This document shows positions 1 to 39,346 of a DNA stretch of 39,346 nucleotides, in pieces. The position numbers and the translations under genes are program-made. The stretch is from assembly GCA_004356105.1 (NCBI GenBank), contig SMYC01000258.1:1-39346 (forward strand), read 5' to 3'. This stretch comes from Acidobacteriota bacterium (lineage in GTDB: Bacteria; Acidobacteriota; Vicinamibacteria; Marinacidobacterales; SMYC01). Under the pieces are notes generated by a model, which saw only the letters and a program-made list of their open reading frames with translations, searched no databases and was not told the origin of the DNA. Every line of letters begins with the position of its first letter. Positions within the stretch are counted from its first letter, which is position 1.

Positions 1-180
1 CGTCGTGGGACTGACACCGCAATACTTTGCCGCCCGACCCTGGCTAAGGACTTCTGGGTCAGCCTTCGATCGCTTCTGTCCCGCAATCGAATAATTCCTG
101 CGCGCCGTTCGAACCCGAAGTTCGCTCCACGGCTTTCCCTTGCCCGTCCGGCGACCCAGCTTGTTTAACACTCGGGTGAT
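1..180 (-). pseudogene. C-terminal fragment of a serine site-specific recombinase, running off the window
   Basis: Reading leftward from position 180 the frame is open for 60 codons to the window edge. It encodes a stretch beginning ITRVLNKLGRRTGKGKPW and ending near AAKYCGVSPTT. This resembles the C-terminal part of large serine recombinases: an arginine/lysine-rich helix, then a helix-turn-helix of the type 'AAxxLGVSxxT'. No catalytic domain is visible. The fragment is in the same frame as the integrase remnant upstream of it and is separated from it only by the TAA at 181-183, so two unrelated recombinases have been joined here. There is no start codon of its own and no ribosome binding site. 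The family call rests on the motif pattern alone. Confidence 0.55.
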
Positions 181-905
181 TTATTTGCGTCTGAGCGCAT
201 ATGGCAGTTCGACGAAGCCGGCGCCCTTCTTCAGATCAGCCGCGTGCAAGCGTTGCACCCTGAGGAGGTGGTCTTTGATCGGCTCGATGAGTTTGCGCGG
301 TAACATCGTCACGCGATCTTTCTCTCCTTTTCCGTTGCGGACGGTTATCTCTCGGCGAGCGAAGTCGATTTCCTGTACTCGAAGACTGCAGGTTTCGAGT
401 AGGCACAGTCCGGATCCATACATCAGGGAGGCTTTCAGGAACGACGGGCCTTCGAGGCGGGCGAGTACTCCAGTGGCCTCTTTGCGGGTGAGGATAATAG
501 GCAGGTGGACCGGAGTTTTGGCGCGAGCGATTTCTATCAGATCGAGCTCGCGGCCCAGTACGTCGCGATAAAGGAAGAGCAGAGCACTCAGCGCCTGGTT
601 TTGCGTGGACGCGCTCACGCTTTTCTCCGTGGCTAGATGGGAGACGTACGCGGATATCTCACTCTCACCCATCTCATCAGGATGACGCTTGTCAAAAAGA
701 AGATGAATCGCTTGATCCAGCCGACGTAGGCTTTCTCGGTGAGGACGCTGAAGTGACGTACCCGAATGGCGGCGCGGACGCGGTCGAGCAGGCGTGGCGG
801 GCTCGCGGTTTCGGTCGAGACCGATACGCTCAACGGTGCTGTAGGGTTGCGTGGGACCTTGCGTTTGTGGGTCTTTCGTCCTTTGGGTGGTTTTGAGGTT
901 GGCAT
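181..905 (-). pseudogene. Integron-type tyrosine integrase, frameshifted and inactivated
   Basis: The start is ATG at 905, preceded by a GGAAGGAG ribosome binding site about 9 bases upstream. The first frame encodes a SAM-like N-terminal DNA-binding region (RVRHFSVLTEKAYVGWIKRF). The rest (HPDEMGESEISAYVSHLA, then SASTQNQALSALLFLYRDVLG and GKGEKDRVTMLP) lies in another frame. The shift falls in a short A run (694-698 on the plus strand). These are hallmarks of integron integrases and related XerC-like tyrosine recombinases. The first catalytic Arg, expected in 'YGTGxRxxE', is Cys here (YGSGLCLLE). The gene also stops after the 'ELPYALRRK' region, losing the second half of the catalytic domain. 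I see no attC array. The gene is dead, or nearly so; the frameshift alone could be a sequencing error, but the Cys substitution and the truncation could not. Confidence 0.75.
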
Positions 906-1049
906 TGTCTCTTTCTCCTTCCGACCGTCTCAACTCGGTCTTTAGTGGAAAGACGAGAAATCACACCTCAAACCTCCCTCCAGATTCAGAATATTTCAGT
1001 TCTCAGTCGAAAACGAGACCTGGTCGCGTCACACGATGCGCCATTTTCG

Positions 1050-3458
1050 CTATTCGGTCTGCAATGCGCGCGTGGGCTGCACCCGAGAGGCGCGCAGGGC
1101 GGGCAGGAATGTTGCCGTGAAGGCTACCGCGGCGAGGGTGAGCGTGACGCCGACGATGAGCTTCGGGTCGATCATGTCGGCGGCGAGGAACATGGTTTGG
1201 ATCGCGCGGACCATCGCGTAGGCGAGCGGTGCGCCGACGCAAAGGCCGATGGCGGCGAGCGACATTCCTTGGCGGGTCACGAGCTTTACGACGTCCTTCC
1301 CCGCGGCGCCGAGCGCCATGCGGATCCCGATCTCGCGCGTTCTCTGCGCCACACTGTGCGCCATCACGCCGTAGATGCCGATGGCGGAGAGCATCAAAGC
1401 GGCGGCGCCGAACAGGGCCAGCACGAACGAAATAATTCTAGGCCCCGAGAGCTGAGTGGCGATGTGCTCGTCGAGGGTCTGGATGGCGGTAACGGGTTGG
1501 GCGGGGTCCACCGCCCATATGGCGGCGCGCACAGCGTCGGCCAGAGCGGTCGGCTCGCCGCTCGCGCGCATGGCCAGGCTCATGTTGCGGACGGGTTTTT
1601 GGGCCATCGGCAAGTACAGTGCTGGGCCGATCTTTCCACCTTCCAGCGGCATGCGCGTCTGGAACACGTTTTTCGACACGCCCACGATTTGTCGCGAGGC
1701 GCCGAGCACCGTGATTTGCGTTCCGAGCGGCTCCTCGTCCGGCAAGAACACTTCGACGAAGCGCTCATTGACGACGGTGACGAGCTGCGTGTCGGTGCGG
1801 TCGGTGTCGGACAGCGCGCGGCCGCGAGAGAGAGGCACGCCTAGTGCGCTGAAGTATTGTGGGTTTACGGCTTGCCAGTCCGCGGTGGGCTCTTCGTTCG
1901 CGAGGGGCTGCTCTCTACCGTCGAAGGTGAATTCGGTGTGGCTCACGCCGCGGCTTCTCGGGAGGTCGATCATTGCAGCAACGGTTTCGATGCCCGACAC
2001 TTCTTCCAACCGCCGGATTGCCTCTTCGTAGAATCGAAGGACGTCGGCGTCGCTCGGGTAGCGATCTTCCGAGACGGTGAGCTGTGCCGTAAGAACGCCC
2101 TTGGACTCGAAGCCCGGGCTTCGGTTCACGAGCTCCGTGAAGATGCCCAGCAGGACGCCGCCTCCGACGAGTAGTGCGAGGGCGGCCGCGATCTCGATGA
2201 CGACGAAGGCGCTTCGCAGACGATTCCGTTGTCTCGAGACCGTGCCGCCTCGCGCCTCTCCGAGCGATTCGCGGAGGTCGCCGGCAAACGAATGCAGTGC
2301 GGGCGCGATGCCAAAGACGACGCCGGCAAGCATGGAAATAGCGAGCGTGTACATCAGAACCGTCGCGTCTAGCACCGGCATGAAGGAGCGCGGGAGCTCC
2401 GCAGGCATGCCTGATGCGACACCGCGCACGCCATAAATGGACAAGAGCGTCCCGAGGGTGCCTCCCACGACCGCCAAGAGCACGCTTTCGGTCAGGAGCT
2501 GGCGCAGGATGCGGGCGCGGCCGGCGCCCATTGCCGTGCGCACCGCTATCTCGCGCTGGCGTCCTTCCGCTCGTGCGAGGAGCAGGTTTGCGATGTTGGC
2601 GCAAGCGATGAGGAGGACGAAGCCCGCGACCGTCATGAGGATGTACATGAGCATGGTGTCGGTCGGCCCCGGGAAAAGCTCGCGGAGCGGGATGGCGTGT
2701 ACGCCGTAGCCGGCATTTGCATCCGGGTATTCGGTCTCGAGCTGGCTCGCTATGGCTTCGAGCTCCGCCTGGGCTTCTTCGATCCCGCGTCCATCGACGA
2801 GGCGGCCCATCACCAGTAGCGACCGGTCGTCTCGGTCGTCGCGCCGCAAACCCTCAGTCCAATCCGTCGGCCGGTACACGTCTACATTGGCAGGGATGAA
2901 GTCGAAGTCTTCCGGCATGACACCAATGACCGTGTGAGGCACGCCGTTCACGGTGATTTCGTCACCCAAAATGCCTGCCTCTTCGCCGAAATAGCGCTGC
3001 CAAAATGGGAAAGAGAGGATCACCACGCCGCCGCGCGATCCTTCATCGCTGTCGAAGTCGCGACCGATGAATGGCTGTCGCCCCATCATCCCGAAGGTCT
3101 CTGGCGATGTGTTGACGAGCCGAACGCGCTCGGGCTCGTCCCCTCCCGTAAGGTTGGCCCGCACGATTTCGTAGGCTATGAGCTCTTCGAAGACCGTCGA
3201 GCGCTCGCGCCAGTCGAGGTAGTTTCCAGGGGAAGCGCCTTCGTCATTTAGATTCTTTTGGTGGTTCTCATAGACCACCACGAGCCGGTCTTGCTCCGCG
3301 TAAGGAAAGGGGTTGAAGAAAAAACCGTTCACAACACTGAAAGTCACGGTATTGGCGGCAATCCCGACAGCGAGCGAGATCGCGGCCACCGCCATGACCA
3401 CAGGCGCTTTTGCCATCATCCGGAGGCCGTAGCGAATATCCTGAAACAAATCCGACAT
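1050..3458 (-). CDS. ADOP-type ABC transporter permease (MacB/FtsX family)
   Basis: An 802-residue inner-membrane protein with the layout of acidobacterial duplicated orphan permeases. An N-terminal membrane helix (about residues 17-45) is followed by a MacB-like periplasmic core domain (PGNYLDWRERSTVFEELIA, HTVIGVMPEDFDF). Then come three FtsX helices with the 'ACANIANLLLARAEGRQREIAVRTAMGAGR' signature, a second periplasmic domain, and a second FtsX block near residues 690-790 (TREIGIRMALGA). No ATPase gene lies next to it, which is usual for this group. The substrate is unknown; relatives export macrolides, lipoproteins or peptides. The start at 3458 has a GGGAGGG site about 11 bases upstream. 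It is divergent from the PQQ-dehydrogenase-like gene. It appears intact and of normal length. Confidence 0.9.
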   Translation of the reverse strand: MSDLFQDIRYGLRMMAKAPVVMAVAAISLAVGIAANTVTFSVVNGFFFNPFPYAEQDRLVVVYENHQKNLNDEGASPGNYLDWRERSTVFEELIAYEIVRANLTGGDEPERVRLVNTSPETFGMMGRQPFIGRDFDSDEGSRGGVVILSFPFWQRYFGEEAGILGDEITVNGVPHTVIGVMPEDFDFIPANVDVYRPTDWTEGLRRDDRDDRSLLVMGRLVDGRGIEEAQAELEAIASQLETEYPDANAGYGVHAIPLRELFPGPTDTMLMYILMTVAGFVLLIACANIANLLLARAEGRQREIAVRTAMGAGRARILRQLLTESVLLAVVGGTLGTLLSIYGVRGVASGMPAELPRSFMPVLDATVLMYTLAISMLAGVVFGIAPALHSFAGDLRESLGEARGGTVSRQRNRLRSAFVVIEIAAALALLVGGGVLLGIFTELVNRSPGFESKGVLTAQLTVSEDRYPSDADVLRFYEEAIRRLEEVSGIETVAAMIDLPRSRGVSHTEFTFDGREQPLANEEPTADWQAVNPQYFSALGVPLSRGRALSDTDRTDTQLVTVVNERFVEVFLPDEEPLGTQITVLGASRQIVGVSKNVFQTRMPLEGGKIGPALYLPMAQKPVRNMSLAMRASGEPTALADAVRAAIWAVDPAQPVTAIQTLDEHIATQLSGPRIISFVLALFGAAALMLSAIGIYGVMAHSVAQRTREIGIRMALGAAGKDVVKLVTRQGMSLAAIGLCVGAPLAYAMVRAIQTMFLAADMIDPKLIVGVTLTLAAVAFTATFLPALRASRVQPTRALQTE

Positions 3459-3520
3459 GGCGTGAATACCCTCCCAAGCAACTCTGTCTACAAGTACGAA
3501 GGGGGGGCGGGGAAGGTTCG

Positions 3521-3555
3521 GTCGTTTTGACGACCCGCCCGATTACGCATATTGT
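3521..3555 (+). promoter_or_regulatory. Sigma-70-like promoter with overlapping short palindrome
   Basis: A -35 box TTGACG (3527-3532) and a -10 box TATTGT (3550-3555) are separated by exactly 17 bases, upstream of the lipoprotein gene that starts at 3581. The -35 box overlaps the inverted repeat GTCGT-TTTG-ACGAC (3521-3534), which could be an operator. This is sequence inspection only. Confidence 0.55.
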
Positions 3556-3580
3556 GTCCTTATTAATGAAGGAGATATGG

Positions 3581-4918
3581 ATGCTTATCCGCTACGCTGT
3601 CATCGCTACCATCCTCGCCTCGCTTGCGGGGTGTAGCGCCGAAGCCCCGGCCCCCGCCGCCACTAATGATGATGATGCCACGGTCGTCCAAACCGCCTCG
3701 CCGGATCTCGCTTGCGAGCCCGATAATGCGGGCATCACGCTTCCCGACGGCTTTTGCGCCGTCCTCGTCGCCGACGAGCTCGGCCGGGCCCGCCATCTCG
3801 ATGTCACCGAGGACGGCGATGTTTATATAGCGCTCCGGGAAAGCGAGAATGGCGGCGGCGGCATCGTAGCGCTTCGGGATACGGACGGCGACGGGCGCGC
3901 GGACGAGCGTGAGCAGTTCGGGGATCATTACGGGACGGGGATCGATGTCCACGACGGTTACCTTTATTTCGGGACTAACGAGACCATCCTGCGCTACGAC
4001 ATGACGCCGGGACAGCTGAAGCCCGCAGGTGAGTACGCCGTTCTCATCGACGGCTTGCCCGAGCAGCGTCAGCACGCGGTGAAGCCTTTCGATTTCGACG
4101 ATCAGGGCAACATCTACGTCAACGTCGGCGGTCCGGCTAATGCTTGTCAGGAAGAGAAGCGCACGCCGGAATCGCCCGGTCAGAACCCTTGCCCGCTGCG
4201 TGAGTGGCAGGCTGCCATTTGGCGCTTCGACGCGAACAAAACGGGGCAAACGCAACAGAGCGATGGCTACCGCTACGCGAGCGGCATCCGCAATTCGGTC
4301 GCGATCGCGTGGGATCCGGCCTCGAAGGGCCTCTTCGTCGCGCAGCATGGCCGCGATTCGCTCGATACGCTTTGGCCCAAGCTCTTCAGCTCCGAGCAAA
4401 GTCGGGACAACCCCGCGGAAGAATTTCTGAAGCTCGAGGACGGCGCGGATTTCATGTGGCCTTATTGCTACTGGGATACCGGCCTCGACAAGAAGATCCT
4501 CGCGCCGGAATTTGGCGGTGACGGCGAGAAGGTCGGGGATTGCGATATGGCGCCGGACCCGCTGGTGGCCTTTCCTGCACATTGGGGTCCGAACGACTTG
4601 ATTTTTTATACCGGCCATCAATTCCCCGCGCGCTATCACGGCGGCGCGTTCATTGCGTTTCACGGCTCTTGGAATCGCGCGCCGTTCCCGCAAGGCGGCT
4701 ATAACGTCGTCTTCGTACCCATGAAAGACGGCGCCGTGACCGGCGATTGGGAAACCTTCGCCGATGGGTTCAAGGGCGAGGATCCTTTGATGAGCCCCGA
4801 GGACGCACGGTTTCGCCCGACGGGTCTCGCTCAGGGGCCGGACGGCTCTCTCTATATCTCGGACTCTGTCACGGGCCGGATCTGGCGCGTGATCTATCGT
4901 GGGGAGCCGACGTCATGA
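3581..4918 (+). CDS. Secreted PQQ-dependent sugar dehydrogenase-like lipoprotein (sorbosone dehydrogenase family)
   Basis: About 445 residues. I chose ATG 3581 because it has a perfect AAGGAG site (3569-3574) six bases upstream, and because it places a lipoprotein signal right at the N-terminus (MLIRYAVIATILASLAGC, lipobox LAGC with Cys18). The mature part is a six-bladed beta-propeller of the glucose/sorbosone dehydrogenase type: LPDGFCAVLVADELGRARHLDV, then YASGIRNSVAIAWDP, then HGRDSLDTLWP, then RPTGLAQGPDGSLYISD. Such enzymes oxidise sugars or polyols in the periplasm using pyrroloquinoline quinone. The exact substrate cannot be read, and some members do not bind PQQ at all. It overlaps the next gene by ATGA, so the two are probably translationally coupled. 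Confidence 0.82.
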   Translation: MLIRYAVIATILASLAGCSAEAPAPAATNDDDATVVQTASPDLACEPDNAGITLPDGFCAVLVADELGRARHLDVTEDGDVYIALRESENGGGGIVALRDTDGDGRADEREQFGDHYGTGIDVHDGYLYFGTNETILRYDMTPGQLKPAGEYAVLIDGLPEQRQHAVKPFDFDDQGNIYVNVGGPANACQEEKRTPESPGQNPCPLREWQAAIWRFDANKTGQTQQSDGYRYASGIRNSVAIAWDPASKGLFVAQHGRDSLDTLWPKLFSSEQSRDNPAEEFLKLEDGADFMWPYCYWDTGLDKKILAPEFGGDGEKVGDCDMAPDPLVAFPAHWGPNDLIFYTGHQFPARYHGGAFIAFHGSWNRAPFPQGGYNVVFVPMKDGAVTGDWETFADGFKGEDPLMSPEDARFRPTGLAQGPDGSLYISDSVTGRIWRVIYRGEPTS

Positions 4919-5337
4919 CCGAAAAAGGCTGGGCGCATTTCTTCGCGCGCGTCATGGTGGGGATCCTCTTTTTCATGGCTGGCTTCTGGAAGACGTTCGA
5001 GCTGACTCCTATGCAGCACGCACGGGGCTTCTTCGTCGAAGGCTATGCGGAGACGTGGATCCCCGCGTTTCTTCTGTGGGGTCTCGGCCTCTCGATCCCC
5101 GTGGTGGAGCTCGTTGCGGGGGCGCTTCTCATCGTCGGTTGGCGCACGCGCGACGCTCTCGTCACCATCGGGTTCATCTTGCTCATCGTGACTTATGGCC
5201 ACACCTTGGCCGAGCCTCTCTTCAGCATCCAAGGTCACATCCTGCCACGTGGGCTTCTGATGTTCATCGCCCTCGTGCTGCCGTCTTCGGAAAACAAGCT
5301 CTCAGTGGACGCTTGGCTTTCGCACAAGCGCGCGTAG
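4915..5337 (+). CDS. DoxX-like four-helix membrane protein
   Basis: A 140-residue protein whose ATG (4915) overlaps the stop codon of the preceding lipoprotein gene (ATGA). It has four hydrophobic segments, roughly residues 9-28, 45-68, 75-92 and 98-118, with charged loops. This is the layout of DoxX/DoxD-like or MauE-like membrane proteins. Its coupling to a predicted PQQ dehydrogenase suggests a role in passing electrons from that enzyme to the respiratory chain, as DoxD/DoxA-type subunits do for thiosulfate:quinone oxidoreductase; this is inference from context. The conserved Gly-Phe-W-K segment after helix 1 (MAGFWKTFELTP) fits the family. It runs convergently into the response regulator gene with only four bases between the stop codons. 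Confidence 0.7.
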   Translation: MTEKGWAHFFARVMVGILFFMAGFWKTFELTPMQHARGFFVEGYAETWIPAFLLWGLGLSIPVVELVAGALLIVGWRTRDALVTIGFILLIVTYGHTLAEPLFSIQGHILPRGLLMFIALVLPSSENKLSVDAWLSHKRA

Positions 5338-5341
5338 AGCT

Positions 5342-6034
5342 TTATCCGACGAACTTGTAGCCGAGCCGATGCACGGTGATGACGTATTGCGGCCGGGAGG
5401 GGTTCTCCTCGATCTTCTGCCGGAGCCCCGACACGTGCACGTCGACGGTGCGCGAGTACGGCATCGCATCGTAGCCCCACACGCGGTTCAGTAGCTCGTC
5501 GCGGCTCAAGGTCGCTCCCCGATTCTCGATGAAGTAGCGCAGGAGCTTGAACTCGAGCGCAGAAAGATCCACCGGCTCTCCGCTTCGGGTGACTTCCGCC
5601 TTTCGGAAGTCTACGTCCACATCGCCGAATCGAAAGCGCTCCGGTGACGACTCTTGCTGGACCGGTGATCGCCTCAATAGAGCCCCGACGCGCGCGGTAA
5701 GCTCGAGCATATCGAACGGCTTCGTCAAGTAGTCGTCGCCGCCAAGTTTCAGGCCTACTACTTTGTCGGTGATCTCGCCGCGTGCGGTCAGGAACAGGAT
5801 CGGGGTCTCCATTCCTCCTTTGCGAAGCTCCTGACAGATGTCGAAGCCGTCTTTCCCCGGCAGCATGATGTCGAGGATGATGAGGTCGAAGCTCTCGCCC
5901 GTGGCTTTTCCGACCGCGTCGTCGCCGTCGCTCACCGCGTCGACGCTGTAGCCTTCCGCCTTCAACCGATCGGTGAGCGTGAGCACGAGGCCTGGCTCGT
6001 CCTCCACAATGAGAATCCGCTTCGACGCGCGCAT
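5342..6034 (-). CDS. OmpR/PhoB-family response regulator
   Basis: About 230 residues. The receiver domain (residues 5-118) has the acidic pair EDE (11-13), phospho-acceptor Asp55 in LIILDIMLPG, Thr83 and Lys105 (DYLTKPFD). The C-terminal winged-helix domain (about 130-228) ends with the usual YVITVHRLGYKF. Two starts are possible: ATG 6043, overlapping the kinase stop by 8 bases, and ATG 6034 just after it. I chose 6034 because the GGAG at about 6045-6048 (minus strand) is 10 bases away from it but only one base from the other. It is cotranscribed with the histidine kinase upstream. Its likely targets include the divergent LTXXQ gene. Confidence 0.93.
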   Translation of the reverse strand: MRASKRILIVEDEPGLVLTLTDRLKAEGYSVDAVSDGDDAVGKATGESFDLIILDIMLPGKDGFDICQELRKGGMETPILFLTARGEITDKVVGLKLGGDDYLTKPFDMLELTARVGALLRRSPVQQESSPERFRFGDVDVDFRKAEVTRSGEPVDLSALEFKLLRYFIENRGATLSRDELLNRVWGYDAMPYSRTVDVHVSGLRQKIEENPSRPQYVITVHRLGYKFVG

Positions 6035-6035
6035 G

Positions 6036-7685
6036 TCAGGCATTCTCCGGCTTGGGAATCCAAAGTGTGAACGTGCTTCCCTCGGAAGGCGTCGTCGCCA
6101 CTTCGACGCTACCACCGTGCTCGCGTGCAACGTGCTCGACGAGACTGAGGCCAAGGCCGCTTCCCGGGATCTGCCGATCGAGCGCGCGGCGGCCGCGGTA
6201 GAACGCCTCGAAAATATGAGCGCGGTCGTCTTCCGGTATGCCTGGACCGCGGTCGGCTACCTCTATGGCGATCCGGTCGCCCCGCGCCTCGACCGACACC
6301 GTGATCGCGTTGTCCTCACCGCCATGTTTGATGGCATTCACCAGGAGGTTCGTTAGCGCGCGCCGCAGCGCATCGGCGTCACCTTCGACCTCCATGTCGT
6401 TCTCCGGGAGCTTCTGTTCTATCGAAGCGTCCTTTTCCTTCCGGAGGGCCTCACAATCTTCGAGAGCGGCTTCGACGACCGCGCGCACGGATAGAATCTC
6501 GCGCCGATAGCGGAGCTTGTTGGACTTTATGCCAGCGAGCTCGAGGACTTGTTCGACGAGGTCGTTCAGCCGTCGACCTTCGGTCTCGATCAACCGGCCG
6601 TATCGTTTCACTTGATCGGGCTCTGACACGGATCCGTCCGCGAGGTTTTGTCCTGCCGAGCGCAACACAGCGACGGGCGTTCGGAGCTCGTGGGAAACGC
6701 CCGCGACGAACTCCATCTTACGTTCGTTGAGCTCCGTCGCACGCCGCGTCGAGGCGCTGAGAAGCACCATGCTCGCGGCGAGAAGCCCGAGCACGCTGAA
6801 GCTCACTGCAAGGTTTCGCGTGCGCGCCCTCGCCACGGCAGTCTCGAGAGAGCCGGAGCGATGCCGCACGTAGATCTCCCATCGCGCACCGCCCAACTGC
6901 CGGCGCGCGTCACGCATCTCGGGCGGCGGGCCCGGGCGGCCGAAGTAGCGCGCCAGTGTCAGCAGCTCCCCGTGGGCGTCGGGCTTTCTGACCGGCGCAC
7001 TCGCGGTTCCTGTCGCAAAAAGGGCCCTGCCGTTGCCGTCGACCACGGTAACGTCGTACTCCTCACCAAAGTGCCGCGCCGCCAGATCGGGAAAGAGCGC
7101 ATCGCGCAACGTCTTTGGGTCCAGGAAAAGGACGATGTAGCCAGATATCGCAAAGCGAGTCCGTCGCTCCCGGGCCGATATCACGGGTATCGCAAGAGCA
7201 GGCGGGGCGCCCGAGAGAACGGGAAACGGCATGGGCCGGCCTCCGCGCCGCCCGCGCGCGAAACCTCCGCTGCGTCGCTCGAGCTCGGCGCGCAGCGCCT
7301 CCGCCCCGTCCGGCCACTCTGCCGACGCGAGCCCGGCGCCGCCCTCGAGCTTCGAGAGCTCACCCCCATGGAGATTGTAGAGATAAATCGCTTCGATGAG
7401 CTCCGGGTAGCGCGCCTCGTCCTGATAGTCCTCCCAGCGTTGTCGAAGCGCGGGGCCGAGCTCTTCCGTCTGCTCGATGCGGAAGGCTCGAAAGAGAAGA
7501 CCGGCCTCGTCGTCGAGGTCAGCGCTGAACCGGCGTACGGAAGACTGAAGGCTCGCTTCTAGCCGGTCTTGCTCCGCCACGCTGATCTCTCCCGTCCATC
7601 GATATTGAAGCCACGCGAGGACGACGAGAAGAGCTAGCAAGAGCGCCGGCAGCATCACGGTGAGCGCCGGCTTCTTCATAGCCAT
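6036..7685 (-). CDS. Membrane sensor histidine kinase
   Basis: A 549-residue sensor. Helix 1 (about residues 8-27) and helix 2 (about 290-312) enclose a periplasmic domain of roughly 260 residues. There is no clear HAMP domain. The H-box SHELRTPVAV puts the phosphorylated His at residue 332. The ATP-binding domain shows an N-box (NLLVNAIKHG), G1 (DRGPGIP) and G2 (GSGLGLSLV). It pairs with the response regulator that follows immediately (stop TGA, then CATG). The start at 7685 lies six bases after a TAGAAT -10 box with no ribosome binding site, so the message is probably leaderless. ATG 7679 is an alternative start. With the divergent LTXXQ gene the arrangement resembles CpxPRA envelope-stress systems, although the sensor domain is much larger than that of CpxA. 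Confidence 0.93.
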   Translation of the reverse strand: MAMKKPALTVMLPALLLALLVVLAWLQYRWTGEISVAEQDRLEASLQSSVRRFSADLDDEAGLLFRAFRIEQTEELGPALRQRWEDYQDEARYPELIEAIYLYNLHGGELSKLEGGAGLASAEWPDGAEALRAELERRSGGFARGRRGGRPMPFPVLSGAPPALAIPVISARERRTRFAISGYIVLFLDPKTLRDALFPDLAARHFGEEYDVTVVDGNGRALFATGTASAPVRKPDAHGELLTLARYFGRPGPPPEMRDARRQLGGARWEIYVRHRSGSLETAVARARTRNLAVSFSVLGLLAASMVLLSASTRRATELNERKMEFVAGVSHELRTPVAVLRSAGQNLADGSVSEPDQVKRYGRLIETEGRRLNDLVEQVLELAGIKSNKLRYRREILSVRAVVEAALEDCEALRKEKDASIEQKLPENDMEVEGDADALRRALTNLLVNAIKHGGEDNAITVSVEARGDRIAIEVADRGPGIPEDDRAHIFEAFYRGRRALDRQIPGSGLGLSLVEHVAREHGGSVEVATTPSEGSTFTLWIPKPENA

Positions 7686-7691
7686 AGTCTC

Positions 7692-7697
7692 ATTCTA
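7692..7697 (-). promoter_or_regulatory. -10 box of a leaderless promoter for the histidine kinase operon
   Basis: On the minus strand TAGAAT occupies 7697-7692. Only GAGACT separates it from the kinase ATG at 7685, so transcription would begin at or next to the start codon. No convincing -35 box is seen. Confidence 0.45.
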
Positions 7698-7735
7698 AAG
7701 CACCGAAGCCTGGAAACCGCTACCGCGCGGGGGCT

Positions 7736-7763
7736 TTTAACATCCTTTACAAAAAAATTTCAC
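7736..7763 (+). promoter_or_regulatory. Three spaced TTTAC-like repeats between the kinase operon and the LTXXQ gene
   Basis: TTTAAC (7736-7741), TTTAC (7746-7750) and TTTCAC (7758-7763) lie in phase at about 10-12 base intervals within an AT-rich patch of the divergent intergenic region. OmpR-family regulators bind such direct repeats; the E. coli CpxR box is a spaced GTAAA pair (TTTAC on the other strand). TTTACA followed at 18 bases by GATAAC could also serve as a weak promoter for the LTXXQ gene. Speculative. Confidence 0.3.
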
Positions 7764-7832
7764 CGGCTTGATAACTCTTTTCGTTCGTTTGGCTAGGATG
7801 TATTCAAGAAAAGAGGGAAAGGAGAAAGAAAC

Positions 7833-8348
7833 GTGATGACGAGACGGAACGCAACTTCGAAACTCATCGGGACGGCCATGGTCGGAGCCATGCTAGTCGT
7901 CCCTCTGCTTGTTTCCGCGAGCATCGCCCAGCCTTGGGGCGGGCGCGATTCCCGGGGGAGGCATGGCGGCGACCACCCGCGCGCTTTGCTGCGCGAGCTC
8001 GGCTTGACCGAAGAGCAGCGTGAAGAAATGCACGCCCTCGCCGACCCATCGTCAGGAGAGACGTTCGAGCGTGCGACGCAAATGCGGAACGCGCTCAATG
8101 AGGCTGTCGAGAACGGCGAAGACGAATCTGCCATCCGACAATACGCCTATGAGCTTGGCATGGCCGAAGGCGACGCTGCCGTCTCTCGCGCGCGGACGCA
8201 CGCACATATGATGCAGATCTTGACCGACGAACAGCGCGGGAAATACAGAGCGCTCAAAGCAGAGCGCAAGCAGAAAATGGAAGAGCGCAAACAGCGGTTC
8301 GAAGAGCGCCGTAGTCAACGCCGTGAACGAAATCCCGACTCCTTCTGA
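7833..8348 (+). CDS. Spy/CpxP-like periplasmic LTXXQ-motif protein
   Basis: About 171 residues with an N-terminal signal peptide (TAMVGAMLVVPLLVSASIAQP, cleavage probably near residue 33). The mature part is alpha-helical, with two LTXXQ-type motifs: LGLTEEQREEM near residue 57 and ILTDEQRGKY near residue 128. It ends in a very basic, Arg/Lys/Glu-rich coiled tail. Proteins of this family are periplasmic chaperones or inhibitors of envelope-stress sensors. It is divergent from a histidine kinase/response regulator operon and is therefore a likely target and feedback partner of that system (inference). A strong GGGAAAGGAG site lies at 7815-7824. GTG 7833 (spacing 8) and ATG 7836 (spacing 11) are both possible starts. 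Confidence 0.8.
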   Translation: MMTRRNATSKLIGTAMVGAMLVVPLLVSASIAQPWGGRDSRGRHGGDHPRALLRELGLTEEQREEMHALADPSSGETFERATQMRNALNEAVENGEDESAIRQYAYELGMAEGDAAVSRARTHAHMMQILTDEQRGKYRALKAERKQKMEERKQRFEERRSQRRERNPDSF

Positions 8349-8362
8349 GTAGCGGCGAAGGA

Positions 8363-8434
8363 GATGTCGTACCGCCGCCGGGCCCAAGAGGGATAATCAC
8401 CTACCTGGCACCTATCCGGCGGCGGTATGACGTC
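8363..8434. repeat. 19-bp imperfect inverted repeat enclosing a 34-base spacer
   Basis: The left arm 8363-8381 and right arm 8416-8434 are reverse complements at 17 of 19 positions; the core is CCGCCGCCGG paired with CCGGCGGCGG. The spacer contains the sequence CCTGGCACC. It follows the LTXXQ gene stop by 14 bases, so it could end transcription, but the size and symmetry also fit a REP- or MITE-like repeat. Without a genome-wide search this cannot be decided. Confidence 0.6.
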
Positions 8435-8459
8435 TCAGCATTCAGCATTCAGCATTCAG
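8435..8459. repeat. Tandem 7-bp repeat (TCAGCAT, three copies plus a partial)
   Basis: Three perfect TCAGCAT units and a partial fourth directly abut the right arm of the neighbouring inverted repeat and end about 24 bases before the next start codon. The close placement suggests they belong to the same element. Too short and too uniform for a CRISPR. Confidence 0.6.
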
Positions 8460-8482
8460 GAATCTAATTAGTGAGGTTTGCC

Positions 8483-9070
8483 ATGATTCGCGTCTTGCTT
8501 TTTGTAGGCTTGGTTGGTTTGCCAGCTCAGGATGTTCAGGACATCGGGTTCTCTGGCGTTTGGGAAAGAGATGTCGAGAGGAGTGACGATCCTCAAGAGA
8601 AGATGCAGGCGGCCATGGAACAGATGCGCGAGCAGATGGGGCGGCGCGGCGGCGGCGGCGGTGGCGGCGGGCGTCCCGGTGGCGGCGGGCGTCCCGGTGG
8701 CGGTGGCGGACGCGGAGAGCGCGGCGGCGGTGGTCGGCCTGATATCGGGAACGTTCCCGACGAGCTCACGCTCGAGCTCACAGGCGGAGAGTTTCATGTC
8801 GATGACGGCGAGCGACTGCGCATCTATTACCTAGACGGCGAGAAGCACAAACGCCAGACGCCGAGCGGCATGAAGCTCGAGACGGTCGCCGAGCTCAAAG
8901 GAAGCGCCATCGTCATCGAAGAGAAAATGGAGCGCGGTAAGATCGATCGCAAGTTCGAGCTTTCCCCCGATGGGGCCACGATGATCATGACTTTGACCGT
9001 CAAGTTCGGCCGGATGAAGGAACCGGTCGTCATTCGGACGGTCTACGAGAAGGCGGGAGCCGCAGACTAG
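8483..9070 (+). CDS. Secreted hypothetical protein with a Gly/Arg-rich linker
   Basis: About 195 residues. ATG 8483 is preferred over GTG 8471 because the GTGAGG ahead of it acts as a ribosome binding site, and the new N-terminus is a clean signal peptide (MIRVLLFVGLVGLPAQD). After a short acidic helix (residues 22-50) comes a low-complexity Gly/Pro/Arg tract (about residues 53-84). A C-terminal domain of about 110 residues follows, which looks like an all-beta fold (DELTLELTGGEFHVDDG, then GKIDRKFELSPDGATMIMTLTV). I do not recognise a named family; small exported acidobacterial proteins that start 'FSGVWERD' share this design. It lies downstream of the LTXXQ gene and may share its regulation. 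It converges with the next gene, overlapping by four bases. Confidence 0.75.
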   Translation: MIRVLLFVGLVGLPAQDVQDIGFSGVWERDVERSDDPQEKMQAAMEQMREQMGRRGGGGGGGGRPGGGGRPGGGGGRGERGGGGRPDIGNVPDELTLELTGGEFHVDDGERLRIYYLDGEKHKRQTPSGMKLETVAELKGSAIVIEEKMERGKIDRKFELSPDGATMIMTLTVKFGRMKEPVVIRTVYEKAGAAD

Positions 9071-9357
9071 CCGCCTGCGGCTTTTTTCTCTGCTTTTTTC
9101 TCTGCTTCTTTCTTAGCGGCTTCTTGCTCTTCTTCGATCGCCATCCGATCGGCGTCCGTCAGGACGTCCATGAGCTCCCAGGCCAGCTTCTGCGGGCCGG
9201 GAACCATGCCGAGAAGGTCGGGGTCCTCTCCCGTCACGTCCAATTTGATGCGGTCCGTATTCCTCTGGACTCGCTTTTCCCCTTTGATCCGCTGTTTCTC
9301 CTGACGAGCACGTTCTTTTTGACGCTTGATGAACGTCTGTCGACTACGATTCGCCAT
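9067..9357 (-). CDS. Small, highly charged hypothetical protein
   Basis: A 96-residue protein starting at ATG 9357, with a perfect AGGAGG seven bases upstream, so translation is well supported. The first 40 residues are very basic (MANRSRQTFIKRQKERARQ and on), a type of helix that often contacts nucleic acid. The middle segment reads DPDLLGMVPGPQKLAWELMD. The last 25 residues are an alternating Lys/Glu/Ala helix, likely coiled coil. I do not recognise a family. The basic N-terminus suggests a ribosome- or RNA-associated protein, but this is a guess. It overlaps the end of the convergent secreted-protein gene by four bases. Confidence 0.72.
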   Translation of the reverse strand: MANRSRQTFIKRQKERARQEKQRIKGEKRVQRNTDRIKLDVTGEDPDLLGMVPGPQKLAWELMDVLTDADRMAIEEEQEAAKKEAEKKAEKKAAGG

Positions 9358-9487
9358 AGGCAAACCTCCTATTGCTGTTCTTTGGCCGGGGCGGGTTGAG
9401 GGTGCCTTTCAAGGCCCACCGAACAAAGGCGTTAGCCAAAGAAGTATTTTAGTACAGTGGAAACGCTCGAGCAAGGGCGCGTCAATC

Positions 9488-10594
9488 TCAACCCGTGGGC
9501 GATCCGTCCAAGAATCCTTCGAGCGGGCGCTCCTCGGCGCCATTCTCGTCGCAGGCCGCGTAGGCTTGCTCGCCCGACGCGTACATCGCGACCCCGGCAT
9601 ATTCGCCCTTCTTGTTGAGCACGAAAAAGCGCAGATTGAAGCTCGGGAGCCCCCGATCGTTGAGGAGGCGCTTTTCGACGGTGTTGGCCTGAACCCGCCT
9701 AAGTGCTTCCATACCAGCATCTTTTGGATGCATACCGCCTCGGAGTTGCTCGACGATGAAGAACGAGCACAAATTATAAAGGTTTGCCTCGCCTCGTCCG
9801 GTGGAGCCAGCGGCCCCGACGTCCCCGTCGACGTAGAGCCCGGCGCCGAGTATAGGAGAGTCCCCCGTGCGCCCCGGGATCTTGAAGGACAGCCCGCTCG
9901 TCGTCGTAACGCCGGCGATCTCGCCTTTCTCGTTGATGGCGTTGCAGTTGGTCGTGCCCCAGAAGTGGTCCTCGGAAATCAGCCCGTCGGCGACCATCGA
10001 GAGACCCGCACGATAGCCCGCATCCGCCCGCTTCTTGGGATCGAGGTAGTGCTTCGGGTCGATACGACGCTTCCATTCGAGCCAGAGTTTCCGTGATTTC
10101 TCGGTGTTGAGGTCATCCTCGACTTTCACGCCCATATTGCGCGCGAAGCTCTGCGCTCCGGCGCCCACGAGTAGATGGTGGTCGGTATTTTCCATCACGG
10201 CCTTTGCCACGACGGATGGAGTGCGCACGCCTTCGATGGCCGCGACACCGCCCGCGCGTTTCGTCGGCCCGTCCATGCAGCAGGAGTCGAGCTGCACCAC
10301 GCCGTCGGCGTTTGGAAGGCCCCCGTATCCGATGCCGCTCTCTTCCGGATCGTTCTCGGGGATTTGCACGCCGGCGACGACGGCGTCAATCACCCGATCG
10401 CCTTGGGTCATCCGGTAAAACGCCATTTCCACCGAGCTCATCGGTCCGCCATTCTTGAAACGGATGCCGCTTACATCGGAAATGACGACGGGTTTGACCT
10501 TGGATGGGATCAACATCGTCGGCGCGGCCGCGATGGCGGCGGGCGTGACGAAACTGCTCTTCACGAACTCACGACGATTGACTTTGCGCGGCAT
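9488..10594 (-). CDS. Tat-exported N4-(beta-N-acetylglucosaminyl)-L-asparaginase / isoaspartyl peptidase
   Basis: A 368-residue Ntn-hydrolase starting at ATG 10594, with GGGAGG six bases before it. The N-terminus is a Tat signal (twin arginine in NRREFVKSSF, then an Ala-rich hydrophobic stretch). The precursor would self-cleave before Thr230 in EIAGVTTTSGL, which aligns with the nucleophile region of human aspartylglucosaminidase. Downstream, SFKIPGRTGDSPILGAG and the GAAGSTGRGE segment form the substrate pocket of the family. Relatives cleave the GlcNAc-Asn bond of glycoproteins or isoaspartyl dipeptides, and an exported enzyme would do so in the periplasm. All key motifs are present and the length is normal. 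It is divergent from the broken glycerophosphodiesterase gene. Confidence 0.92.
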   Translation of the reverse strand: MPRKVNRREFVKSSFVTPAAIAAAPTMLIPSKVKPVVISDVSGIRFKNGGPMSSVEMAFYRMTQGDRVIDAVVAGVQIPENDPEESGIGYGGLPNADGVVQLDSCCMDGPTKRAGGVAAIEGVRTPSVVAKAVMENTDHHLLVGAGAQSFARNMGVKVEDDLNTEKSRKLWLEWKRRIDPKHYLDPKKRADAGYRAGLSMVADGLISEDHFWGTTNCNAINEKGEIAGVTTTSGLSFKIPGRTGDSPILGAGLYVDGDVGAAGSTGRGEANLYNLCSFFIVEQLRGGMHPKDAGMEALRRVQANTVEKRLLNDRGLPSFNLRFFVLNKKGEYAGVAMYASGEQAYAACDENGAEERPLEGFLDGSPTG

Positions 10595-10657
10595 TGGCTT
10601 CCTCCCTGTACGCAACGTATTCTTTGTCGCAAGGGCCTCCGAGTCAAGGAGACCAAT

Positions 10658-11194
10658 GTGCACATTTTTTTTACCGCTCTGTTGCTACTCGTCGTCACGA
10701 GTGAGCCGATCGAGGATTTCATGAAGCGGGGACCGACGCGCGTGATTGCCCACTGGGGGCTTTGCCCGAGAACACGCTTGCCGCGTTCGAAAAAGCGATC
10801 GAGGTCGGCCGCGGATATGTTCGAGCTCGACGTGCTGTTGAGCCGCGACGGCTGCGTCGTCGTCATCCACGACGACACGCTCGACCGGACGACGGATGGC
10901 GAAGGCGAGGTCGCCGCTTTCACGCTAGCAGAGCTCAAAAAGCTCGACGCGGGCTCCTGGTTCTCGGAAGAGTTCGCCGGTGAGCGCATCCCGACGCTCG
11001 AGCAAGCGTTGCGTCTCGCGAAAGGCCGCATTCTCGTGAACGTCGAGATCAAGACCGAGGCGGTGGGCGACGGGATCGTCGCAAAGGCGCTCGAGATCAT
11101 CGACGAGCTCGACATGAAGGACAACGTCGTCATCTCCTCTTTCGACCCGAAAGCTCTTTCGAAGGCGCGGGAGCTCGACCTGGAAGAAACGTAA
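10658..11194 (+). pseudogene. Secreted glycerophosphodiester phosphodiesterase, frameshifted and C-terminally truncated
   Basis: The start is GTG 10658, with AAGGAG six bases upstream, followed by a signal peptide (VHIFFTALLLLVVTSEP). The GDPD domain begins RVIAH but reads HWG instead of the metal-binding HRG. The normal PENTLAAFEKAIEVG stretch is present only in another frame (10762-10808). Reading returns to the first frame at DMFELDV through one extra C at about 10809. So a deletion near 10760 and an insertion near 10809 compensate each other, scrambling about 18 residues. The rest (HDDTLDRTTDG, LVNVEIKTE, NVVISSFDP) is good GDPD sequence, but the protein ends at 'ARELDLEET', roughly 80-100 residues short. 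The end fuses directly with the URC1-like gene. Almost certainly inactive. Confidence 0.8.
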
Positions 11195-11220
11195 TGTGAT
11201 CGGGACCCATTCCGGTTCCT

Positions 11221-12296
<1,076 letters not shown>

Positions 12297-12297
<1 letters not shown>

Positions 12298-13385
12298 TGC
12301 TGACCTCTCCGGTCCAATTTCTTCGAACGCCCGAGGCCATCCGCGAGCGAGCGGAGAACATCTTCCGCGCCGAGCGCGCGCACTTCGATGTGCGCCTCGA
12401 AGCGCTGCCCGCGGTGGTCGAGAAGGTGCGCGAGGTGACGCGAGCGGCTTACCCAGATGGGAACATCCCAATCCACGGGCGCTTCCGTCACTTCGGCGAG
12501 GCGCGGCTCGCGTTTCTCGACGAGACGCTCTCGGGAATCGACGCGGGCGCGGGGGCGCGTTGGCGCTACCTCGAGCCCGGGACGGGTGAGGAGCCCTCAC
12601 GCTCGGAAGGATTAGCGGTCGCGAGCTTTCACATGTTCATGGCCGGAGCTTTTTCGGATGAGGGCGGCGCGCAGGCGAATGCGGCGGGGTTGCAGTCGAT
12701 CGACGAGACCGCTCTCGCAAACGGTTTCCAGGTCGAAACCGACAATCCGCTCGTGGGTCTCGAAGGACGGGCCGAGCTCCTGCGCGCGCTCGGCCGAGCG
12801 CTCGAAGCAAAGCCCGAGCTCTTTGGCGAGGCGGGGCGTCCGCATTTATTCGATTCGGTGGAAGCGGATGCCCGCGCGCTTCTCGACGCGGTGCTTTCTG
12901 GGCTCGGCTCCATCTGGCCGTCACGCTTGTCTCTCGACGGCGAGAACCTCGGCGATGTCTGGCGGCACCCGCTCGCGGGCGGCGACGGCCCGAGCGCCGG
13001 TCTCGTGCCGTTTCACAAGCTCTCGCAGTGGCTGACTTACTCACTCGTCGAGCCTTTCGAGCGGGGCGGCCGGAAGGTCGCGAATGTCGACAGCTTGACG
13101 GGGCTCGCCGAATACCGCAACGGCGGACTCTTCGTCGATCTCGGCGTCGTCGTGCCCAAGCACGACGCCGTGACACGCGAGCCACACACACCCGATTCGG
13201 AGATCGTCGTCGAGTGGCGCGCTCTCACCATCTCACTTCTCGACCGTGTCGCAAAAGCTTTGAAGATGCCCATCGCTCGTCTACTCGAGGGTGGCACATG
13301 GCAGGCCGGGCGGATCGCCGCTCGCGAGAGGCGCGACGACGGCTCGCCCCCGATCCGCATCGAAAGCGACGGTACGGTTTTCTAG
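12297..13385 (+). CDS. URC4/Urg3-family protein (DUF1688), uracil catabolism
   Basis: A 362-residue protein whose GTG start (12297) shares one base with the stop codon of the URC1-like gene (TAGTG), so the two are coupled. It shows the family signatures in order: [15 protein letters not shown] at the N-terminus, [78 protein letters not shown], and [18 protein letters not shown] near the C-terminus. Yeast URC4 (Lachancea kluyveri) and bacterial Urg3 relatives are required for growth on uracil as a nitrogen source; the reaction is not firmly established. Intact and full length. Its neighbours are the URC1-like cyclohydrolase and the uracil phosphoribosyltransferase. Confidence 0.9.
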
Positions 13386-13398
13386 ACAGGAGTTTTTC

Positions 13399-14028
13399 AT
13401 GCCAGAGTTACACGTCATCGATCACCCGCTCATCACACACAAGATGACCCTCATGCGGAAGAAGCAAACGTGTACGGGACAGTTTCGAGCACTCGTGCAA
13501 GAGGTCAGCATGCTTCTCGCCTATGAAGTCACGCGCGATTTTCCGCTGAGTCCGCTGCCGATCGAGACGCCGCTCGAAAAAATGACGGCGTACGTTCTCG
13601 ATGGCAAGAAGACCGTCTTCGTATCCATCCTGCGCGCCGGTAACGGCATCCTCGACGGAATGCTGCGCATTCTGCCTTCCGCCCGCGTGGGTCACATCGG
13701 GATCTATCGCGATCCGAAAACGCTCGTAGCGGTAGAGTATTACTTCAAGATGCCGCCAAACATGGAGAGCCGCAACGTCATCATCGTCGACCCCATGCTC
13801 GCAACAGGCCACTCGGCGATCGCCGCCGTGGACCGCCTCAACGAAACGAGGCCGCGCTCGACGAAATTCGTCTGCCTCGTTGCGTCGAAGGACGGGGTCG
13901 CGTCGTTTCACGAAAATCACCCGGACGTCCCCATCTACACCGCGGCGGTCGATGATGAGCTCAACGAAAAAGGCTACATCGTGCCGGGACTCGGCGACGC
14001 GGGGGATAGGCTGTACGGAACCCGGTAG
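13399..14028 (+). CDS. upp: Uracil phosphoribosyltransferase
   Basis: A 209-residue type I phosphoribosyltransferase converting uracil and PRPP to UMP. The start is ATG 13399, with ACAGGAG six bases upstream. It has the '[16 protein letters not shown]' segment (residues 74-89) and the PRPP-binding loop [10 protein letters not shown] (131-140; most Upp enzymes have ATGGS). It ends with the uracil-binding C-terminus [24 protein letters not shown]. It lies 13 bases after URC4, so it is best read as the uridine-nucleotide-forming step of the URC uracil catabolism cluster rather than only as a salvage enzyme. Intact. Confidence 0.95.
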
Positions 14029-14154
14029 AGACCCTCGGCCCGAGCGTCCACGTTCTGGTGAACCAGAGTCGCGGCGGCGTCGCTCTGAACTGACAACCGA
14101 AGAAGAGCGGCGAGTACATAGGCATTGAGCCAAGCGTGTCTTTTCCGGTTCTCG

Positions 14155-14340
14155 GCATCCGGACTCCAGATCGGCACGCTGTCGGCGGCGGCACCCAGCG
14201 TCACGCGGGTCATCGACCCGCGATCCAGGTCGGCGACCCAGACATCCACGTTCTCCCTGCCACCTCGTGCCGAGGGCCACCCTGGTCCCGGCGGGTGACG
14301 ACCCAAGATGGTGATACGGCTTCGACGCCATCATGCTCCT
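14155..14340 (-). pseudogene. Remnant of a PD40/TolB-like beta-propeller protein
   Basis: On the minus strand, SPAGTRVALGTR in one frame is followed in another by NVDVWVADLDRG and then SVPIWSPD. This is the signature of PD40 blades (SPDGxRxA, then DxWxxDLxxG, then PxWSPDG) as found in TolB-like or kinase-linked propellers of Acidobacteriota. At least one frameshift separates the two parts, and neither start nor stop is credible. The neighbouring sequence up to 14440 and down to 14029 has no recognisable gene. A decayed fragment between upp and the toxin-antitoxin pair. Confidence 0.5.
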
Positions 14341-14451
14341 TCTCGCCAAGCGCCGTGAGCGCTGTTGCGAGCCGGAGGATTCTGCGCTCTCGTCCGTCGA
14401 TTGGTTTGATTTCTCCGAACGATCTCCCGAGCTTTCATAGCCTACCATAGT

Positions 14452-14489
14452 TTGCTTTGATTATCTGATTATCATATAATCTGATAATT
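14452..14489 (+). promoter_or_regulatory. Promoter and palindromic operator of the toxin-antitoxin operon
   Basis: TTGCTT (14452-14457) and TATAAT (14475-14480) are spaced by 17 bases. The antitoxin ATG follows nine bases after the -10 box with no ribosome binding site, implying a leaderless message. The stretch 14459-14488 is AT-rich and nearly palindromic, built from two tandem TGATTATC units followed by the reversed form ATAATCTGATAAT, and covers the spacer and -10 box. This is the usual place for autorepression by an antitoxin or toxin-antitoxin complex. Confidence 0.65.
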
Positions 14490-14816
14490 ATGACGGCAGG
14501 CAAGAAGCGCGTCACCGATCGAGTGCGTGAAACCCCGCGGGACTACGGGCCACCTAGGAAGATCTCGGCTACGGAAGCGTCGCGGAGCTTCTCCGAACTA
14601 TTGAATCGGGCGAAGTATCGCGGCGAGAGTTTCATCATCGAGCGCGGCGGCGAGCCCATTTGTGAGATCCGGCCGGCCGCGCCGACGCGATTCACCGGCC
14701 GAGACCTCGTCTCGCTATTGAGCTCCCTTCCCCCGGTGGATGCCGGCTATCTCGAGAGCGTGGAATCAGCCATCGAGAATCAACCGAGGCTACCTGGTTC
14801 ACCATGGGAGCGTTGA
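14490..14816 (+). CDS. Phd/YefM-like antitoxin
   Basis: A 108-residue protein. After a basic N-terminal tail, residues 26-72 match the Phd/YefM DNA-binding fold: KISATEASRSFSELLNRAKY, then ESFIIERGGEPICEIRPA. The C-terminal part (about 75-108) should wrap the toxin. It overlaps the PIN-domain gene by 13 bases. The preceding palindrome is the likely operator. The ATG at 14490 has no ribosome binding site but sits right behind a TATAAT box; GTG 14523 is an alternative start. Confidence 0.85.
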   Translation: MTAGKKRVTDRVRETPRDYGPPRKISATEASRSFSELLNRAKYRGESFIIERGGEPICEIRPAAPTRFTGRDLVSLLSSLPPVDAGYLESVESAIENQPRLPGSPWER

Positions 14817-15205
14817 TCGACTCGAGTGTGCTGATCGCGGGCGAGCGTGGTGAGCTCGACCTCGACACGATCCTCGAACGGGACGCTCACACGGAGCTCG
14901 CGCTTTCAGCCATCACCGTCTCCGAGCTTCTTCATGGAGTGCATCGCGCAAATACGGAATCGAGGCGCACTCGAAGGGAAGCCTTTGTTGAAGCGATACT
15001 GACGTCGTTTCCCATTATCAGCTTCGATTTCGTCGCCGCGCGTACCCATGCCCGACTCTGGGTACGCCTTTTATCCAAAGGGCGCACGATTGGCGCGCAC
15101 GATCTACTGATTGCTGCAACAGCGATATCCAGAGGACTCGGCGTCGTGACTCGCGATCAGAGAAGCTTTCCGGACATCCCCGGCCTCAGCGTAGACGTCT
15201 GGTGA
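14804..15205 (+). CDS. PIN-domain toxin, VapC-like ribonuclease
   Basis: A 133-residue PIN domain with the acidic metal-binding residues in place: Asp6 (LIDSSVLIAGER), Glu41 (ITVSELLHGV), Asp100 (IGAHDLLIAATA) and Asp118 (VVTRDQRSF). VapC toxins cut tRNA or rRNA and are neutralised by the antitoxin encoded just upstream, with which this gene overlaps by 13 bases. Length and motifs are normal, so it is probably active. The pair sits between decayed gene remnants, a typical location for a mobile toxin-antitoxin module. Confidence 0.9.
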   Translation: MGALIDSSVLIAGERGELDLDTILERDAHTELALSAITVSELLHGVHRANTESRRTRREAFVEAILTSFPIISFDFVAARTHARLWVRLLSKGRTIGAHDLLIAATAISRGLGVVTRDQRSFPDIPGLSVDVW

Positions 15206-15229
15206 ACTACCCGTTATTCGCTTCGCTTT

Positions 15230-16102
15230 TCAATGCCTCTGTACGAAATAGGAGCCCGTTACGACCAGCAGCGCTCCAATGAAGAGCTCGGGGCCAACTG
15301 GCTCCCCAAGGACAAGCCAGCTCAATAGAACCCCGAAGAGCGGCTGTGTCAGATACACGGTCGTGACTCGCGACGGCGGAAAGTTCTTTAGAAGCCATGT
15401 CTGCAAGAGAAAGGCGAAGCCGGCGATCACGACGCCTTGATAGAAGAGCGCCAAACCGAACCTGGCCGTGTACTGTGTCGGGTCGGTCTCGAAAAACGCG
15501 CTCGCGGCGAGAAAGCTCAACGTGCCCACGCCCGCTTGGGCAAGCAAGAGCTTTTCCACGGCGATCCCTTGCGCCGAGCGCGACAGAACGATCTGCCGCG
15601 CGCCGAGTAGAAGCGACGAGACGACGAGTAGGCCGTCACCCAGAAGCGTTCCACCTTCGCCGCGAAGGCTCGTGATGAACACCACGACAACACCGCTATA
15701 GGCCACGATCGCGCCGAGCACGCGCGGGCGTGTAAGCCTGTCGCCGGGCACGAGAAAGTGAGCCAATACCGAGGTCCATAGCGGATAGGCACTCATGATG
15801 ACCGCGGCGTGGCCGGCGCTCGTGTGGTTTTGTCCTATGTTCATGAAGGCGAGCTGGGAGGAGAACAGGCACCCCAGCCCGATCAGCGCCGCCCACTCGT
15901 GGCGCTCCACGCGGAGCGACTGGCGACGGAAAGCCGCCGCCGCTAGCACGATGAGCCCGCCGAGCACGAAACGCATCCATCCTAGACGCAGGGGTGGGCA
16001 GTCCCGGAGCCCGGCTTTCACCGCGACTGGGTTGCCTCCCCACAGCACGGAAAGGGATAGCGCGAGCCCGAGCGCGCCTTTCGTCAGTTTTTCGTGTCTC
16101 AA
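15230..16102 (-). CDS. EamA/DMT-family membrane transporter
   Basis: About 290 residues with ten hydrophobic helices in two EamA halves: the first begins LALSLSVLWGGNPVAVKAGL, the second LLGDGLLVVSSLLLGARQIV. DMT-family carriers export metabolites such as amino acids; the substrate cannot be told. The open frame extends upstream to 16240, but the region before 16102 belongs to a dispersed 124-bp repeat and does not look like transporter sequence. I therefore start at TTG 16102 (LRHEKLTKGALG), which itself lies inside the repeat; no good ribosome binding site is seen. The original first residues have probably been replaced by the repeat. Confidence 0.8.
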   Translation of the reverse strand: MRHEKLTKGALGLALSLSVLWGGNPVAVKAGLRDCPPLRLGWMRFVLGGLIVLAAAAFRRQSLRVERHEWAALIGLGCLFSSQLAFMNIGQNHTSAGHAAVIMSAYPLWTSVLAHFLVPGDRLTRPRVLGAIVAYSGVVVVFITSLRGEGGTLLGDGLLVVSSLLLGARQIVLSRSAQGIAVEKLLLAQAGVGTLSFLAASAFFETDPTQYTARFGLALFYQGVVIAGFAFLLQTWLLKNFPPSRVTTVYLTQPLFGVLLSWLVLGEPVGPELFIGALLVVTGSYFVQRH

Positions 16103-16199
16103 GCCCGCACATCTTATAGGATCGCCTGTCTGGAACTTGACGATGCACGAAACCACGGAGCCTAATCTCGGCGCTTTCCGAGATGTTCCGCTCAAGGGC
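16076..16199. repeat. Dispersed 124-bp repeat, copy A
   Basis: Matches 18581-18704 over 124 bases in direct orientation without a gap, at about 90% identity by eye (13 differences). It begins GCCTTTCGTCAGTTTTTCGTG. Near its right end is a perfect small hairpin, ATCTCGG-CGCTTT-CCGAGAT (16165-16184). It has no terminal inverted repeats and encodes nothing recognisable. Its left end lies inside the start of the EamA transporter gene. Confidence 0.9.
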
Positions 16200-16610
16200 C
16201 CGTCCAAAATCTTTTCCGCGTTGGACGCCAACTGTTGCATGCCTCGCCTTAACCCCGAGACCTACGGGGGTCGCGCGTTCCTCGGACGTCGTGTCTCGTC
16301 GCGACACGAGTCTAGAGGTCTTTCTTCGGGAAATCCCTATGCATACGATGGGCTCGAAGGTCGTCTTCGTGCCAGCCTCGCGGCCAACTGGCTCAAGCTT
16401 TTTTTTGTCGCGACAACCTCATGGTCTGGGCCAGCGTCGTCTGGCAGGACGGAATCGAGAGCATGCTTTCTACCCGCCATTCGAAGGTCTTCTGCTCTTT
16501 TTCATGACACGCCCCCGATCGTGGAGGAGCTCTTTGGCCTCGTCCGGCTGAACGCAACCGCGTGTAGAGTGCGCTCGGATGCTTCGCTGGAAAGTGGTAG
16601 GCTTCAGAGT
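16200..16610. other. Gene-free interval with one short palindrome
   Basis: No frame here gives a recognisable protein on either strand. The one structure seen is the inverted repeat TCGTGTC / GACACGA (16289-16309) with a seven-base loop. The stretch lies between repeat copy A and the redoxin gene and may be decayed coding sequence. Confidence 0.5.
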
Positions 16611-18005
16611 ATGTGGATTTCGTATCTCGCGCTCCTCCTCGCGGTCCAGTCGGCTCCGTTCGAGGTCGGACGACCCGTCCCGGCTCTGACACTGCCTTCG
16701 ATCGAAGACGGCACGCCTCTGTCCGTGGCCGACTTTCGCGGCCAGAAAGTCATGCTACACGTCTGGGCTTCCTGGTGAGCGGGCTGCCGCAAGCACGTGC
16801 CCGGGTGGCACGAGAAAACGAAAGCGCTGCAGGACGCCGGTAAGCTCCAGTTGGTCGGCATCATCCAGGAGCAGCATCCCGATCGGACGCGCCTCTTCAT
16901 GCAGTGGAAGGAGATGGGCTGGCCGCTTCTCATCGACTCGTTGAACCTTCTCGACGTGTCGGCCGTGCCCCTGACCTATCTCGTCGATGAAGAGGGTGTT
17001 GTCCGCTACGAGCGGCCGAGCGACGAGGACCTCGAGACGTTCTTGGCCACGGACTATGCGAACGAGGACGCAGCGGCGCCGTCGCTCGATCCGGAAGTTG
17101 GCTCTCCGGAGTACGCTCTGCTCTGGGAGGACGACGGCGATGTGAGTGACGCGATCACGAAGCTCGGGGGGCGTATCGCCGAAGCCCCCGAGGATTCGCG
17201 CGCGCACTTCCGTCTGGGCGTGGCCTATCGCAAGCGCTACGATTCGGGTGAGCGCCGCGCCGGGGATTTCCAGAAAGCCGTCGAGCATTGGGTGCGTGCG
17301 CTCGAGCTCGATCCGAACCAATACATCTTTCGACGCCGTATTCAGCAATACGGGCCCCGTCTCGACAAGCCTTATCCGTTCTATGACTGGGTTCCCGAAG
17401 CGCGGGCGGCGGTCGAGGCGCGAGACGAGACGCCCGTCACTCTGCGGGTGGAGCCCGGCGGCGCCGAGTTCGCGGCGCCGCTGAAGTCTTTTGCCGCAAG
17501 CGCCGAGACCGGCACATCACCCGATCCCGACGGGCGTATCTTCCGCGATGAGAAACCCCTCATCGTCGCCGAGACCGTCGTCGTACCCACGGTGGTCGAG
17601 CCTGGCGAGAGCGCGCGCATCCATGTCGCGTTCAGGCCTGACCTCTCGTTGAAGGCGCACTGGAACAACGAGGTGGACGACCTTGTGTTTTGGGTCGATC
17701 CGCCCGCGGGGTGGAGTGTCGATCGCCACCATCACACGGTCGCGATTCCTCGAGAGCCCGTGAGCCAGGAGCTCCGTCAGGTCGAGTTCGAGATCGTGAG
17801 CCCCGAAGACTTCGAGGGCACGGAGACGATCCCTGCCTACGCGCTCTACTACGTGTGCGAAGACGTCGACGGCACGTGTCTCTTCCGCCGCCAGGACGTT
17901 CACGTCGAAGTGAGCGCGCCCTCGCTGGAGATATCCGCGCCGGCTGCGAAGATCGTGCCGAAGGAGCTCGAAGCTCATGGTGACGTTCGTATCGACAACT
18001 ACTAG
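16611..18005 (+). CDS. Probable selenoprotein: secreted TlpA/AhpC-like redoxin with a UxxC motif, C-terminus fused to a peptidase fragment
   Basis: ATG 16611 opens with a signal-like segment (MWISYLALLLAVQSAP) and a redoxin N-terminus (VGRPVPALTLPSIEDG, then VMLHVWASW). Codon 56 is UGA (16776-16778), and the frame continues AGCRKHVPGWHEKTKAL with convincing thioredoxin-fold sequence. The UGA thus occupies the first Cys of a CxxC motif, giving U-A-G-C. After the redoxin domain (to about residue 150) come a TPR-like helical part and a beta-rich domain (about 260-440). The last residues, IVPKELEAHGDVRIDNY, belong to an S9 peptidase N-terminus joined in frame; the stop is TAG 18003. Without selenocysteine, translation could only restart near GTG 16797. 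A plain nonsense mutation is the alternative. Confidence 0.7.
16776..16812 (+). promoter_or_regulatory. In-frame UGA with candidate bacterial SECIS hairpin
   Basis: After the UGA at 16776-16778, a hairpin forms between CGTGCC (16796-16801) and GGCACG (16807-16812), with loop CGGGT. The loop begins 24 bases past the UGA and has G at its second position. This fits the bacterial SECIS rules as I know them: an apical loop roughly 16-37 bases after the UGA, and a G within its first two positions. A fold prediction and selenium-machinery genes elsewhere in the genome would be needed as proof. Confidence 0.5.
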
Positions 18006-18452
18006 TGGCTGCGAGAGCGCGAAACCCCCGAAGTCATCGCCTATCTCGACGCGGAGAACGCCTATCTCGATAGAGGGCTCGGGCACACGAAGGGCCTGCA
18101 GGAAACGCTCTTCGAGGAGATCATCGCTCGTATCAAACAGGACGACGCCGCGGTTCCGTACCTCCGGGACGGTTACTACTACTACGCCCGTTACGAGGAA
18201 GGGAAGGAGTACGCGATCTACTGTCGCAAGAAGGGCTCGCTGAATGCGCCGGAAGAAATTATAGTCGATGCCAACGAGCTCGCTGAGGGGCACGACTTCT
18301 TTTCTTTGAGAGGTCTCGAGGTCAGCTCGGAGCGAGATATCGTAGCCTTCGGCACGGACACGGTGGGACGCCGGTTCTACACCCTGCGCTTCAAGAATCT
18401 TAACAGCAGCGACGCAGACCGGTTCCGCTTCTGTTGGGCGCGGGCCTTTTGA
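17940..18452 (+). pseudogene. N-terminal fragment of an S9-family oligopeptidase (PtrB-like), with an amber codon
   Basis: From about 17940 the frame of the redoxin turns into the N-terminus of a prolyl-oligopeptidase/oligopeptidase B: VPKELEAHGDVRIDNY, then TAG (18003-18005), then WLRERETPEVIAYLDAENAY, LQETLFEEIIARIKQDD, GKEYAIYCRKKGSL and GHDFFSLRGLEVS. The TAG stands where the family has a second Tyr (DxYYWLRER). The sequence stays open to TGA 18450 but stops resembling the family after TLRFKNL at about 18400. Only roughly 150 of about 700 residues remain, all from the propeller region, so the catalytic serine domain is gone. Confidence 0.8.
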
Positions 18453-18580
18453 AGCTTCTGGGGAAACCCTCGACATCGGTACCATGATCGTGAGCAGCGT
18501 GTGCCTCGGCATCGCGGTGGACGACACCATCCACTTCTTGAGCGCCTATCACCGGCAGCGCGCGAAGGGAATCGAGCACG
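18426..18580 (+). pseudogene. Fragment of an RND/MMPL-type transporter
   Basis: LLLGAGLLKLLGKP (18428-18469) and, after a one-base shift, LDIGTMIVSSVCLGIAVDDTIHFLSAYHRQRAKG match the conserved membrane segment of RND-superfamily exporters (GIAVDDTIHFL is diagnostic). A single C seems to be missing at 18467-18469. The fragment is about 50 residues, joined on the left to the peptidase remnant and cut on the right by repeat copy B. Confidence 0.75.
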
Positions 18581-18704
18581 GCCTTTCGTCAGTTTTTCGT
18601 GTATCAAGCCCGCACATCTTATAGGATCGCCCGGCTGGAACTTGACCTTGCACGAAACCACACAGCGTAATCTCGGCGCCTTTCGAGACGTTCCGTTCAT
18701 GGGC
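18581..18704. repeat. Dispersed 124-bp repeat, copy B
   Basis: Direct copy of 16076-16199 without gaps, about 90% identical. Its right end runs through the start codon of the aminotransferase (ATGGGC, against AAGGGC in copy A), so the repeat seems to supply the ATG of that gene. Its left end cuts the RND fragment. Confidence 0.9.
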
Positions 18705-19913
18705 GTCATCTTCGTCGTGCACGAAGCCATGAAGCGCGGCTTCGTGAACGGCCATCCCGACTGGAGCAATCTCGGCCAAGGCCAGCCCGAGATCGGCCCG
18801 ATGGAGGGCGCACCCGAGCGGATCGCCGACGTCCATATCGAGCCCGAAGACCATGCCTACGGGCCTCTCGAAGGCATTCCCGAGCTGCGCGAAGCCGTGG
18901 CGGCGCACTACAACCGTCTCTACCGCAAAGGCATGAAGAGCCAATATTCGGCGGAGAACGTTTGCATCGCGCAGGGCGGACGGCTCGCGCTTTCACGAGC
19001 CATGATGGCGCTCGCGGCGACGAGCGTCGGCTACCAAACGCCCGACTACACTGCCTACGAGGACATGTTCAACGTGCATCTGGCGCGGATCGACACCCAT
19101 CTCGTGCGGGCCCGGCCCGAGGACGGCTTTGTCATCCCAGCGGGGCGGCTCGAGCAAGAGCTTTCGGAGAGAGACCTGGGAGCTTTCGTCATCTCGAATC
19201 CGTGCAATCCCACCGGAGCACTTCTCGAGGGCGACGAGCTCGAGCGATGGATCGCGATAGCGCGCCGCTTCGAGCTCTCGTTGCTTCTCGACGAGTTCTA
19301 CAGCCACTTCATCTACAAGGCAGACGGCGCGCCAGGAGACCGGCCGGTCAGCGCGGCAGCCTATATCGAAGACGTGAGCCGCGAGCTCGTCCTTCTGTTC
19401 GACGGGCTCACGAAGAGTTTTCGCTACCCCGGCTGGCGTATCGGCTGGACGCTCGGGCCTCCCGATATCATCGAGAGTCTCGCCCGCACCGCCTCGGCGC
19501 TCGATGGCGGTCCGTCCCGGATTGCGCAGCGCGCCGCACTACGAGCGCTCGAGCCGGAGCGCGCCGATCAAGAAACGACCGCGCTCCGTGAGGTCTTTTC
19601 GCGCAAGCGAAATGTCATGCTGAAGACGCTGAAAGATCTCGGGATTCGCTTCGCGCACGAGCCGCTCGGGACGTTTTATTGTTGGGGCAGCCTCGAGAGC
19701 TTGCCCGAGCCTTTCAATGACGCGATGAGTTTTTTCTGGAAAGCGCTCGGCCACCAGGTCATGACCGTCCCTGGACAGTTCTTCGACGTCAACCCCGGAG
19801 GCTTCCGGAAAGCGCCGTCTCCTTACGAGAAGTGGATGCGCTTTTCTTTCGGCCCACCCATGGACAACATGGTGATGGGCCTCGACCGCCTGACCAAGAT
19901 GCTCGGTTCTTGA
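18699..19913 (+). CDS. PLP-dependent class I/II aminotransferase
   Basis: A 404-residue fold-type I enzyme. Visible motifs: LGQGQPE (25-31), the substrate-side YGPLEGIPELREAV (54-67), ISNPCNPTG (165-173), the PLP-contacting Asp198 and Tyr201 in LLLDEFYSHF, the Schiff-base Lys239 in DGLTKSFRYPGWRIGW, and the carboxylate-binding Arg in MRFSF near the C-terminus. It transfers an amino group from an amino acid to a 2-oxo acid; the substrate is not clear. The ATG at 18699 is provided by the end of repeat copy B, and no strong ribosome binding site precedes it. Relatives usually have a few more residues before 'GVIxVxxEAxKxGF', so a short N-terminal piece has been lost or replaced. Confidence 0.88.
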   Translation: MGVIFVVHEAMKRGFVNGHPDWSNLGQGQPEIGPMEGAPERIADVHIEPEDHAYGPLEGIPELREAVAAHYNRLYRKGMKSQYSAENVCIAQGGRLALSRAMMALAATSVGYQTPDYTAYEDMFNVHLARIDTHLVRARPEDGFVIPAGRLEQELSERDLGAFVISNPCNPTGALLEGDELERWIAIARRFELSLLLDEFYSHFIYKADGAPGDRPVSAAAYIEDVSRELVLLFDGLTKSFRYPGWRIGWTLGPPDIIESLARTASALDGGPSRIAQRAALRALEPERADQETTALREVFSRKRNVMLKTLKDLGIRFAHEPLGTFYCWGSLESLPEPFNDAMSFFWKALGHQVMTVPGQFFDVNPGGFRKAPSPYEKWMRFSFGPPMDNMVMGLDRLTKMLGS

Positions 19914-19925
19914 CGCTCAGCCCCC

Positions 19926-22634
19926 TTAGGGTATGGGCTCGCCGTCCGCGTCGAGGCGAGTCAGCTCGCCGAACTCGAGCGACGCCACACTGGCCGCAAC
20001 CTTCTCCGCGTCACCGATGACGAGCAAGATCGCGTCTTCCGTGCTCAAGTACTTGGACGCAGCCGCTTCGAGCTGTTCCTTCGTGATCGACTCGATCTTG
20101 TCCGTGTAGCGGCTCATCTCGTCGAGCGGAAGCCCGTAGCCGTCGAGCTCAGCGACTTCCCCCGCGACTTGCGCGAGCGTCTCATAGCGCTGGGCGAACC
20201 CGCGCACGAGATTTTCCTTCGCGTGGGCAAGCTCTTCGTCGGTGACGGGACGATCCCACGTGGCGAGCGCGTCGAACTCAGCGATCAACTGCTCGAGAGC
20301 GTCCTTGGTGACCGAGCTCTCCACCGGCGCCGAGCCGACGAGGATGCTTTGAAGCGTCGCGAAGCGGATCGACGAGGAAGCACCGTAGGTGAAGCCCTTG
20401 TCTTCACGAAGGTTCAAGTTGAGACGACCCGAGAAGCCGCCGCCAAGGATGTTGTTGAGCACTTCGAGGATGTAATAGTCCTCGGTGTTCCGTGGGGGGG
20501 CGAGCTTGGCGAGGCGGAGCTCGGATTGCGCCGAGCCCGGGCGGTCGACGAAATAGGTGACGCGGGACGGAGGGGCGACTTTCTCGACCTGTGCTTCACC
20601 GAAAGCCTCGACCTCCCAATGGCCGAACGAGCGCTCGACGAGGGATTCCGCTTCCTCGAGGCCGATATCACCGACCATGATGAGCACCGCATTGCTCGGC
20701 GCGTAATGCGTCAAATAGAACTGCTCTAGCTCGGCGCGCTGCATCGCTTCGACGGATTTCTCTTCTCCCGAGATCGGCCAACCGTAGGGGTGGCTCTTTC
20801 CGAACAGGGCCTTGCGTATCGCCTTTCCCGCTATCGCGCCCGGGCTCACGCGGTCCTGAAGAAAACCGTCGAGCCGTTGCTTGCGGCACCGCTCGAGCTC
20901 CTCTCCGGGAAAGCCCGGATGGAGGAGTACGTCCGCCATCAACTCGAGCGAGTCGGGCAAGTGACGTTTCAGCGCGTCGAGCGACACCACGCTCCACTCA
21001 CGGCTTCCGCCGGTCGAGAGATGACTTCCCATGCGGTCGAGCTCGGCTTCGATCTGAAGCGACGTTCGCGTCGTCGTCCCTTCTTCGAGCATCTCGGCAG
21101 TCATGGATGCGAGGCCGCTTCTCTCGAAGCTCTCGGCGGTGGCGCCCACTTTCACTACGAGCGCGGTGGCGACTTTCGGAATCTCACGACGTTCGACGAC
21201 GTACAGCTTGAGCCCGTTCGAAAGCTTGGTCGAGGCGACTTCGGGCACGTGGAAGGCGGGGCTCTCCTTGAGCACCGGCTTCTTTGAGCGATCGGGCTCA
21301 TCGCGATCCTCGGTCGTCGATGTCTCGGGAAGATAACTCACTACGAGCCGCGGCTTGAGCAAGTAACGCTTGGTCGCTTTTCGAATATCTTTGGCCTGGA
21401 CGTCTTGATATCTCTGGTAATCCGCTTCGATGAAATCAGGCGAGCCGAGAAAGGTTTGATACATTGCGAGACGGTCGGCTTTCCCGCCGAAGCCTCCGAT
21501 GCGCTCGAGACCGGAGAGGAAATCGAACTCCTGTCCCGCCTTGATGCGCGCCATCTCGTCATCCGTCGGCCCTTCCTTGGCCAGGCGGCGCACCTCTTCG
21601 TCGATGAGCTGCTCTAATTTCGCGAGCGGGGTCCCAGGCCGGGCGGTGGCGACGATGCCGACGAGGCCGGCAATCTCGAGGCTATAATTGAAAGCGCTCA
21701 CGTCCGACGCCAATTGCTCGTCGTAAACGAGCCGCTTGTAAAGACGCGAGTTCTTGCCGTCCGCGAGCACGGTGGAAACGAGGTCGAGCGCGGCATCATC
21801 GGGCTCGAAGAAAGCCACAGCAGGCCAAGCCATGTAAACACGTTCCTGCGGCACGCGGTCGTAGACCGTCACACGTCGGTCCGTATCGAGCTTCACTTCG
21901 TAGCGCTCCGGCCGCTCGAGCGGTGGGCCGGGGGGAAGCGGCGCGAAGTAATTTTCGATGAGCGCTTTGGTCGCCTCGCGATCGAATTCTCCCGCGATGG
22001 TGAGCACGCAATTATTCGGCGCGTAGAACTTCTTGAAAAAGGCGTGGATGTCCTCGAGAGACGCGCTCGATACGTCCTCCATACTCCCGATGATGTGCCA
22101 CGAGTAAGGGTGGCCTTTGGGAAAGAGGTTCTGGAAGAGGATTTCGACGGCGGCCCCGTACGGAACGTTGTCCATGCTCTGGCGCCGCTCGTTCTTGACG
22201 ACGTCGCGCTGGTTGTCGAGGTTCTCCTGAGTCACCGCGTCGAGGAGATAGCCCATCCGGTCGGACTCCGCCCAGAGCACGAGCTCGAGGGAGCCGGTGG
22301 GGACCGTCTCGAAATAATTCGTGCGATCGAAATTCGTCGTGCCGTTGATACCGCCTTGCGAGATGTTCGCGCCGGCGCGCTCCATGAGCGAGACGTACTC
22401 GCCCTTCACGTTGCGCGAGCCTTCGAACATCATGTGCTCGAACAGATGAGCAAAACCGGTCTTACCGGGCTGCTCGTTCTTCGAGCCGACGTGGTACCAG
22501 AGATTCACGTGCGCGACCGGGAGCTTGTGGTCCTCGTGGAGAATGACCTGAAGGCCGTTCGGGAGGCGGTAAGTCTCGAAATCGATTCGCGGAACGGTAC
22601 CAACTTTGGTGCCAGCTTTCGTTTCCTGGCTCAA
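19926..22634 (-). CDS. M16-family zinc metallopeptidase with two full halves
   Basis: A 902-residue protein starting at TTG 22634, with GGAAGGAG five bases upstream. The N-terminal half carries the inverted zinc motif HLFEH (His63, Glu66, His67), so it is the catalytic half. The second half, starting near STKLSNGLKLYVVERREIP (about 470), has lost the motif (SGLASMTAEMLEEG) and serves as the substrate-binding partner, as in pitrilysin-type and Acidobacteria/Myxococcus M16 enzymes. The R/Y substrate residues appear in GGGFSGRLNLNLREDKGFTYGASS. No signal peptide is seen with this start, so it is probably cytoplasmic. It is divergent from the cyclophilin gene. Confidence 0.93.
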   Translation of the reverse strand: MSQETKAGTKVGTVPRIDFETYRLPNGLQVILHEDHKLPVAHVNLWYHVGSKNEQPGKTGFAHLFEHMMFEGSRNVKGEYVSLMERAGANISQGGINGTTNFDRTNYFETVPTGSLELVLWAESDRMGYLLDAVTQENLDNQRDVVKNERRQSMDNVPYGAAVEILFQNLFPKGHPYSWHIIGSMEDVSSASLEDIHAFFKKFYAPNNCVLTIAGEFDREATKALIENYFAPLPPGPPLERPERYEVKLDTDRRVTVYDRVPQERVYMAWPAVAFFEPDDAALDLVSTVLADGKNSRLYKRLVYDEQLASDVSAFNYSLEIAGLVGIVATARPGTPLAKLEQLIDEEVRRLAKEGPTDDEMARIKAGQEFDFLSGLERIGGFGGKADRLAMYQTFLGSPDFIEADYQRYQDVQAKDIRKATKRYLLKPRLVVSYLPETSTTEDRDEPDRSKKPVLKESPAFHVPEVASTKLSNGLKLYVVERREIPKVATALVVKVGATAESFERSGLASMTAEMLEEGTTTRTSLQIEAELDRMGSHLSTGGSREWSVVSLDALKRHLPDSLELMADVLLHPGFPGEELERCRKQRLDGFLQDRVSPGAIAGKAIRKALFGKSHPYGWPISGEEKSVEAMQRAELEQFYLTHYAPSNAVLIMVGDIGLEEAESLVERSFGHWEVEAFGEAQVEKVAPPSRVTYFVDRPGSAQSELRLAKLAPPRNTEDYYILEVLNNILGGGFSGRLNLNLREDKGFTYGASSSIRFATLQSILVGSAPVESSVTKDALEQLIAEFDALATWDRPVTDEELAHAKENLVRGFAQRYETLAQVAGEVAELDGYGLPLDEMSRYTDKIESITKEQLEAAASKYLSTEDAILLVIGDAEKVAASVASLEFGELTRLDADGEPIP

Positions 22635-22684
22635 CGAAACTCCTTCCAGTGTGGTGAGCTTGTTCTCTAGATGCGGGCTCTCTA

Positions 22685-22690
22685 TATAAT
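22685..22690 (+). promoter_or_regulatory. -10 box for the double cyclophilin gene
   Basis: A perfect TATAAT lies 18 bases before the ATG at 22709, which has its own GGGAGG ribosome binding site. The best -35 candidate (TTGTTC, 22660-22665) is 19 bases away, so it is weak. Confidence 0.5.
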
Positions 22691-22708
22691 AACGTTTCGG
22701 GAGGCATT

Positions 22709-23806
22709 ATGAAGCTCGCGATTTTAGCGTGGTTGGTTCTAGCGCAAGATTTCTACACCGCCACGAAAACGCCCGAGGAGATGGCGAACCGGCAGGCGGT
22801 TTTCGAGACGACGCGGGGCGAGTTCATCATCGAGTTTTTGCCCGAAAAGGCCCCGAATCACGTCGGCTACGTCATGAAGCTTATCGAGGAAGGCGCCTAT
22901 AACGGCACCGCCTTCCATCGCCTCATCAAGTACGGCATCGTGCAAGGTGGCGATCCGAAGACCAAGGACGTGAACGCCGTAGCCGAATATGGCACTGGCG
23001 GTCTGGGCTTTTTGAAGCGCGAGCTCAGCGACGCGTTGCACATACGGGGCGCCCTCTCCGCGGTTCAAGTCCCCGGCGACCCGGACAGCGCGGGCTCCCA
23101 GTTCTTCATCGTCGTCACCGATCAGCCGGCTCTCGACGGCCAGTACACCGTCTTCGCCCGCGTTGTGGAAGGAATCAACGTCATCCAAACCATCTCGGAA
23201 ACCCCAACGGACGAGAATGGCCTCCCGACGGAGCGCATCGAGATCACTAACGTCACGCTGCGCGACAAGCCGCCGCCGGAAATTCCGCCCTTCTCGACAG
23301 AGACGGTCGAGGAGCTCGCGACCTATCGCGCGGTGCTCGAGACGTCATTCGGCGAGATCACCATGGAGCTCTTCCCCCACCTCGCGCCCAATCACGTGCG
23401 GAATTTTCTGCGTCTCGCGAAGATCGGCCTCTATGACGGGGTCACGTTCCACCGCGTGGTACCCGGATTCGTGATCCAGACCGGGTTCGTCGAGACCCGC
23501 GCTGAGCCCCCGTCGGAGCGCCTCATGCAGTATTTTGGGAACCTGGAGCCCGAGTTCAACGCCACGTCCCATGTGGCCGGCATCGTTTCCATGGCCCACG
23601 GCGAAGATCCCGCGAGCGGGAACTCTTCTTTTTTTATCGTCACCGGAAACGCTTCGCCGCTCGACAACTTGTACACCGTCTTCGGCCGCATCGTCGACGG
23701 CATGGATGTCGTCCAGCAGATCGAAGCCGTGCCGGCAGAGAACGAAGCGCCGCTCGAGCGCGTCGAGCTCATGAAGGTCCGCATCGAGCAAATAGACGAA
23801 CATTAG
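22709..23806 (+). CDS. Tandem cyclophilin-type peptidyl-prolyl isomerase
   Basis: A 365-residue protein with a short hydrophobic N-terminus (MKLAILAWLVLAQ) that may be a signal or anchor. Two complete cyclophilin domains follow: residues about 28-180 (FHRLIKYGIVQGGDP, GSQFFIVVTDQPALDGQYTVFARV) and about 208-362 (FHRVVPGFVIQTGFV, NSSFFIVTGNASPLDNLYTVFGRI). The catalytic Arg and Gln positions are present in both. Bacterial cyclophilins usually have one domain, so a covalent pair is less common. It would speed up proline isomerisation in exported or cytoplasmic proteins, depending on whether the N-terminus is cleaved. ATG 22709 has GGGAGG in the right place. Confidence 0.92.
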   Translation: MKLAILAWLVLAQDFYTATKTPEEMANRQAVFETTRGEFIIEFLPEKAPNHVGYVMKLIEEGAYNGTAFHRLIKYGIVQGGDPKTKDVNAVAEYGTGGLGFLKRELSDALHIRGALSAVQVPGDPDSAGSQFFIVVTDQPALDGQYTVFARVVEGINVIQTISETPTDENGLPTERIEITNVTLRDKPPPEIPPFSTETVEELATYRAVLETSFGEITMELFPHLAPNHVRNFLRLAKIGLYDGVTFHRVVPGFVIQTGFVETRAEPPSERLMQYFGNLEPEFNATSHVAGIVSMAHGEDPASGNSSFFIVTGNASPLDNLYTVFGRIVDGMDVVQQIEAVPAENEAPLERVELMKVRIEQIDEH

Positions 23807-23853
23807 AGGGCCCGCGCGATATGATGCCACGATGACGCGGAGAAACAGGTCTC

Positions 23854-24840
23854 ATGCCTGACATAGACGTCGCCATCATCGGCGGGGGGCCAAGTGGGCT
23901 AGCGGCTGCCATCGAATGCACCAAGAACGACCTCTCCTACGTGGTGATCGAAAAAGGGTCGCTCGTGGATGCGATCCGACGCTTCCCCATCAACATGGTG
24001 TTCTTCACGACACCGAACCTGCTCGAGATCGGAGAGCTGCCGCTCGTGTGCTCCCGGGAGAAGCCGACTCGTCTCGAAGCGCTCAAATATTACCGGCGGG
24101 CCGCGGAGTACTATCGCTTGCGCACGAAGCTCTATACGCGTGTCGACGCGGTGCGAAGGATAAACGGCCACTTTCAGGTCGAGAGCTCTTTCACGCGCGG
24201 CCAGGTCGGCACAGCCGAGCCAATCACCGCTAGAAAACTCGTCGTCGCGACCGGCTATTACGACAACCCGAACTATCTCGGCATCCCGGGCGAAGATCTC
24301 CCCAAAGCGTCGCATTACTACGTCGAAGCGCATCCTTACTATGGGCTCGATGTCGCGGTCATCGGGGGCGGGAATTCCGCCGCCGAGACGGCTCTCGACC
24401 TCTTTCGCTCCGGCGTCAAGGTGCGCCTCATCCATCGCCACAAAGAAATGTCGACGCACATCAAGTATTGGGTGCGCCCCGATATCAATAACCGCATCTC
24501 GCGTGGCGAGATCGAAGCGCATCTCGAGACCGAGGTCGAAGCGATCTTGCCCGACAAGCTCGAGCTGAAGAACAAGAAGGGCGAGCGCTACACGATCCCG
24601 AACGATGCCGTGCTTGCCCTGACCGGATACCGACCGGACTACACGTTCCTCGAATCGATGGGTATCACGATCGACAACGAAAGCGGCAAGCCGCACACGG
24701 ATCCTGAAACGTGCGAGACCAACGTCTCCGGCATCTATCTCGCGGGCGGCATCGTCGCGGGACGGCAAACGAACAAGATCTTCATCGAGAATGGCCGCTT
24801 TCACGGACAAAAGATCGTCAAGCATCTGTCCTCCTCGTGA
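23854..24840 (+). CDS. bdr: YpdA-family bacillithiol disulfide reductase
   Basis: A 328-residue FAD/NAD(P)H oxidoreductase. The FAD-binding GGGPSG (residues 10-15) opens the first Rossmann fold; the NADPH-binding GGGNSAAE (about 170-177) opens the second. The long middle stretch FPINMVFFTTPNLLEIG and the C-terminal AGGIVAGRQTNKIFIENGR are characteristic of YpdA/Bdr. Members reduce oxidised bacillithiol (BSSB) and have no CxxC pair. This implies that the organism makes bacillithiol. The stop codon is overlapped by the start of the D-aminoacylase gene (GTGA), so the two are cotranscribed. Confidence 0.88.
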   Translation: MPDIDVAIIGGGPSGLAAAIECTKNDLSYVVIEKGSLVDAIRRFPINMVFFTTPNLLEIGELPLVCSREKPTRLEALKYYRRAAEYYRLRTKLYTRVDAVRRINGHFQVESSFTRGQVGTAEPITARKLVVATGYYDNPNYLGIPGEDLPKASHYYVEAHPYYGLDVAVIGGGNSAAETALDLFRSGVKVRLIHRHKEMSTHIKYWVRPDINNRISRGEIEAHLETEVEAILPDKLELKNKKGERYTIPNDAVLALTGYRPDYTFLESMGITIDNESGKPHTDPETCETNVSGIYLAGGIVAGRQTNKIFIENGRFHGQKIVKHLSSS

Positions 24841-26489
24841 GCATTAATACCGTCACCGTCATCCGAAACGCTCGGATCATCGACGGCACCGGTGCGCCGG
24901 AGAGGACGGGCGACGTCGCGATCGAGGATGGGCGAATCGTTGCGCTCAGCCCAAATGACGCCGACGCCATTAGCGCAGAGCACGTGCATTCGATCGATGC
25001 TACCGGCCGAGTCCTGGCACCCGGGTTCGTGGACATCCACTCGCACGGGGATCTCGTGCTCGCTTGGCCTTCTGAAAAAAGGCTCGCGCTGATGGAGGGC
25101 CGCATCGCTCAAGGCATCACGACGGAAGTGATCGGCAATTGCGGCCTCGGCGCCTCGCCCCTCTTCGGCCATGGCAGCGAGCTTCTTCCTCAAATCAATA
25201 GCTGGATGACGCCGGCGCCGTTCGACTGGAGCTGGCGCGACCTCGACGGCTATTTCACTCATGTGGAGACGCTCGGGCTTCCCATAAACGTCGCAAGCCT
25301 CGTTCCTCACGGCGCGCTGAGACTCGGCGCCGCCCATCTCGCCCCGGGAGAGACGGACGACGCCACCCGACAGATGATGACCGCGGCGCTCGATGGCGCG
25401 CTCGAACAAGGCGCTTTCGGCTTGTCGGCCGGACTCATCTACCCGCCAGGCAACTACACATCGACCGACGAGCTGACCCTGCTTGCCCGCCGTCTGGCTT
25501 CTTACGACCGCACCTTCACGTGCCACCTTCGAGGCTCGAGCGAAACGCTTCTCGACGCCGTCCGCGAGCTCATCACGATCGGCCGTGAAGCGTCCGTGCA
25601 CGTGCACCACTCGCACGCCGAAGCGGTCGGGAAGGCGCACTGGCCAAAGCTCGAATCCTTCCTGCGCATGGAGCAGGACGCGCGCGACGAAGGCGTGCAT
25701 CTGACCGCGGACATGTTTCCTTATCCCGTCGCGGCGACGATGATGCTCGCCATCTACCCGCCATGGTCGCTCGAAGGCGGACTGCCGCGTCTTCTCGAGC
25801 GCTTGCAGGACCCTGCCACCCGGGAGCGCATCCGACACGACATCGAGACGGTGGCGCCCGAATGGCCGCCGTGGAAGGACAAAGGCTGGCCGCACAACCT
25901 CGTAATGGCCGTCGGCTGGGACCGCATTCATGTCTCCACCGTGGGCTCGGAGACGAACCAGGCCATCTCCGGCCTCTCGCTCGCTGCGCTCGGGGCGAAG
26001 CGACAGGCATCTCCGTTCGACGCGATCTCCGACCTCATGGTCGAAGAAGACGGCAATGTCGGCCAGTTCGTTCTCGACATTACCGGCGAAGAGGGTCTGC
26101 GCGAGCTCATCCGGCGACCGGATATCGCGTTCATTACCGACGCCAACGACTACGGCAAAGGCAAGCCTCACCCAGCAGCTTATGGAAGCTTCCCCCGCGT
26201 GCTCGGACGCTACGTGCGCGAGGAATCGATCCTTAGCCTTCCGGAAGCCATTCGCCGAATGACGTCTTTGCCGGCCGACACGATCGGGCTAAAAGGTCGG
26301 GGCCGGATCGAGAAAGGCGCCTTTGCCGACCTCGTCATCTTTGACCCCGCCACGATCCGCGACGAAGCCACGCTCGAGCAGCCGCGCCAGAAAGCGAAAG
26401 GAATCGAGACGGTCATCGTGAACGGAACGGTCACCTACCAAAACGGGCATCCGACCAACGAGCTTCCGGGGCACGTTCTTCGCGCTTAG
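24837..26489 (+). CDS. D-aminoacylase / N-acyl-D-amino-acid deacylase family amidohydrolase
   Basis: A 550-residue enzyme starting at GTG 24837, overlapping the preceding stop by four bases. It is an amidohydrolase-superfamily member: RNARIIDGTGAPERTGDVAI (beta-sandwich), the metal-binding HSHGD (His68, His70), the TTEVIGNCGLGASP loop that carries the Cys ligand of D-aminoacylases, LSAGLIYPPGNYT, VHHSHAEAVG, then FITDANDYGKGKPHP, and a closing GRGRIEKGAFADLVIFDP. Such enzymes remove acyl groups from N-acyl-D-amino acids, for example from peptidoglycan products. The length fits the family. Its substrate is inferred, and related dihydroorotase-like enzymes cannot be excluded. Confidence 0.9.
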   Translation: MSINTVTVIRNARIIDGTGAPERTGDVAIEDGRIVALSPNDADAISAEHVHSIDATGRVLAPGFVDIHSHGDLVLAWPSEKRLALMEGRIAQGITTEVIGNCGLGASPLFGHGSELLPQINSWMTPAPFDWSWRDLDGYFTHVETLGLPINVASLVPHGALRLGAAHLAPGETDDATRQMMTAALDGALEQGAFGLSAGLIYPPGNYTSTDELTLLARRLASYDRTFTCHLRGSSETLLDAVRELITIGREASVHVHHSHAEAVGKAHWPKLESFLRMEQDARDEGVHLTADMFPYPVAATMMLAIYPPWSLEGGLPRLLERLQDPATRERIRHDIETVAPEWPPWKDKGWPHNLVMAVGWDRIHVSTVGSETNQAISGLSLAALGAKRQASPFDAISDLMVEEDGNVGQFVLDITGEEGLRELIRRPDIAFITDANDYGKGKPHPAAYGSFPRVLGRYVREESILSLPEAIRRMTSLPADTIGLKGRGRIEKGAFADLVIFDPATIRDEATLEQPRQKAKGIETVIVNGTVTYQNGHPTNELPGHVLRA

Positions 26490-26521
26490 CCCGGTGCCTC
26501 CAGTTGGTGCGGGGAAGAGCA

Positions 26522-26629
26522 AGAGAAAAGAAAGGAGAGGTGGGGATAGGGAGATAAAACACGGCCATTCTTTCTTATCCCCACATCTCCTCCTATCCCC
26601 ACCTCCCCTTTCTCTTTTCTTTTCCAGTG
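26522..26629. repeat. Purine-rich inverted repeat, long hairpin or MITE-like element
   Basis: The left arm (26522-26555) is complementary to the right arm (26584-26629), with a perfect 14-base core GAGGTGGGGATAGG and flanking imperfect pairing over roughly 30 bases. The right arm also carries TATCCCCAC twice. The element fills the gap between the D-aminoacylase and DUF533 genes. It could terminate transcription of the upstream operon, but its length and lack of a U-tract point to a repetitive element. Confidence 0.65.
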
Positions 26630-26677
26630 GCCTCCTGGGTATGGACGTCATAGATGCTGGCTTTTACAATAGGCGTC

Positions 26678-27286
26678 ATGGCCTTTCTCGATCGCTTTGT
26701 TTCGGACATCATCAAGAAGTCGACCGGATTCAACGCGCGCTCTATCGTGCGGACGGTCGGCGGCCAGAACATTCTGCTTCTCGGAGGCGCGGCTCTCGCT
26801 GCGGCGCTTGCGGCGGAGAAAATGGGCGGGTCGGAGTCGCCTCCTCAGCCGCCTGTCCCGCTTGTCCCAAATGCCGCACCGCCTCCGCTCCCAACGGCGC
26901 CCCCGCCCCCGCCACTGCCTCCTCCTCAGGAGCTTCTTTTTGCGATCGTCCGCACGATGGTTGCCGCGTCTCTCGCCGACGGCCAGCAGCACGACGACGA
27001 GAAAGAGCTCATCAATAAACGGCTCGGAGAATCGGGGCTCTCGCTCGAGCAGATCCAGCAAGTCCACACGGACCTCGCCACGCCGCCTGCCTTTGCCGAG
27101 CTCGCGGCGCTCGTCGATAACGCCCACGACTCGGAGCTTCTTTACCGCTTTTCTGCGCTCGTGGTCCTTGCGGATGACAATGTCAGCGACGGCGAAAAAG
27201 CCTGGCTCGCCGAGCTCGCCAAGGCGCTTGGCATCGACGCGGCGCGACGTCAGGTGCTCGATGGCGAAATCTTCGAATCTACTTGA
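26678..27286 (+). CDS. DUF533/TerB-like tellurite-resistance-fold protein
   Basis: About 202 residues. I start at ATG 26678 (MAFLDRFVSDII), which fits the YebE/DUF533 N-terminus better than the upstream start at 26654. A hydrophobic Gly/Ala stretch (NILLLGGAALAAALAAEKM, about 36-54) probably inserts in the membrane. A Pro-rich linker (about 60-87) leads to a C-terminal helical TerB-like domain: LLFAIVRTMVAASLADGQQHDDEKELI, then ALVVLADDNVSDGEKAWLAELAKALGI. The acidic residues of the two similar half-motifs probably bind metal. The function in the cell is unknown. It converges with the M24 peptidase gene, overlapping by eight bases. Confidence 0.8.
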   Translation: MAFLDRFVSDIIKKSTGFNARSIVRTVGGQNILLLGGAALAAALAAEKMGGSESPPQPPVPLVPNAAPPPLPTAPPPPPLPPPQELLFAIVRTMVAASLADGQQHDDEKELINKRLGESGLSLEQIQQVHTDLATPPAFAELAALVDNAHDSELLYRFSALVVLADDNVSDGEKAWLAELAKALGIDAARRQVLDGEIFEST

Positions 27287-28580
27287 TCAGCAGAATTCTT
27301 TGGATTACCGGATAGAGCCACTCGACGCCTCTCGCGGTCACGATGGCGTCGTCCTCGAGAGGGATCCGTACTTTCGCGCCCCCGAACTCATCGGCTTTGG
27401 TATAGGCGAAAAGCTCGATCGAGAACATGTTCGACGGCTTGATCTCGTAGGTGAGACGCGTCGGGTTGAACCACGCGATCGAAGGCCCTATTCCGTGGCC
27501 GAGATTACCTACGGAATGACAACCGATGACAACATCGGTCGTGTCCGCGTCCGTTGGCTGATTGAACTCGATGAGCGAGAATCCCGCTTCTTCTAGAGCG
27601 TGGTTGACCTGCTCGAGCATCTCACCCGCGGTAGGGCCGGCCTTGATGCTTCGCCGCACTACGTCGCGCGCTTTTAGTGCTTGATCGAAAGCGTTTTGAA
27701 TTCCTGGTGGCACGGCTGTCTCGCCTTCCTTCAGAACGTAAGCGATGCGCTTCATATCGGTAAAGAAGTTCAGATAGCCGACACCCCAATCGATCATGAG
27801 GAGCTCGCCGCGCTGAATGATGTGCTCGTTCGAGCTCGCGACGATACCCTCGGGGCCGGTCACATAGACCGACGGCATGCCGAAGGAAGATTCTAGTCCT
27901 CGCTCGAACTGCTGCTCCGTCATCCACCACGCGACGTCCTCGAGAGTCGTCACCCCTGGCGTGATGATGGCGTTCGAGAAGGCACGCTCCGCTATCTGGC
28001 GGGACATCTCTCCGGCCTCTCCAAAGGCAACGATCTCGCTGGCCACGCGGCGCGAGCGAAAATCAGAAACGAGCTTCTCCGCGGACGTAAACCTCTCCGC
28101 GTAGTCCTCCCCGAGCGTGCGTACGAGATACTCGAAGCCAGTATGGGACAGGCCGTCCGCCGCGCCGATGCTCTCGGACATGTTGAGGCCGATGCTCTTG
28201 GGGTCGCGCTCGGCGACAAAAGCCGCGAGGTCGAAACTTCCGCTCACGATGTCGTAGACACCGCAAGCTTCGAGCCGGCGTCCGCCCACACCGAGCGCCG
28301 CCCGCTCAATCCGCTCGTCACCACGGTCGGTGAAGATATAAAACCCGACATTCCCGACATAGCCTTCACCGAGATCGTAGTAGAGTGGATCGCGCAGCCC
28401 CTCTTTCTGCATGACGATCCACATGTCGATAGCGTTCTCTTTCATGACCTCCGGGAGAATGCGGTCGAATTTCTCGTGCCGGATCTGGCACATTCGCTCC
28501 CATCGTCGGCGCGCTTCCTGTGAGAGGGCCTCTGAAACGGCGAAAAGGGACAAGAGGGTGACAACAATCGAGAATCTCAT
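27279..28580 (-). CDS. Secreted M24-family metallopeptidase (Xaa-Pro aminopeptidase-like)
   Basis: A 433-residue protein with a signal peptide (MRFSIVVTLLSLFAVSEALSQ), starting at ATG 28580 with GGAG six bases upstream. A creatinase-type N-terminal domain (about 30-185) precedes the pita-bread catalytic domain. Metal ligands visible: Asp in MIDWGVG, Asp in FTDMKR, His in LGHGIGP, Glu in SIELFAY and Glu in IPLEDDAIV. It probably removes N-terminal residues before proline in the periplasm; substrate specificity is inferred from the family only. It is divergent from the TetR regulator, which could control it. Confidence 0.88.
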   Translation of the reverse strand: MRFSIVVTLLSLFAVSEALSQEARRRWERMCQIRHEKFDRILPEVMKENAIDMWIVMQKEGLRDPLYYDLGEGYVGNVGFYIFTDRGDERIERAALGVGGRRLEACGVYDIVSGSFDLAAFVAERDPKSIGLNMSESIGAADGLSHTGFEYLVRTLGEDYAERFTSAEKLVSDFRSRRVASEIVAFGEAGEMSRQIAERAFSNAIITPGVTTLEDVAWWMTEQQFERGLESSFGMPSVYVTGPEGIVASSNEHIIQRGELLMIDWGVGYLNFFTDMKRIAYVLKEGETAVPPGIQNAFDQALKARDVVRRSIKAGPTAGEMLEQVNHALEEAGFSLIEFNQPTDADTTDVVIGCHSVGNLGHGIGPSIAWFNPTRLTYEIKPSNMFSIELFAYTKADEFGGAKVRIPLEDDAIVTARGVEWLYPVIQRILLIK

Positions 28581-28687
28581 GGTCTACTCCAAGCGTCTTT
28601 TGATGCGCGGCGGCATCCTATAGCAGCAAGCAGTTGCTTGGGAAGTCCGCAGCTGACAGAATCGCGCTTCGTCGGAGGAGTGGACCG

Positions 28688-29305
28688 TTGAGCAAGAGCG
28701 AAACAGAAGGCAAGAAACCGGGCCGGCGGTCTCGAGTGAATGAGCGCCGGGGGCAAATTCTGGAAAAAGCAGCGCAGCTATTTTGCGTCAAAGGGTACGA
28801 CTCCACCTCCATGAGCGACATCGCGGACGAAGTGGGCATTACCAAAGCGGGCCTCTACTACTTCGTCGAGGGCAAGGAGCACTTGCTCTACTTGATTACG
28901 GATTACGGTCTCGACCTTCTCGACGAGACCGTCGTGCAACCGTTGAAAAAGCTCGAAGACCCCAAGGACTTCCTCACCGAGCTCATCAAGCTCCATACCC
29001 ACATGGTGTTGAACCGTCCGAGAGAGGTCACGATCATCCTCCACGAGCGAACGGCATTGACTGGTGTCTACCGTGAGAAGATATTGCGGCGGAAGAAAGA
29101 GTACATCAATTACGTGCGCAGTCTACTCGTCCGACTGCAGCAACGCGGAGAGGCGCGGCAAGATCTCGACCCCACCGCGGCGACGTTTTTCCTGCTCGGC
29201 TCCCTCAACTGGATCTATCAGTGGTACAAGGTCGACGGCCCTCTCGCGGAGGAGCAGCTGGCGACTGAGCTCACGAAGCTGTTTACGAGGGGCTTCTTGA
29301 AATAA
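28688..29305 (+). CDS. TetR-family transcriptional regulator
   Basis: A 205-residue regulator. I start at TTG 28688 because GGAGGAG lies seven bases upstream; the open frame continues to 28634 without such support. The N-terminal helix-turn-helix (about residues 18-64) reads ILEKAAQLFCVKGYDSTSMSDIADEVGITKAGLYYFVEGKEHLL, a standard TetR DNA-binding region. The C-terminal domain (about 75-205) resembles the fatty-acid or CoA-ligand-responsive KstR2/FadR type of TetR proteins, with ILHERTALTG and WIYQWYK segments. No obvious target operon lies next to it except the divergent M24 peptidase. Confidence 0.9.
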   Translation: MSKSETEGKKPGRRSRVNERRGQILEKAAQLFCVKGYDSTSMSDIADEVGITKAGLYYFVEGKEHLLYLITDYGLDLLDETVVQPLKKLEDPKDFLTELIKLHTHMVLNRPREVTIILHERTALTGVYREKILRRKKEYINYVRSLLVRLQQRGEARQDLDPTAATFFLLGSLNWIYQWYKVDGPLAEEQLATELTKLFTRGFLK

Positions 29306-29358
29306 GAATTCCCCCCACCTCGACTCGAAAATGGACCCTATTCCCTTTTCGCCGCCCC

Positions 29359-29694
29359 TTAGCGGGAAACGCTGCTCGCTGACAACTCAATGACCTCGAG
29401 GAGTTGGTCCTGCAAGTCTGGGTTTCCGATCTTCCGCCAGTAACCGAGAAGCTTTGTTTCTTCTTTGTTCTCGGCAAGCGGTTTTCGGGTGTGGCTGTCA
29501 GGGATGAGATCCGAGACCTTCACGTCTAACGACTTGCTGATTTTCTTGAGCCAATCGAGCGACGTGCGCCGGCGACCCTGCTCGAAGTTCGAGAGAGCCG
29601 AAGGCGATAGCCCCGCTTTTCGCGCAAGCTCCTCTTGAAGCATGCCTCTTTTTTGTCGCAGCTCACGAATACGCTGCCCGACTTCTGCGTGCAT
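29359..29694 (-). CDS. XRE-family helix-turn-helix regulator
   Basis: A 111-residue protein starting at ATG 29694, with AGGAGG four bases upstream. Residues 5-62 form a Cro/CI-type HTH: IRELRQKRGMLQEELARKAGLSPSALSNFEQGRRRTSLDWLKKISKSLDV. A short C-terminal tail of about 45 residues (TKLLGYWRKIGNPDLQDQLLEVIE) may mediate dimerisation. It is divergent from the omega-subunit gene and could regulate it or itself; the target is unknown. Confidence 0.9.
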   Translation of the reverse strand: MHAEVGQRIRELRQKRGMLQEELARKAGLSPSALSNFEQGRRRTSLDWLKKISKSLDVKVSDLIPDSHTRKPLAENKEETKLLGYWRKIGNPDLQDQLLEVIELSASSVSR

Positions 29695-29845
29695 GGAACC
29701 TCCTCTGTCCCCGTCAAAAAGACAATGACGGAATCACTTTCAGGGCACAGTAGCATGAAACGGTACCGGGCGCACCACGGGTTGTTCCCGGTGTAAGAAA
29801 GGCGTTGGTAACAGCCTGGTTCTGCGGCTAAAACTGGTCGGCGAC

Positions 29846-29855
29846 GTGTTAGAAT
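29846..29855 (+). promoter_or_regulatory. Extended -10 promoter for rpoZ
   Basis: GTGTTAGAAT contains an extended -10 (TG-T-TAGAAT). The identical ten bases occur before the Nudix gene on the minus strand (36503-36494). It predicts transcription starting near 29862, about 25 bases before the omega-subunit start codon at 29887. Confidence 0.45.
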
Positions 29856-29886
29856 AATGGGGTTGTACATTGAGGAGGAAGCACCA

Positions 29887-30114
29887 TTGGATATCAAGGA
29901 AGCCGGTCTATTCATTAAGGTGAACATAGCCGCACAAAGGGCGCGACAGATCATGCAGGGCGCAGCCCCAAAGATTCAGAGTAGCTCCCGCAAACCTGCA
30001 GCGATCGCGATCCTAGAGCTCGAAAGCGGAGTGCTCGAAGCGTTTACGCCAGAAGAGCTTCCTGATCCTCCCGAAGAAGGGTCCGACGGAGAGGATACGG
30101 AAGACGAGCTCTGA
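29887..30114 (+). CDS. rpoZ: RNA polymerase omega subunit
   Basis: A 75-residue protein. The first ATG in frame is 29857, but a GAGGAGGA site at 29872-29879 is correctly placed for TTG 29887, giving MDIKEAGLFIKVNIAAQRA. The core ARQIMQGAAPKIQSSSRKPAAIAILELESGVL matches the omega fold (VxVAAxRARQLxxGAxP), followed by an acidic tail. Omega helps assemble the polymerase and binds ppGpp in some bacteria. Short, and recognised by pattern only, so somewhat less certain than larger genes. Confidence 0.75.
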   Translation: MDIKEAGLFIKVNIAAQRARQIMQGAAPKIQSSSRKPAAIAILELESGVLEAFTPEELPDPPEEGSDGEDTEDEL

Positions 30115-30129
30115 GCCGGAGCCCAGCGC

Positions 30130-31326
30130 TCAGCTCACGATCCCTTCCACGTTTCCGTTCTTGAGAAAGTTCTTCAGCGTATCCGCCGTCGCGGTTACCC
30201 GGTCGAGGTGGTACCGCGACAGCACCTCCTTCATATAAGGATGGTGGCGTAACAGCTCTTTGAGCTCCGCTTCCTCGATTTTGAGGAGCTCCGTGCCGTC
30301 CTCGAGCGAATGTACCGTGGCCGTGCGCGGCACACCGGTCAGAAACGACACCTCACCAAAGAACTGGTGCTTGCCAAGCCGAGCAAGCTCGATGAGCTCG
30401 TCGCCAATTCTTACCTCGACCATGACCGAGCCTTCCTTGATGAGATAGAGCGCGCCCTCTTGCTCGCCTTCTTGAAAAGCAGCTTGACCTTCGGCGAGAG
30501 TGACGAGCTTGAAGCGCGGCGCAAGACGGGCGCGGTCCTTCGACGGGAGCATCTCGAAAAGGGGCGATTGCGACAAGACGTTGACGAGCGCCCGGTCCCG
30601 GTACATGGAGAAGAGCACTTCCCTGAGGCGCCGGTGGTTCGCGACAACACCGCGCATCCCGTCAGCGGAAAGCTCGAGCAGCTCGCTATTCTCGAGACAG
30701 CGAACGCTCGCCGTCCGAGGGTCTCCTGTCAGAAACGAGAACTCTCCGAAACATTGTCCCGCGGAAACGATGCCGAGCTTCGCGGTGTCGGCTCGCACTT
30801 CGAGAAGCCCTTCGGTGACAAAGAAAAGCGATCCACCTGCGTCACCTTCATCGAAAACAACGGCGCCTTCTTTGAGCTCATGCCGCTTCATCGCGCCCGC
30901 CACGCTCGAAAGCTCCTCAGGAGTCAGCTCCGACAGAAGAGGGATATCGCCGAGAGGTGTCAATGTAGGCACCGGCACGGTTTTTGCCTCTTGCTTCTTC
31001 TGTTCGTCTCTCAGGCTGTCGACCGTGACTTTGGCGATATAGGCGAGCGGGTTCTCGAAGCGAGGATCGAGCTCGACGACTTTGAGACCAGCGGCGATAG
31101 CGCCGAGGATATCCCCAGCGGAAGCGAGCCTCTCCTGAATCTTTACGAGCTCAGAAATGGCGCTGTCGCGATTTCCCGATTCGATGAGAAGGTTGGCGAG
31201 GCGGCGCCGAATGCCGGTATCGTCCGGTATTTCCGATACGAGCCCTTGGAGGGTGACTACTGCCCGGTCAAGGTCGCCGCTTCTGCGGTACCGCTCCGCG
31301 ACCCTCAACTCGGAAGCCTTGTCCAT
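30130..31326 (-). CDS. Protein with TPR-like N-terminus and two cyclic-nucleotide-binding domains
   Basis: A 398-residue protein. Residues 1-110 look like TPR or helical repeats (ASELRVAERYRRSGDLDRAVVTLQGLV, GDILGAIAAGLKVVELDPRFENPLAYIAKV). Two cNMP-binding domains follow: about 125-240, with the phosphate-binding cassette FGEFSFLTGDPRTASV, and about 245-365, with FGEVSFLTGVPRTATV. Both retain the Gly-Glu and Arg needed for cAMP or cGMP binding. There is no DNA-binding or kinase domain, so it may act as a scaffold or second-messenger sensor. It is the last gene of a minus-strand operon; its start overlaps the stop of the Nudix gene by one base (TGATG). Confidence 0.85.
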   Translation of the reverse strand: MDKASELRVAERYRRSGDLDRAVVTLQGLVSEIPDDTGIRRRLANLLIESGNRDSAISELVKIQERLASAGDILGAIAAGLKVVELDPRFENPLAYIAKVTVDSLRDEQKKQEAKTVPVPTLTPLGDIPLLSELTPEELSSVAGAMKRHELKEGAVVFDEGDAGGSLFFVTEGLLEVRADTAKLGIVSAGQCFGEFSFLTGDPRTASVRCLENSELLELSADGMRGVVANHRRLREVLFSMYRDRALVNVLSQSPLFEMLPSKDRARLAPRFKLVTLAEGQAAFQEGEQEGALYLIKEGSVMVEVRIGDELIELARLGKHQFFGEVSFLTGVPRTATVHSLEDGTELLKIEEAELKELLRHHPYMKEVLSRYHLDRVTATADTLKNFLKNGNVEGIVS

Positions 31327-31910
31327 CAGCGGTCTTCTTTCTCCTGCTCGCGTTGTTCCAGGAGATCGGCGAGACGTTGATGGATGCGCGCCCGATAGCG
31401 AAGATCGCCGAGACTCGACGCTTCGAGAAGCGGGTTCATGTTCGCTACGAGCTCATCCATCGCGACCCAACGTGCGGCTTCGAACGCCTCGCGGTCTTTC
31501 GGCCCGATCTTCCCGTCCTCGGCATTGGCAAGCATGACGTGCGTTGTCCAGGACGTTTTCTCACCGTCGAGCGTGAAGTCCGCATGAATCTGCAGAAGAT
31601 AGCCCTGAACGCGCACCGCGAGCCCGGTCTCCTCGAGCGCTTCCCGGACGGCACCGTCGACAAAAGACTCTTCGGGGTGGATACCTCCCGAGGGGATTCG
31701 AAACGCGTCAGGAGGATCGCCCGGCTTGCGCACGACGGCGACCTGCCCGTCCTTCAGAATGAGGAGAGCCACATCATGCGCTCGGCCCTGACTTCGATGT
31801 TTCTCTACCTTGCGAAACTCGGGCTCCGTCAACGGAACATCCCACCGTTCGATGATTGGCGCGCCGAACTCGGATACGAGCTCTTGCACGATGTGTCGGC
31901 CGATATGCAT
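31326..31910 (-). CDS. Nudix hydrolase
   Basis: A 194-residue pyrophosphohydrolase. The Nudix box is complete: GGIHPEESFVDGAVREALEETGLAV (GX5EX7REUXEEXGU pattern), preceded by the LILKDGQVAVVRKPGD strand. Extra residues at the N-terminus (1-50) and C-terminus (140-194) are helical and rich in charge. The substrate cannot be told; Nudix enzymes cleave nucleoside diphosphates linked to another group. It sits between a TlpA-like thioredoxin (11 bases upstream) and the cNMP-binding protein (one-base overlap). Confidence 0.9.
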   Translation of the reverse strand: MHIGRHIVQELVSEFGAPIIERWDVPLTEPEFRKVEKHRSQGRAHDVALLILKDGQVAVVRKPGDPPDAFRIPSGGIHPEESFVDGAVREALEETGLAVRVQGYLLQIHADFTLDGEKTSWTTHVMLANAEDGKIGPKDREAFEAARWVAMDELVANMNPLLEASSLGDLRYRARIHQRLADLLEQREQEKEDR

Positions 31911-31921
31911 ATCGCCGAGGC

Positions 31922-32446
31922 TCAGCTCTCGCTGCTCGGTTCGTTCAAGAGTGCTACAAGGTCGCGGATCACCGAAGGGGCTACCCAGTCGCGAGCGCCA
32001 ACGACTTTCGATTTCAGGCGGCCGCTTCTATCAATGATGTAGGTCTCGGGATATTTGAAGGTCTTATAGGAGCGAGAGACTTTCATGCCGTCGTCGTGTA
32101 GAACAGTGAACGTCAAATTCCGCTCATCGACGAACCTTTCGATATCGCTGAACCGCTCGTCCACGGAGACGGCCACGACGGCCAGCCCTCTCGACGCGAG
32201 CGCCTCGTGGAGTTTTTCGAGTGAGGGCATCTCTTCGATACAAGGAGGACACCAGGTCGCCCAATAGTTGAGAACGACGACCTTCCCTCTCAGCTCATCG
32301 AGCGCATGCATCCGGCCTTTGAGGTCTGGAAGCGTAAAGCCGGGCACGGCCTCCCCTACTTGGACTCCAGGATTCCCCTTGCACGATAACGAGGCACAGG
32401 CAAAAAGGGCCGCGAAGAGAAGCGCCGCACGGGATTCAGCTCGCAT
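31922..32446 (-). CDS. TlpA/ResA-like thioredoxin-fold lipoprotein
   Basis: About 174 residues with a lipoprotein signal (LLFAALFACASLSC, lipobox LSC) and a thioredoxin domain: VPGFTLPDLKGRMHALDELRGKVVVLNYWATWCPPCIEEMP. The WCPPC active site is a standard Cys pair, unlike the U/C motif of the redoxin at 16611. It would reduce or exchange disulfides outside the cytoplasmic membrane, for example in cytochrome c maturation. ATG 32446 overlaps the stop of the preceding glycerophosphodiesterase gene. ATG 32464 is an alternative start. Confidence 0.88.
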   Translation of the reverse strand: MRAESRAALLFAALFACASLSCKGNPGVQVGEAVPGFTLPDLKGRMHALDELRGKVVVLNYWATWCPPCIEEMPSLEKLHEALASRGLAVVAVSVDERFSDIERFVDERNLTFTVLHDDGMKVSRSYKTFKYPETYIIDRSGRLKSKVVGARDWVAPSVIRDLVALLNEPSSES

Positions 32447-33284
32447 GAGGAGTATCTCGCACATGGGCGAGCGGCTTGAGCGGCTTGAGCGCCTCGACGT
32501 TGGCCACGGCACAGGCCGGGTCGTCGGTCATGATGCCGTCGACGCCCCATTCGAGAAGACGTGTGATGTGGATCGGCTCGTTCACGGTCCACACGTGCAC
32601 TTCCACGTCGAGCTCGTGAATGGCGTCGATGACGGGTTTTGAAACGACCCGTCTCAAGCCTTTATATTCCGGCACTTGGAACGCGGTACCCGGCGGCCGA
32701 TAGCCGGCAAGGCTTCCACTTCGCACGCGGACGAGAAAGTCGCGCACCTCGTCCTTGCTGAAGCTCGTGGCCACGCGCGGCGCGACGCCGCGGAAGCGCT
32801 GCAGCGCGTCGTGATGATGCGAGGCTACGATGACGCGTTCCTCCGCACCGTAGCGTTGCAGACGGTTTTGGACCACCTGCTCGACGCCCGAGCGGGTCTT
32901 CTTGAGCTCCAGGGTGAGACCGACATCGGGAAATGTTGTCAGCACTTCGTCGAGCGTCGGCATTGTCAGGCCCTTACCGCGATAAGGGAAGGTGCGGCCA
33001 TAGTCCATCGTAAATTTGTATCCCGCATCGAGCCTTTGGAGCTCAGCGAGGGACATGTTCTCGACGCGTCCTCGGCGGCCCGTGGTTCTGGACACGGAAT
33101 TGTCATGGATGATCACGGGCTCGCCATCCGATGTCAAGTGGATGTCCATCTCGAGATAGGACGCCCCTTGCTGGCACGCGAGCTTGAACGATTCGATCGT
33201 GTTCTCGGGCGCGCGGGCGCAGGCGCCGCGGTGGCCGAAGAGCCTCGGCGAAGGACCCGAGAAAAAGCCGTTATTTGACGACAC
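32436..33284 (-). CDS. Glycerophosphodiester phosphodiesterase (cytoplasmic type)
   Basis: A 282-residue TIM-barrel enzyme starting at GTG 33284. The metal- and substrate-binding HRG is intact (LFGHRGACARAPENTIESF), as are MDIHLTSDGEPVIIHDNSVSRTTG, LELKKT and a C-terminal HVWTVNEPIHITRLLEWGVDGIMTDDP. It hydrolyses glycerophosphodiesters such as glycerophosphocholine to glycerol-3-phosphate and an alcohol. It has no signal peptide, in contrast to the broken secreted copy at 10658. It is followed by a TlpA-like thioredoxin gene in a probable operon. Confidence 0.93.
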   Translation of the reverse strand: MSSNNGFFSGPSPRLFGHRGACARAPENTIESFKLACQQGASYLEMDIHLTSDGEPVIIHDNSVSRTTGRRGRVENMSLAELQRLDAGYKFTMDYGRTFPYRGKGLTMPTLDEVLTTFPDVGLTLELKKTRSGVEQVVQNRLQRYGAEERVIVASHHHDALQRFRGVAPRVATSFSKDEVRDFLVRVRSGSLAGYRPPGTAFQVPEYKGLRRVVSKPVIDAIHELDVEVHVWTVNEPIHITRLLEWGVDGIMTDDPACAVANVEALKPLKPLAHVRDTPHAS

Positions 33285-33393
33285 TTTGATCCGGTCGAGT
33301 TCTACTAATTTTGTCTACGAAGGCGCATCGAAAGAAGCGTCTCCGAATGACCCGTTTGCGGGAACCAATGTTTATATCTCTATTATCCGGACG

Positions 33394-35931
33394 CTACAGC
33401 GTTTCGTCAAAGGCGGGTATGCGCAGTAAGACTCCCAGATCCCGGCGGTCGGGATTGTTCGGGTCGAGCTCCGAAGGCCTGAATCCGCCTTCACTGAAAA
33501 CGGTGAAGGCGGCGAGACCGTCTTCGATGGCGACGCGAACGCGCTTCTTCTGCCAAGGTCCGAGGCGAAAGCGCTTGGTGTCCATCTCTGTCTCCACGCG
33601 CACCCAGTTCTCCGAGCCGCCATTCAAAAGCTCGAGCTCGTCGCCTGTCGTGGATTCGAGCGTAAAGGCCGCGCGCGCGCCTCGCTTCACCCAGAAGCCG
33701 CGGCGATCGAGATAGGCTCCGTCATCGAGACTGTGAACACGCTGGTCGCCGGGGAAGACGAGACTTCGGTTCACGACCGGTCGCGGATCGAAGAGCTCGT
33801 CCCAATGCAGCCGTGGAGGACCACCGTCTTCGAGACGTCGCAGCCGCACCCGAAAACGGCCGAGCGCAACCTTCGACTCGAAGCGGGCGCCGTCCGCCTC
33901 GAAACAGCTTCGGTCGCTGCACGGCGCGAAGGCTTCGAGAGCAACTCCCGATACGCGATAACGTCCCGCCGGAATGTGGTACGGCAAGCTCCACCAATGG
34001 AGGGGGTCGCCGTCGGGACGGAAAGGACGGAGGGGCAGCGAGACGCGCGCTTTGACATCGCCGCCGCTCAAGCGCTCTCCCGATGGGAACGCGCGAAAGG
34101 CGTCAGCTCTGCTTTCGCTGAGCCCTCTCATGAGCTCCGTCACCCAGCGGCCTTCGAGGCGGCGGGAGACCTGCGCTCCGGTCAAGTCTCGAGCCCAGGC
34201 CGCGGCGAGCAGCAGCAGAACGAAAGGCGGCAGCCGTACCGGACGAGCGCGAAACTGTGCCGCGAGAGCAAGCAGAGCCAGCGCGAGCGCGATGCTCGCG
34301 AAGATGACCGAGTGCGCGTCCGCGTTAATGAGCGATGGAAGATAGCTCGTGAGATCCCACGAGCTAGAGAGCGCTTCCCAAAGCCGCCCCGTGCCGTCTC
34401 TGGCATTCAAGTAAAGAGGTTGCCCCGGCAGGAAAACACTAAAGAGCGAAACGGAGAGACTGACCGCGAGAAGCGTTGGTAACCACGGCGTTACGCCCTC
34501 GAGGCGCTCTCGAGCCCACAGTCTCGACGCCGCCATTGCGAGAAGAGGGAGCACGGGGAAGAGAAAACGCGCCGCCGGCGAATTGCCCCCGGACCATAGG
34601 GGATGGGCTGCGCCCGGAAGTGCTATAACAGCGAGCGCGAGCAGCGAAACGACGCCAAAAAAGAAATCGCGCCGCAGCAGTGGCACGAGCCCCGCGAGGC
34701 CGATGAGGTAGACGGGCGAGACCGGAAGAAGCCCGAACTCCTGGTCGAAGAACAAGCCGAGAAGACCTATCGGGATACCGGACATGAAAATACGCTGGCG
34801 TCCATAGGAAGCGGTGGGATCGAGACTTCCCGTCGAGACGAAGAAGAACGTAACGAGCGCCAAAGCACCGACAGCGGCACCGCACAAAACCGGCGCGCGG
34901 CCGCGCTGAAAACGATAAGCCAAAGCACCCCACAACAAACCGGCGAGCGGGATGAACTTCATGTGAAAAAAAGGAAGCGTCGCGACCAAAAGCGCCCACC
35001 CGAGCGCAAGAAGACGCGTCTCGGCCTCACGTCGGAGAAGTCGCACGGCTACCAGCGTCACGATTACCGCGGCGGGAAGCTCGGGATAGGCGGAAGAGGA
35101 TAGGAAGAGAGCCGGCGAAGTCAGTCCGAAAACGCAGGACGCGAGTACCGACGCCTCGCGGTTGCCTGTCAGAAGGAACGCGGCAAGGTAGATCGCGCGC
35201 CACAGCATCGCACCCAAGAGCGCGAGCGTGACGAGAGCGCCCGTCAGCCCCGCGAGTGCGTAGCCGGGGACGAGAAGGATCGGCAGTCCAATCCCGTGAA
35301 TCGAGTACGGCGTGTTGGCGGCGAGGTGCGGCCCGATCTTTCCCAGATAAAAACCGCGGTAGTCCTCCTGAAAGTAGTTGTTCTGAACGCGAAGATCGCC
35401 GTCGTGGACGAGGCTATGGGTGATGAGGAGATAGTGAGGCTCGTCGCCCGAGAGGCCGACATCGTGCGACATCTTCAACCCGATGGCGAGATGAACGCAA
35501 AACCCGAGAAAGGCTATGCGGCGCGTCGTGGCGATGTGGCGGCCGAGCCCGCGCGGCGCGAGCGCACGCCACAGCCACAACAAGGTGGCGCTGACGAGCA
35601 GGAAGTCGAGCAGGCGTCCGGAGAAGAGAGCTGTGAACGGCGCCACTGAGAAGAGCGACGGGACGAACACGGCGCCCGCCAGTCCGGCGGGAAGAAATGG
35701 CGTGATCCAGCTTGCCTTCCCAGAGCGGTGGGCGGCGAAGCCAAGCGCGGCCCCGAGCGCGACGAACACCACGACGAGCAAGAGGTTAGGGATCGAGCTC
35801 AGAAGCCAGGGCTCGACACTAGCATTCATGTCGACGTCCCGGTCGAAGACCGGGAAACGCCGGGTGGAGCGCATCGCGAGCGCGAGGCCGAGCGCCATGC
35901 CCGCCACGACCGCGATCCAGGAAGTTTTCAA
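33394..35931 (-). CDS. GT-C-like membrane protein, probable polyprenol-linked glycosyltransferase
   Basis: An 845-residue protein. About a dozen hydrophobic helices fill residues 1-600. The first large outside loop has the acidic motif typical of GT-C/ArnT-type enzymes (DVGLSGDEPHYLLITHSLVHDGDL; Asp-Glu adjacent in GDEPHY). The C-terminal 250 residues form a soluble, mostly beta domain with repeated aromatic and charged strands (RYRVSGVALEAFAPC, RFRVRLRRLEDGG). Enzymes of this kind transfer a sugar from a lipid carrier to lipid A, glycan or protein on the periplasmic side. The exact acceptor is unknown. Its start overlaps the stop of the Nudix gene upstream by four bases. Confidence 0.72.
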   Translation of the reverse strand: MKTSWIAVVAGMALGLALAMRSTRRFPVFDRDVDMNASVEPWLLSSIPNLLLVVVFVALGAALGFAAHRSGKASWITPFLPAGLAGAVFVPSLFSVAPFTALFSGRLLDFLLVSATLLWLWRALAPRGLGRHIATTRRIAFLGFCVHLAIGLKMSHDVGLSGDEPHYLLITHSLVHDGDLRVQNNYFQEDYRGFYLGKIGPHLAANTPYSIHGIGLPILLVPGYALAGLTGALVTLALLGAMLWRAIYLAAFLLTGNREASVLASCVFGLTSPALFLSSSAYPELPAAVIVTLVAVRLLRREAETRLLALGWALLVATLPFFHMKFIPLAGLLWGALAYRFQRGRAPVLCGAAVGALALVTFFFVSTGSLDPTASYGRQRIFMSGIPIGLLGLFFDQEFGLLPVSPVYLIGLAGLVPLLRRDFFFGVVSLLALAVIALPGAAHPLWSGGNSPAARFLFPVLPLLAMAASRLWARERLEGVTPWLPTLLAVSLSVSLFSVFLPGQPLYLNARDGTGRLWEALSSSWDLTSYLPSLINADAHSVIFASIALALALLALAAQFRARPVRLPPFVLLLLAAAWARDLTGAQVSRRLEGRWVTELMRGLSESRADAFRAFPSGERLSGGDVKARVSLPLRPFRPDGDPLHWWSLPYHIPAGRYRVSGVALEAFAPCSDRSCFEADGARFESKVALGRFRVRLRRLEDGGPPRLHWDELFDPRPVVNRSLVFPGDQRVHSLDDGAYLDRRGFWVKRGARAAFTLESTTGDELELLNGGSENWVRVETEMDTKRFRLGPWQKKRVRVAIEDGLAAFTVFSEGGFRPSELDPNNPDRRDLGVLLRIPAFDETL

Positions 35932-36488
35932 GGCGCGTTATATTGCGCGAAGGCCGGATGGGTGCGGAGGTAGGACAAGGCGATGATCGTCTTCGCATCC
36001 CGAACGTCGACGCCAGCGACGAGCGCCATCGCGTCCTCCCACGGAAGCTCCACGACTTCGAGACTCTCATCCTCGTCGAGTGACTGCGTCCTCGCTTCGA
36101 GATCGGTAGCGGCGAACAGGTACATTTTCTCCTCGAGAATGCCGGGAGATGGGTAGAACTCGAGGAGCTTTTCGAGCCGCTTCGCGAAATAGCCGGTCTC
36201 CTCGACGAGCTCGCGGCTCGCCGTCTCTTCGGGACTCTCGCCGGGGTCGATCGTTCCCGCGGGCGCCTCGAGAAGAAACTCGCCAGCGGCATAACGAAAT
36301 TGCCGGACGAGAACGACTCGACCATCGTTGGTCACGGGCAAGAGCACCGCGGCGCCTGGATGCCTCAGGACTTCGCGCTCGACTTCCATACCCGACGGCT
36401 CCACGACGCGGTCCACTTCGAGCGTCACGAGTCTCCCTTCGAAGATGCGCCGGCGCTCGAGAAGCCGCGCTTTGCCGTCGCTATTCAC
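35928..36488 (-). CDS. Nudix hydrolase, ADP-ribose pyrophosphatase-like
   Basis: About 186 residues. I start at GTG 36488 ([19 protein letters not shown]), seven bases behind a TAGAAT -10 box and without a ribosome binding site (leaderless); the open frame extends to 36539. The protein matches the NudF type: [22 protein letters not shown], then [43 protein letters not shown]. The Nudix box and the preceding APAGxxDPGE are intact. It would split ADP-ribose or related sugars. It is the first gene of the probable six-gene minus-strand operon, divergent from the TPR protein. Confidence 0.88.
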   Translation of the reverse strand: [186 protein letters not shown]

Positions 36489-36493
36489 GTTCG

Positions 36494-36503
36494 CGATTCT
36501 AAC
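36494..36503 (-). promoter_or_regulatory. Extended -10 promoter with leaderless start for the Nudix operon
   Basis: On the minus strand GTGTTAGAAT (36503-36494) precedes GTG 36488, with seven bases between the -10 hexamer and the start codon. The identical ten bases occur before rpoZ. Confidence 0.45.
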
Positions 36504-36527
36504 ACGCGCTCTTGTCTGGTACATTCG

Positions 36528-37712
36528 ATGAAGATGCACGCGCTCTTGCTGTGGTTGCTCGCTGCTTCGAGCCCTGCCGTCGGGGTTGAAACTTCACCGG
36601 CCCTCGCGGAGCTGGAGGATCAAGGGCGCTCACACCTCTACAATCTTGAATACAAGGATGCCCGTTCGGTTTTCTCGCGCCTCGACGAGCTCGCACCCAC
36701 TTCGCCCATCGGCCCCTATTACCAGGCGGCGACGATTTGGATGGAAGAGCTCGCGAAGCGCGGCGGAATGAACGGCTCCACGTTTCGGACGGGTCGCTAC
36801 TGGAGCGAGAACCGCCACGAGCCGCCCGCGCCAGAGCTCGATCGGGAGTTCAAAGACCTCGTGGCCGACGCTGTAAAGCGCGCGGAGGCGACGCTCGCGC
36901 GCGAGCCCGGAAACAAGGAGGCTCTCTACTTTCGCGGCGCCGCCGAGGGCGTGCTGAGCGCCTATTACGCCATGATCGAACGGAGCTATTACAGCTCCTA
37001 CAAAGCGGGAAAGCGCGCCAAGAAGTATCACGAGCAGCTCCTCGAAGCAGACCCCGAATATGCGGACGCGTGTCTTCTTCTGGGCATCTACGAATACACC
37101 GTTGCCACGCTTCCAAGGACGCTCCGCGTCGTAGCGTTTCTCATCGGGATTAGCGGCTCGCGCGAGAAGGGGCTCGAGCTCGTGAGAAAAGCGGTGGAGA
37201 GTGGAGACCGAACGCGCTGGGCGGCAAGGCTTTCGCTCGCCGTAATGGAGCAGCGAGAGAAGAAATACCAGCGCTCGTTGGCCGTGCTGCGCGAGCTCGA
37301 GGCTGCCTTTCCCAAAAATCCGCTCTTTCCGTTCGAGCGCGGCTCGGTCCACTTGTTGCGAAAAGACTGGTCCACCGCTAGACGTACCTTCGACGAAGTG
37401 CGAAGAAACCAGGCGGCAGGAAAGCCGAATTTCGACGCCGTCGAGCCGTCGCTCGTGCTCCTGAAGATCGCGGAGAGCCATCTCTTCGCAAAGAACTTCC
37501 GGCGTGCGAACGACATCTTACGCAAAGCACTCGAGGTCCCGGACATCCCCAACCACATCAAGGCCGTAATCTTTCTGCGGCGCGGAATGGTCAGCGACGC
37601 CACCGGCCATCGCGACCGCGCCCGCGCCGACTACCGCCGCACTTTAACGCTCAACGTCGACAAACCCACCAACAAGCTAGCAAAACGCTACCTAACAAAA
37701 CGTTACCGCTAA
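36528..37712 (+). CDS. Secreted TPR-containing hypothetical protein
   Basis: About 394 residues with a signal peptide (MKMHALLLWLLAASSPAVGVE). The remainder is helical TPR-like sequence: LYNLEYKDARSVFSRLDELAP near residue 38, then ALYFRGAAEGVLSAYYAMIERSYYSSYKAGKRA, ACLLLGIYEYTV, LFPFERGSVHLLRKDW and AVIFLRRGMVSDATGHRDRARADYRRTL. This pattern of helical pairs is common in acidobacterial secreted scaffold proteins; the partner is unknown. ATG 36528 and ATG 36534 are both possible starts. It is divergent from the Nudix operon and is followed by a large inverted-repeat element. Confidence 0.82.
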   Translation: MKMHALLLWLLAASSPAVGVETSPALAELEDQGRSHLYNLEYKDARSVFSRLDELAPTSPIGPYYQAATIWMEELAKRGGMNGSTFRTGRYWSENRHEPPAPELDREFKDLVADAVKRAEATLAREPGNKEALYFRGAAEGVLSAYYAMIERSYYSSYKAGKRAKKYHEQLLEADPEYADACLLLGIYEYTVATLPRTLRVVAFLIGISGSREKGLELVRKAVESGDRTRWAARLSLAVMEQREKKYQRSLAVLRELEAAFPKNPLFPFERGSVHLLRKDWSTARRTFDEVRRNQAAGKPNFDAVEPSLVLLKIAESHLFAKNFRRANDILRKALEVPDIPNHIKAVIFLRRGMVSDATGHRDRARADYRRTLTLNVDKPTNKLAKRYLTKRYR

Positions 37713-37727
37713 CACGCTTTCGAGCAA

Positions 37728-38029
37728 GATCAACATTAAGAAAAGCGTAACGCAAAGGCGCAAAGTCGCAAAGGCGCAAAGGAAAAGAAAGCAAAAAGAA
37801 GATGAAAGGAAATGCTTTTGTCGCTAGCTTTATGGCCCCAGAACCGAACTTCAGACCCGACGAGTCTCAAAACCCAGCGCCTGTTTGGCTCGTGGCTTCC
37901 GACCCGAACGGACTGAGTTAGCTAGCCTAGAGGCCAGAACCCAGACGGCAAAAACATCTCCTCTCATCTTCTTTTCTTTGCGTCTTTGCGACTTTGCGCC
38001 TTTGCGTTACGCTTTTCTTATTATTGATC
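37728..38029. repeat. MITE-like element with long terminal inverted repeats
   Basis: The ends are inverted copies: a 37-base perfect core (left arm from about 37737, right arm ending about 38020) lies within arms of roughly 46 bases or more that extend to GATCAA at both outer edges. Within the arms the unit GCAAAGGC recurs with an 8-base period (CGCAAAG four times on the left). About 160 bases of non-coding sequence lie between the arms, with no open frame I recognise. It lies between two converging genes. Without searching the genome I cannot confirm that it is repetitive. Confidence 0.75.
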
Positions 38030-38137
38030 TAGCTCGAACGCGTGGACGGAGTCAGCGGTTCTGGCGGGACGGCGGGTGTAATCCGAGTGGCTACCCGAGC
38101 ACAGCTCGAGGTAGCCGGTGGCGCATTTGAATTACGT

Positions 38138-39100
38138 TCACATCGTGGGCTGCTCGGGAAACGCGTAGTAACCCTGGCGCGTTCGCACAACGAGATCGTC
38201 CCGGCCTTTGATCCGCACTTGGATCGTCCGCCATTCCCCGTTCTGTTCGAGATTCGAGGGAATGTAAGCGAGCCGGTATTGGCTATGAAGCTCTTTCTGG
38301 ATCTGGTTGAAGCTCCGGTTCAGATCCCCGATCCCCTTCGGGAAGAAAGCTTGGCCGCCCGTTTCCCGGGAGAGCTTCTTCAAGAAGCCTTTGTTCACAC
38401 CGCGGGAGCCGGCGGTGCGCCGCCCTCGAAAACCGACCGTGTAGATCGAGACTTCCGAGAACTTGGCGCCTTCGATCGCGTCCTTGGACGTAGCCTCGCT
38501 CCCCTGGCCGACCGAGCGCGAGTCGTCGCCATCGGTGAAGACAAGAAGCGCTTTGCGACCTTCGGCCTCGGAGACTTTTTCGAGTGAGTAAAGGATCGAA
38601 TCGTAGAGAGCCGTCCAGCCCGAGGGGTAGAGCGACTGGATCGTAGAGACGAGGCGGTCGATGTCGTCGGAAAAATGCGAGCTGAAGCGGATGCGCTCGT
38701 TAAAGTCGGCGATGATGGCTTTGTCGCCGTCCCAGAGTTTGCTGACGAAGTTCGACGCCGCTTCTTTGATTCCGTCCACGCTTGGACGGATGCTCGTGGA
38801 GGCGTCGAGCAAGACCAGCAGCGTGACCGGCGTGACCTCGGAAGTAAAGAAGTCGACCTTCTGCCTCGTGCCGTCCTCGAGAACGATGAAATCAGACGCT
38901 TCGAGGTCCGGAATGAAGCGCCCCTTCTTGTCCGTCACGACGACGCTCAAGTTGATGGCTTGGACCGCGGCCCGAAACTGAAACCGATCCCCTTCTTGTT
39001 GTTGTGCGTTCACTTGCCCAGACACCAGAAATCCAGCAAACATCAATGGAATGAGAAAGATAACGGTGCCTAGGACGCGATGATTACGAGGATAATTCAT
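38138..39100 (-). CDS. Secreted VWFA-domain protein of the acidobacterial type
   Basis: A 320-residue protein starting at ATG 39100, with GGGGGGAGG eight bases upstream. The N-terminus is a signal peptide (VLGTVIFLIPLMFAGFLVSGQVNAQ). Residues 45-90 (NLSVVVTDKKGRFIPDLEASDFIVLEDG) form the beta module that precedes the von Willebrand A domain in the VWFA-related acidobacterial family. The VWA domain (about 95-265) has the metal-ion site DASTS and later the Thr and Asp in VFTDGDDSRS. It ends YRLAYIPSNLEQNGEWRTIQV, another family hallmark. Its function is unknown; VWA domains bind proteins or other ligands. Intact. Confidence 0.92.
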   Translation of the reverse strand: MNYPRNHRVLGTVIFLIPLMFAGFLVSGQVNAQQQEGDRFQFRAAVQAINLSVVVTDKKGRFIPDLEASDFIVLEDGTRQKVDFFTSEVTPVTLLVLLDASTSIRPSVDGIKEAASNFVSKLWDGDKAIIADFNERIRFSSHFSDDIDRLVSTIQSLYPSGWTALYDSILYSLEKVSEAEGRKALLVFTDGDDSRSVGQGSEATSKDAIEGAKFSEVSIYTVGFRGRRTAGSRGVNKGFLKKLSRETGGQAFFPKGIGDLNRSFNQIQKELHSQYRLAYIPSNLEQNGEWRTIQVRIKGRDDLVVRTRQGYYAFPEQPTM

Positions 39101-39187
39101 GAATTCGCCTCCCCCCGGCCGGCGTCAAATGGAGGGTTCACACGTCGGCGTGCGGCCCGATGGGACCGCTTTGTGCGGGTAGTGTAA

Positions 39188-39264
39188 CACAGTTGGCGGT
39201 TCGGTAACTGTGACGTGCGTCGCGATCGTCGCGATTTGTTCACTTCGGCGATTTTGGCTACACT
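39188..39264 (+). promoter_or_regulatory. Palindrome and promoter between the VWA gene and the DUF2203 gene
   Basis: CACAGTT (39188-39194) and AACTGTG (39206-39212) form a perfect 7-base inverted repeat with an 11-base spacer, a typical operator shape. For the plus strand, TTGTTC (39236-39241) and TACACT (39259-39264) are 17 bases apart. On the minus strand TACACT also occurs at 39186-39181, toward the VWA gene. Confidence 0.45.
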
Positions 39265-39274
39265 GATCTTGGCG

Positions 39275-39346
39275 ATGGACGAAAAACACCTGTTCACCGT
39301 TCGGGAAGCGAACGAGCTCATTCCCTTTCTTAGCGACAAATTGGAG
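39275..39346 (+). CDS. N-terminal part of a DUF2203-family protein, cut by the window edge
   Basis: Twenty-four codons from ATG 39275: MDEKHLFTVREANELIPFLS and on. The FTxxEANxLIPxL signature is that of DUF2203 proteins, small helical proteins of unknown role. The ATG lies ten bases after a TACACT -10 box, so a very short leader is likely. The family call rests on this short stretch only. Confidence 0.6.
   Translation, partial: MDEKHLFTVREANELIPFLSDKLE

What the first reader, a model, noticed from the sequence alone, without database searches (positions are those of the whole stretch)
16611..18005. Probable selenocysteine redoxin: UGA at the first position of a CxxC motif
The frame is open from 16611 to 18005 apart from one UGA (16776-16778). 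That UGA sits exactly where TlpA/AhpC-like redoxins have the first catalytic Cys (HVWASW-UGA-AGC), leaving U-A-G-C with a second Cys three residues on. Good redoxin sequence continues downstream. A hairpin at 16796-16812 with loop CGGGT fits bacterial SECIS geometry. A signal peptide and a long C-terminal part with a TPR-like region make it an unusual domain combination.
Basis: partly seen in the sequence, partly recalled or inferred. Interest (0 to 1): 0.85.

Follow-up and report, generated by a model that had tools for sequence, protein, structure and literature searches.

The report
Always-selenium three-domain redox protein family
A UGA stop codon inside this bacterial gene is very likely read as selenocysteine at the catalytic site of a predicted exported redox protein; every close relative whose sequence covers the site keeps that same UGA, and the best-matching database proteins all begin after it, so this likely selenium enzyme family seems to have been overlooked in annotation.

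Summary
The frame 16611-18005 is interrupted only by UGA at 16776-16778, where TlpA/ResA redoxins have their first catalytic Cys (U-A-G-C). The host genome (Acidobacteriota, inferred from a same-family genome) has selA, selB, selD and a tRNA-Sec. All 109 distinct family loci read at the position carry TGA, none Cys; record titles include Acidobacteriota, Planctomycetota, Verrucomicrobiota and Gemmatimonadota. A hairpin directly downstream (16796-16812) shows strong compensatory covariation, confirmed on 28 sequences not used to define it: 168 of 168 pair cells form, some by swapping amino acids. All 192 best database proteins begin after the UGA. AlphaFold2 (pLDDT 92) gives a ResA/CcmG-like domain, a TPR-like helical domain and an Ig-like domain with an invariant Cys pair (CX6C). 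NCBIfam's nearest model (WAxxUGC, 76 of 300 bits) covers a sister family. I read it as a Sec-based thiol-disulfide reductase with an inferred built-in relay to the CX6C pair. Not shown: Sec in the protein, activity, substrate. Not excluded: that the catalogued 'Redoxin family protein (UxxC)' includes it. The window copy has lost its usual stop and reads on into a peptidase fragment.

The parts
16611..18005 (+). selenoprotein reading frame (UGA at codon 56; family part ends at about 17921; TAG at 18003-18005)
16611..16658 (+). predicted signal peptide / hydrophobic N-terminus MWISYLALLLAVQSAP
   Evidence: sequence; helix 2-9 in the model; 63 of 76 relatives with an N-terminus in hand pass a crude hydrophobicity test, 13 do not
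16659..17057 (+). TlpA/ResA/CcmG-like redoxin domain (residues 17-149)
16776..16778 (+). UGA read as selenocysteine (residue 56), first position of U-A-G-C
16785..16787 (+). second catalytic-motif Cys (residue 59), invariant
16796..16812 (+). bacterial SECIS-type hairpin, loop 16802-16806 (CGGGU), apical pair C16802-G16805
17106..17348 (+). TPR-like helical domain (residues 166-246)
17526..17921 (+). C-terminal Ig-like domain (residues 306-437)
17856..17858 (+). invariant Cys416 of CX6C
   Evidence: 57 of 57 in A2
17877..17879 (+). invariant Cys423 of CX6C
   Evidence: 57 of 57 in A2

Best explanation
The gene very likely encodes a selenocysteine-dependent, predicted exported protein that likely acts as a thiol-disulfide reductase, made by reading the UGA at 16776 as selenocysteine, which the covarying hairpin just behind it would direct. 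Shown by the calls: an open frame under coding constraint on both sides of the UGA, sel genes and tRNA-Sec in the same genome, UGA and nothing else at this position in the 109 distinct family loci read there, a SECIS-type hairpin kept by compensatory changes, and invariant Cys59, Cys416 and Cys423 in 57 aligned members. Inferred: SelB-tRNA-Sec inserts Sec56; the selenolate (Sec56, with Cys59 as the resolving thiol) attacks oxidised thiols outside the cytoplasm; the TPR-like domain positions the partner or the C-terminal domain; and the CX6C pair of the Ig-like domain exchanges electrons with the Sec56-Cys59 bond in the same chain, much as nDsbD exchanges with CcmG in Escherichia coli. The electron source and final substrate are unknown.
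For: Machinery: selA 457 bits, SelB wing domain 55 bits, tRNA-Sec 74 bits with UCA anticodon, selD 285 bits. UGA column: 81 of 81 and 28 of 28 further distinct family loci; 42 of 392 genomes of the phylum of G145 (a Pirellulaceae MAG, Planctomycetota by its record title) have a match, each of the 42 with a TGA-containing stretch; the codon was read in the 30 that became loci. Genomes carrying the gene: selA over cut-off in 42 of 49; tRNA-Sec over cut-off in 43 of 49, at 60 bits or more in 38 of 49. TGA is the next in-frame stop in 30 of 81 of these genes, so the code is not reassigned. SECIS: covariation score 0.180 against 0.065 shuffled in 81 sequences; in 28 held-out sequences 168 of 168 cells paired, 23 double-change cells against 7.0, score 0.435 against 0.121; 9 changes of apical pair type needed on the protein tree, 5 forced by well-supported branches. 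The Val codon in the stem is GTG in 80 of 81 (39% elsewhere in these genes), and the one GTA is matched by TAC. Fold: pLDDT 92.1, N-domain matches ResA/CcmG.
Against: No direct evidence of Sec in the protein. The hairpin of the window alone is not unusually stable. Of the five shuffle measures, 'pairs with a change on both sides' does not stand out (24 of 500 shuffles reach it, 156 of 500), nor does 'further pair types' (105 of 500). selA is common in this phylum anyway (192 of 297), so its presence in 12 of the 14 gene-bearing genomes of that sample is weak evidence by itself; G222 shows only a fragment and G245 none. 7 of 49 gene-bearing MAGs lack selA over cut-off; of these only G112 also lacks a tRNA-Sec match of 60 bits or more. 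The tRNA-Sec cut-off of 47 bits is loose: 5 of 14 control genomes exceed it. For the relay: no neighbour gene is widely conserved, the distance from Sec56 to Cys416/423 could not be measured, nDsbD is not among the listed fold matches, and a disulfide in CX6C could be merely structural. The window copy has an abnormal 3' end.
Confidence: 0.8

Rival explanations
1. It is a selenoprotein, but works as a Sec peroxidase (peroxiredoxin-like), the CX6C pair being structural or an internal resolving pair.
For: AhpC-TSA and Redoxin Pfam hits; weak GSHPx hits in 5 of 57 members; Prx structures among the lower fold matches.
Against: The U-x-x-C motif after WASW and the best fold and sequence matches (ResA, CcmG, TlpA, StoA) are of disulfide reductases. 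The Sec motif listed for Prx is TxxU (PMC13188914 Table 1).
Confidence: 0.25
2. The UGA is a real stop or a decay mutation, and the downstream part is translated separately from a start such as GTG 16797, as the databases annotate it.
For: All 192 database proteins listed begin at or after residue 57; a GTG start exists at 16797.
Against: UGA in 109 of 109 distinct loci; residues between the UGA and that start are conserved (GCR in 81 of 81); coding constraint on both sides; a separate downstream protein would lack part of the redoxin fold and the first active-site residue; the covarying hairpin would be unexplained.
Confidence: 0.03
3. UGA is read through by another route, such as near-cognate Trp or Cys insertion or a reassigned UGA.
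For: None found.
Against: TGG, TGC and TGT do not replace it in any of the 109 family loci; TGA is the next in-frame stop of 30 of 81 of the same genes; sel genes present; hairpin of SECIS type.
Confidence: 0.02
4. The family is already catalogued as the 'Redoxin family protein (UxxC)', or falls within the Prx-like 3 selenoproteins of the ocean-sampling survey, so only the architecture and the lack of a Cys form are new.
For: PMC13188914 Table 1 lists such a family (PF08534, UxxC, HEU0032618.1); the older review PMC9312934 lists it with MBA3499694.1 and cites the 2008 and 2016 surveys; the 2008 survey lists Prx-like 3 and one Prx-like 3 fusion.
Against: That fusion is described with three conserved Cys including CxxC, whereas here the only two conserved C-terminal Cys form CX6C; that survey counted 2,608 Cys homologues for Prx-like 3, none seen here. 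The accessions themselves could not be read.
Confidence: 0.3

Closest known systems
ResA-like WAxxUGC family (NCBIfam NF041054), probably the 'UGC-containing TlpA' selenoproteins of PMC13188914
   Same: ResA-like redoxin with Sec after WASW, followed by a TPR-like stretch; a copy just under the model's cut-off occurs in the same genome (L128, 298.3 of 300 bits).
   Different: U-G-C instead of U-x-G-C; an extra N-terminal region; no C-terminal Ig-like CX6C part in the seven read-throughs; the window protein scores 76 of 300 bits.
TlpA/ResA/CcmG (DsbE) thiol-disulfide reductases
   Different: Sec instead of the first Cys; fused TPR-like and Ig-like domains.
'Redoxin family protein' and Prx-like UxxC selenoproteins in published catalogues (PMC13188914, PMC9312934, PMC2398784)
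   Same: Predicted UxxC redoxin selenoproteins.
   Different: No TPR/Ig-like CX6C architecture is named in the passages read; Cys forms are counted for the Prx-like families; whether HEU0032618.1 is this family is unknown.
nDsbD, the N-terminal domain of DsbD
   Same: Ig fold with two redox Cys on opposite strands of a hairpin, partner of CcmG (PMC7347389, passages); here an Ig-like fold with CX6C at the turn between the last two strands.
   Different: CX6C instead of C103 and C109 (five residues between); no sequence match to a DsbD N-terminal family in the listed Pfam hits and not among the listed fold matches.

Membership tests
bacterial selenoproteins | in-frame UGA conserved at a catalytic position | tested here: met
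   109 of 109 distinct loci read there
bacterial selenoproteins | Sec machinery in the genome | tested here: met
bacterial selenoproteins | bSECIS model: 4-16 bp stem, 3-9 nt loop, G in the first two loop positions, 16-37 nt from the UGA, MFE -7.5 or lower (read in PMC13188914) | tested here: met
   6 bp, 5 nt loop CGGGU, 23 nt, -9.6 kcal/mol; covariation
bacterial selenoproteins | selenium in the protein | not testable with these tools
   needs mass spectrometry or 75Se labelling
TlpA/ResA/CcmG thiol-disulfide reductases | thioredoxin-like fold with an active-site pair spaced as CxxC | tested here: met
   U56-x-x-C59
TlpA/ResA/CcmG thiol-disulfide reductases | curated NCBIfam cut-offs (ResA, TlpA, DsbE, StoA) | tested here: not met
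   42.5/170, 42.2/230, 40/123, 42/210 bits: a relative, not a member of those subfamilies
NF041054 WAxxUGC family | curated cut-off 300 bits and UGC motif | tested here: not met
   76.3 bits; motif UAGC; 57 of 57 members match at E 1e-5 or better, best E 2.8e-28
nDsbD (DsbD N-terminal domain) | sequence and fold relationship | tested here: inconclusive
   no listed Pfam hit; not among listed fold matches; Ig-like fold and Cys pair at a strand turn agree
peroxiredoxins | TxxU/TxxC peroxidatic motif | tested here: not met
   A53-S-W-U56 instead, A53 invariant in 57 of 57
catalogued 'Redoxin family protein (UxxC)' | homology to HEU0032618.1 / MBA3499694.1 | not tested
   accessions not readable with the tools

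The most novel reading that the evidence does not exclude
A bacterial selenoprotein family with no cysteine form: a three-domain extracytoplasmic redox relay (Sec thioredoxin, TPR, Ig-like CX6C) spread over several phyla, whose chemistry requires selenium. It would be an exception to the statement in print that all known selenoproteins seem to have Cys homologues, and it is missed by annotation because database copies begin after the UGA.
Probability: 0.5. Interest if true: 0.85.

Novelty: new variant of a known kind. Interest (0 to 1): 0.72.

Why it matters
Nearly all selenoprotein families have Cys counterparts, and some finders rely on them: the deep-Sep paper says its homology filter may drop selenoproteins without Cys homologues and that all known selenoproteins now seem to have them (PMC12013277, passage). 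Here TGA stands at the site in 109 of 109 distinct loci, with no Cys form found at family level, although the wider TlpA superfamily has many Cys members. That makes the old question of why Sec is kept testable in one protein: replace U56 by Cys and see what fails. It also shows that database records of the family lack the first part of their redoxin domain, active-site residue included. The amino-acid swaps that follow the SECIS stem (Leu with Gln; Val GTC with Asp, Val GTT with Asn) are a clear natural case of an mRNA structure steering protein sequence.

Tried and rejected
Conserved gene neighbourhood: in 81 loci with up to 4 kb flanks the largest neighbour cluster occurs in only 9 loci, in mixed positions; no operon partner seen.

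Rfam at E up to 5 around the UGA gives one match, a sub-threshold snoRNA (12.9 bits, cut-off 55), and no SECIS family.

Single-sequence folding is no proof of the hairpin; dropped in favour of covariation.

Search for Cys forms: (i) one search lists 120 of 2617 matches and one search lists 120 of 249 (query residues 1-160); the 192 distinct proteins of the two lists all begin at or after query residue 57, so none covers the Sec position; unlisted lower matches were not seen; (ii) residues 16-70 alone: 12 candidates, none at E 10 or better; (iii) genome scans at E 1e-20 and 1e-30: no match with Cys at the site that also has the later domains; the one TGC row, L153, is a short ordinary TlpA. Sensitivity is limited to relatives sharing exact words or profile similarity; a remote Cys form is not excluded.

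Rows dropped before counts: L122 starts after the UGA and is not in the 81. Of the 46 loci L138-L183, 15 repeat earlier 48-mers, L151 and L152 do not give the column (contig end; UGC-type relative), L153 is not a family member, leaving 28 for the held-out test. 57 of 81 sequences went into the structure prediction. selA and tRNA-Sec were sought for 50 of the 80 loci, that is 49 genomes. Six sequences of one planctomycete clade (L109, L111, L117, L120, L121, L125) break one stem pair and instead fold a hairpin a few nucleotides upstream; they were kept in the 81.

Papers: read PMC13188914 (sections 5, 7 parts 1-2 of 3, 8, passages), PMC2398784 (section 9, passages), passages of PMC12013277, PMC9312934, PMC5029168, PMC1794560, PMC4807772, PMC7347389; others only as search listings. 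No description of this architecture was met in those searches; supplements were not readable and most subscription papers are not held.

Full report
What is there. Window frame 16611-18005 (+) is open apart from UGA 16776-16778. Read through, it gives a 464-residue protein: hydrophobic N-terminus, AhpC-TSA/redoxin domain, TPR-like helices, and a C-terminal part without a Pfam match in the window copy. The UGA follows H-V-W-A-S-W and precedes A-G-C-R, exactly the first active-site Cys of TlpA/ResA proteins (one search shows ordinary relatives with WATWCxPC-type sequence in this column).

Machinery. The assembly holding the window (6.77 Mb, 335 contigs, 93% complete) has selA, the SelB wing domain, a tRNA-Sec with UCA anticodon and selD. 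Its same-family relatives G001 and G003 carry the gene with the UGA and selA. The G003 copy lies on the same contig as L048, titled Acidobacteriota, so the host is placed there by inference.

Relatives. A scan of one genome per GTDB species with alignment A1 found 171 loci, 80 kept. In 79 of 80 the UGA column is covered, and in all 79 it is TGA; with the window and G001 this is 81 of 81. L122 begins downstream. Profile scans then gave 16 of 297 genomes of the window's phylum at E 1e-20; 14 are family members, G319 is a UGC-type relative and G241 an ordinary TlpA. Of the 14, 13 show one TGA and G245 is cut at a contig end before the site. In the phylum of a Pirellulaceae MAG, 42 of 392 genomes have a match. 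28 loci with sequences not seen before all have TGA. So 109 of 109 distinct loci read at the site are TGA, none Cys. Record titles name Acidobacteriota, Planctomycetota, Verrucomicrobiota, Gemmatimonadota and, singly, other groups; these are mostly MAG labels.

Databases. Among 5.8 billion predicted proteins, the 120 best matches of each of two searches, 192 distinct proteins of 326-554 aa, all begin at or after residue 57; the few names given are hypothetical, TPR repeat or thioredoxin family protein. A search with residues 16-70 alone found nothing. No NCBIfam model reaches its cut-off on the window protein: the best, NF041054, scores 76 against 300.

The hairpin. Codons 7-11 after the UGA form GUGCC-N-G-N-N-U-GGCAC in most members. 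Within 81 sequences the stem Val codon is GTG in 80, against 39% elsewhere in the same genes, and the single GTA (L087) is matched by TAC. The wobble base of the Pro codon pairs with that of the next codon in 80 of 81 (C-G 60, G-C 15, A-U 5; L074 is A-C), although both positions are synonymous. Covariation 0.180 against 0.065 shuffled, 21 double-change cells against 4.4, neither reached by 500 shuffles; two of the five measures do not stand out (pairs with a double change 24 of 500, further types 105 of 500). The protein tree needs 9 changes of this pair type, 5 forced by well-supported branches for the commonest type. On 28 sequences not used to define the stem, 168 of 168 cells pair, 23 double-change cells against 7.0, covariation 0.435 against 0.121; four of five measures are reached by no shuffle, the number of pairs with a double change by 156 of 500. 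In these, Gln (CAG) goes with Leu (CTG), Tyr (TAC or TAT) with GTA, ATA or GTG, Asp (GAC) with GTC and Asn (AAC) with GTT. The geometry fits the bacterial SECIS model read in PMC13188914. Single-sequence stability is ordinary.

Not another code. TGA is the next in-frame stop in 30 of the 81 genes, so UGA still terminates. Third-position changes dominate on both sides of the UGA, and a truncated remnant in G002 keeps 34 of 36 N-terminal residues despite 17 base changes.

Mechanism. Shown: UGA column, SECIS covariation, machinery, invariant Cys. Predicted: fold, export, Sec insertion. Inferred: Sec56/Cys59 is the working pair of a disulfide reductase, and CX6C serves as relay or docking pair, by analogy with nDsbD-CcmG exchange (PMC7347389, passages). 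A peroxidase role or a structural disulfide remain possible.

Novelty. The closest described families are the UGC-containing TlpA selenoproteins and the catalogued UxxC 'Redoxin family protein'. A UGC-type protein, 298.3 bits against NF041054's cut-off of 300, also occurs in this genome. Identity with the 'Redoxin family protein' could not be tested. The deep-Sep authors write that all known selenoproteins now seem to have Cys homologues; for this family none was found at family level in the searches listed.

Window copy. Beyond residue 437 the window gene lacks the stop seen in relatives, runs in frame into the N-terminal part of a prolyl oligopeptidase and ends at TAG 18003. 124-nt repeats (90% alike) flank the region at 16076-16199 and 18581-18704. 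The Sec part is intact, but this copy may sit in a rearranged spot.

Noticed in passing
window 17922-18383: The stop seen in relatives is missing; the frame runs on into a Peptidase_S9_N fragment (7e-36 for 18006-18383), with TAG at 18003 and a further stop at 18384.
   Followed up: partly
window 16076-16199 and 18581-18704: Two direct repeats of 124 nt, 90% alike, flank the redoxin gene and the peptidase fragment; possibly a mobile or recombination element.
   Followed up: partly
L128 (G000:C248), minus strand: A second Sec-type redoxin in the same genome, UGC motif, 298.3 bits against NF041054's cut-off of 300.
   Followed up: yes
L137:2742-2849 (G002): A same-family genome keeps only the first 36 codons of the gene (84.5% DNA identity over 110 nt, beginning 3 nt before the start codon) inside a 77 kb contig, although it has selA: an apparent loss.
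   Followed up: partly
L048 (same contig as G003:C574): Window block 7.4-14.0 kb is conserved beside the redoxin gene but in another order: there the gene lies between regions matching window 11148 and 11190.
   Followed up: no
L109, L111, L117, L120, L121, L125: A planctomycete clade with U-R-G-C has a hairpin a few nt upstream (CAGGCC-GUGCC-GGCCUG type) instead of the family stem.
   Followed up: partly
window 31925-32512 (-): Another AhpC-TSA/TlpA-like protein (196 aa) with an uninterrupted frame in the same window.
   Followed up: no
L012 (G000:C18): The selD match lies in an open frame of 796 aa, more than twice the length of the selD model; possibly a fusion such as Ndh-SelD.
   Followed up: no
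L133, L134 (G079), L136 (G035): Other redoxins with UGA at the first active-site position (ASW-U-GVC, YPT-U-AGC, ASW-U-PFC), apparently different Sec families.
   Followed up: no
L021 (G070): A copy with only the C-terminal part (about 257-435), unrelated sequence upstream: truncated copy or chimeric contig.
   Followed up: partly
window 33397-35931 (-) and 13411-14448 (-): Long open frames (845 and 346 aa) without a Pfam match at 0.001.
   Followed up: no
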